From: Paraburkholderia sp. BL10I2N1
GTDB taxonomy: Bacteria; Pseudomonadota; Gammaproteobacteria; Burkholderiales; Burkholderiaceae
NCBI RefSeq assembly: GCF_004361815.1
Contig: NZ_SNWA01000002.1
Location: forward strand, 1,116,001 to 1,180,000
Length of the DNA: 64,000 nucleotides
Reading direction: 5' to 3'
Shown here: positions 1 through 64,000 of the stretch, piece by piece
Layout of the letters: the number at the start of each line of letters is the position of its first letter
Position numbering within the stretch: the first letter of the stretch is position 1
The notes under the pieces: model-generated
Seen by the model: the letters and a program-made list of their open reading frames with translations, nothing else
Databases searched by the model: none
Told to the model about the DNA's origin: nothing
Position numbers and translations under genes: made by a program

Positions 1-3000
1 CAGAGGTGTTAAAGAGCACGCCTGCCGACGCTGTCGCGTCGTTGGAGACGACCGTGTTGTTGACGAAGCTCACCCGCACCGCATCCTGCAGCGAGACGCC
101 GCCTCCCGCCCACCCGGCCACGTTGTTCGCGATGATGTTGTTGATCACGCGAACCTGATACCACGCGTTCTGGTTGCTGGGGCTGCGTTGCACATCGGTG
201 CCGTTGACGTTCTGCAGCCGCAGGCCGCCACCCTTGCCGCTTTCCGCCGTGTTGCCGACGATCAGATTGCCGTCGATCACGAGGCCAGGGCCCACGCCGT
301 CCGAAAGCTCCGGTGCGCAGTCCACGTCGACGGTCGCGTTCTCGCAGAACGTACCGTCCGGCGGCACGCCCTGGGCAATCACGCCGCCGCCGTACGTAGG
401 CAGCGTCGGATTGTTGCTCTGGTTGAACAACACCCAGTTGTGCGAGATGTCACCGTTGTAGCTGAAGCCGAAGTGCGCGACACCGCCGCCGTCGCCGCTG
501 CTCATGTTGCCGCAGATCCAGTTGTAGTTGAAGTGATAGTAGTCGGCACCTGTGCAGAAGGTCACACCGCCCGCTGACGAAGGCGTGGTCGAGTTGATTT
601 CATCGCCATACGAGGCGTTCGACGTGACCGCATTGTGATGCACGTTCACCGCGGTATTGAAGGCAAAGGGCAGCTCGGTCACACCGTCAGTACCGCCGAT
701 GGTGCCGTCCGGCGTTTCGACCTGGCCGACTGTGATGCCGCCGGTGAGCGTGCCTGAATTGCTGAACACGCGGTTGTTCGAGATTTCCAGGTTGTGGTTC
801 CAGCCGTGCACGAAAATCCCCCCGCCGCCTTGCGAGCTGTTGGTGAAGGTCATGCCGTCGATGCGCGACGGATTGCACTTGAAGTTGCCCGGATTGTTGA
901 CGCAATCCGGGGGGTTCGAGGTCGGCAGGATCGGGAGGACCGGCCCCGCGAGCGGCGTGCAGATGCCGTTCGCGATGCAGTTCGGATCGGCTTGCGTCAC
1001 GCCGCCCACCACCACGTCCTTCACGCCTTTGCCGAGGACCGTAATGGCCGCCCCTTCATAGGCGCCCATCAGCGTCGGCTCGATCAGCAGTTCGGACAGG
1101 TTGCCGTTGAGGTTGAAGTCCCAGCCCGTGGTCGGCTCGAACGGTATCGCATCGACCTTGCGCTGCATCGTCGACGAGCAGGAATACCTGCCGTTCGGAT
1201 CGTACGGATTGCTCGCCGAGATCAGGCCGCCGTTCAATGCGTCGCCGAAGAGACAATTGATCTGCCTGCGCCACGGGTCGAGCTTGCCCGACGGATGGGT
1301 GTTTGCGTTGACCGTCACGGCCGTGGCGCCGACACCTTGCAGCCGGACCGGCTTCCACATCAGCAGCATTTCGTTATAGGTACCCGGACCGACGACGATC
1401 ATGTCCCCCGGGGTCGCCTTGTCGATCGCCGTCTGGATCGCGTTACTCGTCGCGTTCTCGCCATTCACGTAGGTCGGCGCCTTGCCGGCGACCGTGACGG
1501 TAACCGTATCGATCGACTTCTTGCCGTTGGCGGCCGTGATGACGAGTTCGCCGCATCTCGCCACGCTCAGTACCGGTATGCCACGTTGCTGCAGCGGGCA
1601 GATCGGAACGAGAAGGGGCACCTGGCCTGTGATCGTGAGGTCGCTCCATGAGACATTGTTCATCGGAACACCGCCGATCGTTACGTTCTGGCACGGACCA
1701 ACGGCCGGGCATGTCGAAGGGCGGCTGCCAAAGCCATAGTGGCGCGTGACGAACTTCTGGTTGAACGGCGTAGCGGTCGCAGCCGGCCCGTTGTACGCGT
1801 GGTTCGGCACCTGCTGGTTGCCCAGCCCCTTGATCGTCAGCGTGTGGCCGGACGCGCTGACCCACGGTCCCGCGCCGCCGCCGCTCGAGTCGCCTGTCAC
1901 AGTGGAGATCGCCGGGGTCGCATCCGGGTATGCGCAGTCTGGTGGATTGTAGCCATCGGCGAAGGCCTGGACCGGCACCACCGGCGTATCCATATACTGG
2001 GTTTGTCCGGGCATGAACGGAATCTCGTAGCAGAACTGGCTGTACGCCGGATTGAACAGGGGATCCCTGATCGTTTTCCCGGGATTTGCAGGATCGGGCT
2101 TGTCCGGATCGTTCATGCAGGCAACCATCATCGTCGGCGCATAACCGGTCGGATTCGGCGGATTGACTTCCCAGGTCGAATAGTTCAGTCCGTTGAAGAT
2201 GCCCCACGAATCCGAATAGACACGGGCGACTTCGTTGCCGGCGAAATCCTTCATCGAGATCGGCACGTTCGGGATCGCGAACTTTTCACCGAACTGCGGC
2301 GAATACGGATCGAACTCAGCCGAGAAGTCATCCAGCATGAAGCCGGTGTAGTGCGCGGCGACGTGCGTCGAGCTGAACAGCCAGAACTTCGCCAGCACCG
2401 ACATCTGGTTCGTGAGCGTCACTTCCTTGCGGTCGCACAGATGCCTTGATGCGCCCGCGAACGGCGCGACTTCCTTCGAACCTGGGAACAGGCTGATGTA
2501 GTCGGGCACGATGCGCAGCGCACCGACACAAGGCCAGAACGTTTCGACGCTACCCGTGTCGCCTTCGTGCCGGGGCGAGGAGCCGAGATCCGAGGTCGAA
2601 TTCTGCGCACTGTTCCGGTTATAAGTGGAATTCATCGCAGCCTGGTCGGGCAGAATGAAGATGTTGCCCAGACCGCCAAACTGCTGCGTCACCGGAGCAA
2701 TGTAGTTGTCGCCGATCAGGATGTTCTTGTCTTCCTCCTTCACCAGTTCGTATCCCGGCGGCACGATTACTTCGACCACGTACTTGCCGGCAGGCAGCAT
2801 CCTGGTGCCGTCGCCCGAAGGATTCGCCACGCAGATCGCGCAGTTCGTCGCAGTCGGCTTGCCGGTAGTCGGGCTCGTAGCCGTCACACTGGGGAATTGG
2901 TACATCCCGTCGTACGGCGCAGGCTGCAGCTGGTTGAATACATGCATGCCGTCATAGCACTTGAACTGCGAATGCGCCGGCAATGCACGATGCTGCGCGT

Positions 3001-6000
3001 CGAGCCATTGGCGGCTGTCCTTCAGCGTGAAGAAGAACGGGTCGGTGGTCTCCTGTCCCGGACAGTTCATGTTCGGTGCGCCGTCGGAACGGAAACCCTG
3101 TGACCAGTCATCCCAGCTGGAGGTCTTCGTCGTGTCCACGAGCGTCAAGCTCTGCGTCCCGTCCGCGGCGGTACCTTCCTGATACAGGTTTACCGTGACG
3201 TTCGGCACATCCGGCGTCCAGCTCGTGTGGATCAGCAGCGCGGGATCGTCGAACGGACGCGTCGACGCGTAAATGACCTCACCCTTGATGCCGCCGTTTT
3301 CGGTCGGGCCGAACGGCGCCTTGCCGAATTCGATGAAGGAACTCTGGCCGGAGAACCCCTGCCAGCCCTCCGTGGTCACCCACGGCGGGTCGACTCTGCC
3401 CGTCGATGGGTTCGTGCCCGAACGGTCGGTACAGTCCGCATCGTTGCAATACACCGCGCCTGGCACGCGCAGTTTCGCGGGCAGGTGCGCCGTCGCGGAT
3501 TCCTGCGTGTTGGCGAAGTTGGCGGCAATGTTCGAGCTGCCCCCACCTGGCGTCCCATCGGGCGGGCCACCCGCGTCATAGACCACATGGACGCCCGTCT
3601 GCTTGAAGCGGGTTGTATCCGCTTCTGCGATGTACCAGTTGAATAGCGGGAACACTTCGTTAAACCCGGCGTAGCCGTTCAGGTCGGTGTTGTTGAAGTT
3701 CGAATAGCTGCCGTCGCGGAAGCGGATATTGGTCGGCACCAGCGTCAGTCCGGGCTCGCTGGGCTGCGACACGCCGTCTCCGTTGAGATCCAGAAAGGTC
3801 CGGGTATAGAGATTCGTGTGCCATTGGAGCACCGGGATATCGCCGAGACTCGCGCTTTGGCCGCCCGCCAACTTGACTGCCGTCGCCAGCCCGTCGACGA
3901 TCTGATCGTTCCACTGATCGAAGATGGTGATTCTGTACGTGCCGTCGGGCAGACCGGAGAAATTGAACGTACCGTCGGGCTTGCACTTCGTGAACGAAAC
4001 GTCTTCCCCGTCCGTGTCGCCAATGCTCACGTAACACTGCGTGAAACTCAACGAGTCGCGCGACCCCGAGCCATACAGATTCTGGTTAGGCGGACGGCTG
4101 TAGTGCAGATTTGTGATCCGGCCGTTGACTGAGTTGTTGCACGTGGTTGTGCCCGTGCAGAGAAGAGGCAAGCGGGCATTGATGATTTTCGGATTGGCAA
4201 AGCCGACCGACACGTGGAAGCCCGCCGGTCCGAATTCCTGGAAGTATGCCGGCCCACCTACCTTGATGAACGCGTCATGGGCCTTCTGTCCATCCAGCGT
4301 GTTCGTTTGTAGCCACTCTTCTCCCCTGCCGATTCTGTCGGCGCCTGGCGTTGCAACCACGCCGTACCGGCCGGGCATCAGGTTGGCGATAACGGCCTGG
4401 CCGATGAGCGGCGATAATGTCTTGCCGTCCGACTCGTACTTCGGACACGTCGGAATCATGCCCAGCAGTCCGTCGTTCGACGTTGTCGAAATCGGGCAGG
4501 CGTTGAGTCCGGTGGCCGGATCGATCGTCCCCTGCAACGAGTTGGACAGCGGCATGTTGAACATGTCGTAAGTCATCTGGCCGGTTGGATCGCCGGTGCC
4601 GCCCGCGTCGTCAAAGAGCTTGATTTCGAAGCCGCCGAGGCCCGGCTCGTGGGCCGTGCCGAACGTATCGGTTCCGCCGCCGACGTCCACTTCACCATTG
4701 AGCGGCGCGTCGTCCTCGAACACGAACACCGAGACCTTCGCCGTCGCGAACGGCGTTTCTTGCAGCAGCACGTTGACACTGGTCTGTGCGGGTGCGATTG
4801 GCGCCCCGCCCATGCTGTGTCCACAGGTGCCCGTACCCGGCGCAAAATCCGCCGTTGTCGGGCAATCCTTCCCAATGTCGAACGGTCTCATCCCGCTGGG
4901 ACTAGTGGAATCCGCCTTAGGCGCGCCCGCCCCGTTCGTGAACGTGTTGCCGGCGTCGCCCGGCAGAATCGAGATGTAGTAGTGTTTAGTCGGATCGAGC
5001 GCCACCTGACGGGGGTCGACCGGCAACTGTTGCGACGCGTTCGTGCGGCACGCGCCATTGCCGACGTCGCACACCGTGGGCAGATGCGAGTTGCTCGCCG
5101 GATCGTACACCGTCTGCCCCGACTCGCACGCGACAGTGCCGACGCAGCCCGCTGCAATCACCGGCATGTAGCTGGTATGGAAGCTCGTGCCGAGACTGGG
5201 AACCGGCAGCGGCGGACACGTGGCCGGACGCGGTGTCGTGTTCACCTGGCATGCGGGATCGATCTGGAAAGTACGGTCTTCCTCGATGATCCAGCGGTAG
5301 TCGGTAAGCTGAATCGGGGTCTTGCCCGGCGCCGTGCTTGGCGCATCCAATACCTTGACGACAAGTCCGCTGCCGCCCTTGAACGTCACCGTCACGGTCG
5401 CGGCAGCGCTCGACGTGTTCTGCGAATTCACTGCCTTGTACTGGAACTTCACATTAGCCGTCGCATTGCCGACGGGCGGCACCGAGGGAATGGCGGTAAA
5501 CGACCCGTCCGCGTTCAACGTGACGGTCCCACCGGTCACAGCGCCGGAAACCGACGCGGTGAGCGGAAGCCCGGCCGGATCGTGGGCGTAGGCCAGCACG
5601 CCGGGCGCGCCGATCTGCAGCCGCGACGCGATGTTGCTGGTGTAAGTGCCATTGGCGGCCACAGGCGAACCAGACAGGCAGCCCGAACCAGCGGTACAGG
5701 CGGCCAGCGTCACCGTCGCCGTCAGCGCGGGATTGCCGTTCGCCTGATACACAAAGCTGTCGGACGTCGTGCCGGCGTTGGGCACATAGGTGAACGTGCC
5801 GTTCTGGTTCAGCGTGAGCACACCGCCGGTAGGCTGTGTCTTGACCTGCACGCCGTAAACACCGACATCGTTGGCGATCACGCCTCTCGCCGGGTCAGAC
5901 ACGCTCACCGTGCTACCCGCGACCAGGAAGTACTTGTCGGGATTGGCGATCGCATTCTGATTGGCGGCCGCCGCCGTCGGCAGCGCGCCGCTATTGACGC

Positions 6001-7255
6001 TGATGTAGCCCTGCATCCCGCCATCGCGCTGATTGTTGGTCGATAGACTCAGTTGGCGGTCGAACACCGGAAGCGCTAATGCGCCGGTAGCGGGTGCGTT
6101 CAGCAACACGTCCTGTGTTTTGCCAGCCGCCAGAAATACTTCCGACTGGACGCGCGCATTGCCGGGCAACACGTTGCCGTCTTCGGCAATCAACGAGAAA
6201 CCGGAAACAGCAGGCGTGCCGGTTTGAGCACCGACCACCGACGGAACGTGCATCCGCAGACCGGCGTTCACGAAGCGCACGAGCACCTGGCCCGTCCCGG
6301 CAGGCGCGGTGGCGGTAAACGAAGACCCGCCGGCATTGGTCCGGTCGAAGGCGACGCCGTTGATCAGGTAGTAGCGCGGATCGTAGTTCACTGCCGGCGG
6401 ATAGCAGGTGCCGAACGCCGTCGACTTCGAATCGCCGCAGCCGCCGGGCTGACCCGACCATGCCATGGTTTCGCTGAAGCCCGTCGTCGTCACTGCCGCT
6501 GCGACAGCCGTGTTTTGGACGGGATCGATTTCGCTCAGCACGAGCGGTACGTCGGCGTCATAGCAGATAGCCGGATTGGTATAAGCCTGATACAGCTGCG
6601 ACGCCACCGGGCAGGTCACGCTGCCACCGACCGGCGCCTTCACCACCAGCACGCCGTATAGCCCCATCGGTCCCTGGATCGACGGATGCGTTCCCGACTC
6701 GATCAGATAGGTGCCCGGGCTCAGGTTGTTCCAGGTGAGCGCCGTAGTCTTGCCGGTCGCCACCTCGGTTGCAAACGACTGGACCCGATTCCCCTGCGTA
6801 GGCGGCGTAAATGTCGCGCCGGTCGCACTGCTGGCAATCGGCCAGGTCGTCGAGGTTTGCGGCGGATGCGGCGGACTCGGCACGTTCACCGCTGTCGTCC
6901 CAAGACCGCCGCCCAACTGCCCCACCACGACGAGCGAGGTCGGCACGGCGCCGGGCAAGCTATTGGTGAGATTGATCGTCAGCGGTCCTGGCGGCACGGT
7001 AATCACCACCGGCGACCAGTTCGCTCCGGCGCCCGGATTCGCCGTTGTACACGTAGCCGGCGCCACTGCTGCCGGCGTGCAGGTGTAGCCCCACATCGGC
7101 ACAGCCTGCCCGTCGGGCAACGTGGCGGTGGCCGCTTTTGCTGTCAGATTGACGACTTGAGCGAAAGACACGCCACTGGCCGTAAGAAGAATGGACGCCG
7201 CGACTCCTGCCTTAAACACGTCGAAGAGGGTCGCCTTAAACTGGGTGGATCTCAT
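1..7255 (-). CDS. Giant secreted multidomain protein with degenerate cupredoxin head and beta-helix tail (3' end beyond window)
   Basis: The frame stays open from ATG 7253-7255 to the left edge, 2,418 codons without a stop, so the C-terminus is missing. A GGAG sits 8 nt upstream. Residues 1-32 form a Sec signal peptide ending SGVSFA. Residues about 33-330 look like a multicopper-oxidase/cupredoxin region with the family phrase MGLYGVLVV near residue 197, but the usual copper-ligand histidines are absent. Then follow Ig/VCBS-like repeats (around residue 460-620), SdrD-like beta domains (around 1100), a calcium-loop-like LDLNGDGV stretch near 1160, an IPT/TIG-like region (about 1770-1920) and, from about 1935 on, an Asn/Gly-rich right-handed beta-helix (repeated NNxI, GGG and SNN turns). 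It is the last gene of a three-gene operon, 17 nt after an oxidase-like gene. Function is unknown; a surface or exported scaffold or partner of the two upstream copper proteins is my inference. Confidence 0.85.
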   Translation of the reverse strand, partial: MRSTQFKATLFDVFKAGVAASILLTASGVSFAQVVNLTAKAATATLPDGQAVPMWGYTCTPAAVAPATCTTANPGAGANWSPVVITVPPGPLTINLTNSLPGAVPTSLVVVGQLGGGLGTTAVNVPSPPHPPQTSTTWPIASSATGATFTPPTQGNRVQSFATEVATGKTTALTWNNLSPGTYLIESGTHPSIQGPMGLYGVLVVKAPVGGSVTCPVASQLYQAYTNPAICYDADVPLVLSEIDPVQNTAVAAAVTTTGFSETMAWSGQPGGCGDSKSTAFGTCYPPAVNYDPRYYLINGVAFDRTNAGGSSFTATAPAGTGQVLVRFVNAGLRMHVPSVVGAQTGTPAVSGFSLIAEDGNVLPGNARVQSEVFLAAGKTQDVLLNAPATGALALPVFDRQLSLSTNNQRDGGMQGYISVNSGALPTAAAANQNAIANPDKYFLVAGSTVSVSDPARGVIANDVGVYGVQVKTQPTGGVLTLNQNGTFTYVPNAGTTSDSFVYQANGNPALTATVTLAACTAGSGCLSGSPVAANGTYTSNIASRLQIGAPGVLAYAHDPAGLPLTASVSGAVTGGTVTLNADGSFTAIPSVPPVGNATANVKFQYKAVNSQNTSSAAATVTVTFKGGSGLVVKVLDAPSTAPGKTPIQLTDYRWIIEEDRTFQIDPACQVNTTPRPATCPPLPVPSLGTSFHTSYMPVIAAGCVGTVACESGQTVYDPASNSHLPTVCDVGNGACRTNASQQLPVDPRQVALDPTKHYYISILPGDAGNTFTNGAGAPKADSTSPSGMRPFDIGKDCPTTADFAPGTGTCGHSMGGAPIAPAQTSVNVLLQETPFATAKVSVFVFEDDAPLNGEVDVGGGTDTFGTAHEPGLGGFEIKLFDDAGGTGDPTGQMTYDMFNMPLSNSLQGTIDPATGLNACPISTTSNDGLLGMIPTCPKYESDGKTLSPLIGQAVIANLMPGRYGVVATPGADRIGRGEEWLQTNTLDGQKAHDAFIKVGGPAYFQEFGPAGFHVSVGFANPKIINARLPLLCTGTTTCNNSVNGRITNLHYSRPPNQNLYGSGSRDSLSFTQCYVSIGDTDGEDVSFTKCKPDGTFNFSGLPDGTYRITIFDQWNDQIVDGLATAVKLAGGQSASLGDIPVLQWHTNLYTRTFLDLNGDGVSQPSEPGLTLVPTNIRFRDGSYSNFNNTDLNGYAGFNEVFPLFNWYIAEADTTRFKQTGVHVVYDAGGPPDGTPGGGSSNIAANFANTQESATAHLPAKLRVPGAVYCNDADCTDRSGTNPSTGRVDPPWVTTEGWQGFSGQSSFIEFGKAPFGPTENGGIKGEVIYASTRPFDDPALLIHTSWTPDVPNVTVNLYQEGTAADGTQSLTLVDTTKTSSWDDWSQGFRSDGAPNMNCPGQETTDPFFFTLKDSRQWLDAQHRALPAHSQFKCYDGMHVFNQLQPAPYDGMYQFPSVTATSPTTGKPTATNCAICVANPSGDGTRMLPAGKYVVEVIVPPGYELVKEEDKNILIGDNYIAPVTQQFGGLGNIFILPDQAAMNSTYNRNSAQNSTSDLGSSPRHEGDTGSVETFWPCVGALRIVPDYISLFPGSKEVAPFAGASRHLCDRKEVTLTNQMSVLAKFWLFSSTHVAAHYTGFMLDDFSAEFDPYSPQFGEKFAIPNVPISMKDFAGNEVARVYSDSWGIFNGLNYSTWEVNPPNPTGYAPTMMVACMNDPDKPDPANPGKTIRDPLFNPAYSQFCYEIPFMPGQTQYMDTPVVPVQAFADGYNPPDCAYPDATPAISTVTGDSSGGGAGPWVSASGHTLTIKGLGNQQVPNHAYNGPAATATPFNQKFVTRHYGFGSRPSTCPAVGPCQNVTIGGVPMNNVSWSDLTITGQVPLLVPICPLQQRGIPVLSVARCGELVITAANGKKSIDTVTVTVAGKAPTYVNGENATSNAIQTAIDKATPGDMIVVGPGTYNEMLLMWKPVRLQGVGATAVTVNANTHPSGKLDPWRRQINCLFGDALNGGLISASNPYDPNGRYSCSSTMQRKVDAIPFEPTTGWDFNLNGNLSELLIEPTLMGAYEGAAITVLGKGVKDVVVGGVTQADPNCIANGICTPLAGPVLPILPTSNPPDCVNNPGNFKCNPSRIDGMTFTNSSQGGGGIFVHGWNHNLEISNNRVFSNSGTLTGGITVGQVETPDGTIGGTDGVTELPFAFNTAVNVHHNAVTSNASYGDEINSTTPSSAGGVTFCTGADYYHFNYNWICGNMSSGDGGGVAHFGFSYNGDISHNWVLFNQSNNPTLPTYGGGVIAQGVPPDGTFCENATVDVDCAPELSDGVGPGLVIDGNLIVGNTAESGKGGGLRLQNVNGTDVQRSPSNQNAWYQVRVINNIIANNVAGWAGGGVSLQDAVRVSFVNNTVVSNDATASAGVLFNTS

Positions 7256-7272
7256 CGCGCTTCTCCCCGCCT

Positions 7273-8925
7273 CTAATTGGATTCGTCAATCAGGAAAACC
7301 TGTGGATCGACGAGCATCATCATCATCATTCCGCCTGGAAAGATGTTGTTCGTGGTGATCTCGCGCTCGTTATGCGAGTGCCACATGAATGCGAAGCCTG
7401 CTTCGGTTGCCGGTGGATTCGCGATCGTCCCGCTCGGCGGCGTCGTCCCTGTGGGCGAGGTGGCGCGTATGGTCGCGTCCGGCCCGAGATAAGGACTACC
7501 GCCATACCAGGTGCCGTTCGTGAAGAGGTGCGAGTCCGGCAGCGTGACCGGCCCGCCGCTGCCGACATTGCCGAACGGATGCGCTTCGAGCGCCTTGCCG
7601 TGATCGGCGCACCACTCGTAGTAGTTCGGCGCATGCGGATCGGCCGTGTAATAGCCGTTCGCGTCCGGGATGCAGACGACCGGCTTGCCGACGTAAGCCG
7701 CGTATTTCGGATCGGTTTCGGTATACAGGTCCCCAGGCTTATGCCCATAGACATCCCAGTTCAGGCCCTTGCCCGTCCAGTAGAAAATTCCGTCCATCGC
7801 GAGGCCCGGCGTCGTCGTCGTCGTGAACAGCAGCGGTCCGGCTACCTTGGTCGGGTCCGTCTTGCTGAGAATCATGTTTCCATCGCGCGCCAGCACCCGC
7901 ACGTGATTGCCGTGCTCGTGGAACGGATGCTGCCAGCGGCCGGTGCCGATGATCCGCAACAGCACCAGTTCCCCCGGGTGCATGTGCGGATTGCCGTTGT
8001 AGGGCTGATGCGGATACTGCGCCGCATAGTTCGGGTCCATGTCGTCCGGCATCGAGCGGCCGTTGACCATGAAATAGGCCGGGTGATAGGGCTCCGTCTC
8101 GACGGTCATGCAACCGTTCGGCGACGTGCATGCGTTCGCCGCCTGCTGTTCCGCCTGCGTATGGATGCGCGGATCTATTTCGGAGAACTGGAACAGATAC
8201 TCGCGGTCGTAACAGGCCGCGCTGTGGTTATAGGCCGCGCTGGCATTGCGGAAGTCCGGTTGCCCATCCGGCAGCGTCGCCGCGACCGCGCGGCAACCCG
8301 TAGGCACCGCAACCGTGCCGGGTGCGGAGGTCGGCAAAACGATGATCGCGCCAAACAGGCCCATCTCGATCTGCAGATCACCCTGGGTGCCGCTGTAGTA
8401 TGCATGCGTGCCGGGCGTCGCCGCGACGAAGCTATACGTGACCGTGGCACCGTGGGCGGCCTCGCGGGTCAGCAATCCCGGCGAGCCGGTGAGCGCGGCA
8501 GGACAGGTCCCGTCGGGGTTCAGCACCGCGGCGCAGACCTGGAATCCCGGAAAGAGGATCGACGTGTTGCCCGCCGCCGCCGGCAGGTTATTGGTGAGCG
8601 TCACCGTGACGACGTCGCCCTGCTTGACGATCAGTGTCGGACCGGGAATCTGCATACTCGGACAGTTCGCGCCCGCGATCGTGGACGGCGAAAAGCCGGC
8701 CGGCGCCGTGCGGCATCCATAGCCCCACGAATAGACGCTCGCGCCGTCGGGCTGGGAGATGCGGTTCGCCTCGGCGCTCAGATCGAAGTGCGTCCCCGTG
8801 ATGCCGGGCGCGGCGGCTTGCGCGTGCATGCAGACGAGCGTGGCAAGCGTCGCCGCACCGAACCGTGCCAGCCGCCCAAGGCGCGTCAGCATGGCGACCC
8901 ATGTTTTGTGAGTGATGTATCCCAC
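7273..8925 (-). CDS. Multicopper-oxidase-like exported protein, subunit carrying HPxHxHG and HSH motifs
   Basis: A 550-residue cupredoxin-type protein. I chose GTG at 8925 because AGGAG lies 7 nt upstream and the start follows the upstream stop (8936-8938); an ATG at 8892 would also leave a full signal peptide (ending MHAQAAA). The C-terminal half holds HPFHEHG (H333, H336, H338), the classical third copper motif, and near the end WHSHNERE (H516, H518), where canonical oxidases have HCH. The type-1 copper cysteine is therefore missing. The N-terminal domain keeps the fold phrase MGLFGAIIV but has lost the motif-II histidines. A Met run (GGMMMMML) follows the last motif. The neighbouring 521-residue protein supplies the other two HxH motifs, so the two probably work together. 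Substrate is not readable; phenols, Mn(II) or Cu(I) are possible by family. Confidence 0.8.
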   Translation of the reverse strand: MGYITHKTWVAMLTRLGRLARFGAATLATLVCMHAQAAAPGITGTHFDLSAEANRISQPDGASVYSWGYGCRTAPAGFSPSTIAGANCPSMQIPGPTLIVKQGDVVTVTLTNNLPAAAGNTSILFPGFQVCAAVLNPDGTCPAALTGSPGLLTREAAHGATVTYSFVAATPGTHAYYSGTQGDLQIEMGLFGAIIVLPTSAPGTVAVPTGCRAVAATLPDGQPDFRNASAAYNHSAACYDREYLFQFSEIDPRIHTQAEQQAANACTSPNGCMTVETEPYHPAYFMVNGRSMPDDMDPNYAAQYPHQPYNGNPHMHPGELVLLRIIGTGRWQHPFHEHGNHVRVLARDGNMILSKTDPTKVAGPLLFTTTTTPGLAMDGIFYWTGKGLNWDVYGHKPGDLYTETDPKYAAYVGKPVVCIPDANGYYTADPHAPNYYEWCADHGKALEAHPFGNVGSGGPVTLPDSHLFTNGTWYGGSPYLGPDATIRATSPTGTTPPSGTIANPPATEAGFAFMWHSHNEREITTNNIFPGGMMMMMLVDPQVFLIDESN

Positions 8926-8935
8926 GGCTCTTCTC

Positions 8936-10501
8936 CTAGGTGCAGGACTTCTTGATCGGGTCCACCGCATTGCAGATGTGGACCTCGGTCATCAAGCCGC
9001 CAAAGTTCTCCTGGTCGTTGGCCAGGTGATCGAGATTCGGCGTGTACAGGTAATAGATCGCACCCGGCTTGTATTTCGTCGTGTCGCTGGCGTCGAGGAT
9101 CACATCGATCGATTCGCCGCCCCCCAACGTGATCGAGTTCGTGTTGTAGGTCAGGTCGTTGCCAGACATGTCGCGCAGCAAGCGGGCGTTGATACCGACC
9201 ACGTGCATCGGAATGCCAAGCGACGCCAGCGTCTGAAACTCGGTGACGTCCAGGTCCGAGATCCGCAAGAGCGCCCTGCCGCCAGCCGGAATATTGATCA
9301 GCGACGGCAGCGGTTGCGAAAAATGCTGCGTGCCGTCTGCCACCGCCGTCTGCATCGGCCCCTGAGTCACCGTGTCCGGATAGCTGCGCCCGTTCAACAT
9401 GAAGAACTTGTCCTTCATGTCGGTGAACGGCTCCGGATTGAACGTCATGCCCACGAAGTGAAAGTTAGGATCGAAGCCGTGTATCTGCACCGGGTATTCG
9501 ACGTCGTAGGCGGTCGAACCGTCGCCGTCGTTGTACGCGTACAGCGTCGGCGTACCGCTCTTGTTGTTCACGTGGAGAACGCCGTTCTGAGGCGGCAGCG
9601 GCGTCGTGCACAGAATGTCGTTGCCGCACGCCGTGCGCAGATCCAGTTGTTGCTTCTGTAGCGAGCTGTACAGCGACGCGCCGCCGGGAACGCGGTTCTG
9701 GCGCGGCCGCACGAAGATCTGGCCGACCATGCCCATCTGCAAGTGTTCCGGCGGCGTGATGTGGCAGTGCCAGAAGTAGGTGCCAGCATCCGGCGCGAGG
9801 TAGTAGTACGTGAAGCTCGCGCCAATGTTGATTGCCACCGACGCGTCCGGCACGCCGTCATAGAACGACGATGCGTTCGGGTAGCCGTGGAAGTGAACCG
9901 TGTGTTGCTCGAACAGGTCGGGCCGCATGATCATTCCGACGTTGGTCAGCGTGAGGAAGAACTCGTCGTCCTCGTCGATCGCCATCGTCGGCGCCGGCAT
10001 GTTGCCGTTCATCACACCGATATCCATGATCGGTCGCGGATCGACGTGGCCTGTCAGCTGGCCCGGTGGCACGGATTCCGGATCGGGGACGAGGCCGACC
10101 GCGCCGTTATAGGTCGGGTCCGTCCTCGGGTCGCCGACGGTGTTGAACACCGAGGCGAACTCGGTGCCGGGAAGGCCCGCCTGGATGTCGGCGAGTCCGG
10201 ACAAAGGGCCAAAGGCGAACAGGTACGTCTGCGTACCGTTACCCATCGTTGCGTAACCGTCGCCGCCCGAGATCTGCTGGCACTTGACCGCGCCATTGAC
10301 GACGCCTGTCGAGGTGGAACTCTGTCCGGTGTAGGACGGCCCGGTGTAGGCGGGTTCAGGCGCTCCGGCAGGGAGCGCCGTCGGATGCGCCGGCGTGGTC
10401 GGAGGGCATTGCACCCGGAACGACTGGGCGAATGAAGGAATAGCGAACAGCATCAACAGCAGCGCAGCAACACTGCCGAGATAAGCGCGGGTACTGAACA
10501 T
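8936..10501 (-). CDS. Multicopper-oxidase-like exported protein, subunit carrying HxHG and the type-1 copper HCH motif
   Basis: A 521-residue protein with a Sec signal peptide (about residues 1-25, ending IPSFA) and GGAGG just upstream of ATG 10501. Residues 203-206 are HFHG (first copper motif), and residues 245-258 are HCHITPPEHLQMGM, giving type-1 ligands C246, H253 and M258 with two extra residues between Cys and His compared with the usual HCHxxxH. The type-1 site sits in the N-terminal cupredoxin domain, as in some two-domain oxidases. The C-terminal domain has only a degenerate third motif. It is the first gene of the operon, followed by the HPxHxHG-bearing partner 10 nt later. Known for the family: four HxH motifs bind a trinuclear copper centre. 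Inferred: here the centre would form between two polypeptides. Confidence 0.82.
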   Translation of the reverse strand: MFSTRAYLGSVAALLLMLFAIPSFAQSFRVQCPPTTPAHPTALPAGAPEPAYTGPSYTGQSSTSTGVVNGAVKCQQISGGDGYATMGNGTQTYLFAFGPLSGLADIQAGLPGTEFASVFNTVGDPRTDPTYNGAVGLVPDPESVPPGQLTGHVDPRPIMDIGVMNGNMPAPTMAIDEDDEFFLTLTNVGMIMRPDLFEQHTVHFHGYPNASSFYDGVPDASVAINIGASFTYYYLAPDAGTYFWHCHITPPEHLQMGMVGQIFVRPRQNRVPGGASLYSSLQKQQLDLRTACGNDILCTTPLPPQNGVLHVNNKSGTPTLYAYNDGDGSTAYDVEYPVQIHGFDPNFHFVGMTFNPEPFTDMKDKFFMLNGRSYPDTVTQGPMQTAVADGTQHFSQPLPSLINIPAGGRALLRISDLDVTEFQTLASLGIPMHVVGINARLLRDMSGNDLTYNTNSITLGGGESIDVILDASDTTKYKPGAIYYLYTPNLDHLANDQENFGGLMTEVHICNAVDPIKKSCT

Positions 10502-10989
10502 ATGACCTCCGTCCCAGGGGTCAGCCAGCGCGACACGCGCCGGGCGTCATGCTCTACTGCAAATGCGGGCTGCATAATTTCTTACATCGGCCCGTATCTG
10601 GATTTTGGACAAGAGCGACGGAGCCTGGGATGGGTCACCCCCCTACACTTGCGGTAGGGGGCAACCTAGCGGCGTTGTTCAGACCGGTCGGAGCACGCAT
10701 TTGACGGCGCGGTGGGCTCGGGCCGTGGTGTTGTTCAGACACCTGTACTCCGGGTGCAACGGCGCGTTGCGCTCTAGGTACATAGCGGGTCTTTACCCAT
10801 GCCGTTCGGAGGGAATCCCTACTGCTTTTCGTTGATTACCGACGCAAGAATGAAACAGCAGAATGCACCCTCGCGGGCATTTGGACGACTCAGGGTGACA
10901 GCGGGTTCGGGCCAGGATGAGGTCCGCATCGTCGCGCTACTGCCCTTGATATTTCCTGCCTCACCATTGAATTGCTGAAGGATCACATC
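10502..10989. other. Intergenic region between the copper-protein operon and the MXKDX gene
   Basis: About 490 bases lie between two divergent genes. I see no convincing gene. The region holds an 8-bp perfect hairpin or operator (listed separately) and an 11-base direct repeat GTTGTTCAGAC at 10674-10684 and 10730-10740, 56 bases apart. It must contain the promoters for both the minus-strand operon and the plus-strand gene, but I could not assign clear -35/-10 boxes. Confidence 0.5.
10639..10661. promoter_or_regulatory. Perfect inverted repeat upstream of the copper-protein operon
   Basis: CCCCCTAC (10639-10646), 7-base spacer, GTAGGGGG (10654-10661). The arms are perfectly complementary. It lies about 140 bases upstream of the first operon start and has no T-tract, so an operator for a dimeric regulator is more likely than a terminator. 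No regulator gene for it is recognisable nearby. Confidence 0.45.
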
Positions 10990-11256
10990 ATGAACAAGTT
11001 AGCCGCCACCCTTCTCGCCTGCTGCGTGATCTTCCCGACCGCGGGCGCCTTCGCTGCCGATAGTACGTCGAACGACCCCGTATCCAAAGACGCGGTGAGT
11101 CAGGAGACCACGGCAAACGATGCAACGGAACACGACGCGATGAGCGCCGACAGTATGGCCAAAGACGGGATGAAAGAAGACGCGATGAAGGAAGACACAA
11201 TGAGCCATGACAGCATGGACAAAGATGCAACAAAGAACAACGAGGTGACGCAGTAG
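10990..11256 (+). CDS. Periplasmic MXKDX pentapeptide-repeat protein
   Basis: An 88-residue secreted protein. ATG 10990 follows AAGGAT at a suitable distance. Residues 1-23 are a signal peptide (hydrophobic core LLACCVIFPTAGAFA). The mature part is highly acidic and hydrophilic, built of loose five-residue units such as MAKDG, MKEDA, MKEDT, MDKDA with many Met, Asp, Lys and Ser. This matches the small family called pentapeptide MXKDX repeat protein, common in Burkholderiales and of unknown function. The Met/Asp-rich composition and location beside a copper-oxidase operon suggest metal binding, but that is only an inference. Confidence 0.8.
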   Translation: MNKLAATLLACCVIFPTAGAFAADSTSNDPVSKDAVSQETTANDATEHDAMSADSMAKDGMKEDAMKEDTMSHDSMDKDATKNNEVTQ

Positions 11257-11330
11257 TTCACCTGGCGAGCGTACGCCTCGGTGACGCCCCCTACAACCTG
11301 CCGGACTCGACGTGGTTGCAGGGTCCGTCC

Positions 11331-11978
11331 TCAGTGAGTCAACATCTTGAACGCGTGGTGCCAGTCGCCCCGGAGGAATCCCGGTAGGCACCACAGCATG
11401 CACAGCGGTTCAATCGCCCGTGACGATACGATGCTTCCACAATCGTAGGGCTCCCAGCCGAACTGCCGGATGATCCCGGCTACCTGGTCTTTCGCGTCGT
11501 CGTCGTTGCCGCACAAAAACATGGTCGGCGTGCCTTCCTCGAAGCGCGGATTCACCATCAGCGCATTCCCAACGCTGTTGAAAGCCTTGACCACATGGGC
11601 CAGCGGAAGCTTCGCCTGAATCCACTCGCCGAGCGACTCATTCGGCCCCGTCGTATATTGCAGAACCCCGCTGGCCGGCGGGTCGTCGGCAAGCGGGTTG
11701 GTCGCATCGATGACCGTCTTGCCAGCGAGATTCTCCGGTCGCGCAAGCTCGATCACGCTCGCGGCAATCCGCCCGAGCACGGCGAGCACTACCATTTCGC
11801 CGAACCGCGCGGTTTCGTCGAACGTCCCGGCCTGGGCACCGGCGTTTCGACGAACCCAGTCCTGTACCTCTTTCTTTCGCGGATCCCGCGTTCCCAGCAT
11901 CGTGTCATGGCCATGCTTGAGGAAACCCGCGCCCAGCGCCCGGCCAACCTCTCCCGATCCCAATACGCCTACTTTCAT
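11331..11978 (-). CDS. NADPH-dependent F420 reductase-like oxidoreductase
   Basis: A 215-residue protein that opens with a Rossmann nucleotide-binding loop (VGVLGSGEVGRALGAGF, residues 3-19) and continues with TRDPRK, the NADP-type second strand. VVLAVLG, KTVIDATNP and VKAFNSVGNALM follow in the order typical of the F420-dependent NADP reductase / ProC-like fold. Length is normal for the family. Burkholderia do not make F420, so members here probably use another carrier; the substrate is unknown. A second, more divergent member lies just upstream on the same strand (12021-12683), suggesting a small operon under the divergent LysR gene. Confidence 0.78.
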   Translation of the reverse strand: MKVGVLGSGEVGRALGAGFLKHGHDTMLGTRDPRKKEVQDWVRRNAGAQAGTFDETARFGEMVVLAVLGRIAASVIELARPENLAGKTVIDATNPLADDPPASGVLQYTTGPNESLGEWIQAKLPLAHVVKAFNSVGNALMVNPRFEEGTPTMFLCGNDDDAKDQVAGIIRQFGWEPYDCGSIVSSRAIEPLCMLWCLPGFLRGDWHHAFKMLTH

Positions 11979-12020
11979 CTCGTCCTCTCCGGCAGGTTAT
12001 AAGCACCGCTACTCCAGTGT

Positions 12021-12683
12021 TCAAGAATCCCTCTCGTGGGTCGTGCCCCCGGTTGTCTCCCGCATCAACGACAGTCCGACCCGGGTGCCAAACCCGCGCG
12101 CATAGGCAAGTTGCACCAGCAGCATGGCTGCGGGTTCCACGAAGCGGGCAAGGACGAGCGGTCCTGCATCAACCGGCTCGGCCTCTATGTCGCTGACCAG
12201 TTTCGCGACCACGGCTCGCGCTTCGCTGTCGTCACCACAGACGAACACGCCGACGCGTTTGCCGTCGATCAGCATGCTGGGCGAATGCAGCATCTCTGCG
12301 AACGGCGGGATCGCCTTGACGACCCTTGCCCATGGCACAAGTTTGGCGATCTCTTCCGCGCCGGAAGTGTTTGTGCCGACGAGCAGGCCGCTCATGTCGG
12401 GGTTCAGCGCATTGGTGCAATCCCACAAGATCTTTTTCCGCGGTGCGTCGCCGACCTGCTCGAGTGCCACAGAGGCGGCAGTCCAGGGCGTGGCCAGCAC
12501 CACCACGTCCGCGAACCGTACCGCTTCAGCGACCGTGCCAACGCTTGCGCCGAGTGCGGCCGCGGTCGTTCGGAGCCTTTCCATCTCAAGGCTGAAGCTC
12601 AGCATCACTGAATGACCGGCGGGGACGAGATGCTTCGTCAGACCGGTTCCCACGTTCCCTGCACCGATGATTCCGATTTTCAC
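12021..12683 (-). CDS. NADP-binding F420 reductase-like protein
   Basis: A 220-residue protein. I chose GTG at 12683 because GGAGG lies 6 nt upstream and the Rossmann motif (KIGIIGAGNVGTGL) starts at residue 2; a longer frame to 12731 has no such support. Features include VVVLATPWTA, KILWDCTNALNPD and WARVVKAIPPFAEML, the usual strand order of this fold. The dinucleotide discriminator after strand two reads SFSLEME, unlike the TRDP of its neighbour, so cofactor preference may differ. It lies 42 bases upstream of the other reductase-like gene and diverges from a LysR regulator 146 bases away. Confidence 0.75.
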   Translation of the reverse strand: MKIGIIGAGNVGTGLTKHLVPAGHSVMLSFSLEMERLRTTAAALGASVGTVAEAVRFADVVVLATPWTAASVALEQVGDAPRKKILWDCTNALNPDMSGLLVGTNTSGAEEIAKLVPWARVVKAIPPFAEMLHSPSMLIDGKRVGVFVCGDDSEARAVVAKLVSDIEAEPVDAGPLVLARFVEPAAMLLVQLAYARGFGTRVGLSLMRETTGGTTHERDS

Positions 12684-12829
12684 GATCGCGCCTCCTTCAG
12701 ATACGTCAGATCTCAGGCGATGTTTGCCCATGACCGCCTGACGGTTACATCATGAAGCTCATTTTCGGCGCGATGGCGATGCTGGTCTATGCTATGAAGC
12801 GTTCAAACAGTTGTGAGCGAAGGTGCAAA

Positions 12830-13834
12830 ATGAAAACTGGCGGAGCCACCTCGATCGACCTGTTCAGGGCCTTGAAAACGTTCGCCGCCACGGTCGAGTC
12901 GACGAACTTTTCCGCGGCAGGCCGTCAGCTAGGCGTGACGCCTGGCGCGGTAAGCAAACAGATTGGCATGCTCGAGGCGTTGTTGGGCTGCCGGCTGTTC
13001 CAACGCACCACCCGCCACCTCGCGATCACGGAAGAAGGGCGCCGCCTGTACGCGATGGTGCTCCAGCCGGCGCAACAGATCGAGGACGCAATCGCGGCCT
13101 TGTCAGCTGATGAAACCCGGGTCAGCGGGCTCGTCAAGGTATCGCTGCCGATTGCATTCAGCCGCGTCGCGCTGCTACCGGTGTTGAACAGGTTTCGGGA
13201 GCGCTTCCCGCAGATCACGCTCGATCTGCGTTTCGAAAATCGCCAGGTGGACCTGATCTCGGAGGGATATGACTGCGCGATCGGACAACTGCACGATACG
13301 GATACCAGCGTGGTCGCGCGCACCCTCGCGCCGTTGACGCTCATTCTTTGCGCGGCGCCCGCTTACCTGGAGGAGCGCGGCGAACCGCTTTCCGTCGAAG
13401 AACTGGAGCGCCACGAACTCATTTTGTTCCGTTCCCCGACTTCGGGAAGAATTGAGACATGGAAATTGCGGTCGAGAAACAAGGAGGCGGTTTTCCAGCC
13501 TCACTCCCGGCTCGTCGTGACCGATACCGAGGCATTGACTGAACTCGCGGTCGCCGGGTGCGGGATTGCACTGCTAGGCGTACATCATGCGGCTGCGCTG
13601 ATTGCCGCGGGCAAGTTAAAGTGGGTGCTGACGAAATTCAGTGCAAAGCGTAGCGACATCTGTATCTATTACGCTGCAAGGAAGCACCTGCCCCCGCGCG
13701 TCGCGGCATTCGTCGAGTTCGTCGTTGAGGAGGTTCGAGATAATGAGGCCGTCAGGCATTCCGGCGCGCTCGTTCGGCAGCGGGGGCAGGTAGTCATGGG
13801 GACGACGTCGCCGGGTCCGGACATCCGTGCTTGA
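12830..13834 (+). CDS. LysR-family transcriptional regulator
   Basis: A 334-residue protein starting at ATG 12830 (GAAGG about 8 nt upstream). Residues about 8-68 are the winged helix-turn-helix (FAATVESTNFSAAGRQLG, then GAVSKQIGMLEALLG and LFQRTTRHLAITEEG). The remainder is a type-2 periplasmic-binding co-inducer domain (LVKVSLPIAFSRVALLPVL, DCAIGQL, CAAPAYL, LAVAGCGIALLG). The C-terminal 25 residues run past the normal family end. It is divergent from the two reductase-like genes and is probably their regulator. Confidence 0.88.
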   Translation: MKTGGATSIDLFRALKTFAATVESTNFSAAGRQLGVTPGAVSKQIGMLEALLGCRLFQRTTRHLAITEEGRRLYAMVLQPAQQIEDAIAALSADETRVSGLVKVSLPIAFSRVALLPVLNRFRERFPQITLDLRFENRQVDLISEGYDCAIGQLHDTDTSVVARTLAPLTLILCAAPAYLEERGEPLSVEELERHELILFRSPTSGRIETWKLRSRNKEAVFQPHSRLVVTDTEALTELAVAGCGIALLGVHHAAALIAAGKLKWVLTKFSAKRSDICIYYAARKHLPPRVAAFVEFVVEEVRDNEAVRHSGALVRQRGQVVMGTTSPGPDIRA

Positions 13835-14083
13835 TCCCTTGGTAGCGGTGCGGCGCGAAATGTCGATCGCGACGACCCGCATGGAAGGACTCGTGGTTGG
13901 CACGCGCTCAATGCGGGTGTCCGCCTTAAGCGCAGACACCTGTGTAGAAGACCAGGTTTTCATGGCGAGTACCTTAGTGAAGTAAGCGGGCCGCACCTAA
14001 GTCAGCCCCGTCATGAATGCGTGCAGATGCACCGACCGTCGGCAGGTGAATCGGGTCACTTCAATCGCTAGTCAACTCGATTT

Positions 14084-14881
14084 TCAATGATCACGCTTCT
14101 CGAAGACCTCCTTGACCGTCGGCAGCGCGGAAAACACATTGGGCCAACCAGCATAGAAGGCGAGTTGCGTCATGACTTCCGATACTTGATCCTTGGTCAG
14201 GCCGTTATCCATCGCTCGATTGAGGTGATACGTGATTTGCGCTACCTGCCCCGTGGCGACGAGCGCGCTAACCGTCACGAGACTGCGGTCGCGCGGCGCG
14301 AGACCGGGGCGCAACCAGAGATCGCGGAACAGCACGTCTGTCGTGAATTGCGCGACACCCGGCGCCACGTTGCCGAAATTTTGCTGCACGGTGCTTGCAC
14401 GTTTCGCCTCGGCGGCTTCGTCGAGCGGCAGAAGATTGCCCGAGGCTGGCGGTAGCTGAGTTGCCATCACGCCGCGCTGATCGAACACGGCCTTCGTGAC
14501 GCCTACTGCTGAAGTCGCGTTGGCCCAGCCCGAATAGAACGCGAGATGCGTGATGATCTCCGAGATCTCACTGGGTTTCACGCCGTTGTCGAGTGCGAGA
14601 TTGAGGTGATACGGCAACTCGACCGTCTGATTGCGTGCGATCAGCACCGACAACGTGACAATGCTGCGATCGCGCGGCGACAATTGCGGACGCTTCCACA
14701 AGTCGCCGAGAAGCGGACCTGTCGTGTAGCGCTCAAGCGCCGGTGAGACTGCCCTGACGTCTTCGAGTGTCGGGACTGACGGAAGCGGATTGGGTTTTTC
14801 CATGCCGAAATTCCTTTGCATTTGGGAGCAGACAGAAAGCGTCAGGCAAAGCGACGCAAGCGATAAAGCGTATCTCTTCAT
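14084..14881 (-). CDS. Carboxymuconolactone decarboxylase-like protein, tandem domains, exported
   Basis: A 265-residue protein made of two copies of a CMD/AhpD-like domain (about residues 45-140 and 160-258). Each has the pattern RDRSIVTLSVL / RDRSLVTVSAL, then PYHLNLALDNG / TYHLNRAMDNG and LAFYSGWANA / LAFYAGWPNV. The CxxC redox pair of AhpD is absent from both copies, so a peroxidase-reductase role is unlikely. The N-terminus (ALSLASLCLTLSVCS) is a probable signal peptide; the alternative start at MEKPN would make it cytoplasmic. It diverges from a LysR gene (15122), a common arrangement for this family. Confidence 0.78.
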   Translation of the reverse strand: MKRYALSLASLCLTLSVCSQMQRNFGMEKPNPLPSVPTLEDVRAVSPALERYTTGPLLGDLWKRPQLSPRDRSIVTLSVLIARNQTVELPYHLNLALDNGVKPSEISEIITHLAFYSGWANATSAVGVTKAVFDQRGVMATQLPPASGNLLPLDEAAEAKRASTVQQNFGNVAPGVAQFTTDVLFRDLWLRPGLAPRDRSLVTVSALVATGQVAQITYHLNRAMDNGLTKDQVSEVMTQLAFYAGWPNVFSALPTVKEVFEKRDH

Positions 14882-15121
14882 GTGTCATTTCCCCGCGCGA
14901 GCGGATGCCATGCTTCTGCGTGCTGGGTCAGGATCGAGCGAGCAATCGGCGTTCGGTCATCGGCCGTACTGTTCATCGCTTACCTTCTCCGTCCATTGCA
15001 CGTTCTTTCCATCGAAAACTTCACGCAACCCCACCGGTCGCGCAAAGCCAACACTAGCCTTACAACGATATCCCGCCTCACCCGAGCTGACTAGACGCTA
15101 AAATCCGCATAGGCCTATGAA

Positions 15122-16027
15122 ATGAGATCATCAATGCCGCGCGAAAACTTCAACGATCTGCTTGCGTTCATCGCCGTCGCGCGCGAGCGCAGCTTCACGC
15201 GCGCTGCGGCGCAACTGGGTGTGTCGCAATCGGCATTGAGTCACACGATCCGGGCGCTCGAAACCAGACTTGGTTTAAGGCTCCTGACCCGCACAACGCG
15301 TAGCGTCTCACCAACCGAGGCGGGTGAACGCCTGCTCGCGACGGTTGCCCCGCGCTTCGAGGAAATCGAAGCCGAACTGACCGCGGTCGCGGAGCTTCGC
15401 GACACACCGACGGGCAAGATCCGGATCACCGCAACTGACTACGCGACCAAGACCATCCTCTGGCCGAAACTGTCCAAAGTGCTTCTCCGCTATCCGGAGA
15501 TCAAGGTCGAAATCGTTACGGACTACGGTCTATCCGATATCGTCGCAGATCGTTATGACATCGGGGTTCGCAACGGCGACCAGGTCGCAAAGGACATGAT
15601 CGCGGTGCGTATTGGACCCGATATGCGAATGGCGATCGTCGGCTCCCCTGCCTACCTTCAGAAGCAGGCGCTGCCCAGGACACCGCAGGACCTGATGAAG
15701 CACAATTGCATCAATTTGCGGCTACCCACGCATGGCGGCTTCTATTCATGGGAACTCAAGAAGGGGAATCGCGAGGTGCAGGTGCGCGTGGAAGGCCAAC
15801 TCGCCTTCAATGGCACCTATCAGATGCTCGATGCGGCACTGTCCGGCTATGGGCTCGCGTACATTCCGGCGGACGTCGCCCAACCTCATGTCACAGCGGG
15901 CCGCCTCGTTTGTGTACTCGAAGACTGGTCGCCAATATTCTCCGGTCTCCATGCGTATTACGCGAGCCGCCGCCAGTCGTCGCGTGCGATGGGTGTGGTT
16001 GTCGATGCACTTCGTTACCGCTCGTAA
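15122..16027 (+). CDS. LysR-family transcriptional regulator
   Basis: A 301-residue protein with the HTH at residues about 6-65 (FIAVARERSFTRAAAQLG, SALSHTIRALETRLG, LLTRTTRSVSPTEAG) and an effector domain with the GKIRIT and GLAYIP signatures of the CrgA/TrpI-like subgroup. ATG 15122 and ATG 15134 are both possible; the second has GAGA about 8 nt upstream. It sits between the divergent CMD-like gene and a plus-strand SDR / aldo-keto reductase pair, and may control either set. Confidence 0.88.
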   Translation: MRSSMPRENFNDLLAFIAVARERSFTRAAAQLGVSQSALSHTIRALETRLGLRLLTRTTRSVSPTEAGERLLATVAPRFEEIEAELTAVAELRDTPTGKIRITATDYATKTILWPKLSKVLLRYPEIKVEIVTDYGLSDIVADRYDIGVRNGDQVAKDMIAVRIGPDMRMAIVGSPAYLQKQALPRTPQDLMKHNCINLRLPTHGGFYSWELKKGNREVQVRVEGQLAFNGTYQMLDAALSGYGLAYIPADVAQPHVTAGRLVCVLEDWSPIFSGLHAYYASRRQSSRAMGVVVDALRYRS

Positions 16028-16144
16028 GCACGCAACTTCGCATTAATGAGCGCAGCTCATATAGGCTTGCGGTTTTCAGTACTTTATCGCTAGACGGCGC
16101 GTCCCTATCATTTCACTTGACTAACACTCATGTGAGAGACCGAC

Positions 16145-16904
16145 ATGGACGGAACATTCGAAGGCAAGGTCGCGCTTGCCACCGGCGCGGGCTCAGGATT
16201 GGGACTTGCGGCCGCACAGGCATTCGCCGCCGAAGGCGCGTCGGTCGTGCTCGCGGATGTCGACGGGCATGCAGCCGAAGCGGCTGCAGCGTCTTCGAGC
16301 GGCCGGTCACAAGGCCATGGCGGTGCAATGCAATGTGGCCGACGAGGCGCAGGTTAAAGCGATGATCGATCTGACCGTCGCCACCTATGGTCGCCTCGAC
16401 GCGGCGTACAACAACGCGGGCGTTCAGAGCGCTGTTGCCGAGACGGCCGATGCCAGCGGCGAGGAGTTCGAACGCGTGAACGGCGTGAACCTGCGCGGCG
16501 TATGGAACTGCATGAAATACGAACTGCTGCAGATGCGCCAGCAGGGAAGCGGCGCTATCGTCAACTGCTCGTCGCTCGGCGGACTCGTGGGCATTGCGGG
16601 CCGGGGCGTGTATCACGCATCCAAGCATGGTGTCATCGGGCTCACGAAAAGCGCCGCACTCGAATATGCAGCGAGAGGCATCCGCATCAACGCCGTGTGC
16701 CCCGGCATCATCGAAACGCCGATGGTCGCGGGCATGCTGGAACGCGAGCCCGAAGCGATGAAGGAGTTGATGAAAGAGCAACCCATCGGGCGGCTCGGAC
16801 GACCGGATGAGATCGCCGCTGCAGTACTCTGGCTGTGCAGCCCTGGCGCGAGTTTCGTGATCGGTCACGCGCTCGCTGTCGATGGCGGTTATACGGCTCG
16901 TTAG
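16145..16904 (+). pseudogene. Short-chain dehydrogenase/reductase interrupted by a frameshift
   Basis: The start ([20 protein letters not shown]) is a normal SDR beginning with the TGxxxGxG cofactor loop, in one frame from 16145 to about 16300. The rest, from [17 protein letters not shown] on, continues in another frame to the stop at 16904. It has NNAG, catalytic Ser (NCSSLGG), YHASK (Tyr/Lys) and the C-terminal DGGY. Removing one T in the GCGTCTTCG stretch near 16292-16300 restores a continuous SDR of about 252 residues. It is therefore either a one-base insertion mutation or a sequencing error. It precedes the aldo/keto reductase by 17 bases. Confidence 0.8.
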
Positions 16905-16921
16905 ATCAAAAGGAGCAAGAC

Positions 16922-17926
16922 TTGGACTATGGATATCTGGGCCGCAGCGCCCTCAAAGTTTCGCCCCTGTGCCTCGGCGCGATGATGTTCGGCGGCGAAA
17001 CCGACGAAGCGACTTCGAAGCGGATCATCGACAAGGCGTTCGACCAGGGCGTCAATTTCATCGATACCGCTGACGTCTATCACGCCGGCCGCTCGGAAGA
17101 AATCGTCGGGCGTTCGATCGCGGATCGTCGCGATAGCTGGGTAGTCGCGACGAAGTTCGGCTATCCGACTGCACAAGGCCCGAACCAGCAGGGGCAGTCG
17201 CGCAAGTGGATCATGCAGTCGGTGGAGGCGAGCCTCAAGCGCCTCGGCACCGACTACATCGACATCCTGTATTTTCACCGCGCGCTGCCCGATGCGCCGC
17301 TCGAAGAAGGCGTGCGGGCGATTGGCGACCTGATCCGTCAGGGTAAGGTGCGCTACTTCGGTGTGTCGAACTTCCGCGGCTGGCGCATCGCCGAGATCGT
17401 GCGGCTCGCGGATGCGATGGGAATCGACCGCCCTGTTGCAAGCGAACCGCTCTATAACATGGTCGACCGCACCGCCGAGGTCGAGCAGTTACCGGTAGCA
17501 GCGCACCATGGCGTGGGAGTTGTGTCGTACAGCCCGCTTGCACGCGGCGTGCTGACGGGCAAATATGCGGTTGATGCTGCCCCGCCCTCCGACACGCGCG
17601 CGGGCCGCGGCGACAAGCGTATCCAGCAGACGGAATGGCGCCCGGAGTCTTTGGCAATCGCGCAAAAGGTAGCGGCGCACGCCGCCGAGCGTGGCACGAC
17701 GTCGATCGCTTTTGCTCTCGCATGGGTGCTGAAGAATCGCCTCGTCAGTGCGGCCATTGCCGGTCCGCGCACCGAAGCGCACTGGGACAGCTACGTCGAA
17801 GCGCTGAAAGTGCAAATGGGACCCGACGACGAAAAGTTCGTCGATAGTCTGGTGCCTCCCGGTCATGCGTCGACACCGGGTTACACGGACCCCGGATACC
17901 CGATCGAAGGACGCCGGGCTGCGTGA
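16922..17926 (+). CDS. Aldo/keto reductase
   Basis: A 334-residue protein. I chose TTG at 16922 because AAGGAG lies about 6 nt upstream and the family N-terminus (DYGYLGRSALKVSPLCLGAM) follows directly. The catalytic set is visible: Asp and Tyr in FIDTADVYHAGRSEEIVG, Lys in VVATKFGYP, and His in DILYFHRALPDAP. GVSNFRGW and SPLARGVLTGKY are typical of the AKR7/YajO-like branch that uses NADPH. It probably shares a transcript with the frameshifted SDR. Confidence 0.87.
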   Translation: MDYGYLGRSALKVSPLCLGAMMFGGETDEATSKRIIDKAFDQGVNFIDTADVYHAGRSEEIVGRSIADRRDSWVVATKFGYPTAQGPNQQGQSRKWIMQSVEASLKRLGTDYIDILYFHRALPDAPLEEGVRAIGDLIRQGKVRYFGVSNFRGWRIAEIVRLADAMGIDRPVASEPLYNMVDRTAEVEQLPVAAHHGVGVVSYSPLARGVLTGKYAVDAAPPSDTRAGRGDKRIQQTEWRPESLAIAQKVAAHAAERGTTSIAFALAWVLKNRLVSAAIAGPRTEAHWDSYVEALKVQMGPDDEKFVDSLVPPGHASTPGYTDPGYPIEGRRAA

Positions 17927-18571
17927 GCGTCACGGCGATCAAAAACGACTTCGGTTGCTTGCCACCACAGAAGAAGGAAGATGATGTGGAGTTCAGCAAT
18001 TAATGTCGCGGTTTGACAACCAATTCGTGTCGTTTTTCACGGGTCGAACCGCCCGATTTCGCACCCGTCCGCTCCATGTCCAACCAATTCGTGTCGCCTT
18101 GATAGGCAGACACTTAAATTCTCGACGGTCTGTCCCTTTACGCGGCAAGGCAATGTCAATTCACTACGGCAAGGACTTCGGTGGCAGTTGGCCCAACTCT
18201 ATACCACCGTCGCGCCAATATCTTCGCTCCGATCGAGCGCACGCAGTCTCAACTGCATCTACCAGAGCGCTCATTCCCTGCTTTCGCTCGCGGACTATTA
18301 TCGGTCAAAGGTGTTGTGCATCAGGCGTGAACTGACGGGCAAGTCGTCGGCCATTGCCGACTTTCAGTTCTCGCCCTGCATCGGGCAGCTTCGGGTCGAC
18401 TTCCTGCCGTTAGAGCCGTTAGAGCGGGGCAATCTCAAGCGTGGCGCTTACTGCCAGCGAATGCGTACTACCGACCCCCATGTTCAGGTCGAAACTATGC
18501 GCACGTGCCATCAGGTTGACGGCGGCGGCCTAGATTCGGTGGGGATTCAGGTCGGCACCGTCTGCACATAG
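17927..18571. other. Gene-poor stretch with a 16-bp direct repeat
   Basis: No recognisable gene. Two exact copies of CAACCAATTCGTGTCG lie at 18017-18032 and 18081-18096, 64 bases apart. Closely spaced repeats of this kind are found at the ends of IS21-type elements, so this may be an end remnant, but no transposase is present here. The stretch borders the left side of the recombinase trio. Confidence 0.4.
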
Positions 18572-19473
18572 TTACAGCGTGCTCAGGAACCGCATGAGTG
18601 AGTCTGGCGCGCGGAACCGACGCATGGTGGTCTCGGGCGGTTCCAGTCGTGCAAGTGCTTTCTCTTTCATTGCGAGGTCAGCCTCGACGTAACGGTGAGT
18701 GGTGGTAGTGCTCTCGTGACCAAGCCAAAGCGCGATGACGTTAAACGGCACGCCCGACTGCAGCAGATGCATTGCCACGGTGTGGCGAACCGTGTGAGGC
18801 GAAACGTGCTTCTTCAGCAGGCTGGGCTCCTGAGCGGATGCCCGGGCGACAGCGAGTGCCAGACGCTGTGCGACGTTAGACCTGGACATCGCCTGCCCGT
18901 CACGATTGGGCAGTAAGGCGGCCCCGTCACGGAGTCCGGGATTCAGACGTAGCCATGCGCGAATTTCTTGCCCCGTGGTCTTCCACAACGGCACCGATCG
19001 CTGCTTGCGACCCTTGCCGCGTAAATGGACGCAGGCAGCACTGTCGAGGACGACATCGCTCACACGCACGCCGATGATTTCCGACACCCGTGCGCCTGTG
19101 TTGTAAAGCAACGCCAGCAGCAAGTGGTCGCGTTGCGAGGTCCAGGTCGCACCTGTTTGCCTCAGCACCGCAACCATCTCCTCTCGCGTCAGGAACTGCG
19201 CTCGTGCTCCAGATGGTCCAGGAACGCCAGAATTATCTCTGGCTGGATGTCGGTCAGCCGTAAGGTGGTCGGCGCCTTACCCAGCTTGCGACTGGCAAAG
19301 TCCAGGAACAGCATCAGCGCATCGCGGTAGCAGGCCACCGTACGCGGACTGACCGCACGCTGGACAACAAGATATTCGGTGAAGAACGTCTGGACCAGCG
19401 CTGCAAACGACGGTGATTTCGGTGCGGCGGCATTACGCATCTGGAGCCTCCGTCTGTAAACTGAATGACGCAA
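18572..19473 (-). pseudogene. Third RIT tyrosine recombinase, internal deletion and frame change
   Basis: The N-terminal core-binding part (about 83 residues from MRNAAAPKS to FLDHLEHERSS) ends at a stop at 19189-19191. The catalytic part resumes in another frame (FLTREEMVAVLRQTG onward) and contains the Arg (GARVSEI), HTVRH and GHESTTTTHRY active-site blocks. Compared with the normal spacing in this family, roughly 35-40 residues are missing between the two parts, so the lesion is a deletion of about 110 bases that also shifts the frame. The upstream start overlaps the middle recombinase by 41 bases. Confidence 0.78.
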
Positions 19474-20428
19474 AGCGCTGTGCAGCCAACGACATCAGCT
19501 CGGGCACTGCCGAGAGGTACCAGTAGGTGTTGGTAACCATGGCGTGTCCGACGTAGGTCGATAGCGACAACATCGACTGATCGATGTCGATGCCCTGTGC
19601 TTGCCACAGCACGATGCGGCGCACGATGAAGGTGTGCCTCAGGTCGTGGATGCGCGGGGCATGGTGAGTACCGCGATTGCGCCAGCCCAATTGCTTGCGC
19701 AGGGCCGCGAAGACGCGTTCCACGTGGTGCGTGTTCAGTGGCAATCCACGTCGTTGCCCACGCGTGCCGACGAAGAACGGAGCATCGTCCTGCGCTGACG
19801 CACCGGCGAGATCGCGCATCCAGCGATAGCGACGCAACGCTTCAACTGTGCTCGGGTGCATGGGTACCTGACGAGACTTGGCGAACTTGGTCCGCTCGAC
19901 GGTGAGCATGCCGCGTCTCAGATCAACATCGTAGTTGCGCAGAGCCAGCGCTTCCGAGATCCGTAGGCCAGTACTGGCAAGCAGACCGAACAGCGTTTCG
20001 TAGACGACGCCCCGCAAGCCTGGAGCCGGTCCCAGTCGCCGCGCGGCGGCCAGCAAATCAACGATCTCGCGTTCGTTGTAGATGTGTGGAGCCTGCCGTT
20101 CCGGCAGCCGACCGAAGATCGCCTCGTCGGGCACTTCGGTGCGTGGCTCGAACTGCTGCAGCCAACGCGTGAAGGAGCGCAACCGCTTCAGCCGGCGCGC
20201 CCACGTGCGCGGATCTTCGCTGGCGTGGCTATCGCGTCGAGCCCAGTCGGTCATGACTTCCTCGTTCAATGCTCCGCGGTGATCGACGGCCTGTACATGA
20301 CGCGCGAAGCTGCGTAGGGCATAGCCTTCACTGCGCAAGGCGAAGCCCAATCGGCGACGCTCAGTCAGATAGTGCTCAACGAATCGTTGCAGGGAGGTGC
20401 TGGTGCTCATGCTGCGCTCCCCGGCCAC
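19433..20428 (-). CDS. Second RIT tyrosine recombinase (intact)
   Basis: A 331-residue tyrosine recombinase with an N-terminal SAM-like core-binding domain and a catalytic domain. Visible catalytic residues are Arg in STGLRISEAL, Lys in FAKSRQVP, HDLRH, and the terminal GHAMVTNTYWY with the nucleophilic Tyr. It overlaps the first recombinase by 22 bases and the third by 41, so translation is probably coupled. It is the only member of the trio without a visible defect. Confidence 0.88.
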   Translation of the reverse strand: MAGERSMSTSTSLQRFVEHYLTERRRLGFALRSEGYALRSFARHVQAVDHRGALNEEVMTDWARRDSHASEDPRTWARRLKRLRSFTRWLQQFEPRTEVPDEAIFGRLPERQAPHIYNEREIVDLLAAARRLGPAPGLRGVVYETLFGLLASTGLRISEALALRNYDVDLRRGMLTVERTKFAKSRQVPMHPSTVEALRRYRWMRDLAGASAQDDAPFFVGTRGQRRGLPLNTHHVERVFAALRKQLGWRNRGTHHAPRIHDLRHTFIVRRIVLWQAQGIDIDQSMLSLSTYVGHAMVTNTYWYLSAVPELMSLAAQRFASFSLQTEAPDA

Positions 20429-21659
20429 GGCAAGGCCACCTCGACAAGCTTCCGGCTGTCGAGTTTGGCGTAAATCAACGTGGTATTCAGGGAGCGGTGG
20501 CGCAGAACATCGGCCACCTCCTTGAGGGAGGAGCCGCTTGCCAATAGACGATTGGCCATCGTGTGTCGCAGCAGGTGCGATCGCGTGTAGGGCAAGCCCG
20601 CGCGCGCAAAGGTCTGACGGATGGCCTTGCGGACGCAGTCGGGGCCGACGGGCTGATCGCGTGGTGCCACGTGGCGGACGAAGACCGCGCGGTTACATGT
20701 CTTCGGACGTTCGTACTTCAGGTACGCCGCGATGGCCTTGCCGGTCGTTGCCGGCAAGGGCAGTACATCATCGCGGCGGCCCTTGGTATGACGCAGCGTG
20801 AGCGTTCCGGCGCGCCAGTCAATGTCTTCGAGGCTGAGCCGGGCAATCTCACCACTGCGAAGCCCGAGATCCAGGGCGCAGCGCACGATAGCGTCGGCGC
20901 GCCGCAGCGAGCGTCCCGGTTTGCCAAGCGAGGCGACCAGTTGCTCGACTTCCTCGGCGGTCAGTGCCTGCGGAAGTGATGCTAACTGCCAGTTGGCTGG
21001 ATACGAAAGCGCGCCGATCAGTCCGTGCACCACGTCACCAAGCGACGCGCGATATCGAAAGTACCCGCGCAATGCTGCGACCACCGTACCGGCGTTCGCC
21101 GGCTTGCTGTATAGCCTGGACTGTTTCGCGAAGAAGCGCCGGACATGATCGGGTTTGACTGCCGTGATGTCGATGGCGCCGTCGCCGAAGCGCGAAGCCA
21201 GCAGTCGCCCCACGATTCGCAAACCCGTGCTCCGGGTCTTGGGCGCCAGACCACGCACATGGCCCATGTACTCGTCGTAACGGAGCAGTTCCTCATCAAC
21301 CGGAGTTCTGTGCAACCTCGGCGGGTTCACAACACCTTGGGCGCGCAACACAATCAGCAGATGGCCCAAGGCAGCGCTCAGATTGCGTCGATCGCGCTGA
21401 ACCGGACCTGTGCACCTGCATCGAGGAAGATGATCGTCGAGGAACTCCGCAACAACAGCCTCATCAATCTGCGCAACGCGCAGACGGTGACCGTGCAGCC
21501 ATTGACCAAAGTGGGCACGCTGCCCAAGCAGTTGGTGAACGTGGTCGTAGCGTGGCCGCGCTCGGTCAGGTACCGCTTGAATGCATCAATGTGCGGAGCA
21601 AGCGGTCCGTTGGCGAGCCAGTCGAAACCGGTGAGTTGAAGCGATCGGGTGTTCGCCAT
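20407..21659 (-). pseudogene. First RIT tyrosine recombinase, frameshifted near the N-terminus
   Basis: The N-terminus (MANTRSLQLTGFDWLANG) starts at 21659 and runs to about 21518. The rest is in another frame from about 21511 (HFGQWLHGH) through the catalytic blocks LGLRSGEIARL, HTKGRRDDVL, HLLRHTMANRLL and HRSLNTTLIYAK. Adding one G to the GTGCCCAC stretch at 21511-21518 would restore a single recombinase of about 417 residues. The remaining in-frame part (from about 21369) still holds all catalytic residues. Confidence 0.78.
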
Positions 21660-21935
21660 GGCAGTCTCCTAAAGCGAGACCACCACTTCAATCCGCAGCG
21701 GAAACTATGTCCAGACCTACGCCGATCAACCTCGACAGAAGCCGCGATCGCCAACCAAAAAAATCTCTGCTCTATGTAAACCTCTGCATAGCGACCCGAA
21801 GCAGTCTTCCCTGCTTACGTCGGGATGCGGCGGTTTCCGGGGTGAAGCCGTCATTCGACCGCTCGCTTCAGCTGGCAAGTCCTCCCGCACGATCATCGAG
21901 CACGGCCGCCGGCATACTCCAATAGTCGATAAGGC

Positions 21936-22895
21936 TCACGACGCCCGCACCTCACGGACCCCCTTACCTATCCGCCGCCGCAGCAGCGTGCGCAGCGTCA
22001 CGCCGTCCGCGTAACCGACCTGCTCGGCGATGCGATCCACGCTAAGCTTGCTCGTTTTCAGCAGATGGACGGCGCGCTCGACCCGCAGATCCTGAATGTA
22101 CTCGACGGGCGTTTTACCGAGCACCTCGTTTAGACGTCGTGTCAACGTTCGCTTGCTGGTCGCCAATTCTTCGGCGGCGTCGTCGAGCGCGATGGCCGTG
22201 TCGAGGTGTTCGCGCACCCAGCGGTCGAAACGCTCGACGAGCGGGTCCGAATGGGCCAGGTGATCGGAGATCGCAAAGGCAGACTGCGACGGCCGCGAAT
22301 CGAATACGAGGTACTTGCCCACGAGCGCCGCAAGCTCCGGGCTGTTGTTGCGGATCAACCAGAGCGCAAGGTCGAGATGGCTCAGGGCCGCTCCTGCAGT
22401 TACCGTGCTGCCGCTGGGCACGACAATGCGATGGGCGTCCAGGTGCACTCGAGGGTAACGCTGCCGGAACATCGGGGAAAGCCACCAGGTGGTCGTGGCT
22501 TCGCGCCCATCGAGCAAGCCGCTTTCGGCCAGCACAAAGGTGCCCGTACAAGCGGCTCCGATACGGGCGCCGGCACTGTGCCACGAGCGCAATGCACCGA
22601 GCGCATCGACCACGTCCGCCCGGCCGAGCGAAGGCACGAGCAGCTCCGTCGTCGTCCTGTTGAGCGCCGGTACGACGACCCAGTCCGGGACCAGGGCGTC
22701 TGATGTGTCGCGGACGGGAACCTGCAACCCAAGCGCGGTGCGCACCTCTGGCCGCATCCCCACAACGGTGATTTCGAAGCCCGGTGTGGCCATCCCCGTC
22801 GCGCGCGCAAGTTCGTTGGCCGTCGTCAACGCATCGAGCACGGTGGTGAGGCCGGTGTCGAACACCCCCTCGAGCGCCAGGACAAAAATCCGCAT
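21936..22895 (-). CDS. GlxA-family transcriptional regulator (DJ-1/PfpI plus AraC HTH)
   Basis: A 319-residue protein. ATG 22895 starts the DJ-1/PfpI-like domain (RIFVLALEGVFDTGLTTVLD). Its nucleophile-elbow position reads AACTGTFVLAESGLLDG, with Cys retained. Residues about 220-319 hold two AraC-type helix-turn-helices (LATSKRTLTRRLNEVLG and VDRIAEQVGYADGVTLRTLLRRRIG). The frame is open far upstream, but only this start fits the family. It diverges from a small monooxygenase-like gene and an exported hydrolase, which it probably controls. Confidence 0.88.
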   Translation of the reverse strand: MRIFVLALEGVFDTGLTTVLDALTTANELARATGMATPGFEITVVGMRPEVRTALGLQVPVRDTSDALVPDWVVVPALNRTTTELLVPSLGRADVVDALGALRSWHSAGARIGAACTGTFVLAESGLLDGREATTTWWLSPMFRQRYPRVHLDAHRIVVPSGSTVTAGAALSHLDLALWLIRNNSPELAALVGKYLVFDSRPSQSAFAISDHLAHSDPLVERFDRWVREHLDTAIALDDAAEELATSKRTLTRRLNEVLGKTPVEYIQDLRVERAVHLLKTSKLSVDRIAEQVGYADGVTLRTLLRRRIGKGVREVRAS

Positions 22896-23004
22896 GGCAG
22901 GATCGATACCAAAATTGTCGATTGCGACAGTATCTCCAAGGGCACTCTGTTTGTAAAGTCTGGACCAACGCGTGAACCCGTCGCGCGCAAACTGGAGAGC
23001 AAAG

Positions 23005-23310
23005 ATGATCAAGAAAGCACTATTCGTCCGACTTGAAGCCAAGCCGGGAAAGGAGCAGGCGGTAGCAGACTTCCTCGACGCCGGCCTGGAAATGACGAAT
23101 CGCGAGACGACCACACCGATCTGGTTCGCCCTCAGGCTGTCGCCGACGACGTTCGGCGTCTTCGACGCCTTTGCGCGTGAAGAGGACCGCCAGGCACACC
23201 TGCACGGAAGTATGGCTGGTGCCCTGATGGCGCGGGTCGACGAGATGCTTGCCAGCCCGCCGTCGGTCGAGCCGATCGAAGTGCTGGCGATGAAGAACAC
23301 GCTGGCCTGA
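23005..23310 (+). CDS. Antibiotic-biosynthesis-monooxygenase (ABM) fold protein
   Basis: A 101-residue protein with GGAG a few bases upstream of ATG 23005. The sequence (FVRLEAKPGKEQAVADFLDAG, then FGVFDAFAREEDRQAHLHG) matches the dimeric ferredoxin-like ABM fold. No cofactor site is required in this family, so the reaction cannot be told. It lies 110 bases from the divergent GlxA-type regulator and 88 bases before an exported hydrolase. Confidence 0.75.
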   Translation: MIKKALFVRLEAKPGKEQAVADFLDAGLEMTNRETTTPIWFALRLSPTTFGVFDAFAREEDRQAHLHGSMAGALMARVDEMLASPPSVEPIEVLAMKNTLA

Positions 23311-23398
23311 GCCCTGTTCGCGATCACCGATCGATACTCGCCCGTCACGCGCGATGGCGCGAAACGACGGGCACATGGAAACAATTCTGGAGAGTAAA

Positions 23399-24157
23399 AT
23401 GTTTGCACTGCGAAAGAAACTGGCCATTACCGCCCTGATTGCCCTGGGCGCCACGATGGCGCACGCCGAGGCAAAGGCGGCTACGAAAGATGTGGTCATT
23501 GTCCACGGCGCACTGGTGGATGGCTCCGGCTGGCGGGCCGTCCACGACATCCTGGTCAAGGATGGCTATCATGTGACGATCGTGCAAGAGCCGCTCACGG
23601 GCCTTGCCGAGGATGTCGATGCCGCCAGGCGCGTCATTGATCAGCAACAGGGCCCGGTGGTGCTGGTCGGTCACAGCTACGGCGGCTCCGTGATCACGGA
23701 GGCAGGTGCGGACCCGAAGGTCGGCTCGCTCGTCTATGTGGCCGCACTGCAACCCGACGCTGGCGAAGCCAGCGGTCAGCTGTTGCAGAAATTCGCCGCG
23801 CCCAACGATGCGATGCGAGCGACGCCGGACAAGTATTTCTTCCTCCCGCCGGCGAAATTCCGTGAGAACTTTGCAGCGGACGTCTCGCCCCCGGAGGCGC
23901 AATTCCTGGCGGATTCGCAGGATCAACTCGCTGAGAAAGCGTTGGGCGCACCCGTCTCTGTGGCGGCATGGCGAACCAAGCCCAGCTACGCCATCCTGAC
24001 CACCCAGGATCATATGGTGAGCCCGCAGCTTCAGCGCTGGATGTATCAACGCTCGGGTGCCAAGGTGACAGAGGTGAGCGCAAGCCACGCTGTCTTTATC
24101 TCTCAGCCGGCCGCGGTCGCGCGAGTGATCGAGGTTGCCGCGAAGTCGACGAACTGA
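23399..24157 (+). CDS. Exported alpha/beta-hydrolase
   Basis: A 252-residue protein. ATG 23399 has GGAG upstream and starts a signal peptide (about residues 1-22, ending GATMAHA). The hydrolase fold is clear: VVIVHGALVDGSGW (oxyanion region), GHSYGGS nucleophile elbow, TTQDHMVSPQ (acid) and SASHAVFIS (His). The closest remembered families are the RsbQ/MhpC-like small esterases. It sits with the ABM-fold gene under a GlxA-type regulator, which suggests response to a small exogenous compound. Confidence 0.85.
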   Translation: MFALRKKLAITALIALGATMAHAEAKAATKDVVIVHGALVDGSGWRAVHDILVKDGYHVTIVQEPLTGLAEDVDAARRVIDQQQGPVVLVGHSYGGSVITEAGADPKVGSLVYVAALQPDAGEASGQLLQKFAAPNDAMRATPDKYFFLPPAKFRENFAADVSPPEAQFLADSQDQLAEKALGAPVSVAAWRTKPSYAILTTQDHMVSPQLQRWMYQRSGAKVTEVSASHAVFISQPAAVARVIEVAAKSTN

Positions 24158-24327
24158 CCGGTAATCGTCTCGATGGGTCACCTGTCGGCTTGGCGCCGAC
24201 GGGCGACACCGTCGCCAGTCGGGCCGCCCCCATCGCAGATATCCACGTTGGTTGTCAAATCACGGCAATCGCGGGTGTATGCCACTCAGCTCGGGACATA
24301 ACCATAACCTTCACGGATGTTGCCACC

Positions 24328-26052
24328 ATGCTACTACTGATCCTTGCCTACCTCGGCGGTGCACTGACCATCCTCAGTCCGTGCATCCTGCCGGTGCTGC
24401 CGTTCGTATTTTCGCGGGCCGACCGCCCGTTCGCACGCAATGGACTGCCGATGCTGGCGGGCATGGCGCTGACCTTCGCCGTGGTCGCCACGCTGGCCGC
24501 CGTCGGCGGCGGCTGGGCCGTGCGCGCAAACCAGTACGGCCGCTTCGTCGCCTTGGCCGTGCTCGCCGTGCTTGGCCTGACCTTGCTCTCGGAGCGCGTC
24601 GCCGAATGGATCACCCGTCCGTTCGTCGCGCTTGGCAACAAGCTCACCGAGCACACCGGGAGCCAGGATGATTCGGTGCTCTCGGCGGCTGGGCTGGGCG
24701 TGGCCACGGGGCTGCTGTGGGCGCCCTGCGCAGGCCCGATCCTGGGCCTGCTGCTCACGGGTGCGGCCCTAAACGGCGCCAGCGTACAGACAACGTTGTT
24801 GCTGCTCACCTACGCGGCGGGCGCGGCGACATCGCTCGCGCTGGCGCTGCTGATTGGCGGACGCGTCTTCGCCTTGATGAAACGCTCGCTGGGCGCGGGC
24901 GAATGGGTGCGCCGCGCCCTGGGCGTGCTGGTGCTGGCAGGTGTGGCCGCCATCGCGCAGGGCCTGGATACCGGACTGCTGACACGTGTGTCGCTGGCCA
25001 GCACGGGCGGCATCGAACAGAAGCTGATCGACGCGGTGCGTCCTTCGCCTCTCGTGCGGCTCGCTGTGAAGGCCGGCGACACGCTGCCGGTGGAAGGCGA
25101 TCTGCCCGCGCTCGATGGCGCCACCCAGTGGCTCAACAGCCCGCCGCTCACGGCGCAGTCGCTGCGCGGCAAGGTGGTGCTGGTCGATTTCTGGACCTAC
25201 TCCTGCATCAACTGCATCCGCTCGCTGCCCTACGTGCGGGGCTGGGCTGACAAGTACAAGGATTACGGACTGGTGGTGATCGGCGTGCACGCGCCCGAGT
25301 TCGCGTTCGAGAAGGATCCGGGCAACGTCGCCCACGCCGTGAAGGACCTGGGCCTAGACTACCCGGTCGCACTCGACAACGGTTACACCATCTGGAAGGC
25401 CTTCAGCAACGAGTACTGGCCTGCGCATTACTTCATTGATCCGCAGGGGCATATTCGTCACCACCACTTTGGCGAAGGCGACTACAAGCAAAACGAGGAC
25501 GTGATCCGCCGACTGCTCGCCGAGGCCGGCCGGAAGGACCTGCCTGGCGGCTACGTGCAACCGAACGTACAGGGCGCGCAGGCCGCCGCCGGCTCAGGCG
25601 ATTCCAATCGTTCGCCGGAAACCTACGTCGGCTACGCACACGCGCAGAACTTCGCCGGCGGCCAGATGGCGCAGGACGCGACCTCGACGTATCATGCGCC
25701 CCCGACACTGATCGCCAACCAGTGGGCGCTCGACGGGCGCTGGTCGGTGGGCGACGAAAATGCGCGGCTCGACAGCCCCAACGGACGTATCGTCTATCGC
25801 TTCCGTGGCCGCGACCTGCACCTGGTGCTGGGGCCCGGTCGCGACGGCAAGCCCGTGCGCTTTCGCGTGCTGATCGACGGCAAGGCGCCGGGCGCCGACC
25901 GCGGCACGGACATTGATGCGGATGGCAACGGCACGGTCACCGGGCAGCGCCTCTATCAGCTCGTGCGGCAGGCCAATGGTAGCGGCGAACGCACCTTCGA
26001 AATCACGTTTCTCGACCCTGGCGTGCTGGCTTACGCGTTTACGTTCGGCTGA
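24328..26052 (+). CDS. dipZ: DipZ-type thiol-disulfide protein (CcdA + thioredoxin + C-terminal carbohydrate-like domain)
   Basis: A 574-residue protein. ATG 24328 starts the CcdA-like membrane domain (about residues 1-235) with the redox cysteines in SPCILPVLPF and LLWAPCAGPILG. A periplasmic TlpA-like domain follows, with WTYSCINC (C293 and C296) and a conserved DPQGHIRHHHFGEG. The last 150 residues (from about 420) form the beta-sandwich seen only in DipZ proteins. The protein moves electrons from cytoplasmic thioredoxin across the membrane to periplasmic disulfides. It stands alone, 170 bases after the hydrolase gene. Frame upstream of 24328 is open but does not match the family. Confidence 0.87.
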   Translation: MLLLILAYLGGALTILSPCILPVLPFVFSRADRPFARNGLPMLAGMALTFAVVATLAAVGGGWAVRANQYGRFVALAVLAVLGLTLLSERVAEWITRPFVALGNKLTEHTGSQDDSVLSAAGLGVATGLLWAPCAGPILGLLLTGAALNGASVQTTLLLLTYAAGAATSLALALLIGGRVFALMKRSLGAGEWVRRALGVLVLAGVAAIAQGLDTGLLTRVSLASTGGIEQKLIDAVRPSPLVRLAVKAGDTLPVEGDLPALDGATQWLNSPPLTAQSLRGKVVLVDFWTYSCINCIRSLPYVRGWADKYKDYGLVVIGVHAPEFAFEKDPGNVAHAVKDLGLDYPVALDNGYTIWKAFSNEYWPAHYFIDPQGHIRHHHFGEGDYKQNEDVIRRLLAEAGRKDLPGGYVQPNVQGAQAAAGSGDSNRSPETYVGYAHAQNFAGGQMAQDATSTYHAPPTLIANQWALDGRWSVGDENARLDSPNGRIVYRFRGRDLHLVLGPGRDGKPVRFRVLIDGKAPGADRGTDIDADGNGTVTGQRLYQLVRQANGSGERTFEITFLDPGVLAYAFTFG

Positions 26053-26391
26053 GTCCCACCTTTGGCGCGAGAAGAGCCTCATGTCCCGCCTTAACACTAT
26101 AATCGCCTCCCCAAAGGCGGACACATCGCCGCCTGAAAGCAGCGACAAGCGTTCTTGGACGAGGTTCGCGCGAGCTTCCGTTCGCTGCGCTGATATCAAA
26201 CGTGCGGACGACGCCGTGCGACCGGCGTTCAGTGCGGGTATCGCGCCGTGTCGGTTTTTAGATATATTTTCGGGTGCCGCCATCCTCCCCAAGAGCACCA
26301 AGAGCAGGGAAGAGTGTCCGCACTGTCACTCACCGTCGCCCGCAAGGCGTCCCCGAATCACTGATTTCGACGGTCAACCAAGGAGTATGGA
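26053..26391. other. Intergenic stretch
   Basis: About 340 bases with no recognisable gene. AGGAG at 26381-26385 serves the following MAPEG remnant. Confidence 0.4.
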
Positions 26392-26578
26392 ATGAACAGC
26401 ATCGCACTAGCCTGCACCGGTGTCCTCGGTTTGCTTCTGTTCGTACTTGGACTCACCATCACGATCGTGCGCTCTCGCGTCGGGCTGCTGAGCGGCTACG
26501 CACCTGAACCTGACCGGCTGCTAACCAAACTGGTTCGCGCTCACGGCAATACCGCCGAGTACGCGCCGTTCTTTGCGG
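26392..26578 (+). pseudogene. MAPEG-family membrane protein, truncated 3' end
   Basis: The first 62 codons after a good ribosome site encode a MAPEG N-terminus: one membrane segment (LACTGVLGLLLFVLGLTITI) and the family block LVRAHGNTAEYAPFFAV. Intact members are about 130 residues with four membrane segments. After about 26578 the similarity stops and the reading frame runs antisense through a transposase fragment to a chance stop at 26673. The gene has lost more than half its length. Confidence 0.7.
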
Positions 26579-26961
26579 TGATCGGTGGTCTGCCCGGCGT
26601 GCCTTTGCCACTGATGCGCGTCCAATGGTCACGGAATCGCTTACGCTGCCATGCGATCACTGTTGCGGGCTGAACCAGGACGAGGACCTCGCACCACCTT
26701 GACCAGCGACGCGACAGCCAGGACCAGAAGATGCGGTCGGCTGGACGCAGACGTGGCCGGGAGCAGGACCGCTGGTAGACCATCATGGTGTCGCAATGCG
26801 ACGATCTGGAGCTGCAGCGACAGCCGTGAGCGGAACCACGTGGCCAGGAATGCAATCAACGCGCGGGCGACGGGTGGCATGATTCGAAATCCTCTGGGCG
26901 ACAACACGGCCAAGAATGCCAGAGTGAGGTAGATCGTCCAAACGTGCAACAGAATCACCAA
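26570..26961 (-). pseudogene. Fragment of an IS transposase/integrase (N-terminal part)
   Basis: On the minus strand, two frames together give the N-terminus of a common integrase-type transposase: PPVARALIAFLATWFRSRLS and LQIVALRH in one frame, then VYQRSCSRPRLRPADRIFW and VLVLVQPATVIAWQRKRFRD in another, ending KGTPGRPPITA at the MAPEG junction. The frame change lies near 26800 (about two bases lost). The catalytic DDE core is absent, so this is a dead remnant. Confidence 0.65.
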
Positions 26962-27266
26962 CTTCGAGTTTTCGGGAATGACAGGGTGACCGATTCACGG
27001 CCCTCAGATCACCGTCGATGTCTTCACCGGGAATTGCGATTGTGAATTGATGAGAGCGGTAGGCCTCGCTGCTTAGCGCAAGGCTTCCGATGAGTGCGCC
27101 GTTACGGTTGCTGCAAACAGCAGGCGCGAATGCTCACGCGCGGTCGGCGCGTGAGTGCGGTGAGTTGTAGTCGAGCGGCATGGCTACTGCTTTGACGCGT
27201 GTCAACGCGAGGGATCAAGTGGGCGTGGCATATCCTCGCGATAGCCCGAGGGACGGCATGCCCCGA
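26962..27266. other. Gene-poor stretch after the transposase fragment
   Basis: About 300 bases in which I see no gene, clear repeat or promoter. Confidence 0.35.
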
Positions 27267-27470
27267 TCAGTCGAAGTGGGTTACCGCAGCAGACGGACTG
27301 TGCCAGTCCATCCAGTCGTACGAGTCGCCGGGTTGGGCCCACGCCCAGTTCGCTGAAGAGGCGGGCCTGATCGCATCGACGACATCCTTCGACGTGGAAT
27401 CGATGTTTATGCAGTCGTTGATGCCCCACTCAATATCGGTATTCTGGAACGTGTTGCTATCGTGATTCAT
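27267..27470 (-). CDS. Small hypothetical protein downstream of TetR gene
   Basis: A 67-residue acidic protein (MNHDSNTFQNTDIEWGIND at the start, rich in Asp, Asn and Trp). ATG 27470 has GAGGTG 5 nt upstream and lies 19 bases after the TetR stop, so it is probably co-transcribed. I do not recognise the family. The good ribosome site and position support it being real; homologues in related genomes would settle it. Confidence 0.45.
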   Translation of the reverse strand: MNHDSNTFQNTDIEWGINDCINIDSTSKDVVDAIRPASSANWAWAQPGDSYDWMDWHSPSAAVTHFD

Positions 27471-27489
27471 TGCCACCTCGTTTAACGGT

Positions 27490-28155
27490 TCAGGTGCACG
27501 ACTCTGTCGCGCTTGTACGATGCTCGTCGTGGCGTTTTTCTTCCCGCTGTCGCCACAGTACACAAGAAACGAATTCGGCTAGCACAGATTGACTCGCCTG
27601 GTCGGTCACAGTCCGGCAATTGCACATTCTGAAGAACTGCATGCCATTGCACAGACTCACCAGGCCGAGCGCGAGCGCGTCCGCTTGCAGGGGCAACGCG
27701 CTGTCGCTATCCTCCAGGAGCGTTCGTATGTAGGCACTGACCTGTAAGAGCCTGTCGCGCCGGAGCGCATGAACACGCTCCCGAAACGCGCTGTCACGGC
27801 GCGCAAGGAGTTGGGTCTCGACCCAAAGCGGGAAGCAATCGCTTTCACGGTAGTCGCGGCTGTAGAACGCGATCGCGCGCGCCTTCGTTTCTTCCGGCGT
27901 GCCGCCCTCTTCGATGATGGCCTGCAGATTCGCTCGTGCCTCATCGGCATCGCGCCGCAACAGTTCCATCAGCAGTTCCTGTTTGTCGCGGAAATTGGAA
28001 TAGAACGCGCCGCGCGTATAACCCGCCGCCTCAACGATGGCTTCCACGCTTGTAGCGGCGAAACCCTTCTCAAGAAAAATGGTTCGTGCGGCGTCAAACA
28101 GGCGCTTCCGCGTCTGCTCTTTTCTGCGCGCGTGGGTCAGGCGTTCGGGCTTCAT
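27490..28155 (-). CDS. TetR-family transcriptional regulator
   Basis: A 221-residue protein. The N-terminal HTH (residues about 8-58) reads ARRKEQTRKRLFDAARTIF, then AATSVEAIVEAAGYTRGAFYSNFRDKQ in overlapping parts, the AcrR-type pattern. The ligand domain is of the TetR_C family (FPLWVETQLLA). Upstream is an AT-rich stretch around 28270-28310 containing TGATCA that could hold its promoter and operator. No obvious divergent target survives: the next gene is a broken chemoreceptor. Confidence 0.87.
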   Translation of the reverse strand: MKPERLTHARRKEQTRKRLFDAARTIFLEKGFAATSVEAIVEAAGYTRGAFYSNFRDKQELLMELLRRDADEARANLQAIIEEGGTPEETKARAIAFYSRDYRESDCFPLWVETQLLARRDSAFRERVHALRRDRLLQVSAYIRTLLEDSDSALPLQADALALGLVSLCNGMQFFRMCNCRTVTDQASQSVLAEFVSCVLWRQREEKRHDEHRTSATESCT

Positions 28156-28432
28156 CGCGTAGCTTACTGGTGACGTCGCCGTCTGCGTTCGCCGAAGCGA
28201 AGGTGAGCCTGTCAGATGGCGGGTTTCTCAACAAGTCCGTCGACACCCGATCAGGCTGCCCAACGGTTTTACGATATTAGACTCATATCTGATCATATAG
28301 TCAACATTAAAAATGAGGGCGGGAATGCGAGACGAATCGATGCAGCACGTCGCGCGCCTCCGTCAAACACGACGCCAACGCGCAACGCGCAATGGCAATC
28401 GTCGGCATCGGTCCGCTCACTGCGTTGAGCGC

Positions 28433-30056
28433 TCAAAAGGTCGACCACTCATTGATATCCGGATCAACCGTACTCGTGAGGGCAAGTACGCCAGGCTTTC
28501 CTCCGGACGACTTCGCCGGACGACGCTCCCGCGCATTTGCGCGGGACGGATGCGTCTCCGTCTGCCTGGACGTGAAGACCGCTACCGCGTGACCTAACTT
28601 AAGAGTGCGGTTACGCAAGCTTTCGGCGGTGGCAGCCGACTGCTCGACCAGAGTCGCATTCTGTTGCGTTGTCTCATCGAGTTGAGCCACGGCGACATTG
28701 ACCTGACTGATTCCCTCTGATTGTTCCTGTGTGGCCGAACTGATTTCAGCGATCAGGGAAGTAGTGCTGGATACCTGGGCGACGATGTTGCTCATCGCTT
28801 CGCCCGCCTTGTTAACGAGCTCGCTACCTGTCTCGATGTTTTCAACGCTCTCGCCAATCAGGTTTTTGATTTCCTTGGCCGCAGTGGCGCTGCGCTGTGC
28901 AAGAGCCCGCACTTCGCTGGCGACCACCGCAAAGCCGCGACCCAGCTCCCCGGCACGGGCGGCTTCGACCGCTGCGTTGAGCGCAAGGATGTTGGTCTGG
29001 AAGGCAATCCCGTCGATCACGCCGATGATTTCACTGATTTTTTTACTCGACGTCGTGATCGTTGCCATCGTCTCGACCACCCGCCCCACTATCTCACCGC
29101 CTTTAACTGCAGCATCACTGGCCGAGCCGGCGAGTTGACTCACGTGCTGGGCAGTGTCAGCATTATTTCTGACGGTTGCAGTCATTTCCTCCATTGACGC
29201 CGCTGTCTGCTCCAGACTCGCTGCTGCTTCCTCGCTGCGGGAGCTGAGATCGTTATTCGCTTGCGCAATTTCATCGCTAGTGATCTGCAGCCCCGATATC
29301 TGCTCGCTGACATCGTCCACCAATGAACGCAGATTCAGGCCCGACTGATTCACGGCGCGCAACATCATACCGATCTCGTCTACGCGATTCAGGAATACGT
29401 TGTCGCCTGGCTGGCCAGCAGCGACACTGAGAGCCTGTTTGAGGACACGTTCAAGCGGACGCGAGACCTGAGCTTCAATCCAGCGCGTGGCCATCAGTGA
29501 AATCACCGCGGCTATTAATGCAAAAGCACCCAGCATTTCGCCACGTAGACCCAACACGCAAGCGCCCAATGTGCCAAGCGGCGCGAAGGTCAGGACGCCG
29601 CTACGGATACGCCAGCGTACCGGCATGGTCTGCAACAGCGACATCCAGCCCAATAGTCCCGTGCGCACGATCAGGCCGTGATGGAACTTTCGGCTTCCCG
29701 CTCGGCTTGGTACGAACCGACATATAGCCGGTGAGCGCACCGTTTCGCATGACCGGTGTGGCATTAGCGCGTACCCAATAGTGGTCGCCGTTCTTACGTC
29801 GATTCTTAACCAGCGCCGTCCACGACAGACCGGCCCGCAGGGTCGCCCACATGTCAGCAAATGCCTGCGTCGGCATATCAGGATGGCGAACGAGATTGTG
29901 TGGTTCCCCGATGATTTCGTCGCTATCGAATCCGCTCACCTGGATGAACGCTGCGTTTGCGTAGGTGATGTGACTCTGCACGTCAGTGACAGACATCAGG
30001 GTGGCATTGTCTGCGAATTCGTATTCGCGCTGGGTAACGGGCACGTTGTTACGCAT
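28433..30056 (-). pseudogene. Aer-like PAS chemoreceptor with internal deletion/frameshift
   Basis: From ATG 30056, a PAS domain (ADNATLMSVTDVQSHITYANAAF, shown here as overlapping parts, and [13 protein letters not shown]) is followed by SVRTKPSG. Then the frame runs to a stop at 29601. The rest of the receptor is in another frame from about 29690: [10 protein letters not shown], two membrane segments, a HAMP-like linker and the signalling hairpin ([32 protein letters not shown]) down to 28433. About 20 residues seem to be missing at the junction. The tail ends NEWSTF, which fits the xWxxF tether motif for CheR/CheB. The receptor would have been an aerotaxis or energy sensor; it is probably non-functional. 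Confidence 0.75.
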
Positions 30057-30593
30057 GGCGGTATCTCTCACGGAAACGGCTACATTGCGGGCAATCGCCT
30101 TATCAGTCGCGCGAGGCGCAGGAAGAGGACAGCGCAAGCCCCAGCAGAATACATGATAAAAACGTCATGACTGACATTACTTACGGCATTGGGCTGTAAA
30201 ACTTGAGAGACGCCAAAATGACGGAAATCTATATGTGATCAGGCAGAGGATTTTTAGCGAAGCGGATGCGGGGACCGGGACGATCGCAGGTACGGCACGA
30301 AATCCGGATCCGCTTCGCCAAGAATCCTTTGAGTGGAACCACTTCGCTGGCGTCAGCAGCTATGGGTATTGAATCAGGGTGCTGACCGCGATGTTGCAGA
30401 CGACGGTGCTGGCGGCGTCGTGGACGAGGTCCCGCTGCTGTGTGTGAAGGTTGCGAGGACGCTGGTGCGATCGTGATGGGCGGCGCCGTGTGGGCGACGG
30501 CGCCGCGATGGCCGGGGCGCGGCCAAAGCGCTGCGCAGCCGGGCGACAGCACGAGTGGTCTGCCATCTCAGGCAAAGACGTCCGATTGCGGCG
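30057..30593. other. Intergenic stretch with a long inverted repeat
   Basis: About 540 bases. No convincing gene is present. The only structured element I see is the 24-base inverted repeat at 30248-30327 (listed separately). Confidence 0.4.
30248..30327. repeat. 24-bp imperfect inverted repeat
   Basis: The left arm, 30248-30271, begins GGATTTTTAGCGAAGCGGAT. The right arm, 30304-30327, read on the other strand begins GGATTCTTGGCGAAGCGGAT. 21 of 24 bases match, with 32 bases between. It could be a mobile-element end pair (MITE-like) or a strong RNA hairpin; no T-tract follows. Confidence 0.6.
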
Positions 30594-31457
30594 TCAGGCG
30601 GCCTCGACTGCGCTGGTCGACCGCACCAGGCTGATTTCGCCCAGGTTCACGCTTTCGCCCAGCTCGCATTCGCGCGATGCGTTGCCGAATGGATGGCGAA
30701 TCTCGACGCGGTAGATACCGCTACCCTTCGCGAGGCCCCCGAACCGGAAATCGCCGAACGCGTCTGAAGCCGTTTCTGCGACCTTCTGATCACCCGAATA
30801 CAGGACAGCCGCGGCACCAGCAACGCATTCGACGATGCCGCCCACCGGGGCACTGACGCTTCCACCTACGAAGCAGTCTTCCCAGCGCTCGAGCCCGCCG
30901 TACCACACGCGAGGCTTCGTGCCCAGATTGGGCCGCAAGACCTTGAGCCCTTCGCGCCGGGCCTTTTCCACCATCGCTGCGTCATCCAGCTTGACGGTCT
31001 CGAAGACGCCAGTGGGGCAAGCCTGTTCGCATCGGAGATGCTGCCAACCCTGGTCGAGCAGATGGGCATCGAAGATCCAGGTCTGCGGCACTTGCAGTTC
31101 CTCGTTCCACACTATCGCCTTGTACGGGCAGGACTTCACGATGTCCTTCCGGCCTCGGGCCTTGTCCGGATCGATGATGACGATTCCGTCCGCGCGTTTG
31201 CGGATGGCGTCGCCGCCCACGCGCATACATGGCGCTTCGTCGCAGTGATTGCACATCACCGGCAAGTATGTCGTTTCGACCATGTGGGAATGGCCCTGCA
31301 CGCGGCGCAAGATGCGAATGGGGCTTTCGGCACTGGCCGCGGCAGGCGCGGAGTAACCGGGGAAATCATTGCCAACGTGCTCATCCCGCGCGGCGATGAC
31401 GCAGTTCTGGCAGTTCTCGCATTGCCCGACCTTGATAACCAGATTCCACTTGCTCAT
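30594..31457 (-). CDS. Molybdoenzyme iron-sulfur subunit, pyrogallol transhydroxylase small-subunit type
   Basis: A 287-residue protein with GGAG 6 nt before ATG 31457. It carries four-cysteine ferredoxin blocks (CENCQNC, CNHCDEAPC, CPYKAIVW, CEQACPTGVF) for about three 4Fe-4S clusters. From about residue 200 it has a beta-sandwich (GGIVECVAGAAAVLYSGDQK, FGDFRFGGL), like the Ig-like tail of the Pelobacter transhydroxylase small subunit. In DMSO-reductase-family enzymes this subunit passes electrons; in the transhydroxylase there is no net redox change. It follows the large subunit after 10 bases. Confidence 0.83.
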   Translation of the reverse strand: MSKWNLVIKVGQCENCQNCVIAARDEHVGNDFPGYSAPAAASAESPIRILRRVQGHSHMVETTYLPVMCNHCDEAPCMRVGGDAIRKRADGIVIIDPDKARGRKDIVKSCPYKAIVWNEELQVPQTWIFDAHLLDQGWQHLRCEQACPTGVFETVKLDDAAMVEKARREGLKVLRPNLGTKPRVWYGGLERWEDCFVGGSVSAPVGGIVECVAGAAAVLYSGDQKVAETASDAFGDFRFGGLAKGSGIYRVEIRHPFGNASRECELGESVNLGEISLVRSTSAVEAA

Positions 31458-31467
31458 GGTGTGCTCC

Positions 31468-34446
31468 TCACGCTGCGCGACCGAGCATGAACGCGTCGGC
31501 GCCTTTCCACTTTTCAACCTGCACGAGGCATGAATTAGGGCTCATGCTGCTCGTGCCCGCCGTTTGGGGCCGGTCGGGCGTCAGCATGTTCATGCAACCG
31601 CCGATTTCGACGCGCTCGCCGTCTACTTCGATCAGCTGGAATTCCGCGCTCGCCTCGTATGACTTGACCACACCGGCAGTCACCAGAGGCGATACGTCTG
31701 CCGCACAGATGACGGCGCCCCGATCGTTGTAGACCTTGACGAGATCGCGATGCGCAATGCCCCGGCCCGTCGCGTCGGCCGGACCAAGACGCAGCAGCCA
31801 GAAGCGGTGCCCGCCAATCAGCGCGCGATGATCTTCAACACTGTTGACCGACGAGTTCTTGCCGTCACAATGGGTATGGAAACTGTAACGGCTGTGAGTA
31901 GCGATCAGTTGCAGCGGATAGCGCTTGGCCAGTTCGGAGCGCAATCCCTCCCAGGACGGGATGTATCGGTTCAGCGGCGGTCGCTCCGGGTTGTCCGCGG
32001 TATGCCGCTTGAGCAATTCGGGCACGAACTCGAGCTTGCCGCTGGGCGTCTGCAGGCCCATGCCGAACTTTTCGGCGTACTGCGACGGCAGCGGATGCGG
32101 TTCCTGCAGATCCTTGCGCCGGCCTTCCGCGAACCAACGCATGTCCACTGGATGGCGCAATTCCGGCTTCTCGGGTGGCACGACGAAATAGCCTTTGCGG
32201 CAGAACTCGCGCCACGAAATGCGATCCGGCAGATCGGACGAGTCGAATACCCGCTTGACCCAGTCGAGTTCACCGCACCCCTCGGTGAACACGCCGCCCA
32301 GACCGAGCCGGCTCAGAATGGCGGTGAAGATGTCGTAGTCGGAGCGGGACTCGCCCAGAGGCTCGATGCATTTGTGCTGCAGCGTCATCATGCGATGATT
32401 GACCGTGCTATAGCCATGATGCGCGTAGCCGCCAGAATTTGACCATTCGCCGATGTCCCATCGCTCCAGCGACGTGCACGCGGGCAGAATGATGTCGGCG
32501 AACTGCGCCTCACCCTCCATCCAGATCGACTGGTTGACCACGAACTCGATGCTCGCGTGCCGGTAGGCGTCGGCCCAGCGCCCGGATTTCGTGACGGTGC
32601 TGAAAGCAGACCCGCCATAGCGATAGATCATGTGGATCGGCGAATAGCCCGGCATCGGATAGCTGAACGGCGCGAACTGGGCTTCCTGAGACATGCCGTC
32701 CCAGAGATAGCCCGTCGCATGGCCGTTGATGATGGCATCGGGTAGCTGCTGCCGCGGGACCATCTGCTTGACCGGATTCATGGTCAGGATGTGCGGCATG
32801 CGCTGATAGTTGTTCACCGCATTCGCGGTCCACGCAAGGTCGCCCGACATGCCGCCGTCCGCGTAGCCCGGAAAGTAGAAATGCAGGTCGTGCGGAACAC
32901 CGATCTCGAGACAGCCGAAATTCACGCCCGGCTTGCCCCAGCCCTGCATCGCCATCATCATGATCATGCAGCGCGCCCATTGCGCTCCGGTCGCACCGCG
33001 TCCCGCCCCGCCGAATCCCGCGCCGGTCATCCCGACGGCAAGATAGACCTTCTTCTTTCCCCACAGGCGCGCGAGGGCACGAACGTCTTTGGCGGGCACG
33101 CCAGTTTCGCTCTCCTGCCACTCTGGAGTCTTGGGAACACCGTCGGTTTCGCCCACAAGATAGGCCCGCCACTCGTCGAACCCGGTCGTCCGGCTGGCGA
33201 CGTAATCCCTGTCGTACAGACCCTCCATGACCCACACATGCATGATGGCGGTGGCCAGAGCTGCATCAGTCTGCGGTCGTATCGGAACCCAGCGGCCGCC
33301 CAGCAACTGGGCGGTGGGGTTGCAGTGCGGGTCGATATGAACGAACTCAATGCCGAGTTCCTTTGCCCACAGTCGCCGAGGCGTCCCCTCGAATCCCGCG
33401 TAGGCGCCGTTGGTGCTTTCCGGGTCGCAGGACCAGAAAACGATCATTTCGGCTTCCTTGAGGCAATCCTCGATACCGCCATAGCCCGACGGCACGCCAA
33501 CGCGCATCGAGTTGCCGAAGTGATGCATGGCGCCCCAGTACCATCCTTCCCAGCTGTCTGGATTGGCAGCCACCCGCGTGAACCCGATCAGGTTGGCAAA
33601 GCGCGTCAGCGCGCTGAGGTAGTAGCCGACATTGCCCCACTGGTGGTGGGAGGACATGGGGAATGTGATGGAACCGGGACCGTGAACGCGCTTTTGCCGG
33701 TTGATTTCTCTTGCGACAATTTCCAGCGCCTCGTCCCAACTGATCGGCACATAGCCGGACTTGCCGCGGTTCTGCGGATTGCGTTCACCCTCAGGATCGA
33801 AATCGACCCGCTTCATCGGATGGAGAATGCGCTTGTCGGAGTAGACGAGCGACTTGATCGCAAGCGCGTGGGGCGCGACCAGCCCGCGCCGTGGCGGGCT
33901 GAACCGGCGTCCGCGCGCCTCGATCTCCCAGCTCGGAGCATCTGTGCTGTCCAGATCGATAGGCGTCACCCGAACGATGCGTCCATCCTTCACGTACACG
34001 AACAGAGGGCCGCCATTCGTGCAGGTGGTAAAGCGACGCGTGCCGTCGCGCATCGGCGTGCCCATCGGCAGGCCGACGGTTTGCATCATGCTCAGCGTTT
34101 GCATGAGCCAGACCAACAGGTCATCCTCGCCTTCCGTGACCACCTTGAAATTCTTCGCCGCATGAATGATCTCGGCCTGATCCGGACTCGGAGAAAGGAA
34201 TTTCAGGGCAGTGGCGACATCCTTGAAGAGCATGCACACGTCGGGCTGCGGATGCGTGCCGGCACGCGAGCGAATGCGCCCGTTCCTGAACTCAATGACG
34301 CGACCGAGGCTTCGATCCATCAACCCGATCCAGGCCACCAGGTCGCGCTCCTTGAGGCGCTCACGATAGTCGGGGAAGCGGCGTGCCGTCAGGTCGAGCA
34401 CCTTGGGCAACGCAAACAGAATGGATTTGAGGACTTGTCGTTTCAT
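31468..34446 (-). CDS. Molybdopterin enzyme large subunit, pyrogallol-phloroglucinol transhydroxylase-like, with SCP2-like N-terminal extension
   Basis: A 992-residue protein; ATG 34446 has GGTGG upstream. Residues 1-125 resemble a small SCP2-type domain (GRVIEFRNGRIRSRAG, FKVVTEGEDDLLVWLM) not found in the Pelobacter enzyme. From about 137 (CTNGGPLFVYVKDGRIVRVT) it matches the transhydroxylase large subunit. There is no N-terminal 4Fe-4S cysteine set. H267 and D297/S298 (NPDSWEGW) keep the 30-residue spacing of H144 and D174/S175 in the Pelobacter structure, as I recall it; there Ser is the Mo ligand and Asp/His act on the phenol. LVQVEKWKG closes the MGD-binding domain. No Tat signal is seen, so it should be cytoplasmic. 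Expected role: hydroxyl transfer between phenols, feeding the adjacent ring-cleavage genes. Confidence 0.82.
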   Translation of the reverse strand: MKRQVLKSILFALPKVLDLTARRFPDYRERLKERDLVAWIGLMDRSLGRVIEFRNGRIRSRAGTHPQPDVCMLFKDVATALKFLSPSPDQAEIIHAAKNFKVVTEGEDDLLVWLMQTLSMMQTVGLPMGTPMRDGTRRFTTCTNGGPLFVYVKDGRIVRVTPIDLDSTDAPSWEIEARGRRFSPPRRGLVAPHALAIKSLVYSDKRILHPMKRVDFDPEGERNPQNRGKSGYVPISWDEALEIVAREINRQKRVHGPGSITFPMSSHHQWGNVGYYLSALTRFANLIGFTRVAANPDSWEGWYWGAMHHFGNSMRVGVPSGYGGIEDCLKEAEMIVFWSCDPESTNGAYAGFEGTPRRLWAKELGIEFVHIDPHCNPTAQLLGGRWVPIRPQTDAALATAIMHVWVMEGLYDRDYVASRTTGFDEWRAYLVGETDGVPKTPEWQESETGVPAKDVRALARLWGKKKVYLAVGMTGAGFGGAGRGATGAQWARCMIMMMAMQGWGKPGVNFGCLEIGVPHDLHFYFPGYADGGMSGDLAWTANAVNNYQRMPHILTMNPVKQMVPRQQLPDAIINGHATGYLWDGMSQEAQFAPFSYPMPGYSPIHMIYRYGGSAFSTVTKSGRWADAYRHASIEFVVNQSIWMEGEAQFADIILPACTSLERWDIGEWSNSGGYAHHGYSTVNHRMMTLQHKCIEPLGESRSDYDIFTAILSRLGLGGVFTEGCGELDWVKRVFDSSDLPDRISWREFCRKGYFVVPPEKPELRHPVDMRWFAEGRRKDLQEPHPLPSQYAEKFGMGLQTPSGKLEFVPELLKRHTADNPERPPLNRYIPSWEGLRSELAKRYPLQLIATHSRYSFHTHCDGKNSSVNSVEDHRALIGGHRFWLLRLGPADATGRGIAHRDLVKVYNDRGAVICAADVSPLVTAGVVKSYEASAEFQLIEVDGERVEIGGCMNMLTPDRPQTAGTSSMSPNSCLVQVEKWKGADAFMLGRAA

Positions 34447-34839
34447 CGTTCCACCTGAAATGAAACATTGCTGCAAAGAGATGGCATCAAAGTATGGTTG
34501 ACCGTTGGTCCCGCACGGTTGAACGGACCGGTGCAACTCGCGGTTATGTCGGAGCGTGGGTGATCAGCGTGGCTCGAAAGAACGCCTTCGACCTCTTTGT
34601 TGTGCATTGAAACCTCTCGTTTGGTTGAACGTCTGCCGCCATGGTCAGGTACCGGAGAACGCTGGCCGTACTACCTAGAAGGTGTAGGCGACGTTCACGA
34701 AGACGTTAATCGGATTGATCCGGAGCGTCGATCGGGAAACGATGCGCGTTCCATTTGCCGTCGTGCCGTCCAGGGTAAGGTGAGTCTTCAACGGAACGTA
34801 GCCGACAGCGGTTCCGACAGACCAGTGTTTTGTAAGCGC

Positions 34840-34847
34840 GTAATTTG
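34840..34847. repeat. Target-site duplication, left copy
   Basis: GTAATTTG, identical to 36262-36269. The last G may belong to the element end, so the duplication is 7 or 8 bases. Confidence 0.8.
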
Positions 34848-36261
34848 GCCTATTTCAAATTCCGAGTGGCTGGTTTGGCGGGTCAAGTACGGGCGTCAGC
34901 CCGGCGAAGCGAATACTTGACGCGCGTTGAAGAAGTAAGCTGGGACAGGGCTGGTTGCGGCAGAATGCGGCAACCAGCCCTGCAAGACAACGTGAACCGA
35001 TGAACCAGACCCAACTGTTTGAAGCCGCCTTGGGAATCAAGGCCCCGTGGTACGTGCAAGGCGTCGATTTCGATGCCGCGCGGCGTGAACTGACCATTGC
35101 CGTGGACTTTGTCGCGGGTACGCGCTTTCCCTATCCCGGCGTCGCGGGCGAGCATCCGGCTCACGACACCCAGATCAAGCGGCTGCGCCACCTCAACTTC
35201 TTTCAGCACGAGTGCTATCTGGAGGTTCGGGTGCCGCGGGTGCGTCTGCCGGACGGCTCGGTGCGCCTGGTCGAACCCGACTGGATAGGCAAGCTGGACG
35301 GCTTCACGCTGCTGTTTGAAGCGCTCGTGCTGACGCTGTGCCGGGAGATGACATTTGCCGCGGTGGCCCGCGTGGTGAACCTGTCGTGGCATCGGGTGAA
35401 GGCCATCTGTGACCGTTACGTGGACCTGGCCGTGGCCGCGACCGACCTGTCCGAAGTTACCGCGGTGGCCATTGACGAAACGTCGGCCCGACGTGGGCAG
35501 GACTATATCTCGCTGGTCGCCGACATGGACGCAAGGCGCGTGGTCTTCGTCACGCCAGGCAAGGATGCCGGCGTTGTCGAACGCTTTGCCCGGCACCTGG
35601 AGGAACATAATGCCACGCCTGCACAGATCGAATCGGTCAGCATCGACATGTCGGCTGCCTTCATCAAGGGCGTGGACGAACACCTGCCCGACGCGCGTGT
35701 GACCTTCGACAAGTTTCATGTCGTGGCGCATGCGTCCAAAGCGCTTGATGGTGTGCGCCGCGCGCAGCAGAAAACCGATCCCTCGCTGAAGGGCATGCGC
35801 TGGTCGCTGCTCAAGGATGCCGAGAAACTCGATCTCGCGCAACTGACCGATCTCGAGGCGCTGATCAGCCAGTACGCCACCAACCGCACGGCCCGAGCGT
35901 GGATGTACCGCGAGCAACTGCGCGAGATTCTCGATCGCAAACAGATCCACGTCGTCTCCAAAATGCTGCGCCGGTGGTGCGGCAACGTCATGCGTTCCAA
36001 GGTCGAGCCCATGAAGGACGTCGCGCGCATGATCCGTCGTCATTTCGACGGCATCATCGCGTGGGCGCAGACACGCCAGACCAATGGATTCATTGAGGCG
36101 ATCAACGGCCTGTTTCAGGCCGCCAAGCGCAAGGCACGGGGATACGCCAGCTTCAAGACCATGCGCACCGTGCTGTTTCTCATCGCGGGCAAACTCGACT
36201 TCTCAGCACTCAATCCGCATGCCTCGTGAGCCGCATTACCCACTGCGCTTTTAAAAGAGCC
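34848..36261 (+). mobile_element. ISL3-family insertion sequence (complete)
   Basis: The element is about 1,414 bp. The right end read inward begins GGCTCTTTTAAAAGCGCAGT. The left end reads GGCCTATTTCAAATTCCGAG if the shared G is counted, so the terminal repeats are imperfect. It is flanked by GTAATTTG at 34840-34847 and 36262-36269, an 8-base target duplication as expected for ISL3. It carries one transposase gene. Confidence 0.88.
35000..36229 (+). CDS. ISL3-family transposase
   Basis: A 409-residue transposase. ATG 35000 begins MNQTQLFEAALGIKAPWYV. An N-terminal DNA-binding part is followed by the ISL3 DDE domain, with conserved blocks VAIDETSARRGQDYISLVAD, VSIDMSAAFIKGV, ARVTFDKFHVVAHASKALD and NGFIEAINGLFQAAKRKARG. 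It looks intact and ends 32 bases before the right terminal repeat. Confidence 0.92.
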   Translation: MNQTQLFEAALGIKAPWYVQGVDFDAARRELTIAVDFVAGTRFPYPGVAGEHPAHDTQIKRLRHLNFFQHECYLEVRVPRVRLPDGSVRLVEPDWIGKLDGFTLLFEALVLTLCREMTFAAVARVVNLSWHRVKAICDRYVDLAVAATDLSEVTAVAIDETSARRGQDYISLVADMDARRVVFVTPGKDAGVVERFARHLEEHNATPAQIESVSIDMSAAFIKGVDEHLPDARVTFDKFHVVAHASKALDGVRRAQQKTDPSLKGMRWSLLKDAEKLDLAQLTDLEALISQYATNRTARAWMYREQLREILDRKQIHVVSKMLRRWCGNVMRSKVEPMKDVARMIRRHFDGIIAWAQTRQTNGFIEAINGLFQAAKRKARGYASFKTMRTVLFLIAGKLDFSALNPHAS

Positions 36262-36269
36262 GTAATTTG
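36262..36269. repeat. Target-site duplication, right copy
   Basis: GTAATTTG, identical to 34840-34847; it restores the OmpW frame (GANYALTK) when one copy and the element are removed. Confidence 0.8.
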
Positions 36270-36837
36270 CCCCGATCTCGAACACCGGATTCCAGGATGA
36301 ACTGAGTGACGCGTGCGCCGACCCGCCTGGGCCAAGGCTATCAGTGACGAACTGACTATTAGTCGTGCGAACCTGGGTGAACCACGTATAGTTCACGCCT
36401 AACCCGACGAAAGGACGGAATTTCGACTGGGCCGCAAACAGGTGATATCGAAGGACGATAGCGGGCGGTATCGGCCGCGTCGACCCGAGGGTGCCATATT
36501 TCGCGAGCGCGCCCTCACCAACCAGATTCACTGTCAGTGGGAGTCCAATGAGTGTGGCGATGCCGATGTTGTCGGTGACGTAGTACTCGGTGGTAATTCC
36601 CATCGTATCCGTGGACGTTGCGTGCGCCCCGGTACCGGGTAATTCCTTATTCACCGCAATACCACCAACGCTTTCCACGGTAAGCGGCGTTGCATTACCC
36701 TGTGGCGCGACGTGAAGCCACCCTGTCGCCAGGGTAAAGCTTCCAGCCGTCTGAGAATTTGCATTACCAGCAAGCGCAGCCGAGCAGATACAAACCGCCA
36801 TACCGGCAGAGCGAACCTTTCTCCTGTAATTCCTCAT

Positions 36838-37131
36838 GTGTCTTCTCCTGTCTCGTTGGCTGAATATTCTTTTATCGTGTACCCAGCTGCATCGATCCGC
36901 GCACTGGTCCGGATCGCTGGATCGGCCCTCATAGGTTCCGACCGCATCCCACCTTCGTTAGGCGATCTTCATACATAGGCATACTAAATGTAAAGCATGG
37001 ATACGATTTCTCTCACCATCCTTCAGTGCTTTCTATCTTCCGTACTGCAACGTGTCGTGAGACGAAAACGTCCGGTTACACGTCCCTTGCCTTTCGTACC
37101 GCTACCAGGTGTACCTCAATTGCTCAGCACG
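36838..37131. other. Intergenic stretch upstream of the OmpW gene
   Basis: Just under 300 bases holding the OmpW promoter region; no boxes could be assigned with confidence. Confidence 0.35.
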
Positions 37132-37371
37132 TTAGCAAACGCGCATTACCAGGCGTTCAGCCTCAGGCGGGAACACGCACCACGAACCGTCGCGGTGTCG
37201 GAAGAAAAACAGCCCAACCGGCCCTTTCGGCAAAAGTAGCTCAATGTGCACACAGGTCCCCTGATTCGACTGCGCGCGACCAGATCGGGTAACCCGGACT
37301 GGCGTCTCAGCAGTTGGCGCAAGCCATTTTTCAACAAGCGAACGCAAGGACCTTTCTGATGCAATAACCAT
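37132..37371 (-). CDS. Small hypothetical protein
   Basis: A 79-residue protein starting MVIASERSLRSLVEKWLAP and ending with GLFFFRHRDGSWCVFPPE. The sequence has ordinary protein character and reminds me of short conserved hypotheticals in Burkholderia genomes, but I cannot name a family. GAAGAAG precedes the ATG. It lies 110 bases downstream of the acyl-CoA ligase gene on the same strand. Function unknown. Confidence 0.5.
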   Translation of the reverse strand: MVIASERSLRSLVEKWLAPTAETPVRVTRSGRAQSNQGTCVHIELLLPKGPVGLFFFRHRDGSWCVFPPEAERLVMRVC

Positions 37372-37482
37372 CTTCTTCCCCAACCGAAAATCCGAGCTTT
37401 AAACCGATGAAACTGGCGATTCGGGCGCGACATCGGGGCGCGTGCGCGTGACTGAACGCCGCCGTCAATGTCAGGGCTGGTG

Positions 37483-39492
37483 TTACCTTGGCACGCCGTG
37501 CGTCTCTGACGCTGCGATACCGTCAACATTGCTCTGCGGACTCGCCGCGACAGAGACCGAAAACGCGAATGGAAAGCGCCCAAGCACAGAAGTCGCCAAT
37601 AGTTCGAACCCGGCGTCGGGGAGTTCGACGTGAATCGAAATCCCGCGCGAGGTGTCTTCAACGATACTAACGGTTGCACCCTCGACGCCAGTTTCCACGA
37701 GCGCCGACCGTAAGGCGTCTGCTGTTTCGCGCCGTTTCAGCGTCGGCTTGAAGATCTTGCCGACGCCTGTCAGAGGCATCGCATCGACGATCCGTATCCC
37801 CTTTGGAAACGCAGCGCGCTCGCTGATCTCGCCACACAGGAACTCGGCCAGTTCCGTTTCGGTTGCCGCTATGCCTGGCTTTAGCTGGACAAAGGCGACC
37901 GGCAGTTCGCCCGCGTGCATATCCGGACGCCCCACTGCTGCGGCGATCTGGACTGCGGGATGGCGATGCAGTGCTTCTTCGATTGCCGCAGGGTCGATGT
38001 TGTGTCCACCCCGGATAATCAGCTCCTTCTTCCTGCCGGTGAGCCAGAAGTAACCGTCTGCGTCGCAGCGTCCCAGATCGCCCGTATTGAGCCATCGGCC
38101 GCCGTCACCCAGCTCGATCCAGATGCCGCTGTTCTGCTCCGGCCTCGCATAACCGATGAACACGTTAGGGCCGGAGATAATCAGCTGGCCGACCTCATCC
38201 GCGACACATTCCCGTACATACCGGCCGGTTTCATCGACCACCACAGCTTTCATTGCCTGACCCGGGACACGAAGACCAATCGAACCGACCCTGTGCTCCC
38301 CAAGCGGGGGGTTAACGCTGCTTACGCAGGTACCTTCCGTGAGACCGTAGCCTTCGAGAATTCTTATTCCCGTACGATGCTGGAAAGTGCGAAGCAATTC
38401 GACCGGCATGGGGGCGGCGCCGCACAGGCCATACTCGAGCGAGCTGATGTCATGCTCGCCAACCGGAACCTCCAGCAGCGACCCGTAGAGTGTCGGGACA
38501 CCGCTAAAGAAGTTGATGCGGTAATGCTCGACAATTTCCCAGAAGCGCTTGACAACGCCCTCGCCCCGATACCCTGCCGGCGTGCCGAGGACGACGTGGG
38601 CGCCACGCGAGAACGCCAGCAGACCCGTCACCATCACGGCGTTGACGTGAAAAAGCGGCAATCCACAAAAAATCGTTTTCCCCGGACCAATGCTTTCGCC
38701 GAAGAATTGACCTGCGGTCCACGCATTGGCCACCTCGTTGCCGTGCCGGCGCATCGCAATTTTCGGCAGCCCCGTGGTGCCGCCGGTGCAGAAGTAGGAC
38801 GAGACATCATCGCTGCTCATTCGACGCGAGCTGCTGAGCACCACGCCGGACTCACGTGCGATTGAGGTGCTGAAGTCGTGGACCTGGATCTGCGAAGGAA
38901 CCACGCTTCGCACACCGCCCTCGCCATGCAGTGTTGAATACTCGCCTCGTTGAAGCATCCGGGCCGCAAACCGCTTTTCGCCCGGCATCCGGTCGGCCAG
39001 GTTGACGAGCACCAGATCTCTTAGGGCGGGAACCTCGTGCAATACCGACTGCACTTTTTGCCAGAGGTCAGTCCCGGGAAACGGCGCCAGTGTGACGAGC
39101 ACGCTGGCGCCTGATGCGTTGAGCAGCTCGCCGATGGCTTTTCCTTCAAGCAGCGGGTTGATCGCGCAGACAATCCCGGCCGCTTCGCCTCCCCAGATCA
39201 CAAAGTGCGTCTCGGGCAGATTCGGCAGCACATAGGCGACGACTGAATCTTGCTGTACACCCAGCCGCGTAAGCATGTTTGCCGCGCGCGTGATATCACG
39301 CATCAGCTCGCTGTAAGTCCAGTGCTCCGGGTTCGCGTACTCGTCGGCTGTGGCGAAGAACGAAAGCGCGGGTGCCGAAGGGTCGATGGCCGCGCCGCGG
39401 CAGATCATCTCGTAAGTCGACGACGGGAACTCCGCCAGTTGTCCCTGCGTTTCAATAGCAAGGACATCGTCTAATTGTGCGACGCCTTTCAT
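37483..39492 (-). CDS. AMP-dependent acyl-CoA synthetase
   Basis: A 669-residue adenylate-forming enzyme. The P-loop is TGGTTGLPKIAMRRHGNE, the A5 block is EGYGLTEGT, the A7 region is WLNTGDLGRCDADGYFWLTG, the hinge follows as RKKELIIRGG, and the catalytic lysine block is VGKIFKPTLKR. It activates a carboxylic acid as acyl-AMP and then acyl-CoA. Its ATG overlaps the stop of the preceding hydrolase gene (ATGA at 39489-39492), so it is the third gene of the ring-cleavage operon. Substrate is unknown; an acid released by ring cleavage is likely. Confidence 0.88.
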   Translation of the reverse strand: MKGVAQLDDVLAIETQGQLAEFPSSTYEMICRGAAIDPSAPALSFFATADEYANPEHWTYSELMRDITRAANMLTRLGVQQDSVVAYVLPNLPETHFVIWGGEAAGIVCAINPLLEGKAIGELLNASGASVLVTLAPFPGTDLWQKVQSVLHEVPALRDLVLVNLADRMPGEKRFAARMLQRGEYSTLHGEGGVRSVVPSQIQVHDFSTSIARESGVVLSSSRRMSSDDVSSYFCTGGTTGLPKIAMRRHGNEVANAWTAGQFFGESIGPGKTIFCGLPLFHVNAVMVTGLLAFSRGAHVVLGTPAGYRGEGVVKRFWEIVEHYRINFFSGVPTLYGSLLEVPVGEHDISSLEYGLCGAAPMPVELLRTFQHRTGIRILEGYGLTEGTCVSSVNPPLGEHRVGSIGLRVPGQAMKAVVVDETGRYVRECVADEVGQLIISGPNVFIGYARPEQNSGIWIELGDGGRWLNTGDLGRCDADGYFWLTGRKKELIIRGGHNIDPAAIEEALHRHPAVQIAAAVGRPDMHAGELPVAFVQLKPGIAATETELAEFLCGEISERAAFPKGIRIVDAMPLTGVGKIFKPTLKRRETADALRSALVETGVEGATVSIVEDTSRGISIHVELPDAGFELLATSVLGRFPFAFSVSVAASPQSNVDGIAASETHGVPR

Positions 39493-40445
39493 GCTGCCTC
39501 TTGGACAACGACGTTATGCTGCACCCCCAGGTTGATCGAGCGGTCGTAGCTGACGATGTTCGCCTCCACCACGTCCCCTACCTGCAGATACTGCGGCCGT
39601 TCGGCCTGCAAGTTCAGGAAAAGCCGCCATTTCTCCGCTTCGGGCAGCTGCGCCGCGGCACGCTGCTTTTCAGGTGACGGTATGCTCAGTGCACAGCCAG
39701 AAGGCGTGCCCGTCGCGAGCAGGTCGCCCGCGCGCAGGTCGTGTATGCCGGATAGCTCCGTCAAGGTCTCCGCCGGACCGTAGACGAGACCCGTCGTGGT
39801 GTCGTTCTGCCGGACGGTCCCGTTGACCGTCAGCGTCAGCACAAGCTCCTTCAACTTCGAAATGTCGTCTTTCTCGAGGAGGCAAAGGTAAGGACCGACA
39901 GGGCCAAACGTGCGATAGCTCTTGCCCTTGTAGAACTGCATCTGCGGAATCTGGATATCGCGCGCGGAGTAGTCGTTGACGATCACGGCGCCAGCAATGT
40001 AATCATGCAGGTTCTCGTCGGTGACCGTTTCACGGGACGTGATGTCGCGTTTGAGCACGAGACCGAGTTCGATTTCGTAGTCGAGAAATCGCACCTCGTT
40101 TGGCTTCACCACGTGCGAGTTGGCCGGAACGATGCAGCTCGTCGCCTTCGTGAAGATCATGTTGAATTTCTTCACATCCGGGTCCATGCCGGACTCGATC
40201 ATATGCTGGCGATAGTTCGCGCCCTGACAGATGAACTGCTGGTTGGCGGTCACGGGCGACAACCATTGCACTTCCGATTCGAAAATCGTCGGACCATCAA
40301 GCGCCAGCAGCTGCTCGACGGGATTGGCCTCGATAAACCCGGCGGTCGACGTGAACTCGCCGGGAACCGGCGTGATCGCACCGTTAGCAACCACGCCCCA
40401 ATGGGCGCGGCCTTGGTGAAGGTAATGCAGAACGTGAACTGCCAT
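39489..40445 (-). CDS. Fumarylacetoacetate-hydrolase-family protein
   Basis: A 318-residue FAH-fold enzyme. The metal-binding Glu/Glu/Asp set lies in LDYEIELGLVL and VNDYSARDIQ. KSYRTFGPVGPYL and GDLLATGTPSGCAL are family signatures. Members hydrolyse or decarboxylate acylpyruvates and related ring-cleavage products. It follows the extradiol-type dioxygenase gene by 35 bases and overlaps the ligase gene by 4, so the three act in order: cleavage, hydrolysis, CoA activation. Confidence 0.88.
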   Translation of the reverse strand: MAVHVLHYLHQGRAHWGVVANGAITPVPGEFTSTAGFIEANPVEQLLALDGPTIFESEVQWLSPVTANQQFICQGANYRQHMIESGMDPDVKKFNMIFTKATSCIVPANSHVVKPNEVRFLDYEIELGLVLKRDITSRETVTDENLHDYIAGAVIVNDYSARDIQIPQMQFYKGKSYRTFGPVGPYLCLLEKDDISKLKELVLTLTVNGTVRQNDTTTGLVYGPAETLTELSGIHDLRAGDLLATGTPSGCALSIPSPEKQRAAAQLPEAEKWRLFLNLQAERPQYLQVGDVVEANIVSYDRSINLGVQHNVVVQEAA

Positions 40446-40480
40446 TTGTCAATCTCCGGATTCGATAAAGAGGTCTTGCT

Positions 40481-41551
40481 TCAGGCGAAAATCTTTGCCA
40501 GCGTTCGCAACTTGCTCAGCGTCAGGTCGGGGCTACGGCGCAGGTTTCTGAAAAGCGCCACAATGCTCGCGGGCGTGAACCTGGGTTTCGTGAAACTGCG
40601 CGGCATCGTCGGCCCCCATTGCGCCATGGCTTCACGACTCACAGCATGGATCCCGGTCGGCGCGTCGGCCGTAAAGAGGTCGCCGTCGCAGTAGTGTTCG
40701 TGCTTGTCGCCCCACGGGTCCTGCCAGTAGTCGAAGATCTGGCTGCCCAGGATGTGCCGACCAATCCCCCATGCGTGAGTCCATCCGCTATCGCGCAGGA
40801 CTCGCTGGCCCATACCGACCGCGTCCGCGTCGACGACTTCGTACGCGCTATGGCTGTAAGTGGGCACAAAGCCTTGTGCAAGGGCGAGCGTATGGTGATC
40901 GGCCGGTCTATCCCCGAGATCGAGTCGCATGAACGCGACGGCGGGCGAGCCGTCGGGAAGCACCTGCACGTCGCTCGGGATGAAACCGAAATGCTGCGTG
41001 TACCATGCGCAGGTTTCCTGATAGTCGGCAAGTTCAAGCACGACGTGTCCGAGCCCGATAATTTCCGGCGCCCGCTCGGGCGGTCGCTGTGTCCCGTTGA
41101 TCCGGACGGTGGCATCGACGGAATTGAATGGCAACGGCAGCCGATGGGGCAAGGCCGATGCGGGCGCCTGGCCCCAGATTGCATCGACACGAAAACCAGA
41201 AGGATCCATCAGTCGCACCACGTAGCCCCCGCCCGCGAGCGCAGACCGTTCGACCTCTGACGCGCCAGGCAGTTTTGCGAGTGCATCGAGCGCGGCCCTG
41301 CTGCCGATCTGTAATCCGAAGCCAACGAACCGGGATTTCGGCGCCTTGCGCACGACATAACAAAAATGCGAAGCGCCCGTACCGCGCAGAAGCAGCAGCG
41401 CTTCGTCCCGCGATACGGTTCGCAGCCCAAAGTCATTGAGAAACTGTTCGGCTTTCTCAAGGTCTGGCCGCTCGAATACCAGATAGGCCAATGCCGTTGC
41501 TTTCGCCGTTGGATTGGGATGACGGGCCGGCTGTGCAGTAGTCAGTTTCAT
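40481..41551 (-). CDS. VOC-superfamily extradiol-type ring-cleavage dioxygenase
   Basis: A 356-residue two-domain vicinal-oxygen-chelate protein. The N-terminal domain (about residues 18-130) lacks metal ligands. The second (about 165-290) carries His in LGHVVLELADY, His in YSHSAYEVVDAD and Glu in DKHEHYCDGD, the 2-His-1-Glu Fe(II) set of catechol/2,3-dihydroxybiphenyl dioxygenases. The last 60 residues are an unusual tail. It is the first gene of the operon, about 395 bases downstream of the likely transcription start. Substrate is probably a trihydroxybenzene or catechol given the transhydroxylase nearby. Confidence 0.83.
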   Translation of the reverse strand: MKLTTAQPARHPNPTAKATALAYLVFERPDLEKAEQFLNDFGLRTVSRDEALLLLRGTGASHFCYVVRKAPKSRFVGFGLQIGSRAALDALAKLPGASEVERSALAGGGYVVRLMDPSGFRVDAIWGQAPASALPHRLPLPFNSVDATVRINGTQRPPERAPEIIGLGHVVLELADYQETCAWYTQHFGFIPSDVQVLPDGSPAVAFMRLDLGDRPADHHTLALAQGFVPTYSHSAYEVVDADAVGMGQRVLRDSGWTHAWGIGRHILGSQIFDYWQDPWGDKHEHYCDGDLFTADAPTGIHAVSREAMAQWGPTMPRSFTKPRFTPASIVALFRNLRRSPDLTLSKLRTLAKIFA

Positions 41552-41951
41552 GGCGGAAGGTAATCAGACGGGTGGGATGGCGAAGGCGGCTTCGAGCGCC
41601 GGCGCGCTGATGGGGTACCCAGCAGCGGAAGATGCTGGCGGGCTTTGGGTGCTCGTGCAGGCCCGAGCAAATTGATGGGGCTGAACTGCCTCCACAGCGG
41701 CGGCCTCGGGCGCGTATCCCGCATGGCAATTGCCCACACCTCGCAGTGCCAGGGGCCCGCTGGACGAGGAAGCGCGCCGTCCGGCCACTGGTGGGTAATT
41801 CGCCGGCGCGACATCCAAGGCGGATCGCAATGCCTGGATCCGCGTACGAATAAGGTGATGCCGGCCGGTCGGCGCAGCACCGTTTCTGATTACTGTCTCC
41901 ACAGTCACTCCGTCTCTTTTCGTTAGACCGGCCCTCGGTGCCGTTGATGAC

Positions 41952-42002
41952 ATTAAACTCATCTATGATCGTTTTGTCAATATAGACGTTCGAATCTATA
42001 CT
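41952..42002. promoter_or_regulatory. Back-to-back promoters for the catabolic operon and the TetR gene
   Basis: Plus strand: TTGTCA (41974-41979), 17-base spacer, TATACT (41997-42002), driving the TetR gene. Minus strand: TTGACA (41980-41975), 17-base spacer, TTTAAT (41957-41952), driving the dioxygenase operon. The two -35 boxes overlap on opposite strands, so one bound repressor could control both. Confidence 0.65.
41981..42000. promoter_or_regulatory. Likely TetR operator
   Basis: TATAGA (41981-41986), 8 bases, TCTATA (41995-42000). The inverted repeat covers the spacer and -10 box of the TetR promoter and abuts the -35 of the divergent promoter, the classic position for autorepression and control of the divergent operon. 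Confidence 0.6.
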
Positions 42003-42029
42003 GTTAATATGACCAGACCTGGATCCATC

Positions 42030-42785
42030 ATGACGAACACGACAAACCGCCAGACAGCCAGGCGTTCCACGCGCGCGGCGCCCGTCTCCCCGACTCCCGT
42101 TGTCGAAGAACGGGAGCCGCGCGGTGCGCGCCGCAAACGTGAAACGCGTGCGCGTCTGCTCGACGCCGCCCTCCGGCTGATGGCCGAAAAGGGCATGGAG
42201 GGCGTGGCAATCAATGAAATCACCGAGGCCGCCGACGTGGGCTTTGGCTCGTTCTACAACCACTTCGAGTCGAAGGAGGCGATCTACGCGACGCTTGTCG
42301 ACAATGTGTTCGAGGATTTCGCGAAAATGCTCGATCGCCTTACTGGCGGCATTTCCGACCCCGCAGAAGTGGTCGCCGTCTCTGTGCGCCATACTGTCCT
42401 GCGTGCGCGGCATGATCCCGTGTGGGGACGTTTCCTGATCCGCGAAGGGTTTTCTGCGCGCGCGACCAGACGCGGGCTGGGCCAACGGCTCCTGCGCGAC
42501 ATCGGCAACGGCGTTGCTGTGAAGCGGTTCGTCGTTGCTGACCCGTTCATCGGATTTCTTGCGGTTGGCGGCACGGTTCTCTCTGCCATTGCGGCCGAAC
42601 TGAACTATGTTGCGCCGGGCGCAACCGCGGCGGGCGTGCTCGAGGAACTCGGCTTCAGCGGCGAGCACCTTCCCGAGCGCACGGCAGCGATGCTGCTGCA
42701 AACACTTGGGCTAAAACGCGCGGAGGCGGAAAAGGTGGCAGCGCGTGAACTGCCCATCGTTGAGGAAGGCGTCGAGGAAAATTGA
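42030..42785 (+). CDS. TetR-family regulator of the divergent ring-cleavage operon
   Basis: A 251-residue protein. I prefer ATG 42030, because the readable promoter would start transcription near 42009, on top of the other possible ATG. The HTH occupies about residues 31-82 (RETRARLLDAALRLMAEKG, INEITEAADVGFGSFYNHF). A basic, Ser/Thr/Pro-rich N-terminal tail of about 28 residues precedes it. The ligand domain is all-helical and unassigned. Location and operator argue that it represses the dioxygenase-FAH-ligase operon until an aromatic ligand binds. Confidence 0.86.
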   Translation: MTNTTNRQTARRSTRAAPVSPTPVVEEREPRGARRKRETRARLLDAALRLMAEKGMEGVAINEITEAADVGFGSFYNHFESKEAIYATLVDNVFEDFAKMLDRLTGGISDPAEVVAVSVRHTVLRARHDPVWGRFLIREGFSARATRRGLGQRLLRDIGNGVAVKRFVVADPFIGFLAVGGTVLSAIAAELNYVAPGATAAGVLEELGFSGEHLPERTAAMLLQTLGLKRAEAEKVAARELPIVEEGVEEN

Positions 42786-42953
42786 GGTCGGTAGGACCAG
42801 AAGCATTCGACGGGGCCGCTTCATCATCGGACAGGCGATGCCCCTACCGGTCTCTTCTGTGGCGGTCGCCTGTCGGCCGTCCAGATTGATTTGGGGTCGA
42901 ATGGCCGCTGCACAGGCTCGCCGGCCCAACCATTCGGCGGTTGGGCGCTCTGC

Positions 42954-43277
42954 TCAGTCGCCGGCCAGAGCAAGAACGCTTACGATCAATTCCTGGTCCG
43001 TGTTGTCGAGCGCTTCGCTGTGAAAGCTCGATAGATCGCGAAGGGCTGCAGATACGAGCCTGACCGGGTGCGGCGTCGACGGTAAAAGTGGCCACGCATG
43101 CAGAAGGTAGAGCAAAGGCGTGAGCTCCCGCCGCTCGCACCACCGGTCGAAGAGCTCAATACAAAGATCGTCAAGCTGTTTGCGCAAGCGGGACTGGTCC
43201 GTGCCGCTGTCGTCATCATCTCCGGGCCGGACCACAGAAAACCTGACCGACATGTTTCTATTCGAAGCGATTTCCAT
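42954..43277 (-). CDS. Hypothetical protein, conserved-looking
   Basis: A 107-residue protein starting MEIASNRNMSVRFSVV, with an ordinary soluble composition (QLDDLCIELFDRWCERREL, then PLLYLLHAWPLLPS). I have the impression of similar short Burkholderia hypotheticals with an LCxELFDRWCERR core, but cannot name a domain. Start choice is uncertain; the frame opens at 43322. Confidence 0.5.
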   Translation of the reverse strand: MEIASNRNMSVRFSVVRPGDDDDSGTDQSRLRKQLDDLCIELFDRWCERRELTPLLYLLHAWPLLPSTPHPVRLVSAALRDLSSFHSEALDNTDQELIVSVLALAGD

Positions 43278-44010
43278 TTCTGTCGGTCCAAAACGGGTTG
43301 GCGCAGCTCGTGATGGGCGCACGCGTGCCCGAGTCGCGACCGGCCACGGTGCTCATTGCGTGAAGCGAGGAACCGGTCCGCCAGCCGCTGTTTGGGCGCC
43401 GTCTGACAGATGCGGGCAAGACAGCGTCACCTTGCCCGCCCTGCTGGACGCCCCCGCTGCCCTCGACGGGCTATCCGTTGGGTTCGCAGCGAAGGCGCGC
43501 ACGACTTTGGCTATTTGTGCAGCGATTGTTGTTAGCGCGTGCCGATGACCATCGACGATCGCCTGATATCCATCGGACACGGGTTCGCTCACGACGCTGT
43601 GACAGGATTGAGTTACATCGGTCCCAGAGCAGCCCGTCGGAATCTGAGTCTGCGAGGCTGCTCAGGGTCGTGTTCTGCCGATCGTGGCCTCGCGAGGTTC
43701 TGGCTGCGCATGCCGTTTTGAGGCGGTGACCGGCCACGTTCAGTCAATCAAAATTGACCCTTCAACGTCCGCCATCTGGTTGCAGACGCTGACAAGGCGC
43801 GATGTGCTCCGTTTCTTCCGGTGTAGCTATTTTGGTGGGCGTCGTCCTTTGAATTGGACGCATCGGCACCACGGGATTTCACCGGCCCGTTCGTCGTTCT
43901 CAGTGCCCCCCTCAGTCAACATGCAAAGGCCTCATGGCCGATCCACGTCCTGATGACACGACGACAAAACTTGCGATGCGAATGGCGGCGCCGGCGCGGT
44001 GTAGCGCAGA
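43278..44010. other. Gene-poor stretch
   Basis: About 730 bases with several short frames but none recognisable. It lies next to the truncated mntH and may be part of the same damaged zone. Confidence 0.4.
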
Positions 44011-44622
44011 TCACCCTGCCATGCCAGGGATAGCGACACCGAACGTCTGAAGCAGCAGGACGACATTCAACGCGAGGATGATGGCCGTCGCGGCAATCGC
44101 GGCAATATCGGTAACTCGACTGTTGACGAATTCGCCCATGATATCCCGGCGGCGCGTGAAGATGACCAGCGCCACCATCGGAACAGGCAGCGCGAACGAA
44201 AGGACGACCTGGCTGATCACCAGCGCTTGTGTGGCGTTCACCCCGAGCGCCACTACGACGAACGCGGGGACCATCGTGATGAGCCGCCGCAGCCAGACAG
44301 GAATGCGGAAGCCAACGAACCCCTGCATGATCATCTGGCCTGCCATGGCACCGACAACCGAGCTGGAGACGCCGGAACTGATCAGGGAGATCAGGAAAAT
44401 GGCCGCCGCGCCCGCGCCGAGCAAGGGCGTAAGGGTGTGATACGCGGTTTCGATTTCCGCGACGTCACTGTGACCTGCATGGAATGCAGCGCTCGCCATG
44501 ATCACCATCGCCATGTTCACAAGACCGGCGAGGGAAAGGGCGACGATGACTTCACGATTCGAAAAGTGCAGCAGCAGGCGCCACTCGCGCACATTGCGTC
44601 CGACTTCGGTGACGCGCACCAA
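44011..44622 (-). pseudogene. mntH: Nramp-family divalent metal transporter (mntH), N-terminal half missing
   Basis: About 203 codons match the C-terminal half of MntH: HSDVAEIETAYHTLTPLLG, SGVSSSVVGAMAGQMIMQG, VNATQALVISQVVLSFALP, LVIFTRRRDIMGEFVNSR. Intact proteins are about 430 residues. Similarity stops near 44640, where a serine-recombinase remnant begins. The metal-binding DPGN motif in the first membrane segment is lost, so it cannot transport. Confidence 0.8.
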
Positions 44623-44689
44623 TGATCGCAGAGGCGCGGGAACCTATCGCCGTCCCGCAATGACCGGTTCGGAGCGGATCCAACGGCGC

Positions 44690-45066
44690 TATCGACCCTT
44701 TGCCGACGTTCACCGCCGCTTAAGTCGAACGACCGTTCCCGAGGTGCAACGGTCATTCGTGCCATCGTTGTCGGTCGGCAATTGCAGGGCCTTTGCGGTC
44801 GTTGGTCGATCAACAAGTCAACGGCCGGTATGGTTTGCTCAGCTGACAACCAGGGCTGGGCAACGTCAGGGGCGGCAGTGGCCTGACGATGGGTTGCCTG
44901 TAGCTTATCCAGACGCGCCTGACAGGCCCGCAGGCGGCGCAATGCTGCTTCTCCCCAACTCTTCTCGAGTTGCGCCGCAATCAGGCGGTTATCCGGATCG
45001 CAAGCCGCATAGCGTCGCTCCTCATCAATCGACAACGACCGCTCGGCCCGACGAATCCGCCAACGC
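44690..45066 (-). pseudogene. Serine-recombinase (large resolvase) remnant
   Basis: The minus-strand frame RRAERSLSIDEERRYAACDP, then DNRLIAAQLEKSW and ALRRLRACQARLDKLQ matches the coiled-coil/C-terminal part of large serine recombinases (the pattern ERxxxxxDPENRLVAxxLExxW). Past about 44860 the match fades. The catalytic resolvase domain is absent. Its upstream edge overlaps the end of the LRR gene in another frame. Confidence 0.55.
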
Positions 45067-46533
45067 ACGCAACTCCGCTTTTGCTGCGTCGCCAATCTCG
45101 TTCCATCCCAGGTCAAGCGAGGTGAGCTTGTAGTTCGGATCGGGCAGTGCGGCGGCCAGCGCCCGCGCGCCCGCGTCGCCAATCTCGTTCCATCCCAGGT
45201 CAAGCGAGGTGAGCTGGCAGTTCGGATCGCGCAGCGCGGCGGCCAGCGCCCGCGCGCCCGCGTCGCCAATCTCGTTCCCCATCAGGTCAAGCGAGGTGAG
45301 CTGGCAGTTCGGATCGCACAGCGCGGCGGCCAGCGCCCGCGCGCCCGCGTCGTCAATCTCGTTCCCCATCAGGTCAAGCGAGGTGAGCTTGCAGTTCGGA
45401 TCGCGCAGCGCGGCGGCCAGCTCCCCCGCGTCCTCTTCGCCAAGCGTGTTCCCACTCAGGTCAAGGGAGGTGAGCTTGCAGTTCGGATCGCGCAGCGCGG
45501 CGACCAGCTCCTGCGCGCCCGCGTCGCCAAGCCTGTTCCCACTCAGGCCAAGCGAGGTGAGCTTGCAGTTCGGATCGCGCAGCGCGGCGACCAGCTTCTG
45601 CGCGCCCGCGTCGCCAAGCCTGTTCTCACTCAGGTCAAGCGAGGTGAGCTTGCAGTTCGGATCGCGCAGTGCGGCGACCAGCTCCTGCGCGCCCGCGTCG
45701 CCAAGCCTGTTCCCACTCAGGTCAAGCGAGGTGAGCTTGCAGTTCGGATCTGGCAGTGCGGCGGCCAGCTCCTGCGCGCCCGCGTCGCCAAGCCTGTTCT
45801 CACTCAGGTCAAGCGAGGTGAGCTGGCAGTTCGGATCGCGCAGCCAGGCGGCCAGCTCCTGCGCACCAATGTAGCCGGACTGCAGATCCGACAGGTCAAG
45901 TGTTTTCAGCAGGGGATACTTCCCTTCTTTAATCGTTCGCAAGACCCCGATGTCTTTGCCTCGGAGTGACGTAATCAAACCGTTCGCCACGGCGTGAAAC
46001 CGATGGCTTGTTGTTTTCCGGAACTTATTGCGTACCTTGGGACCGCCTACTTTGGCGATTTCGCGCAGCAGTTCCTCGGGTAAGTCATTCAGGCCCAAAG
46101 GCCGTTCTGGCCGACCTGGCAAGGCAGCCGGCATGGCGCTGCGTGTGGGCGGGAGTGGCGTTACGGCGGGGCGCGCGTTGCCTGTCGTGGGGGGCGACCC
46201 GACAGGTAACAGAGGCGACAACACCCCTGAATTGGGCAGTCTGGAGTCGCGACTCCCTTGGCGGGTGCTAGCCAATTGGCCCGAACGGGCCGACGTGCCC
46301 GCACCAGCCGGCGTATCCGAAGGAACCGGCGAGTCCGGTCTATTGGTCAGGGGTGGAAGCGGCACTTTAGCAACACCTTGGTGACGGTGGGAACAAGGTT
46401 CATTTGTACCGCAATGCCATGCGTGCGGCTTCTTACGAAGCGAAAAAAACGTCAACCATGCGAACCTGGCAAGAGGGGCCGTTCTCAACCACGAACATGC
46501 TTGAGTTGTTATTTCGCTCGCAGGCCGAAGCAC
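45025..46533 (-). CDS. F-box and leucine-rich-repeat protein, GALA-like candidate effector
   Basis: A 502-residue frame. Residues 1-145 are low-complexity, rich in Pro, Ser, Thr and Gly. Residues about 148-190 read as an F-box (LNDLPEELLREIAKVGG, then KFRKTTSHRFHAVANGLI). Then come ten 28-residue ribonuclease-inhibitor-type repeats (consensus LTSLDLSGNRLGDAGAQELV) to the end. F-box plus LRR is the layout of Ralstonia GALA type III effectors, which act in host ubiquitin ligases. The 5' start is uncertain: GTG at 46365 has AAGGTG upstream and would remove the first 56 residues. The tail may have been rewritten where it meets the recombinase remnant. No chaperone or secretion genes are nearby. 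Confidence 0.8.
   Translation of the reverse strand: MLRPASEITTQACSWLRTAPLARFAWLTFFSLRKKPHAWHCGTNEPCSHRHQGVAKVPLPPLTNRPDSPVPSDTPAGAGTSARSGQLASTRQGSRDSRLPNSGVLSPLLPVGSPPTTGNARPAVTPLPPTRSAMPAALPGRPERPLGLNDLPEELLREIAKVGGPKVRNKFRKTTSHRFHAVANGLITSLRGKDIGVLRTIKEGKYPLLKTLDLSDLQSGYIGAQELAAWLRDPNCQLTSLDLSENRLGDAGAQELAAALPDPNCKLTSLDLSGNRLGDAGAQELVAALRDPNCKLTSLDLSENRLGDAGAQKLVAALRDPNCKLTSLGLSGNRLGDAGAQELVAALRDPNCKLTSLDLSGNTLGEEDAGELAAALRDPNCKLTSLDLMGNEIDDAGARALAAALCDPNCQLTSLDLMGNEIGDAGARALAAALRDPNCQLTSLDLGWNEIGDAGARALAAALPDPNYKLTSLDLGWNEIGDAAKAELRALADSSGRAVVVD
45060..45890. repeat. Tandem 84-bp repeat array inside the LRR gene
   Basis: Nine to ten units of 84 bases, each with a near-constant GTGAGCTTGCAGTTCGGATC on the plus strand. 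Units are close to identical at DNA level, which points to recent unit duplication or gene conversion. Confidence 0.85.
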
Positions 46534-46594
46534 CCTGCGCCGATGACGCGACGAGTGTGACTGGCGGCCAATGGTCTGCTATGTGAATCGAGCC

Positions 46595-46608
46595 GACATT
46601 CGAATGTC
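46595..46608. promoter_or_regulatory. Perfect 14-bp palindrome upstream of the LRR gene
   Basis: GACATTCGAATGTC reads the same on both strands and lies 62 bases upstream of the LRR frame opening. It is a possible operator; no regulator can be assigned. Confidence 0.4.
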
Positions 46609-47034
46609 CGTTTGAGCGCACAGGCGAACGGCAGGAGTTGGCCGGGTGCTGTCTGATGCAAATGGCATATGACAACCCTGAACAGCCAGTTGAGCACGCG
46701 GGGCCTTCGACCGATTTCGCCCGATGAGCGGCCATTCATCATCGAATATTCGATGCGGATCTTCGGTGTATCGCTGGTTGTCCCAAGTGAATCGCACTCG
46801 AAAAACTACTTCCTGCCTTCGCGGGCGTCGCTTCGCAGTCCGTCTACGGCCTGTGCCAATATCATATAGGCGGCGTCGAGTTGCTCGCAGTCGTTCTGCT
46901 TCCGCGCGACCACCTCGATGGCGCGAAGCAGATGCTCGGCAAGTTCAAACTCTTCTTCCTTGCAAGCTCTCGCGAATGCCAATCAATGTCTCGAGTTGTT
47001 CGACAGTCCCTTTCCCGGCCTCGCCGTTGATTGC
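46609..47034. other. Intergenic stretch with a degraded small coding remnant
   Basis: On the minus strand between about 47030 and 46820 two frames look protein-like (GKGTVEQLETLIGIRES, then FELAEHLLRAIEVVARKQND in another frame ending at a stop near 46810). They may be a small gene with one frameshift, once driven by the metal-type promoter at 47035-47065. No further gene is seen. Confidence 0.35.
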
Positions 47035-47065
47035 AGTATTGACCTTCCCGTCACGGGAAGGTCAA
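47035..47065 (-). promoter_or_regulatory. MerR-type metal-responsive promoter/operator
   Basis: A perfect 27-base palindrome occupies 47039-47065 (arms TTGACCTTCCCGT and its complement, one central base). On the minus strand TTGACC (47065-47060), a 19-base spacer and AATACT (47040-47035) form the over-long spacer typical of CueR/ZntR-type promoters. No MerR-family gene or intact target is visible next to it. Confidence 0.65.
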
Positions 47066-47092
47066 GAAAGTAATTCTTGTCATTCATTCGTT

Positions 47093-47112
47093 ATTTCGAC
47101 TAATATCGAAAT
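47093..47112. promoter_or_regulatory. ArsR operator
   Basis: ATTTCGA (47093-47099), 6 bases, TCGAAAT (47106-47112). A perfect 7-base inverted repeat abuts the arsR start codon, in keeping with ArsR autorepression. Confidence 0.65.
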
Positions 47113-47448
47113 ATGGAAACAAACCAGACCATCGCCGCTCTTGCGGCACTCGCGCACGAGTCACGGCTCGCGATCTTTCGCGCCCTGGTGCAGGCAGGCC
47201 CCGAAGGCATGCCCGCAGGTCAGATCGCCACGCTGCTGGATGTCGCGCCGTCGTCCCTTTCCTTCCACCTGAAGGAACTGTCTCATGCGCGGCTCGTCAC
47301 CAGTCGGCAGGAAGGCCGGTTCGTCTACTACTGCGCAAACTTCGAAACGATGAATGGCCTGCTGGCCTATCTCACCGAGAACTGCTGTGGCGGCAACCCC
47401 TGTTCGCCGGCATCAGCGTGTTCTCCCTCCCGGGAGAAGCAGTCATGA
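47113..47448 (+). CDS. arsR: ArsR-family arsenic-responsive repressor
   Basis: A 111-residue winged-helix repressor: LAALAHESRLAIFRALVQAG, then LDVAPSSLSFHLKELSHARLV as recognition helix and REGRFVYY-type wing (RQEGRFVYYCANF). The metal-binding ELCVCDL motif of the plasmid R773 type is absent. Instead a C-terminal cysteine cluster (CCGGNPC) is present, as in ArsR subtypes that bind As(III) near the C-terminus. It opens the ars operon; its stop overlaps the next start (ATGA at 47445-47448). Confidence 0.9.
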   Translation: METNQTIAALAALAHESRLAIFRALVQAGPEGMPAGQIATLLDVAPSSLSFHLKELSHARLVTSRQEGRFVYYCANFETMNGLLAYLTENCCGGNPCSPASACSPSREKQS

Positions 47449-47927
47449 AGCGCTTTCACATTCACGTCGCCGTCACGGATCTCACGGCGAGCATCCGTTT
47501 CTACTCAGCGTTGTTTGCGGCTAAACCGACCGTCGTCAAGAGCGATTACGCAAAGTGGATGCTCGACGACCCGCGCGTCAATTTCGCAATCTCGCAACGC
47601 GGCGCCACGCCGGGCCTGGACCATCTGGGCGTACAGGTCGAAAACGAAGCCGAACTGGCCGAGATGCACGATCGACTCAAAGGCGCGACATTGCCGGTCG
47701 ACACCCATATGGGTACTGCCTGCTGCTATGCGAAGTCGAACAAGTACTGGACCGTCGATCCGCAGGGCATCGCATGGGAGTCGTATCACACGCTGAATGA
47801 CATCCCGGTATTCGGCGAGTCGCGTAATGTGCAGAACAGCGCACCTGCTTCTGAAGTCGCAACGTACTGCGCTCCGTCGTCGGGCAAACCGGTCGGTGTT
47901 CCGGTCAAGTCTTCGTCGTGCTGCTGA
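47445..47927 (+). CDS. arsI: ArsI/CadI-type VOC metalloprotein
   Basis: A 160-residue vicinal-oxygen-chelate protein: RFHIHVAVTDL start (first His ligand), LDHLGVQVEN (second His), MGTACCYAKSNKYWTVDP with the vicinal Cys pair of ArsI, and GIAWESY (Glu ligand). ArsI cleaves the C-As bond of trivalent organoarsenicals; CadI-type relatives have unknown roles. The tail is Cys-rich (SSSCC). Translation is coupled to arsR by ATGA overlap. Confidence 0.82.
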   Translation: MKRFHIHVAVTDLTASIRFYSALFAAKPTVVKSDYAKWMLDDPRVNFAISQRGATPGLDHLGVQVENEAELAEMHDRLKGATLPVDTHMGTACCYAKSNKYWTVDPQGIAWESYHTLNDIPVFGESRNVQNSAPASEVATYCAPSSGKPVGVPVKSSSCC

Positions 47928-47955
47928 GTCCGGCGCGCAATTCAATGAGAAACCT

Positions 47956-48450
47956 ATGACGACCAACGTATTGATCCTGTGCACGCACAACTCGGCGCGC
48001 AGCGTGCTCGGCGAGGCCATGCTGAATCACCTCGCTTCGAAGCTGGGCAAGAATGTGCGCGCATTCAGCGCGGGCAGCACGCCGAGTGGCCGCGTGAATC
48101 CGTTCGCTATCGAGGCGCTGACGAAGGCAGGTATCGACGTCAGCGGCTATCGCAGCAAGAGCTGGGACGAATTCGCGCAGGACGGTGCGCCGCAAATGCG
48201 CATCGTCATTACGGTATGCGACAGCGCGGCCGCCGAAGCATGTCCGTTCTGGCCGGGTAGTCCGGTCAAGGTGCACTGGGGCTATTCCGATCCGTCGAAC
48301 GCACCGGGCGGCGACGAAGGCAAGCGTCAGGCATTCGAGCTGACCCGCCAGGCCATCGGCTATCGCATGCTGCAGTTGCTTGAACTTCCCCTGGACAGTT
48401 TGAGCAATGCCGAGCTTCAGCAGGCGCTCAACGACATCCTGCGAAGCTAA
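47956..48450 (+). CDS. arsC: Arsenate reductase, low-molecular-weight phosphatase type
   Basis: A 164-residue LMW-PTP-fold protein. The catalytic loop CTHNSARS (C-x5-R) is at residues 9-16, with later redox cysteines in CDSAAAEACPFWPG. It reduces As(V) to As(III) for export by the next gene's product. It starts 28 bases after arsI; the 23-base gap to acr3 suggests a single transcript. Confidence 0.9.
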   Translation: MTTNVLILCTHNSARSVLGEAMLNHLASKLGKNVRAFSAGSTPSGRVNPFAIEALTKAGIDVSGYRSKSWDEFAQDGAPQMRIVITVCDSAAAEACPFWPGSPVKVHWGYSDPSNAPGGDEGKRQAFELTRQAIGYRMLQLLELPLDSLSNAELQQALNDILRS

Positions 48451-48473
48451 ACCCTTCTCCATCGAGTTGTCCC

Positions 48474-49544
48474 ATGAACACCCCCGACGTTGCCGCTTCG
48501 CGGACGACTGCTTCGAAACCGGCCATCAGCTTCTTCGAGCGATACCTGACCATCTGGGTCGCACTGTGCATTGTCGTCGGCATCCTGCTTGGCCAGGTTC
48601 TGCCCGGCGTCTTTCAGGCAATTGGCCAGATGGAGTACGCGCAGGTCAACCTCCCGGTCGGGCTGCTGATCTGGGTGATGATCATCCCGATGCTGGTCAA
48701 AGTCGATTTCGGTTCGCTGCATGAAGTGCGTCAGCACATCCGGGGTATCGGCGTCACGCTCGTCGTGAACTGGCTGGTCAAACCTTTTACGATGGCGTTC
48801 CTCGCCTGGCTATTCATCAAGCACCTGTTCGCACCAATGCTGCCCGCGGCGCAGCTCGACAGCTACGTGGCTGGCCTGATTCTGCTGGCCGCAGCGCCCT
48901 GCACGGCAATGGTGTTTGTCTGGAGTCGTCTCACCGGCGGCGACTCGCTCTTCACGCTCTCGCAGGTCGCGCTCAACGACAGCATCATGGTGGTCGCGTT
49001 TGCGCCGCTCGTTGGCCTGCTGCTCGGCATTTCCGCGATTACGGTGCCGTGGGCGACGCTGCTCACCTCGGTCGCGCTCTATATCGTCATTCCGGTGATC
49101 CTCGCGCAGATCCTGCGCAAGGTGCTACTCGCCAGGGGAGAAGTCGCGTTTGAGGCAGCAATGGCGAAGATCGGTCCCTGGTCGATCACGGCACTGCTCG
49201 CGACGCTGGTGCTGCTGTTCGCGTTCCAGGGCGAAGCTATCCTGAAGCAGCCGCTCGTCATTGTGCTACTCGCCGTGCCGATCCTGATCCAGGTGTTCTT
49301 CAATTCGGCGCTGGCGTACTGGCTTAACCGGGCGGTCGGCGAAAAGCACAACATTGCATGCCCGTCTGCGCTGATCGGCGCGTCGAACTTCTTCGAGTTG
49401 GCGGTCGCCACTGCAATCGGTCTGTTCGGGTTCAACTCCGGCGCTGCGCTCGCGACCGTCGTGGGCGTGCTGATCGAGGTGCCGGTCATGCTGCTCGTCG
49501 TGCGCATCGTGAACCGTTCGAAGAGCTGGTACGAGTGCGCCTGA
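48474..49544 (+). CDS. acr3: ACR3-family arsenite efflux permease
   Basis: A 356-residue, ten-helix membrane protein: VGLLIWVMIIPMLVKVDF, the conserved cysteine in LLAAAPCTAMVFVWSRLTGG, and NIACPSALIGASNFFELAVA. It exports As(III) as a secondary carrier from the cytoplasm. Length and cysteine placement fit the ACR3(1/2) bacterial groups. Confidence 0.92.
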   Translation: MNTPDVAASRTTASKPAISFFERYLTIWVALCIVVGILLGQVLPGVFQAIGQMEYAQVNLPVGLLIWVMIIPMLVKVDFGSLHEVRQHIRGIGVTLVVNWLVKPFTMAFLAWLFIKHLFAPMLPAAQLDSYVAGLILLAAAPCTAMVFVWSRLTGGDSLFTLSQVALNDSIMVVAFAPLVGLLLGISAITVPWATLLTSVALYIVIPVILAQILRKVLLARGEVAFEAAMAKIGPWSITALLATLVLLFAFQGEAILKQPLVIVLLAVPILIQVFFNSALAYWLNRAVGEKHNIACPSALIGASNFFELAVATAIGLFGFNSGAALATVVGVLIEVPVMLLVVRIVNRSKSWYECA

Positions 49545-49606
49545 AGGTTACGGAAACGATCACATGAACGATGTCAGCGAAGTAATCATCGATGCGGAGG
49601 GCAAAC

Positions 49607-50329
49607 GTGTCTGATCTTAAGACCGAACTGCCGCAGCTTGACCCGGCGCTGTTCCACGTTCCCGACATCGAACGCCTTCAGCCCGCGAAAACCTCACCGC
49701 ACCCGCCGCGCATCCTGCTGCTCTATGGCTCGCTGCGTGAACGCTCGTTCAGCCGACTGCTGAGCGAAGAGGCCGCGCGCCTCCTCGCGGCGATGGGCGC
49801 CGAAGTGCGGACGTTCAACCCGAGCGGCCTGCCACTGCCCGACGATGCACCGGACACTCATCCCAAAGTGGCCGAACTGCGGGACCTGGTGTTGTGGTCG
49901 GAAGGCATGGTCTGGTGCTCTCCGGAGCGCCACGGCGCGATGACCGGCATCATGAAATCGCAGATCGACTGGATTCCCCTATCCGTCGGCGCGGTCCGGC
50001 CGACGCAGGGCAAGACCCTCGCGGTGATGCAGGTCAGCGGCGGCTCGCAGTCGTTCAACGCGGTCAACCAGATGCGCGTGCTCGGGCGCTGGATGCGCAT
50101 GCTGACCATCCCGAACCAGTCGTCAGTGGCTAAAGCATTCATGGAGTTCGATGAAGCTGGCCGTATGAAGCCCTCGGCCTACTTTGATCGCGTCGTGGAC
50201 GTGATAGAAGAGCTGGTGAAATTCACGCTGCTGACCCGCGATATCGGTCCGTATCTGGTCGACCGCTACAGCGAACGCAAGGAAAGCGCCGAGGAACTGA
50301 TGAAGCGCGTGAACCAGGCCAGTATCTGA
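49607..50329 (+). CDS. arsH: ArsH NADPH-dependent FMN oxidoreductase
   Basis: A 240-residue flavodoxin-like protein. I chose GTG 49607 because GGAGGG lies about 5 nt upstream; ATG 49592 overlaps that site. Signature blocks are [16 protein letters not shown] (FMN phosphate loop), [20 protein letters not shown] and [20 protein letters not shown]. ArsH oxidises trivalent organoarsenicals and reduces quinones or azo dyes. It follows acr3 in the order usual for Burkholderia. Confidence 0.9.
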
Positions 50330-50355
50330 CCCATGCGCCATCCGCTTCCGATCGA

Positions 50356-50750
50356 ATGCGAGGCGCGAACACCACAACATGGGCGCTGGACATCGCCCAA
50401 CTCGTCGCTTGGGGGGCGGGCTATTACGCCTTTTCGCTCTTCGCCGTGCCGATGGAGCGTGAGCTGGCATGGAGTCGGACGCGATCTTGCGCGGGATTAT
50501 CGTCCAGCACATCCTCTGGACGGAAGGTTACGGCGCGGTGAGCGGCCTGCTTTCGATGCCGTCAAACATCGCGAAGGGCATCGCGCCGATTTTCGCTGCA
50601 GCGATCTGGACAATGCACGGCAACTATCTTCCCGTCGAGTGGGTAGTACTGAGCGTCTCGCTCGTACCGGCGTGCGCCTTTGTATTCGTCGTGCGCTCGG
50701 CGGCCGACACATCAACGAAGGTAACTGCACGGGAACGGAGCACCTCATGA
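50356..50750 (+). pseudogene. MFS transporter collapsed by internal deletion
   Basis: The start encodes the first membrane segment of an MFS carrier (IAQLVAWGAGYYAFSLFAVP). After about 50480, another frame gives the last membrane segments (EGYGAVSGLLSMPSNIAKGI, WVVLSVSLVPACAFVFVV). Roughly 280 residues between are gone. The MFS gene is often part of ars operons of this type. Its stop overlaps the next start (ATGA at 50747-50750). Confidence 0.7.
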
Positions 50751-51184
50751 AAATAAGAGCCGCTAAAGACGGCGATCTTGTAGCGATCAGAAGCCTGCTG
50801 GCAACTTGTGAGTTGCCAACCGAGGACGTCACGACTGCACTGCTACCGGGGTTTCTCGTTGCCGTCGACGAACGGGGTGCGATAGTTGGAAGCGTCTGTC
50901 TGGAAAGTTTGGGCGCCGACGCGTTGCTCAGATCGCTGGCTGTCGATTTGCATCTACGTGCAACGGGTCTCGGCACGTTTCTGCTTCAGGCGATCGAACG
51001 GGAAGCCAGGGCGTGCACCTATGCCAGCTTGTGGTTGCTCACAACGAGCGCGCAGCGCATTTTCGAACATCGCGGCTACAGCGCAGTCGATCGGACCAAT
51101 GTGCCGCGTGAGGTACGTGAAACCACACAGTTCATGCGACTCTGCCCGTCTACCGCAGTGTGCATGAGAAAGCGCATCGCGTGA
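50747..51184 (+). CDS. arsN2: ArsN2-type GNAT acetyltransferase
   Basis: A 145-residue GNAT protein. GGAG precedes ATG 50747. It has the acetyl-CoA loop pattern RSLAVDLHLRATGLGTFLL (R/Q-x-x-G-x-G relaxed to ATGLG), then ASLWLLTTSAQRIFEHRGYS, and the C-terminal TTQFMRLCPSTAVCM, which is characteristic of arsenic-operon ArsN2 proteins. Related ArsN1 acetylates arsinothricin; the ArsN2 substrate is not settled. Confidence 0.8.
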   Translation: MKIRAAKDGDLVAIRSLLATCELPTEDVTTALLPGFLVAVDERGAIVGSVCLESLGADALLRSLAVDLHLRATGLGTFLLQAIEREARACTYASLWLLTTSAQRIFEHRGYSAVDRTNVPREVRETTQFMRLCPSTAVCMRKRIA

Positions 51185-51694
51185 GCTAATACACTGCGCG
51201 CCAGTGCGCTCGACGATCGGCTCTTCAACCGCTTTCAACGTCTCTTGATGGATTCAAAAGAGCCATCGAACACAATACGATCAATGACTGCAAGTGGCCG
51301 ACTGCCGCCCGATGGGCGGTAGGCCGTAGCCGACCCGCTACTGACGCTCATCGCTGAAGTGCGGAAGTCCGCTTCCTGAAGAGCGGCGGACGGTGACAGT
51401 ATGCCGATCATGTCAGACCCGGAGCGCTTCCGACATTCCTTCCGATGGCGCCGGAATGTTCGCGGCGATATTCGTCGATCAGTTCGCCGGCGTTCGGCAG
51501 CGCACGGGGCAGCCTTCCGACAAGCAGCGCCGCGTGCGCGCGCAAACCTTCCGCCTGTATCGATCGCAGACCTTCGGTGACATTTCCCGGGGATGCCTCG
51601 ATTTAATAAAATGCGGTGTCAAATCGCTGAAAAAGAACGACGCCCGCGCCTGGAAATCGTGTAAATGCAGGTCGAGCAGCGCGGGGAAAGGTAC
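51185..51694. other. Gene-poor stretch downstream of the ars operon
   Basis: About 510 bases. Short frames are present on the plus strand but none is recognisable; no repeat or clear terminator was found. Confidence 0.4.
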
Positions 51695-52279
51695 TCACCC
51701 CCTGCGCAGACCGATCGCGAACTGCCGCATACTGAGCGCGACGCGACGCGCGTAGCCCTTGCTGCCGCCGCTGTAGCGCATTAATGCCAGATTCAGATCG
51801 CCTTGCGTCGCGTCGAGATAACCACGAAGGATCGAAGAGCCGATGCGCACGTTCTCGGCGGGGTCGGACAAATCCTTGTTCAGCGCGACCACCTGCGGAT
51901 GGCCGGTCGGCAGAACCTGCATGAGGCCTTTCGCACCAGCCGCGCTGATCGCCTGACGGTCGAATCCCGATTCTGTCGCAATGATGGCGAGCAGGAGAAC
52001 GGGCGCAATCGCATAACGGCTAGCTGCGCTCAGAACGGCTTGCGCAATCTGATCCGAGTCGTTACGCGTAACGTGGAACCGGCTGCGCAGCACCGATGCA
52101 ATGTCGGCACATGAAGGAGTCGGATCTGGGCCGGCCGTGCCACTGACGGCAGCCAATGGACCGGAAGCCGGCGATGCGTCGGCCGCGTGTGCGGAATTGC
52201 CCGGCGAAAGCGCGACCGCAATGCACGCTATCACTGTAGTCACTGTCAACCTTAACGTTGTCGTTTCGCTCCGGCGCAT
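51695..52279 (-). CDS. Lytic transglycosylase (SLT domain), exported
   Basis: A 194-residue protein with a signal peptide (about residues 1-32, ending NSAHA) and a transglycosylase domain from about residue 80. The catalytic Glu is in LLAIIATESGFDRQAIS, followed by GAKGLMQVLP, DPAENVRIGSSILRGYLD and LALMRYSGG. It cleaves peptidoglycan with 1,6-anhydro product. Small SLT proteins of this kind often accompany secretion or conjugation systems, but no such genes are here. Confidence 0.87.
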   Translation of the reverse strand: MRRSETTTLRLTVTTVIACIAVALSPGNSAHAADASPASGPLAAVSGTAGPDPTPSCADIASVLRSRFHVTRNDSDQIAQAVLSAASRYAIAPVLLLAIIATESGFDRQAISAAGAKGLMQVLPTGHPQVVALNKDLSDPAENVRIGSSILRGYLDATQGDLNLALMRYSGGSKGYARRVALSMRQFAIGLRRG

Positions 52280-52532
52280 CTTGCTTCATCGTCGTTCAAC
52301 TGGTTCAAAGTCTATTTCGGTCGCCGTATCGACCGAAACAAAAGGCGAGCACGCAACGTAAACGCTGTATCAATCCGACGCACCATGACCTCGCCTTTAC
52401 ACAACTTTGATGTTTCGTGCTGCAGCCGTCCGGAGGGGCGCACTTCTGGCCAACGCCGCTAATAGGCGCCACCACTCATGCATCGCCGTTGTGATCGACT
52501 GCTCAACGATCGGGTCAGGTTCTTCCGCAGGG

Positions 52533-53186
52533 TCATGCCACACGGGCCACGGCGTGGCGCGGCAGTTGAAGCCGGTGCGACCAGGTCGCAAGCGTGCGTG
52601 CGGCAATCGCGGGCTTGCTCAGGATTGCGCTGTCGTAGCATTTGCCGTCGAACCTCATGAAGTCCGCGATACGGAAGCCTTGGCTGCGGTAAAACGCAAG
52701 CAGATGCATAGCGGGCTGTGGCGTGTCTAGCGCCAGTTCCGCATAACTCCGCGTCGCCGCCCAATGATCTGCAAAGGCCAGCAGCAGCGTCCCGATACCC
52801 CGCGTCTGCCATGCCGGATCCACGCCGAACTGTCGCATGCTGGCGATGTCTGCGTTCCGATACAGTTCGCACGGCGAATAGCGATCCGGCGCATGGAGCG
52901 TCATAGTGCCGATCAGACGTCCGTCACACACCGCGACATAGCAATCGCAGCGTGTCGCGCGTGCCCTGGTGACGGAGACTGGTTGATCTGTACAGGTGCA
53001 ATTGAGCCCCATTGCACCGAGTCGGGCGAAAGCACGATGCAACATTGCGGTCAACTCATCGAATGAATCACGCGCTGGATCGAAGCGCCGCAGGACGAAC
53101 GTCCCATGCCGCGACCAACATAAGCGACATCCACCGATTTCTTCGCTGCTGCGCCGTGCTTCACCATGACCACCTCCGACTCGCAT
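52533..53186 (-). CDS. GNAT-family N-acetyltransferase
   Basis: About 217 residues. The acetyl-CoA site is MRQFGVDPAWQTRGIGTLLL, with TLHAPDRYSPCELY and SYAELALDTPQPAMHLLAFY around it. The start is uncertain. ATG 53186 is in frame but has no ribosome site, while ATG 53167 in another frame has a very good GGAGG 5 nt upstream and gives VKHGAAAKKSVDVAYVGRG before the frame is lost near 53105. A short frame-changing insertion (for example CATGG) would explain this. Substrate unknown. Confidence 0.72.
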   Translation of the reverse strand: MRVGGGHGEARRSSEEIGGCRLCWSRHGTFVLRRFDPARDSFDELTAMLHRAFARLGAMGLNCTCTDQPVSVTRARATRCDCYVAVCDGRLIGTMTLHAPDRYSPCELYRNADIASMRQFGVDPAWQTRGIGTLLLAFADHWAATRSYAELALDTPQPAMHLLAFYRSQGFRIADFMRFDGKCYDSAILSKPAIAARTLATWSHRLQLPRHAVARVA

Positions 53187-53439
53187 CAAGCTGGCCCCAA
53201 GTGTAGGTTTTGCTGCGTATGCCTCGCAAGAAAAAATGCCGTAAAAAGCGCCGCTTACACCGGTCAAATCCGTCTTTCCTTCGCCGATGATCCGCTGGCC
53301 ATCCGCCCAGAACTGCCCTACATTTGGGTGTGATTGCGTGCAGGCCGGTTGGGAGGACGTTTGCCAGCGTCGTCGGTCTGCGTTCGGCAGCGTCGATCTG
53401 GGTAATCACACCTGGATGCATGTCAGGTTGGGAGGAGAC

Positions 53440-55413
53440 GTGAACACCTTCGACAACATCTGGCGTCGGATTGTTGGCAAGCCGCTGGACCCGCTCGATT
53501 CCCGGACCCGTCACGCCATCGCGGTCACGCCACTTCTGGCCTGGGTGGGGCTCGGTGCCGACGGCCTTTCATCGTCATGCTACGGGCCGGAAGAAGCTTT
53601 TCTGGCGCTCGGCCAGCACACCTCACTTGCATTGTTCCTCGCGCTGGCCACCGCCGCGACGGTCTTCATCATTGCACTCGGGTACAACCAGGTCATCCAG
53701 CTGTTTCCTACGGGGGGCGGCGGCTACCGGGTGGCGACCGCCTTGCTCGGCCCACACCCTGGCCTGGTTTCCGGCGCCGCGCTGCTGGTCGACTATGTAC
53801 TGACCATTGCGACGTCGCTGGCGAGCGGCGCCGACGCGTTTTTCAGCTTGCTGCCGGTGGGCGCGCAGGCTTTCAAGCTCACGACCGAACTCACGCTGAT
53901 CGTCCTGATGACGGGCCTCAACTTCCGTGGGATGCGCGAATCGATCATAGTGCTGCTGCCGATCTTCCTCGGCTTTGTCGCGCTGCATCTTGGCCTCATC
54001 GTGTACGGCGTGGCGGTGCATAGCGATCATCTGGCCGGCGTCGTTCCGGGCGCCGTCGGTGAAGCGCGCAGCATGTCGAATGTAGTCGGCCCGGTGGTGG
54101 TCGCGGCCCTGCTGATGCGCGCGTTCTCACTCGGCGGCGGCACGTACACGGGCCTCGAAGCCGTGTCGAACAACGTCAACATGCTGGCCGAGCCACGCGT
54201 GCCGAACGGCAGGACGACGATGTTCTATATGTCCACCTCGCTGGCCTTCACGGCAGGCGGCATCATCCTGCTGTACATGCTGTGGCATGCCCAGGCGGTG
54301 GAAGGCCAGACGCTCAATGCGGTGGTGTTCGGCAGCGTCATCGATCATCTCGGGCTCGGCTCCGCGTTTGCACGGCATGCGCTACTCGCCGCCGTGCTGG
54401 CCTTCGAGGCAGGGCTGCTGCTGGTCGGCGCGCAAACGGGCTTCCTCGACGGGCCTGCCGTGCTGTCGAACATGGCGTCCGACTCATGGGTGCCGCGCCA
54501 TTTCCGCGACCTGTCCACCCGGCTTGTCAGACAGAACGGCATCGTCGTGATGGGTATCGCCAGCCTCGCGATCCTGCTCTGGACGCGCGGTGACGTTTCC
54601 ATCCTGGTGGTGCTGTACAGCATCAACGTTTTCCTGACCTTCAGCCTTTCCCTGCTGGGCTTGTGCATTTACTGGTGGCGCCATCGGCGTGACGGGGAAA
54701 ACTGGCTGACGCACTTCGCGCTATCCGCGCTAGGGCTATCGGTCACCAGCACCGTGCTGGTCATTACGCTGATCGAGAAGTTTACGGCGGGCGGCTGGCT
54801 GACGGTACTGGTGACCGGCGCAGTGGTCACGCTATGCATCGTCATCAAGCGGCACTACGGCGAAACCCGCGCCCTGATTGCCAGGGAGGACGCCCTCTTC
54901 ACCGGCGCTGCGCCCGATCCCGGCGAGGCGGCCGCGTTGCTCAAAACGGACGCGTCGCAGCCGACCGCTGTCCTGCTCGTCGGCAGGCATCGCGGCGCCA
55001 GCATGCATGCGCTGTTGTGGGTGAACAGGCTGTTTCCAGACCACTTCAGGAACGTGATCTTTCTCGCGGTCGGCGAAGTGGACGCGCAAAGCTATGAAGG
55101 CTCCGAGCACCTGGAGCGTTTGCGGCAAACGATTACGGCGTCTCTCGAGTATTACGTCGCGCACTGCCGCCGGCATGGCATCGCCGCCGAATACCGGATC
55201 GCGTTCGGCACCGACCCTGTCGAAGAGTTCCTCAAGCTGGCGGAAGCCTCGATGGAGCAATTTCCGAACAGCGTCTGCTTCGCGAGCAAGCTGATTTTCA
55301 AGCGGGTGAATGTCCTGACTGCGTGGCTGCACAATCACACGCCGGTCGAGATCCAGACGCGCCTGCACCAGCAGGGCAAACAGATGGTGCTGCTGCCGAT
55401 GAACGTCGGATGA
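53440..55413 (+). CDS. KimA-like APC-superfamily transporter (potassium or amino acid)
   Basis: A 657-residue protein. I chose GTG 53440 because GGAGGAG lies just upstream. The N-terminal IWRRIVGKPLDPLDS, DGLSSSCYGPEEAFLAL, FPTGGGGYRVATALLG and GAALLVDYVLTIATSLASGA follow the Bacillus KimA (YdaO) pattern, with about 12 membrane helices to residue 470. The remaining 190 residues are a cytoplasmic, stress-protein-like domain (VLLVGRHRGASMHALLWVN). KimA imports K+ and is inhibited by cyclic di-AMP in Bacillus; the ligand here is unknown. A truncated universal stress protein gene follows convergently. Confidence 0.78.
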   Translation: MNTFDNIWRRIVGKPLDPLDSRTRHAIAVTPLLAWVGLGADGLSSSCYGPEEAFLALGQHTSLALFLALATAATVFIIALGYNQVIQLFPTGGGGYRVATALLGPHPGLVSGAALLVDYVLTIATSLASGADAFFSLLPVGAQAFKLTTELTLIVLMTGLNFRGMRESIIVLLPIFLGFVALHLGLIVYGVAVHSDHLAGVVPGAVGEARSMSNVVGPVVVAALLMRAFSLGGGTYTGLEAVSNNVNMLAEPRVPNGRTTMFYMSTSLAFTAGGIILLYMLWHAQAVEGQTLNAVVFGSVIDHLGLGSAFARHALLAAVLAFEAGLLLVGAQTGFLDGPAVLSNMASDSWVPRHFRDLSTRLVRQNGIVVMGIASLAILLWTRGDVSILVVLYSINVFLTFSLSLLGLCIYWWRHRRDGENWLTHFALSALGLSVTSTVLVITLIEKFTAGGWLTVLVTGAVVTLCIVIKRHYGETRALIAREDALFTGAAPDPGEAAALLKTDASQPTAVLLVGRHRGASMHALLWVNRLFPDHFRNVIFLAVGEVDAQSYEGSEHLERLRQTITASLEYYVAHCRRHGIAAEYRIAFGTDPVEEFLKLAEASMEQFPNSVCFASKLIFKRVNVLTAWLHNHTPVEIQTRLHQQGKQMVLLPMNVG

Positions 55414-55414
55414 T

Positions 55415-55790
55415 TCAGTGAACCATCGTCACCGGCGTGACCGTCCGCCACGACAGCGCCGCGAGCATGGCCAGGCGCCGGAAGAAGCCCATGTGGCTGG
55501 CGTCGATCACCATGACGTCGGGCCGGGTCGTGGTTGCGTAGTCGGCGATCGCTTTCGTGCGGTGGCCGAAGACCCGTTTCCAGTGGTACGGCACGCCGGC
55601 TTCCTCGAGAATCCTGCGCGCGTCGACCATCGCCTTCAGCATTGCCTGCTCTTCCCGACGCACCAGTGAGCTTCGGGTGTGGAAGGCTGCCGCGCGCCCC
55701 TGGTCGACGGGTTCGAGGACTTCCAGCAATGCGACCTCGGCGACGCAACGCTCCAGAAACATAAATGTCGCGAAACGTGCCGCCTCGACC
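55415..55790 (-). pseudogene. Universal stress protein, N-terminus lost
   Basis: The C-terminal two-thirds of a UspA-type protein is clear (AEVALLEVLEPVDQGRAAAF, VPYHWKRVFGHRTKAIADYA, PDVMVIDASHMGFFRRLAML). The first beta-strand with the usual VDGS motif is missing. The coding frame continues upstream to 55858 without similarity, meeting an IS21 fragment near 55800. The final nucleotide-binding GxxG-x9-G(S/T) loop is partly preserved. Confidence 0.7.
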
Positions 55791-55825
55791 CGCTGAGCAG
55801 CTTGCGGGAGAACGGAGTGATCGAC

Positions 55826-55965
55826 ATGGCAATATTGAGCATCATTCGACGCTGGCACTATCGCGATAATGTCTCGCTACGCGGGATCGCCAAACGGCTT
55901 GGCGTTTCCAGCAACACGGTCAGGCGCTATATACGTGCCGGCACCGTAGTGCCCAGCTACCCGGA
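55826..55965 (+). pseudogene. istA: IS21-family istA transposase, N-terminal fragment
   Basis: From ATG 55826 (GGAG upstream) the IstA DNA-binding start is clear: MAILSIIRRWHYRDNVSLRG, IAKRLGVSSNTVRRYIRAG, TVVPSYP. Similarity ends at about 55963, where the frame runs antisense through another truncated gene. The catalytic domain and istB are absent. Confidence 0.75.
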
Positions 55966-56428
55966 GGTAGCACAGCCCGAGTTCGTCATCGATGAAGTAG
56001 AAGTAGTAGTGCAGACACTTGCCCGTCTCGGGGCGCAGGTAGGTCTTGCCGCTGCCTTTGTCGTGCCACGGCTTGTAGCTCGGGCAGGCCTCCATCGCCG
56101 AGATGACGTGCACCAGCCCGGGTGCATCGCCACGCCCCTGCAGCACGCGTGCCACCAGATCTTCCTTGCGGATGTGGCTCTTGTTGACGTGCTCAATCTC
56201 GATGCCGGCGGCAGCGCAGACCTCTTGCGCGCGCACACGGATGCGTTCGCGCAGCGGTTCGGCGAACCTGGCGTAGTCGAATAGGCGAATGCCGTTGGCG
56301 TTCAGAAAACTCGTCATGCCCGCTGCGTAGCACGCGCCGGGCAGCGTGCCCGTGATCAGGATTCGGTCAAAGCACGACAGCACGCCGTACAGATTCGCCG
56401 CGTAACGCTCAATCAGATCGGCCTTCAT
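55962..56428 (-). pseudogene. Transposon-associated hypothetical protein, C-terminus lost
   Basis: ATG 56428 starts MKADLIERYAANLYGVLSCF, followed by FDRILITGTLPGACYAAG, FLNANGIRLFDYARFAEPLR and GKCLHYYFYFIDDELGLCYL. I recall longer proteins with this start (over 350 residues) near transposons and plasmids, of unknown function. Here it is cut at about residue 155 by the istA fragment. Confidence 0.6.
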
Positions 56429-56894
56429 GGCTCACTTCGTCATCGGATGGCTACGCAACACATCGTATTACCTGTTTGGTTCCGGCTCGTCCGGCTTAGG
56501 TAGATTCGCGTACCGGATGTTGCAGACGCTTTGTCCTGATCCCGCGCAGACGCCGTACTCACTCCCGCTGGGGCGTCAGTGACGCTACCAAGCGGGACAA
56601 CTGTTCGAACTCTGGCGGCGACACTTACCACCAGTTCCAGGATGTAGAACGTTCGTCGACCCGTGGTGCCACTCGCGATTCCTTTTTCATTTTCATTGAC
56701 CGCTGTCGCGGCCGAGCCGGGCCCTACATCCTGACTTAACGATTGGTTCGTCGCCAGCGAGAAAGACGGTCGCGCTCTGGCGCTTCATATGCGAGACAGA
56801 ACTGTGAGCGGAGGCGCCGAGTCCTGAGCGGACGTCCTTAACGTTCTCAGTGCAACTCCCGACGTGTGTCGACCTGCAGCACAACAGCAGAACA
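56429..56894. other. Gene-poor stretch
   Basis: About 470 bases between the mobile-element debris and the MFS gene of the next operon; nothing recognisable. Confidence 0.4.
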
Positions 56895-58226
56895 CTAGCT
56901 GTTCAGATCGACCCCGCGCGTTTCCGGTGCGAAAAATGTCGCAACGAACGTGATGCCCGCCAGAACCATGACATACAGCGCGATCGGCCAATAGGCACCG
57001 TGTGACCAGCCAATCAGAGCAGCGGCAATGAACGGGGCTACGCCTCCCGACGCGACGGCGGCGAATTCCTTGCTCACAGCAACACCTGTATACCGGAATC
57101 GCGCGCTGAACAACTCCGGAAAGTACGCTCCCTGGATACCGTACATCCCGAAAACGCCAACGCCTATCGCCAGAGCCATACTTACGATGATCAACAACGG
57201 ATCCCTTGTCTCGAACAGCCAGAAGGCGGGAAAGGCCCAGGCACAGGTGAACAGCGCCGCAAGCCGGTACATCAAGCGACGTCCAAACCGATCCGACAAC
57301 CAGCCCATCAGCGGAATCGTCACAATCGCCAAGCCTGCTGCAACCGTAATCCCGAGCGTTCCAATCGACTTGTCAACGAGCAGTATCTTCGTGAGATAAC
57401 TGAGGGCGAACACCTGGTACAGATAGGATGAACCATTCTCCCCAACGCGTAGCCCGAATGCGACGAGCAGTGTTCGAGGCGACTCGGAAAGCAAGTCCCT
57501 CACCGGACGTTCGCTTACCTGGCCAGATCGGCGGATTTCCTGGAACACGGGACTCTCTTTCACCCGCATCCGGATAATGATGCCGGCGAACACCACCAGA
57601 GCACTAAACAGGAAGGGAATCCGCCAGCCGTACGACATGAACTCATCCTTCGGCAAGCGTTGTACAAGCGTGAACATCGCACCGGCAAGCAATATTCCAA
57701 GAATACAACCGGCGAATGGCAGGGCTGCATAGAAACCTCGCCGGGCTGGCGGCGCAAACTCCGACACAATCAGTGAAGCGCCCGCCTGCTCCGCTCCCGC
57801 GCCGAACCCCTGAAGCAGCCGTAGTGCCACAAGCAGCACGGTTGACCATACGCCCGCTGTTGCATACGTCGGCAACAATCCGATAAAAAACGTTGATCCG
57901 CCCATCAGCAGAACCGTAGCAACAAGTACGACTTTCCGTCCCAGTTTGTCGCCCAGCCATCCGAAGAATAACCCTCCAAAGGGACGTGCGAAGAAGCCCG
58001 CCGCATACGCGCCAAAGATGGCCAGGAGCCCGGCCGCCTTGCTTAGCCCAGGGAAAAACAGGTCAGCAAAAATCAAGGCAGATGCCGTTCCGTAAATGCT
58101 GAAGTCGTACCACTCCATTGCACTGCCGGCCGTGCTCGCCGCAATCACACGGCGAAGATCCGCCATACCGGTTGTCTGCGTTGCATGCGGGCTGGCAGCC
58201 ACCAGGCCAATAGTGTCAGTTTTCAT
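56895..58226 (-). CDS. MFS transporter, metabolite:H+ symporter (MHS) type
   Basis: A 443-residue, 12-helix carrier. ATG 58226 has GAGGAGA about 8 nt upstream. MHS signatures are SAMEWYDFSIYGTASALIF, RPFGGLFFGWLGDKLGRKVV, LRLLQGFGAGAEQAGASLIV and the second-half GWLSDRFGRR. Relatives import shikimate, proline, citrate and similar acids. It ends the 57-64 kb operon and probably imports that pathway's substrate. Confidence 0.88.
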   Translation of the reverse strand: MKTDTIGLVAASPHATQTTGMADLRRVIAASTAGSAMEWYDFSIYGTASALIFADLFFPGLSKAAGLLAIFGAYAAGFFARPFGGLFFGWLGDKLGRKVVLVATVLLMGGSTFFIGLLPTYATAGVWSTVLLVALRLLQGFGAGAEQAGASLIVSEFAPPARRGFYAALPFAGCILGILLAGAMFTLVQRLPKDEFMSYGWRIPFLFSALVVFAGIIIRMRVKESPVFQEIRRSGQVSERPVRDLLSESPRTLLVAFGLRVGENGSSYLYQVFALSYLTKILLVDKSIGTLGITVAAGLAIVTIPLMGWLSDRFGRRLMYRLAALFTCAWAFPAFWLFETRDPLLIIVSMALAIGVGVFGMYGIQGAYFPELFSARFRYTGVAVSKEFAAVASGGVAPFIAAALIGWSHGAYWPIALYVMVLAGITFVATFFAPETRGVDLNS

Positions 58227-58276
58227 CAAGCCGTCTCCTCTACGATTTTTCTCTCAACATTCAAGCCCGCGTTGGC

Positions 58277-58804
58277 TCACCCAATTGCATGCGGCGTGGG
58301 CCGTGAGTACGACAGCACGCAATCGATGTGCGGAATTCCGAGGTGCCCGCACAAAGCTTCGATCACCAGTTCATGGTCTCTAACGTGATCCAGTCCGGAT
58401 ACCGACATGGCCCCCACGACACCCGCGTTGGCCACGCGAAGAGGTACACCCCCGCCGAATAGCGTGTAGTCCTGCCCGGACAACCCGCGCGATGAAAGCG
58501 ACCACCCCTCGTGCCCGAACATCAGGCCTACCTCCAGAGAACTCCTCCCGAAGTGGAAGACAGTATTCTCCTTGCGGCGAATCCATTGACCGTTGTCTGC
58601 ACAGCTTCCTTCCAGCGCGCAATAGAAGAGCGCATTGCGCGGATGAACCACACTCACCGCGACAGGAAGACCGCGACGGGAAGCGATATTCACAACGATC
58701 TCTCCAAGCTTGCGCGCGATTTCAGCGTTGAAAGCGGGCAACATTGTTCGCATCGCTTGTTGATCGAACGTCTCGTCCTTCAAACTCAAGACTCTATTCG
58801 GCAT
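58277..58804 (-). CDS. UPF0303/heme-binding-domain family protein
   Basis: A 175-residue protein with GGAGG 5 nt before ATG 58804. Conserved blocks are LPVAVSVVHPRNALFYCALEG (overlapping halves), NGQWIRRKENTVFHFGRSS, YTLFGGGVPLRV and VVGAMSVSGLDHVRDHELV. The family shares the HbpS/GlcG-like fold; biochemical role is uncertain. It lies between the DUF993 gene and the MFS gene in the same operon. Confidence 0.78.
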   Translation of the reverse strand: MPNRVLSLKDETFDQQAMRTMLPAFNAEIARKLGEIVVNIASRRGLPVAVSVVHPRNALFYCALEGSCADNGQWIRRKENTVFHFGRSSLEVGLMFGHEGWSLSSRGLSGQDYTLFGGGVPLRVANAGVVGAMSVSGLDHVRDHELVIEALCGHLGIPHIDCVLSYSRPTPHAIG

Positions 58805-58847
58805 CTCACCCTCCCACCGCTTCATCTAGTCCGCAGCCATTTCCAGT

Positions 58848-60020
58848 TCATTGGGCGACGCCTGCCCGCACCTCCAGGAAGGCTTTCATTCGTTGCACGG
58901 CGAGTTCCGGTCTGATCAACACGCCACATGCGTCCGCCTTCCGGAACACTTCGGCGAAATGCAGCACCGACCGCGCCGACTCCATACCACCAGCCATCGA
59001 GAAATGGTCCTGGTGTCCGTTCAGCCATGCGAGGAAGACAACCCCCGCCTTGTAGTACTGCGTCGGCGAGCAAAAGATTTCACGCGAGAGCGCCACCGTG
59101 GACCGCATCGTGTTGTGGTAGCCCGCAATGTCATTTCTGGCCAACTGGTCCAGCGCTTTCGCCGCGACCGGGGCGATCGGGTCGAAAATGCCCAGCAAGG
59201 CGTGCGAGATGCCGGTGCTGTCGCCGGCAATCAGATCGCCGTAGTTGTAGTCGTCTCCGGTATACATCCGTACGCCATCCGGCAATTGCGCCCGAAGCTC
59301 GCGCTCGTATTCGGCATTTAGCAATGAAATCTTGATGCCTTCGATCTTGCCCGCGTGAAGGCGGATGATGTCGAGCACAGTTGCCATCGCGGCGCGGACG
59401 TCGCTGCTTCCCCAGTATCCGGCGAGTGAAGCGTCGAATGCTTCGCCAAGCCAGTGAAGCACGACCTTGTTGCGACTCTCGGCCAGTACAGCGTCGTACA
59501 CGTCTTTGTAGTCATCAGGCGATCGGGCTGCGGCGCACAGTGCGCGACTCGCCATCATGATGGCACGCCCACCTGCGGCCTCCACGACTTCAAATTGCTC
59601 CTTGTATGCCTGAATCACCCCTGACAGGCTGTGCCGTTGTCGGTCGTCCAGATGGTCGGTACCCGCACCGCAGGCGAGGTCCGCTCCTGGGATAGTTCGT
59701 GCGTGCGAGATGCTTCGGCGAATGAGTTCGGAGGCCGCCTTCCAGCCCAGACCCATACCTCTTTGTGCGGTGTCCATGGCTTCGGCGACCTTGAAACCGA
59801 GGCCGTACAGATAGGTCCGAAACGCGAGCGTCCTGTCCCAATCGATCGCCGGCGCCCCCGACCACGGCTCATAGCCGAGCGCGGGATCAACAACGATATG
59901 AGCAGCGGCGTACGCCACGCGATTGAACTCGTATTTTGACTTCGGCGTGACATTCTCCTCCAGGGTGTCCAACGTATAGGGAGTCAATTCGCCACTACGG
60001 GTTGGCAGTTGGATTTTCAT
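58848..60020 (-). CDS. DUF993 family (dihydrodipicolinate-synthase-like) protein
   Basis: A 390-residue protein matching the DUF993 pattern: AFRTYLYGLGFKVAEAMDTA, GADLACGAGTDHLDD, VVLHWLGEAFDASLAGYWG, GIKISLLNAEYERELR and DDYNYGDLIAGD. The central Lys in GIKISLL is placed like the Schiff-base lysine of the DHDPS/N-acetylneuraminate-lyase fold. This suggests an aldolase-type cleavage of a keto-acid or keto-sugar. It lies directly after a GMC oxidoreductase gene, which could make the keto substrate. Confidence 0.82.
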   Translation of the reverse strand: MKIQLPTRSGELTPYTLDTLEENVTPKSKYEFNRVAYAAAHIVVDPALGYEPWSGAPAIDWDRTLAFRTYLYGLGFKVAEAMDTAQRGMGLGWKAASELIRRSISHARTIPGADLACGAGTDHLDDRQRHSLSGVIQAYKEQFEVVEAAGGRAIMMASRALCAAARSPDDYKDVYDAVLAESRNKVVLHWLGEAFDASLAGYWGSSDVRAAMATVLDIIRLHAGKIEGIKISLLNAEYERELRAQLPDGVRMYTGDDYNYGDLIAGDSTGISHALLGIFDPIAPVAAKALDQLARNDIAGYHNTMRSTVALSREIFCSPTQYYKAGVVFLAWLNGHQDHFSMAGGMESARSVLHFAEVFRKADACGVLIRPELAVQRMKAFLEVRAGVAQ

Positions 60021-60029
60021 GGCTATCTC

Positions 60030-61712
60030 TCAGAAAGCGGTCGATGTCGGAATCGTGTTCGCGCCTCGTTCGGCACGCACTGCGTTTGGCGTCTGGATGC
60101 GGCCAAGAATATGATCGGCTGCCTTCTCCGCAATCATGATCGTCGGTGCATTGGTATTGCATGACGGAATGAGTGGCATCACGGAGGCATCGACGATGCG
60201 AAGTCCGTCAAGGCCAATCACGCGCAGGTCCGACGTCACGACGCTATGCTCGTCTTCGGGGCGCCCGATCCGGCACGTACCGACCGGATGGTGATCGGTC
60301 TTCGCATTGGCACACGCGTAGTCAAACAACTCGTCGTCCGTGTTGACGGTCGAGCCGGGCAAGACTTCCGTCTGTACAAAACGCTTCAAGGCCGGCTGAT
60401 TCATTAATTCGCGGGCAAGGCGTAAGCCTTTGAGCGCTGCATCGCGGTCTTGCGGCTCCGACCAGTAGTTCGGGTCGATCAGCGGCGCTGTCGCAGGATC
60501 GGCACTTGCCAGACGTACGCTGCCGCGCGATTTAGGCCGAAGGTATGCAGTATTCAAGGTGACGCCGCCATGGCGAAGCTTCGCCATGCCCGCTTCGATT
60601 CCTGAACCCAGGCCGAGATGAAACTGGATGTCGGGCGATCGGGCGTGTGTCGCATCAATCCCGTCCGCGTACCAGAATCCACCCGTCTCGAACAGGCTCG
60701 AAGCAACCGGGCCCTTCTTCAGAAGCAGGTATTGGATGCCTGCCCACGCAGCATGCTGGAGTTTGTTGTACTTGTCGTAAGTGTGATCGCCCGTACATTC
60801 AGCGATGACAAACAGGTCGAGATGGTCCTGCAGGTTGGAGCCGACGCCCGGCATGTCATGCACGACACGTACACCCGTTGACCTCAAATGATCAGCCGGG
60901 CCGATGCCTGATTGCATCAGCAGCTTGGGGGATCCAATGGCCCCGGAAGACACAATTACCTCGCGCCTCGCGCGCACAACAACTGGCGTGCGGTCGGTTC
61001 CACTGACCAGTTCTACCCCGACTGCGCGCCCTCCTTCGACGATCACGCGCAGCGCCTGTGACTGTAATCCGACAGTGAGGTTAGGCCGCCCGCGGATCGG
61101 GTCGAGGAACCCGACGGATGCCGATGAGCGCCGCGCGTTGAACTGCGTCAGCTGATAGTAGCCGAGACCCTCCTGTTCATCGCCGTTGAAGTCGGCGTTA
61201 AAAGGCATGCCCATCTCCTGACCCGCCTGGAAGAATGCTTCGCAGATCGGCAGAGGACTGATCGGGTTCGACACGCCTAGCGGACCACCGTAGGCATGGT
61301 ATTCATTTGCGAAGCGCTGATTGTTCTCCGATCGTTTGAAATAAGGCAGTACATCGCGGTAATTCCAGCCCGTTGCACCACCCATGCTCTCCCACTCGTC
61401 GTAGTCCGCTGGTGCGCCGCGCGTATAGATCTGGGCGTTGATCGACGAGCCGCCACCGATGACTTTCGCTTGAGTGAACCGCAAGACACGGTCCTTCAGA
61501 TGCCTTTGAGGCACGGTATGCCAGCCCCATGAACCGATGCCTTTGGTCATCTTCGCAAAACCAGCGGGCATGTGGAAAAGCGGGTTCCGGTCGCCGCCGC
61601 CAGCCTCAAGCAGCAAAACCGTCACGGAAGGATCGGCGCTCAGGCGATTCGCCAGCACGCAACCGGCCGATCCTCCGCCCGTAATGATGTAGTCGTAGCT
61701 ATCGGTCTTCAT
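60030..61712 (-). CDS. GMC-family FAD oxidoreductase (choline-dehydrogenase-like)
   Basis: A 560-residue flavoprotein. ATG 61712 has AAGGTGAG upstream and starts MKTDSYDYIITGGGSAGCVL, the ADP-binding loop. GMC signatures are VIGGGSSINAQIYTRGAPAD and SSGAIGSPKLLMQSGIGPAD. The catalytic His lies in KTDHHPVGTCRIG, and NTNAPTIMIAEKAADHIL ends the FAD domain. It oxidises an alcohol or sugar hydroxyl, passing electrons to a carrier rather than oxygen. Translation follows the SDR gene by 11 bases. Confidence 0.9.
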   Translation of the reverse strand: MKTDSYDYIITGGGSAGCVLANRLSADPSVTVLLLEAGGGDRNPLFHMPAGFAKMTKGIGSWGWHTVPQRHLKDRVLRFTQAKVIGGGSSINAQIYTRGAPADYDEWESMGGATGWNYRDVLPYFKRSENNQRFANEYHAYGGPLGVSNPISPLPICEAFFQAGQEMGMPFNADFNGDEQEGLGYYQLTQFNARRSSASVGFLDPIRGRPNLTVGLQSQALRVIVEGGRAVGVELVSGTDRTPVVVRARREVIVSSGAIGSPKLLMQSGIGPADHLRSTGVRVVHDMPGVGSNLQDHLDLFVIAECTGDHTYDKYNKLQHAAWAGIQYLLLKKGPVASSLFETGGFWYADGIDATHARSPDIQFHLGLGSGIEAGMAKLRHGGVTLNTAYLRPKSRGSVRLASADPATAPLIDPNYWSEPQDRDAALKGLRLARELMNQPALKRFVQTEVLPGSTVNTDDELFDYACANAKTDHHPVGTCRIGRPEDEHSVVTSDLRVIGLDGLRIVDASVMPLIPSCNTNAPTIMIAEKAADHILGRIQTPNAVRAERGANTIPTSTAF

Positions 61713-61723
61713 GCTGCTCACCT

Positions 61724-62503
61724 TCAAAAGGCAGAAATCGAGAGGCCACCGTCAACCTGGAGCACGCTGCCTGTGGCGAACTGCAACGCGCCGCCCGCAA
61801 GCTGGCCGACCGCCTTCGCGACATCGCCAGCCTCGCCCCAACGGTTCATGGGAACGAGCCCCTCCTTGAAACGCGCCTCATACTTCTGCGCAACCACTTC
61901 GGTCATTGGCGTCCGGATAACTCCAGGCCGCACCTCGAACACCGGGATGCCTGCACGAGCAAGGCGAAGTGCGAACAGCTTGGTCATCATCGGCAATGCT
62001 GACTTCGAAAGGCAATACTCTGCCCTCTCAGGGGACGCCATCGTGGCTGATACCGACGAGACCGTGATAATCGCGCGGGGGCGATCTGACTCGGCGCTCA
62101 ACATCTGGCGAGCAACCGCCTGAGTCATGAAGAAGGTCCCGCGCAGATTCACTCCAAGCACGGTGTCGAACGCCTCGGGGCCCACATCCAGCAGATCACC
62201 GCGAGCGGGCGAGCCGATTCCCGCGTTGTTCACCAGGCAATCCAGATTGCCGCACCACGCCAGCACACCTTCGAGCACTCGCGTGTGGGACGCCACGTCC
62301 TGTATATTCGCCTGGACAAAGAGAGACCGCCGTCCCTGGTCCTCGATCGCCCGTAGCGTCAGAACTGTCTCTTCGTCATCGACCACGTCCGTAATGGCCA
62401 CGTCGTAGCCGCGCGAGGCCAACTCGACAGCGATCGCGCGCCCGATTCCGCGGCGCCCACCCGTGACGAGCGCTGCGAGAGGTTGCTTTGCATCATCAGG
62501 CAT
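61724..62503 (-). CDS. Short-chain dehydrogenase/reductase
   Basis: A 259-residue classical SDR. I chose ATG 62503 (GGAGG 5-6 nt upstream). TGGRRGIGRAIAVEL is the cofactor loop, NNAG is in LVNNAGIGSPARGD, the catalytic set is SSVSATMASPERAEYCLSK (Ser, Tyr, Lys) and the tail is VLQVDGGLSISAF. It overlaps the upstream GMC gene by 8 bases. A role in reducing or oxidising an intermediate of the same sugar/polyol pathway is inferred. Confidence 0.9.
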   Translation of the reverse strand: MPDDAKQPLAALVTGGRRGIGRAIAVELASRGYDVAITDVVDDEETVLTLRAIEDQGRRSLFVQANIQDVASHTRVLEGVLAWCGNLDCLVNNAGIGSPARGDLLDVGPEAFDTVLGVNLRGTFFMTQAVARQMLSAESDRPRAIITVSSVSATMASPERAEYCLSKSALPMMTKLFALRLARAGIPVFEVRPGVIRTPMTEVVAQKYEARFKEGLVPMNRWGEAGDVAKAVGQLAGGALQFATGSVLQVDGGLSISAF

Positions 62504-64000
62504 GTCGGCCTCCGTCAATAGCGTGGTCTCCGCTAGCCGTGCGGCTGCGCGTCAGCTCCGAACGAAGGTGTTCTCCGACCCGTAGAGCCTGGGCTGCTAC
62601 TGTCAGTGCCGGATTGACGGCAGCAGACGAGGGAAAAAAGCTCGCATCAACGACGTACAGGTTCTGGTGGTCATAAGCCTTGCAGAACGGATCGAGTGGC
62701 GCGGACCCAGCCTCACTGCCAAACCGGACCGTCCCACACTGATGGGACGGCGTGTCCTCCCCAAAGCGTCTGCTGACCACCAGCGGATAGCCCGCGTCCT
62801 TGAGCAGACGCTTCGCTTTCTGAACGAAGCGTTCATGAGGTTTGAGATTGGTGCGATTCCACGTCAGCTGGATCTCACCGGACGGCGTTAGCTCTACGCG
62901 ACTATCTGCGCTCGGCAAGTCTTCCGACATCGCGTAAAGATCGACACTGTGACGGCTGATGTATTCCAGAACCTTCCTCGGCACATACGGAAGCGCGCCA
63001 CGAAGCATGGGTTCACGGATCTTCCCCAGCATTTGCAGATTGCCCAGCGGCCACCGGTCGTGCACACCGCCAAAGTAAAAGTCGTTGACCGAAAGCGTCT
63101 TCGGAAAACGGGTGTCGTTGACCGTCCTCGGGTCGATTGCCAGAATCGCGGTGCAGTTATGGTTCATGTAGTACCGCCCGACTGCTCCGGACGTGTTCGC
63201 AAGCCCTTTCGGAAATTTGTCGTTAGCCGAGGCGAGTAACAGAACGGCGCTATTGATCGCCCCTGCCGACAGCACAAACGTGTCCCCAGTGATGGTAAGC
63301 GGACCATCCCGCGTCTCAACCTCGACACCCGAAATCTTTCGCCCTGTCGGGTCGGTCACAAGTCGTGTCGCGCGTGCGCCCGTCAGCAGGGACACGCCTC
63401 CCTTTTTCAGCGCGGGGCGCAACAGGCAAATCTCGGCGTCTCCTTTCGCGTCAATGCGGCAAGGAAAAGCGTCACATGTGCCACAGCGCACGCACGTGCC
63501 GCCGTCGCCAAAATTGACCGAAGCCGGCATAAAGAACGGATGCAGGCCCTGCTCTCGAAGCTTCTCCCGGAGCCTGCCGATCACAGGTTCGTCAGGTATC
63601 GGTCCATGACGATAATTGACGGATCTCGGAGGCTCGGCAGGATCCTGACCAGCGGACCCTCTCACGCCGAAGAGCTCCTCGGCCAGGTCGTAGTATTTTT
63701 CGAGGTCCCGGTACGCGATGGGCCACGCGGGCGACACGCCTTCCTCATGGGCGAGTTCTTCGAAGTCGGCTTCACGCAGCCGGAACATGGCGGTACCGAA
63801 GAACTTCGTATGTCCGCCGACAAAGTAGTACTGGCCAGGACGATAGCGCTCGCCAGCGCCGTTGAGCCACGTGTCGCGCGTGCGATACCGGAGCTGGCCG
63901 AATACGGCTTCCGCGTCCCAGTTCTGCAATTCGCGGGGAAGATTGTCGCCCCGCTCGATCACAACGACACTGGCACCCGTACCCGCCAGCTGCAGGGCAA
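62496..64000 (-). CDS. GMC-family oxidoreductase with cysteine cluster (5' end beyond window)
   Basis: A partial frame of about 501 codons entering from the right edge. At the edge, ALQLAGTGASVVVIERG is the end of the FAD-binding first strand region, so about 15-25 residues are missing. A FGTAMFRLREADFEE substrate-loop region is followed by the unusual cysteine cluster CVRCGTCDAFPC, seen in the glucose/sorbitol/fructose-dehydrogenase branch. SAGAINSAVLLLASAN is the GMC signature 2 equivalent, and SHQCGTVRFG and NPALTVAAQALRVGEHL close it. It is the first visible gene of the operon. Confidence 0.88.
   Translation of the reverse strand, partial: ALQLAGTGASVVVIERGDNLPRELQNWDAEAVFGQLRYRTRDTWLNGAGERYRPGQYYFVGGHTKFFGTAMFRLREADFEELAHEEGVSPAWPIAYRDLEKYYDLAEELFGVRGSAGQDPAEPPRSVNYRHGPIPDEPVIGRLREKLREQGLHPFFMPASVNFGDGGTCVRCGTCDAFPCRIDAKGDAEICLLRPALKKGGVSLLTGARATRLVTDPTGRKISGVEVETRDGPLTITGDTFVLSAGAINSAVLLLASANDKFPKGLANTSGAVGRYYMNHNCTAILAIDPRTVNDTRFPKTLSVNDFYFGGVHDRWPLGNLQMLGKIREPMLRGALPYVPRKVLEYISRHSVDLYAMSEDLPSADSRVELTPSGEIQLTWNRTNLKPHERFVQKAKRLLKDAGYPLVVSRRFGEDTPSHQCGTVRFGSEAGSAPLDPFCKAYDHQNLYVVDASFFPSSAAVNPALTVAAQALRVGEHLRSELTRSRTASGDHAIDGGRHA

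Follow-up and report, generated by a model that had tools for sequence, protein, structure and literature searches.

A candidate heteromeric multicopper oxidase whose copper ligands are divided between neighbouring genes

Two adjacent genes of Paraburkholderia sp. BL10I2N1 encode multicopper oxidase-like (MCO-like) proteins, P1 and P2, that hold complementary halves of the ligands of one trinuclear copper centre, and a third gene, P3, begins with a related two-domain cupredoxin module (P3-N); all three lie in the window, the whole stretch of 64,000 nucleotides that was analysed, and P3 runs off its edge (Table 1). The sequences, the ligand sets, the strict linkage, the common ancestry and the loss of ligands at corresponding sites are direct observations, and from them I infer an assembly, stoichiometry, copper loading and location in which P1, P2 and P3-N likely form a heterotrimer with a single trinuclear cluster shared by P1 and P2. 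The enzyme would thus probably be built from three different proteins, compared with three identical ones in its known relatives; since three two-domain chains carry one intact interface, I read it as a two-domain MCO homotrimer turned heteromeric.

Table 1. Positions within the window of the three genes, the ligand motifs and the cupredoxin module of P3.
Feature	Position	Strand	Description	Source
P2	7273-8925	-	550 aa, MCO-like, two cupredoxin domains, GTG start	ORF list + Pfam
P2 HPFHEH (H333, H336, H338)	7912..7929	-	third HxH pair	
P2 HSH (H516, H518)	7372..7380	-	fourth HxH pair	
P1	8936-10501	-	521 aa, MCO-like, two cupredoxin domains	ORF list + Pfam
P1 HTVHFH (H200, H203, H205)	9887..9904	-	type-1 His + first HxH pair	
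P1 HCHITPPEHLQMGM (H245, C246, H247, H253, M258)	9728..9769	-	second HxH pair + remaining type-1 ligands	
P3	2-7255	-	third gene, 17 bp past P2, runs beyond window edge	
P3-N	5996..7150	-	cupredoxin pair spanning residues about 36-420; HxH absent	

Both open reading frames of the pair lie on the minus strand where the first-pass annotation had placed them, with the GTG start of P2 (8925) 10 bp past the P1 stop; an alternative ATG start at 8970 would overlap P1, and a close P2 homologue (P0123) has M at the position matching the GTG. Long antisense frames over the two genes (e.g. 7372-8955, plus strand) were taken as shadow frames. Pfam models Cu-oxidase_3 and Cu-oxidase_2 match P1 (5.7e-16 and 7.5e-12) as well as P2 (6.9e-11 and 2.6e-6). 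Every residue that the annotation had named is present (H203, H205, H245, C246, H247, H253 and M258 in P1; H333, H336, H338, H516 and H518 in P2), and its single type-1 site in P1 stands with an amended ligand list, as it had overlooked H200, whose presence in HTVHFHG completes the set H200, C246, H253 and M258. Domain 1 of P1 holds, besides this site, one half of a trinuclear centre (H203, H205, H245, H247), and domain 2 of P2 holds the other (H336, H338, H516, H518). The proposed loss of ligands from one domain of each protein was also borne out: the corresponding sites are absent from domain 2 of P1, where just 68 of 109 loci have His at position 433 (H433) and the C-terminal HxH is gone, and P2 has lost its domain 1 ligands and is without a type-1 Cys. 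HxH motifs exceed chance expectation, numbering two in P1 against a mean of 0.42 in shuffled P1, and three in P2 against 0.82. The count of exactly four pairs, however, was wrong, for there is a fifth in P2, H314/H316, invariant in 25 close homologues; it is unlikely, judged from the alignments, to be a ligand pair because divergent homologues break it (PRLH in G246, HML in G426). A metal-binding reading of the acidic run D176-EDDE in P1 was dropped, as divergent triads have FQEGDE or ELKEGN there, and an EXXE pattern is too common to carry weight.

Sequence-profile and fold comparison rank two-domain MCOs at the top (3g5w and 2zwn; also 3gdc), and these three structures I take to be type C enzymes, in agreement with the Cys position in the alignments. 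The best PDB relatives of P1 are likewise two-domain MCOs, with Cu-nitrite reductases also among the matches; a single-sequence search with P2 intersperses laccase 4f7k and Fet3 among two-domain matches, and in the fold comparison (residues 523-1024 of the linked model) nitrite reductases tie with two-domain MCOs. HTIHWHG and HCH...H of 3g5w align with HTVHFHG and the second HxH region of P1, while HPFHEHG of P2 aligns with HAMHSHG of 2zwn (6.4 bits) and HAIHTHG of 3g5w domain 2 (10.2 bits), and HSH of P2 is colinear with HDH of 2zwn domain 2 (-1.3 bits), each of these three P2 scores being insignificant singly. Domain 2 of P2 searched alone against solved structures gave one irrelevant match and nothing relevant. 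Copper nitrite reductase (NirK, TIGR02376) and the CopA-type copper-resistance oxidase (TIGR01480) were rejected as identities, P1 and P2 scoring 34.2 and 31.2 bits against a cut-off of 296.3 for the former, and 36.2 and 38.3 bits against 478.95 for the latter. Fold predictions of the pair used a natural stretch with both proteins in one frame, stop codons read through, and came out too poor for the interface to be judged (pLDDT 41.5 and pTM 0.34 with alignment A4 of 32 rows; 62.0 and 0.47 with A7 of 98 rows). A further alignment, A3, was unusable because most P2 rows matched the first sequence at only about 44-51%, and in its consensus P2 rows lay on P1 columns. The Foldseek matches of the A7 model (laccases, coagulation factors, ceruloplasmin and, at rank 8, Mnx 9bxa) were set aside, with query TM no higher than about 0.22 and rmsd >20.

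The first-pass annotation was right that the ligands divide between P1 and P2, and overlooked the third paralogue, a module without copper ligands that is joined to a repeat protein. In the genome, full-length P3 runs to 2746 aa (end at L140 7015), with the cupredoxin pair at its N-terminus followed by Big_9/cadherin/SdrD_B (cadherin/Ig) repeats, and the repeat protein can be as long as about 3,500 residues. P3-N matches the P2 family by hhalign (prob 99.5, E 5e-23; 99.6 in a local rerun), the match covering domain 1 and reaching into the beginning of domain 2; its match to P1 is weak (prob 58.6), and it has no type-1 copper site. It was found in 78 of the best 80 of 169 loci located through P2, lies closely 3' of P2 in 12/12 chosen lineages, and forms one clade whose main split is the same as in the P1 and P2 trees.

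P1 stands directly ahead of P2 in all 109 fetched loci, of which 80 are the best of the 169 found through P2, so that linkage is partly ascertained, and the other 29 partly duplicate those 80 (e.g. L031), so the 109 are not independent. Among 299 family genomes (E <= 1e-40), 29 have both partners, 270 have neither, and none has one only. All ligands are invariant in 25/25 P1 and 25/25 P2 homologues, hand-picked among close matches, and are retained in 105-108 of the 109 P1 and 108-109 of the 109 P2 sequences from the fetched loci; among the P1 exceptions, L080 and L101 run off a contig end, and L087 and L107 have an in-frame stop that misled ORF extraction, both motifs being present in their alignments, and the P2 exception is an interrupted gene (L138). 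Together with H333 they persist in every one of 12 chosen lineages, where local identity falls as low as 46-49%. The annotation's interpretation is partly supported: comparison backs the complementarity of the ligand sets, the strict pairing and the keeping of the ligands in distant relatives. G426 has, beyond its P1-P2 pair, one or two extra partial P1 copies that stop exactly at contig ends; they were found without a P2, and their missing ends may fall in assembly gaps. Across the order, P2 profile matches occur in 7 of 399 genomes, all seven with the triad and the window's genome included, and in a phylum sample of 398 genomes the only strong P1 matches are in the window's own genome and G246, the rest (E <= 0.001) reaching 4e-17 at best. 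No P1-P2 fusion occurs in the 109 loci, nor a natural one in the 120 top-ranking (598-717 aa) of the 2468 matches listed for a linked query, and the viral contigs searched gave no match. The family is present in Paraburkholderia, Ralstonia, Cupriavidus, Collimonas, Gallionellaceae and Acidobacteria. One source labels a P2 homologue as CopA family. A cytochrome/periplasmic-binding-like gene accompanies the locus in 20 of 21 regions and an SCO1-like gene in 8 of 21; the cytochrome domain matches of the window's own genome fall below Pfam cut-offs, and those to cytochrome and SCO1 in G246 lie above them.

In the mechanism that I propose, P1, P2 and P3-N would be three paralogous two-domain cupredoxin chains, secreted and forming a six-domain heterotrimeric ring arranged like the homotrimer of a two-domain MCO. 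One of the three D1/D2 interfaces would be complete, that of P1 D1 with P2 D2, where P1 domain 1 would supply two HxH pairs as well as the type-1 copper and P2 domain 2 the remaining two pairs, placing the O2-reducing trinuclear cluster between them, whereas P2 D1/P3 D2 and P3 D1/P1 D2 would be structural and copper-free. Electrons would enter through the type-1 copper of P1 and then reduce O2 at the P1/P2 cluster, the P3 repeats would tether the complex to the surface or the matrix, and the substrate, at a guess, might be a metal ion, for instance Fe(II), Mn(II) or Cu(I), oxidised extracellularly. More tentatively, and at somewhat less than an even chance, the whole may be an obligate heterotrimer with a single active site from two gene products, arisen by triplication of a two-domain homotrimer gene and complementary site loss, the third copy having turned into an anchor that lacks copper and is joined to a repeat protein; it would work outside the cell beside cytochromes, perhaps oxidising metal ions, and would amount to a six-domain ring like that of ceruloplasmin, arrived at through specialised subunits and not by gene fusion.

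Other arrangements have to be weighed against the heterotrimer. P1 and P2 could share the trinuclear site in a heterodimer, or in a larger ring where they alternate, with P3-N as only a homologous adapter or relic, and its want of HxH, its weak profile likeness to P1 and a repeat tail that could function by itself would suit such a role; I nevertheless consider this unlikely, as P3-N keeps its place behind P2 and its tree follows theirs, and an inactive third protomer is just what a three-fold ring with a single site requires. It is harder still to believe, and I would call it very improbable, that the two proteins form separate homo-oligomers with no shared cluster, P1 a blue-copper electron carrier or nitrite-reductase-like protein and P2 a copper-binding accessory. 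P1 does have a type-1 site complete by itself, relatives among the Cu-nitrite reductases and, in G426, contig-cut copies found without P2, yet a P1 homotrimer would lack the second-domain His, both HxH pairs are kept in P1 though needless for a type-1-only carrier, the nitrite reductase model score is far under its cut-off, and the strict pairing would be left without explanation.

A last candidate, a six-domain oxidase of the MnxG/MofA type divided into three chains, would account for the total of six cupredoxin domains and for cytochrome and SCO1-like companions that recall the mof/ompB clusters (PMC5566968, in part). The bacterial six-domain MCOs for which an analysis is published, however, have the trinuclear site between domains 2 and 3 and the type-1 site in domain 2 (PMC3600357, in part), while here the type-1 site is in domain 1 and its partner would by gene order be domain 4, and the best relatives are two-domain MCOs, so that I give this origin very little credence.

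Should two different subunits share the trinuclear cluster, neither annotated "multicopper oxidase" of the pair could be an oxidase singly, and one-gene-at-a-time tests would therefore mislead; P1, P2 and P3-N jointly would make a clear test for a family of putative surface oxidases. Such an enzyme would also be a natural intermediate in the scheme proposed for the origin of six-domain rings, ceruloplasmin among them, out of two-domain trimers (PMC3600357, in part), one in which the copies specialise first and stay unfused.

Among known systems the nearest are the two-domain MCOs, trimers of one chain with the trinuclear site between two identical chains (PMC13151041, in part), and not Mnx/Mof, which the annotation had proposed as nearest analogy. 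A cluster spanning chains is therefore ordinary for two-domain enzymes, and of the oddity then claimed for a two-chain oxidase what survives is that the cluster would lie between different gene products. As in type C enzymes, which are homotrimers with four coppers to each protomer, each of P1, P2 and P3-N has two cupredoxin domains and the type-1 site is in the N-terminal domain, here in P1 only, and the placing of the P1/P2 ligands would fit the type C site between domain 1 and another chain's domain 2; unlike them, each chain has half or none of the trinuclear ligands, and three paralogues are encoded for one possible site. In Sideroxydans lithotrophicus ES-1 three genes for extracellular MCOs stand in tandem, accompanied by genes for a mofC-like cytochrome and a copper chaperone (He et al. 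2017, PMC5566968, in part). They probably belong to this family; among the relatives found here, a Sideroxydans MAG (L107) carries P1, P2 and P3-N, and G848 has the triad with cytochrome/periplasmic-binding-like and SCO1-like genes. The part of that account drawn on here holds no copper-site analysis or function for them (PMC5566968), and the open-licence PMC literature, in which this account was the sole source met for the tandem genes, yielded no report of divided copper ligands. Mnx (MnxE3F3G) resembles the proposed enzyme as an MCO of several subunits, and perhaps in oxidising metal, but MnxG is its only MCO (PMC5622069, in part), where here the MCO-like chains are several. MofA/OmpB clusters similarly combine an extracellular MCO with a cytochrome c/periplasmic-binding (MofC-like) protein and in some cases SCO1 neighbours, but theirs is one MCO chain, and copper sites in the bacterial six-domain family are placed otherwise (PMC3600357, in part); domains and ligands that MnxG or MofA unites are here spread over separate chains. 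OmpB contains a fibronectin domain. Finally, ceruloplasmin and other six-domain blue proteins share with the proposed ring six cupredoxin domains and a trinuclear site at one interface (PMC3600357, in part), with the difference that their six domains form one polypeptide.

The first-pass annotation proposed that the copper ligands of one multicopper oxidase (MCO) are divided between two neighbouring polypeptides, here P1 and P2, and this divided ligand set is real and conserved. Both open reading frames lie on the minus strand where they had been placed, 10 bp apart. P1 carries HTVHFHG and HCHITPPEHLQMGM, with a full type-1 (blue-copper) set (H200, C246, H253 and M258) plus two HxH pairs, the candidate trinuclear-centre histidines, and P2 supplies two more pairs through HPFHEHG and a C-terminal HSH and lacks the type-1 Cys. 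All of the motifs originally named are present; H200 in P1 had been overlooked, as had a fifth HxH in P2 (H314/H316), a pair that is lost in divergent relatives.

Substitutions in the first domain of P2 and the second domain of P1 indicate that each chain has lost one half. The two first domains align by profile (probability 97.5, E 6e-12), placing P1 H200, H203, H205, H245, C246, H247, H253 and M258 opposite P2 T121, L124, P126, Y177, S178, G179, Q185 and L190, and a by-eye alignment on conserved flanks puts IPMHVVG of the P1 second domain at the HPFHEHG site and YTP at the HSH site, leaving H433 (His in 68 of the 109 loci surveyed) as the sole His there. Judged from the sequences, the remaining P1 and P2 halves would be the two that together make one site. 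Also, P2 position 177 is His in loci L139, L147, L148, L149 and L103, matching the first His of the P1 HCH, and this residue of a dead first domain may be left over from the ancestral site.

A third gene, P3, starts 17 bp past P2 and runs out of the window, encoding 2746 residues in the genome (a short 693 in genome G246), with Big_9, cadherin and SdrD_B repeats preceded by an N-terminal cupredoxin module of about 400 residues (P3-N). This module contains no HxH, and matches P2 across domain 1 and into the beginning of domain 2 (probability 99.5, E 5e-23; 99.6 locally) and, weakly, P1 (58.6).

Ligands were invariant in all 25 hand-chosen close homologues of P1 and all 25 of P2. When genome contigs were scanned with the P2 alignment, 169 relatives were found, the best 80 of which span Paraburkholderia, Burkholderia, Trinickia, Pandoraea, Cupriavidus, Collimonas, a Sideroxydans MAG, Acidobacteria and MAGs labelled Gamma- or Deltaproteobacteria; P3-N was found in 78 of these 80, and the other two loci end shortly after P2. 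Together with 29 loci from family genomes (some contigs are common to both sets), this gives 109 loci, and in every one P1 lies directly upstream of P2 on the same strand, with gaps between matches of -5 to 255 bases and no P1-P2 fusion. When P1 and P2 were searched for independently in 299 family genomes (E <= 1e-40), the identical 29 carried both and 270 carried neither, a patchy occurrence covering 8 of 25 genera; of 398 genomes sampled across the phylum, two matched P1 strongly. In genome G426, contigs C17 (L172) and C69 (L173) bear one or two additional copies of P1 (85% identical, residues 1-373) that stop exactly at contig ends, and no P2 partner was found for these truncated copies in that genome.

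Furthermore, from 399 genomes of the order a P2 profile picked out seven, the window's own included, and all seven have P1, P2 and P3-N. These are contiguous and in that order in 12 hand-chosen lineages (gaps of -14 to 126 bases for P1-P2 and -4 to 29 for P2-P3), and all 13 residues (eight in P1, five in P2 including H333) are retained in 12/12, at identities as low as 46-49% locally and, in G246, 35-37% by tblastn. A maximum-likelihood tree of 39 chains places P1, P2 and P3 in one clade each (100/100, 96/91 and 100/97), and the main split, of G246, G712, G776 and G877 from the rest, recurs in all three; we claim no duplication order, since the deep P1-P3 join may be false and two G246 branches are long.

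Neighbouring genes were counted in 21 regions, namely 19 of 16.5-20.0 kb starting at or extending beyond P2, L142 (18.0 kb) and L140 (12.0 kb; the same genome beyond window base 1), and since queries came from L140 and L142 the counts include self-matches: a small exported protein (21), LolA-like protein(s) (20), a cytochrome c/periplasmic-binding-like protein (20), a 496-aa CVACH protein (13), a dihaem cytochrome (12) and a SCO1-like chaperone (8). Neither Pfam nor NCBIfam matches the 496-aa protein above cut-off; the long stretch after CVACH may be a barrel, and the whole looks like a fused cytochrome-porin. MofC-like proteins combine cytochrome c and periplasmic-binding domains, according to He et al. 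(2017; PMC5566968), and the L140 product of that kind is perhaps MofC-like. In some relatives type II secretion parts (secretin with cohesin domain, GspE ATPase and pseudopilin) lie near the oxidase genes (L088 3888-6407, L055 2-1750, L051 6694-7638), which suggests a secretion route. Two F420-dependent NADP-oxidoreductase-like genes beside LysR regulators (window 11331-11978 and 12021-12731, minus strand) are unrelated to the oxidase.

Oxidase genes and their neighbours in the window and in L140
Feature	Position	Strand	Remarks
P1	window 8936-10501	-	521 aa; MCO-like by Pfam
P2	window 7273-8925	-	550 aa from GTG; MCO-like by Pfam
Small pentapeptide MXKDX repeat protein	window 10972-11256	+	TIGR02953, 53.9 bits; divergent from P1
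Two tandem LolA-like exported proteins	L140 5643-6461, 4779-5621	-	after giant gene P3; Pfam scores below cut-off
Cytochrome c/periplasmic-binding-like protein	L140 3082-5094	-	downstream of oxidase genes, outside window
496-aa protein	L140 1191-2681	-	a single N-terminal haem motif, CVACH; ~5.3-6.8 kb past the first base of the window
Dihaem cytochrome c	L140 345-1121	-	downstream of oxidase genes, outside window

Among solved structures, those that rank highest against the P1 and P2 profiles are the two-domain oxidases 3g5w, 2zwn and 3gdc, with nitrite reductase 9cck above 3gdc for P1, and with laccase and Fet3 interspersed among them in a single-sequence P2 search. P2 HPFHEHG aligns on HAMHSHG of 2zwn (6.4 bits) and HAIHTHG of 3g5w (10.2 bits), and its HSH on HDH of 2zwn (-1.3 bits), segment matches that are weak singly and were weighed by colinearity. 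P1, P2 and P3-N, with a single intact interface and two that are empty, would form a heterotrimer with one active site, whose assembly, copper content and activity we infer. The best reading is that the system is probably a two-domain MCO turned heterotrimer, a judgement lowered by a shade because the P2 domain-2 segments are weak and G426 contains unpaired P1 pieces; extracellular metal oxidation is our guess from the gene neighbourhood. A search of open-licence PMC papers found no description of such a divided copper site. For S. lithotrophicus ES-1, a tandem run of three genes for extracellular MCOs, accompanied by mofC-like and chaperone genes, is described, with functional clues absent from the accessible text (He et al., 2017; PMC5566968), so tandem MCO genes of such a kind are already in print. 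In two-domain MCOs the trinuclear site receives ligands from two protomers, as stated in PMC13151041, and P1 domain 1 with P2 domain 2 would be the same two-protomer combination.
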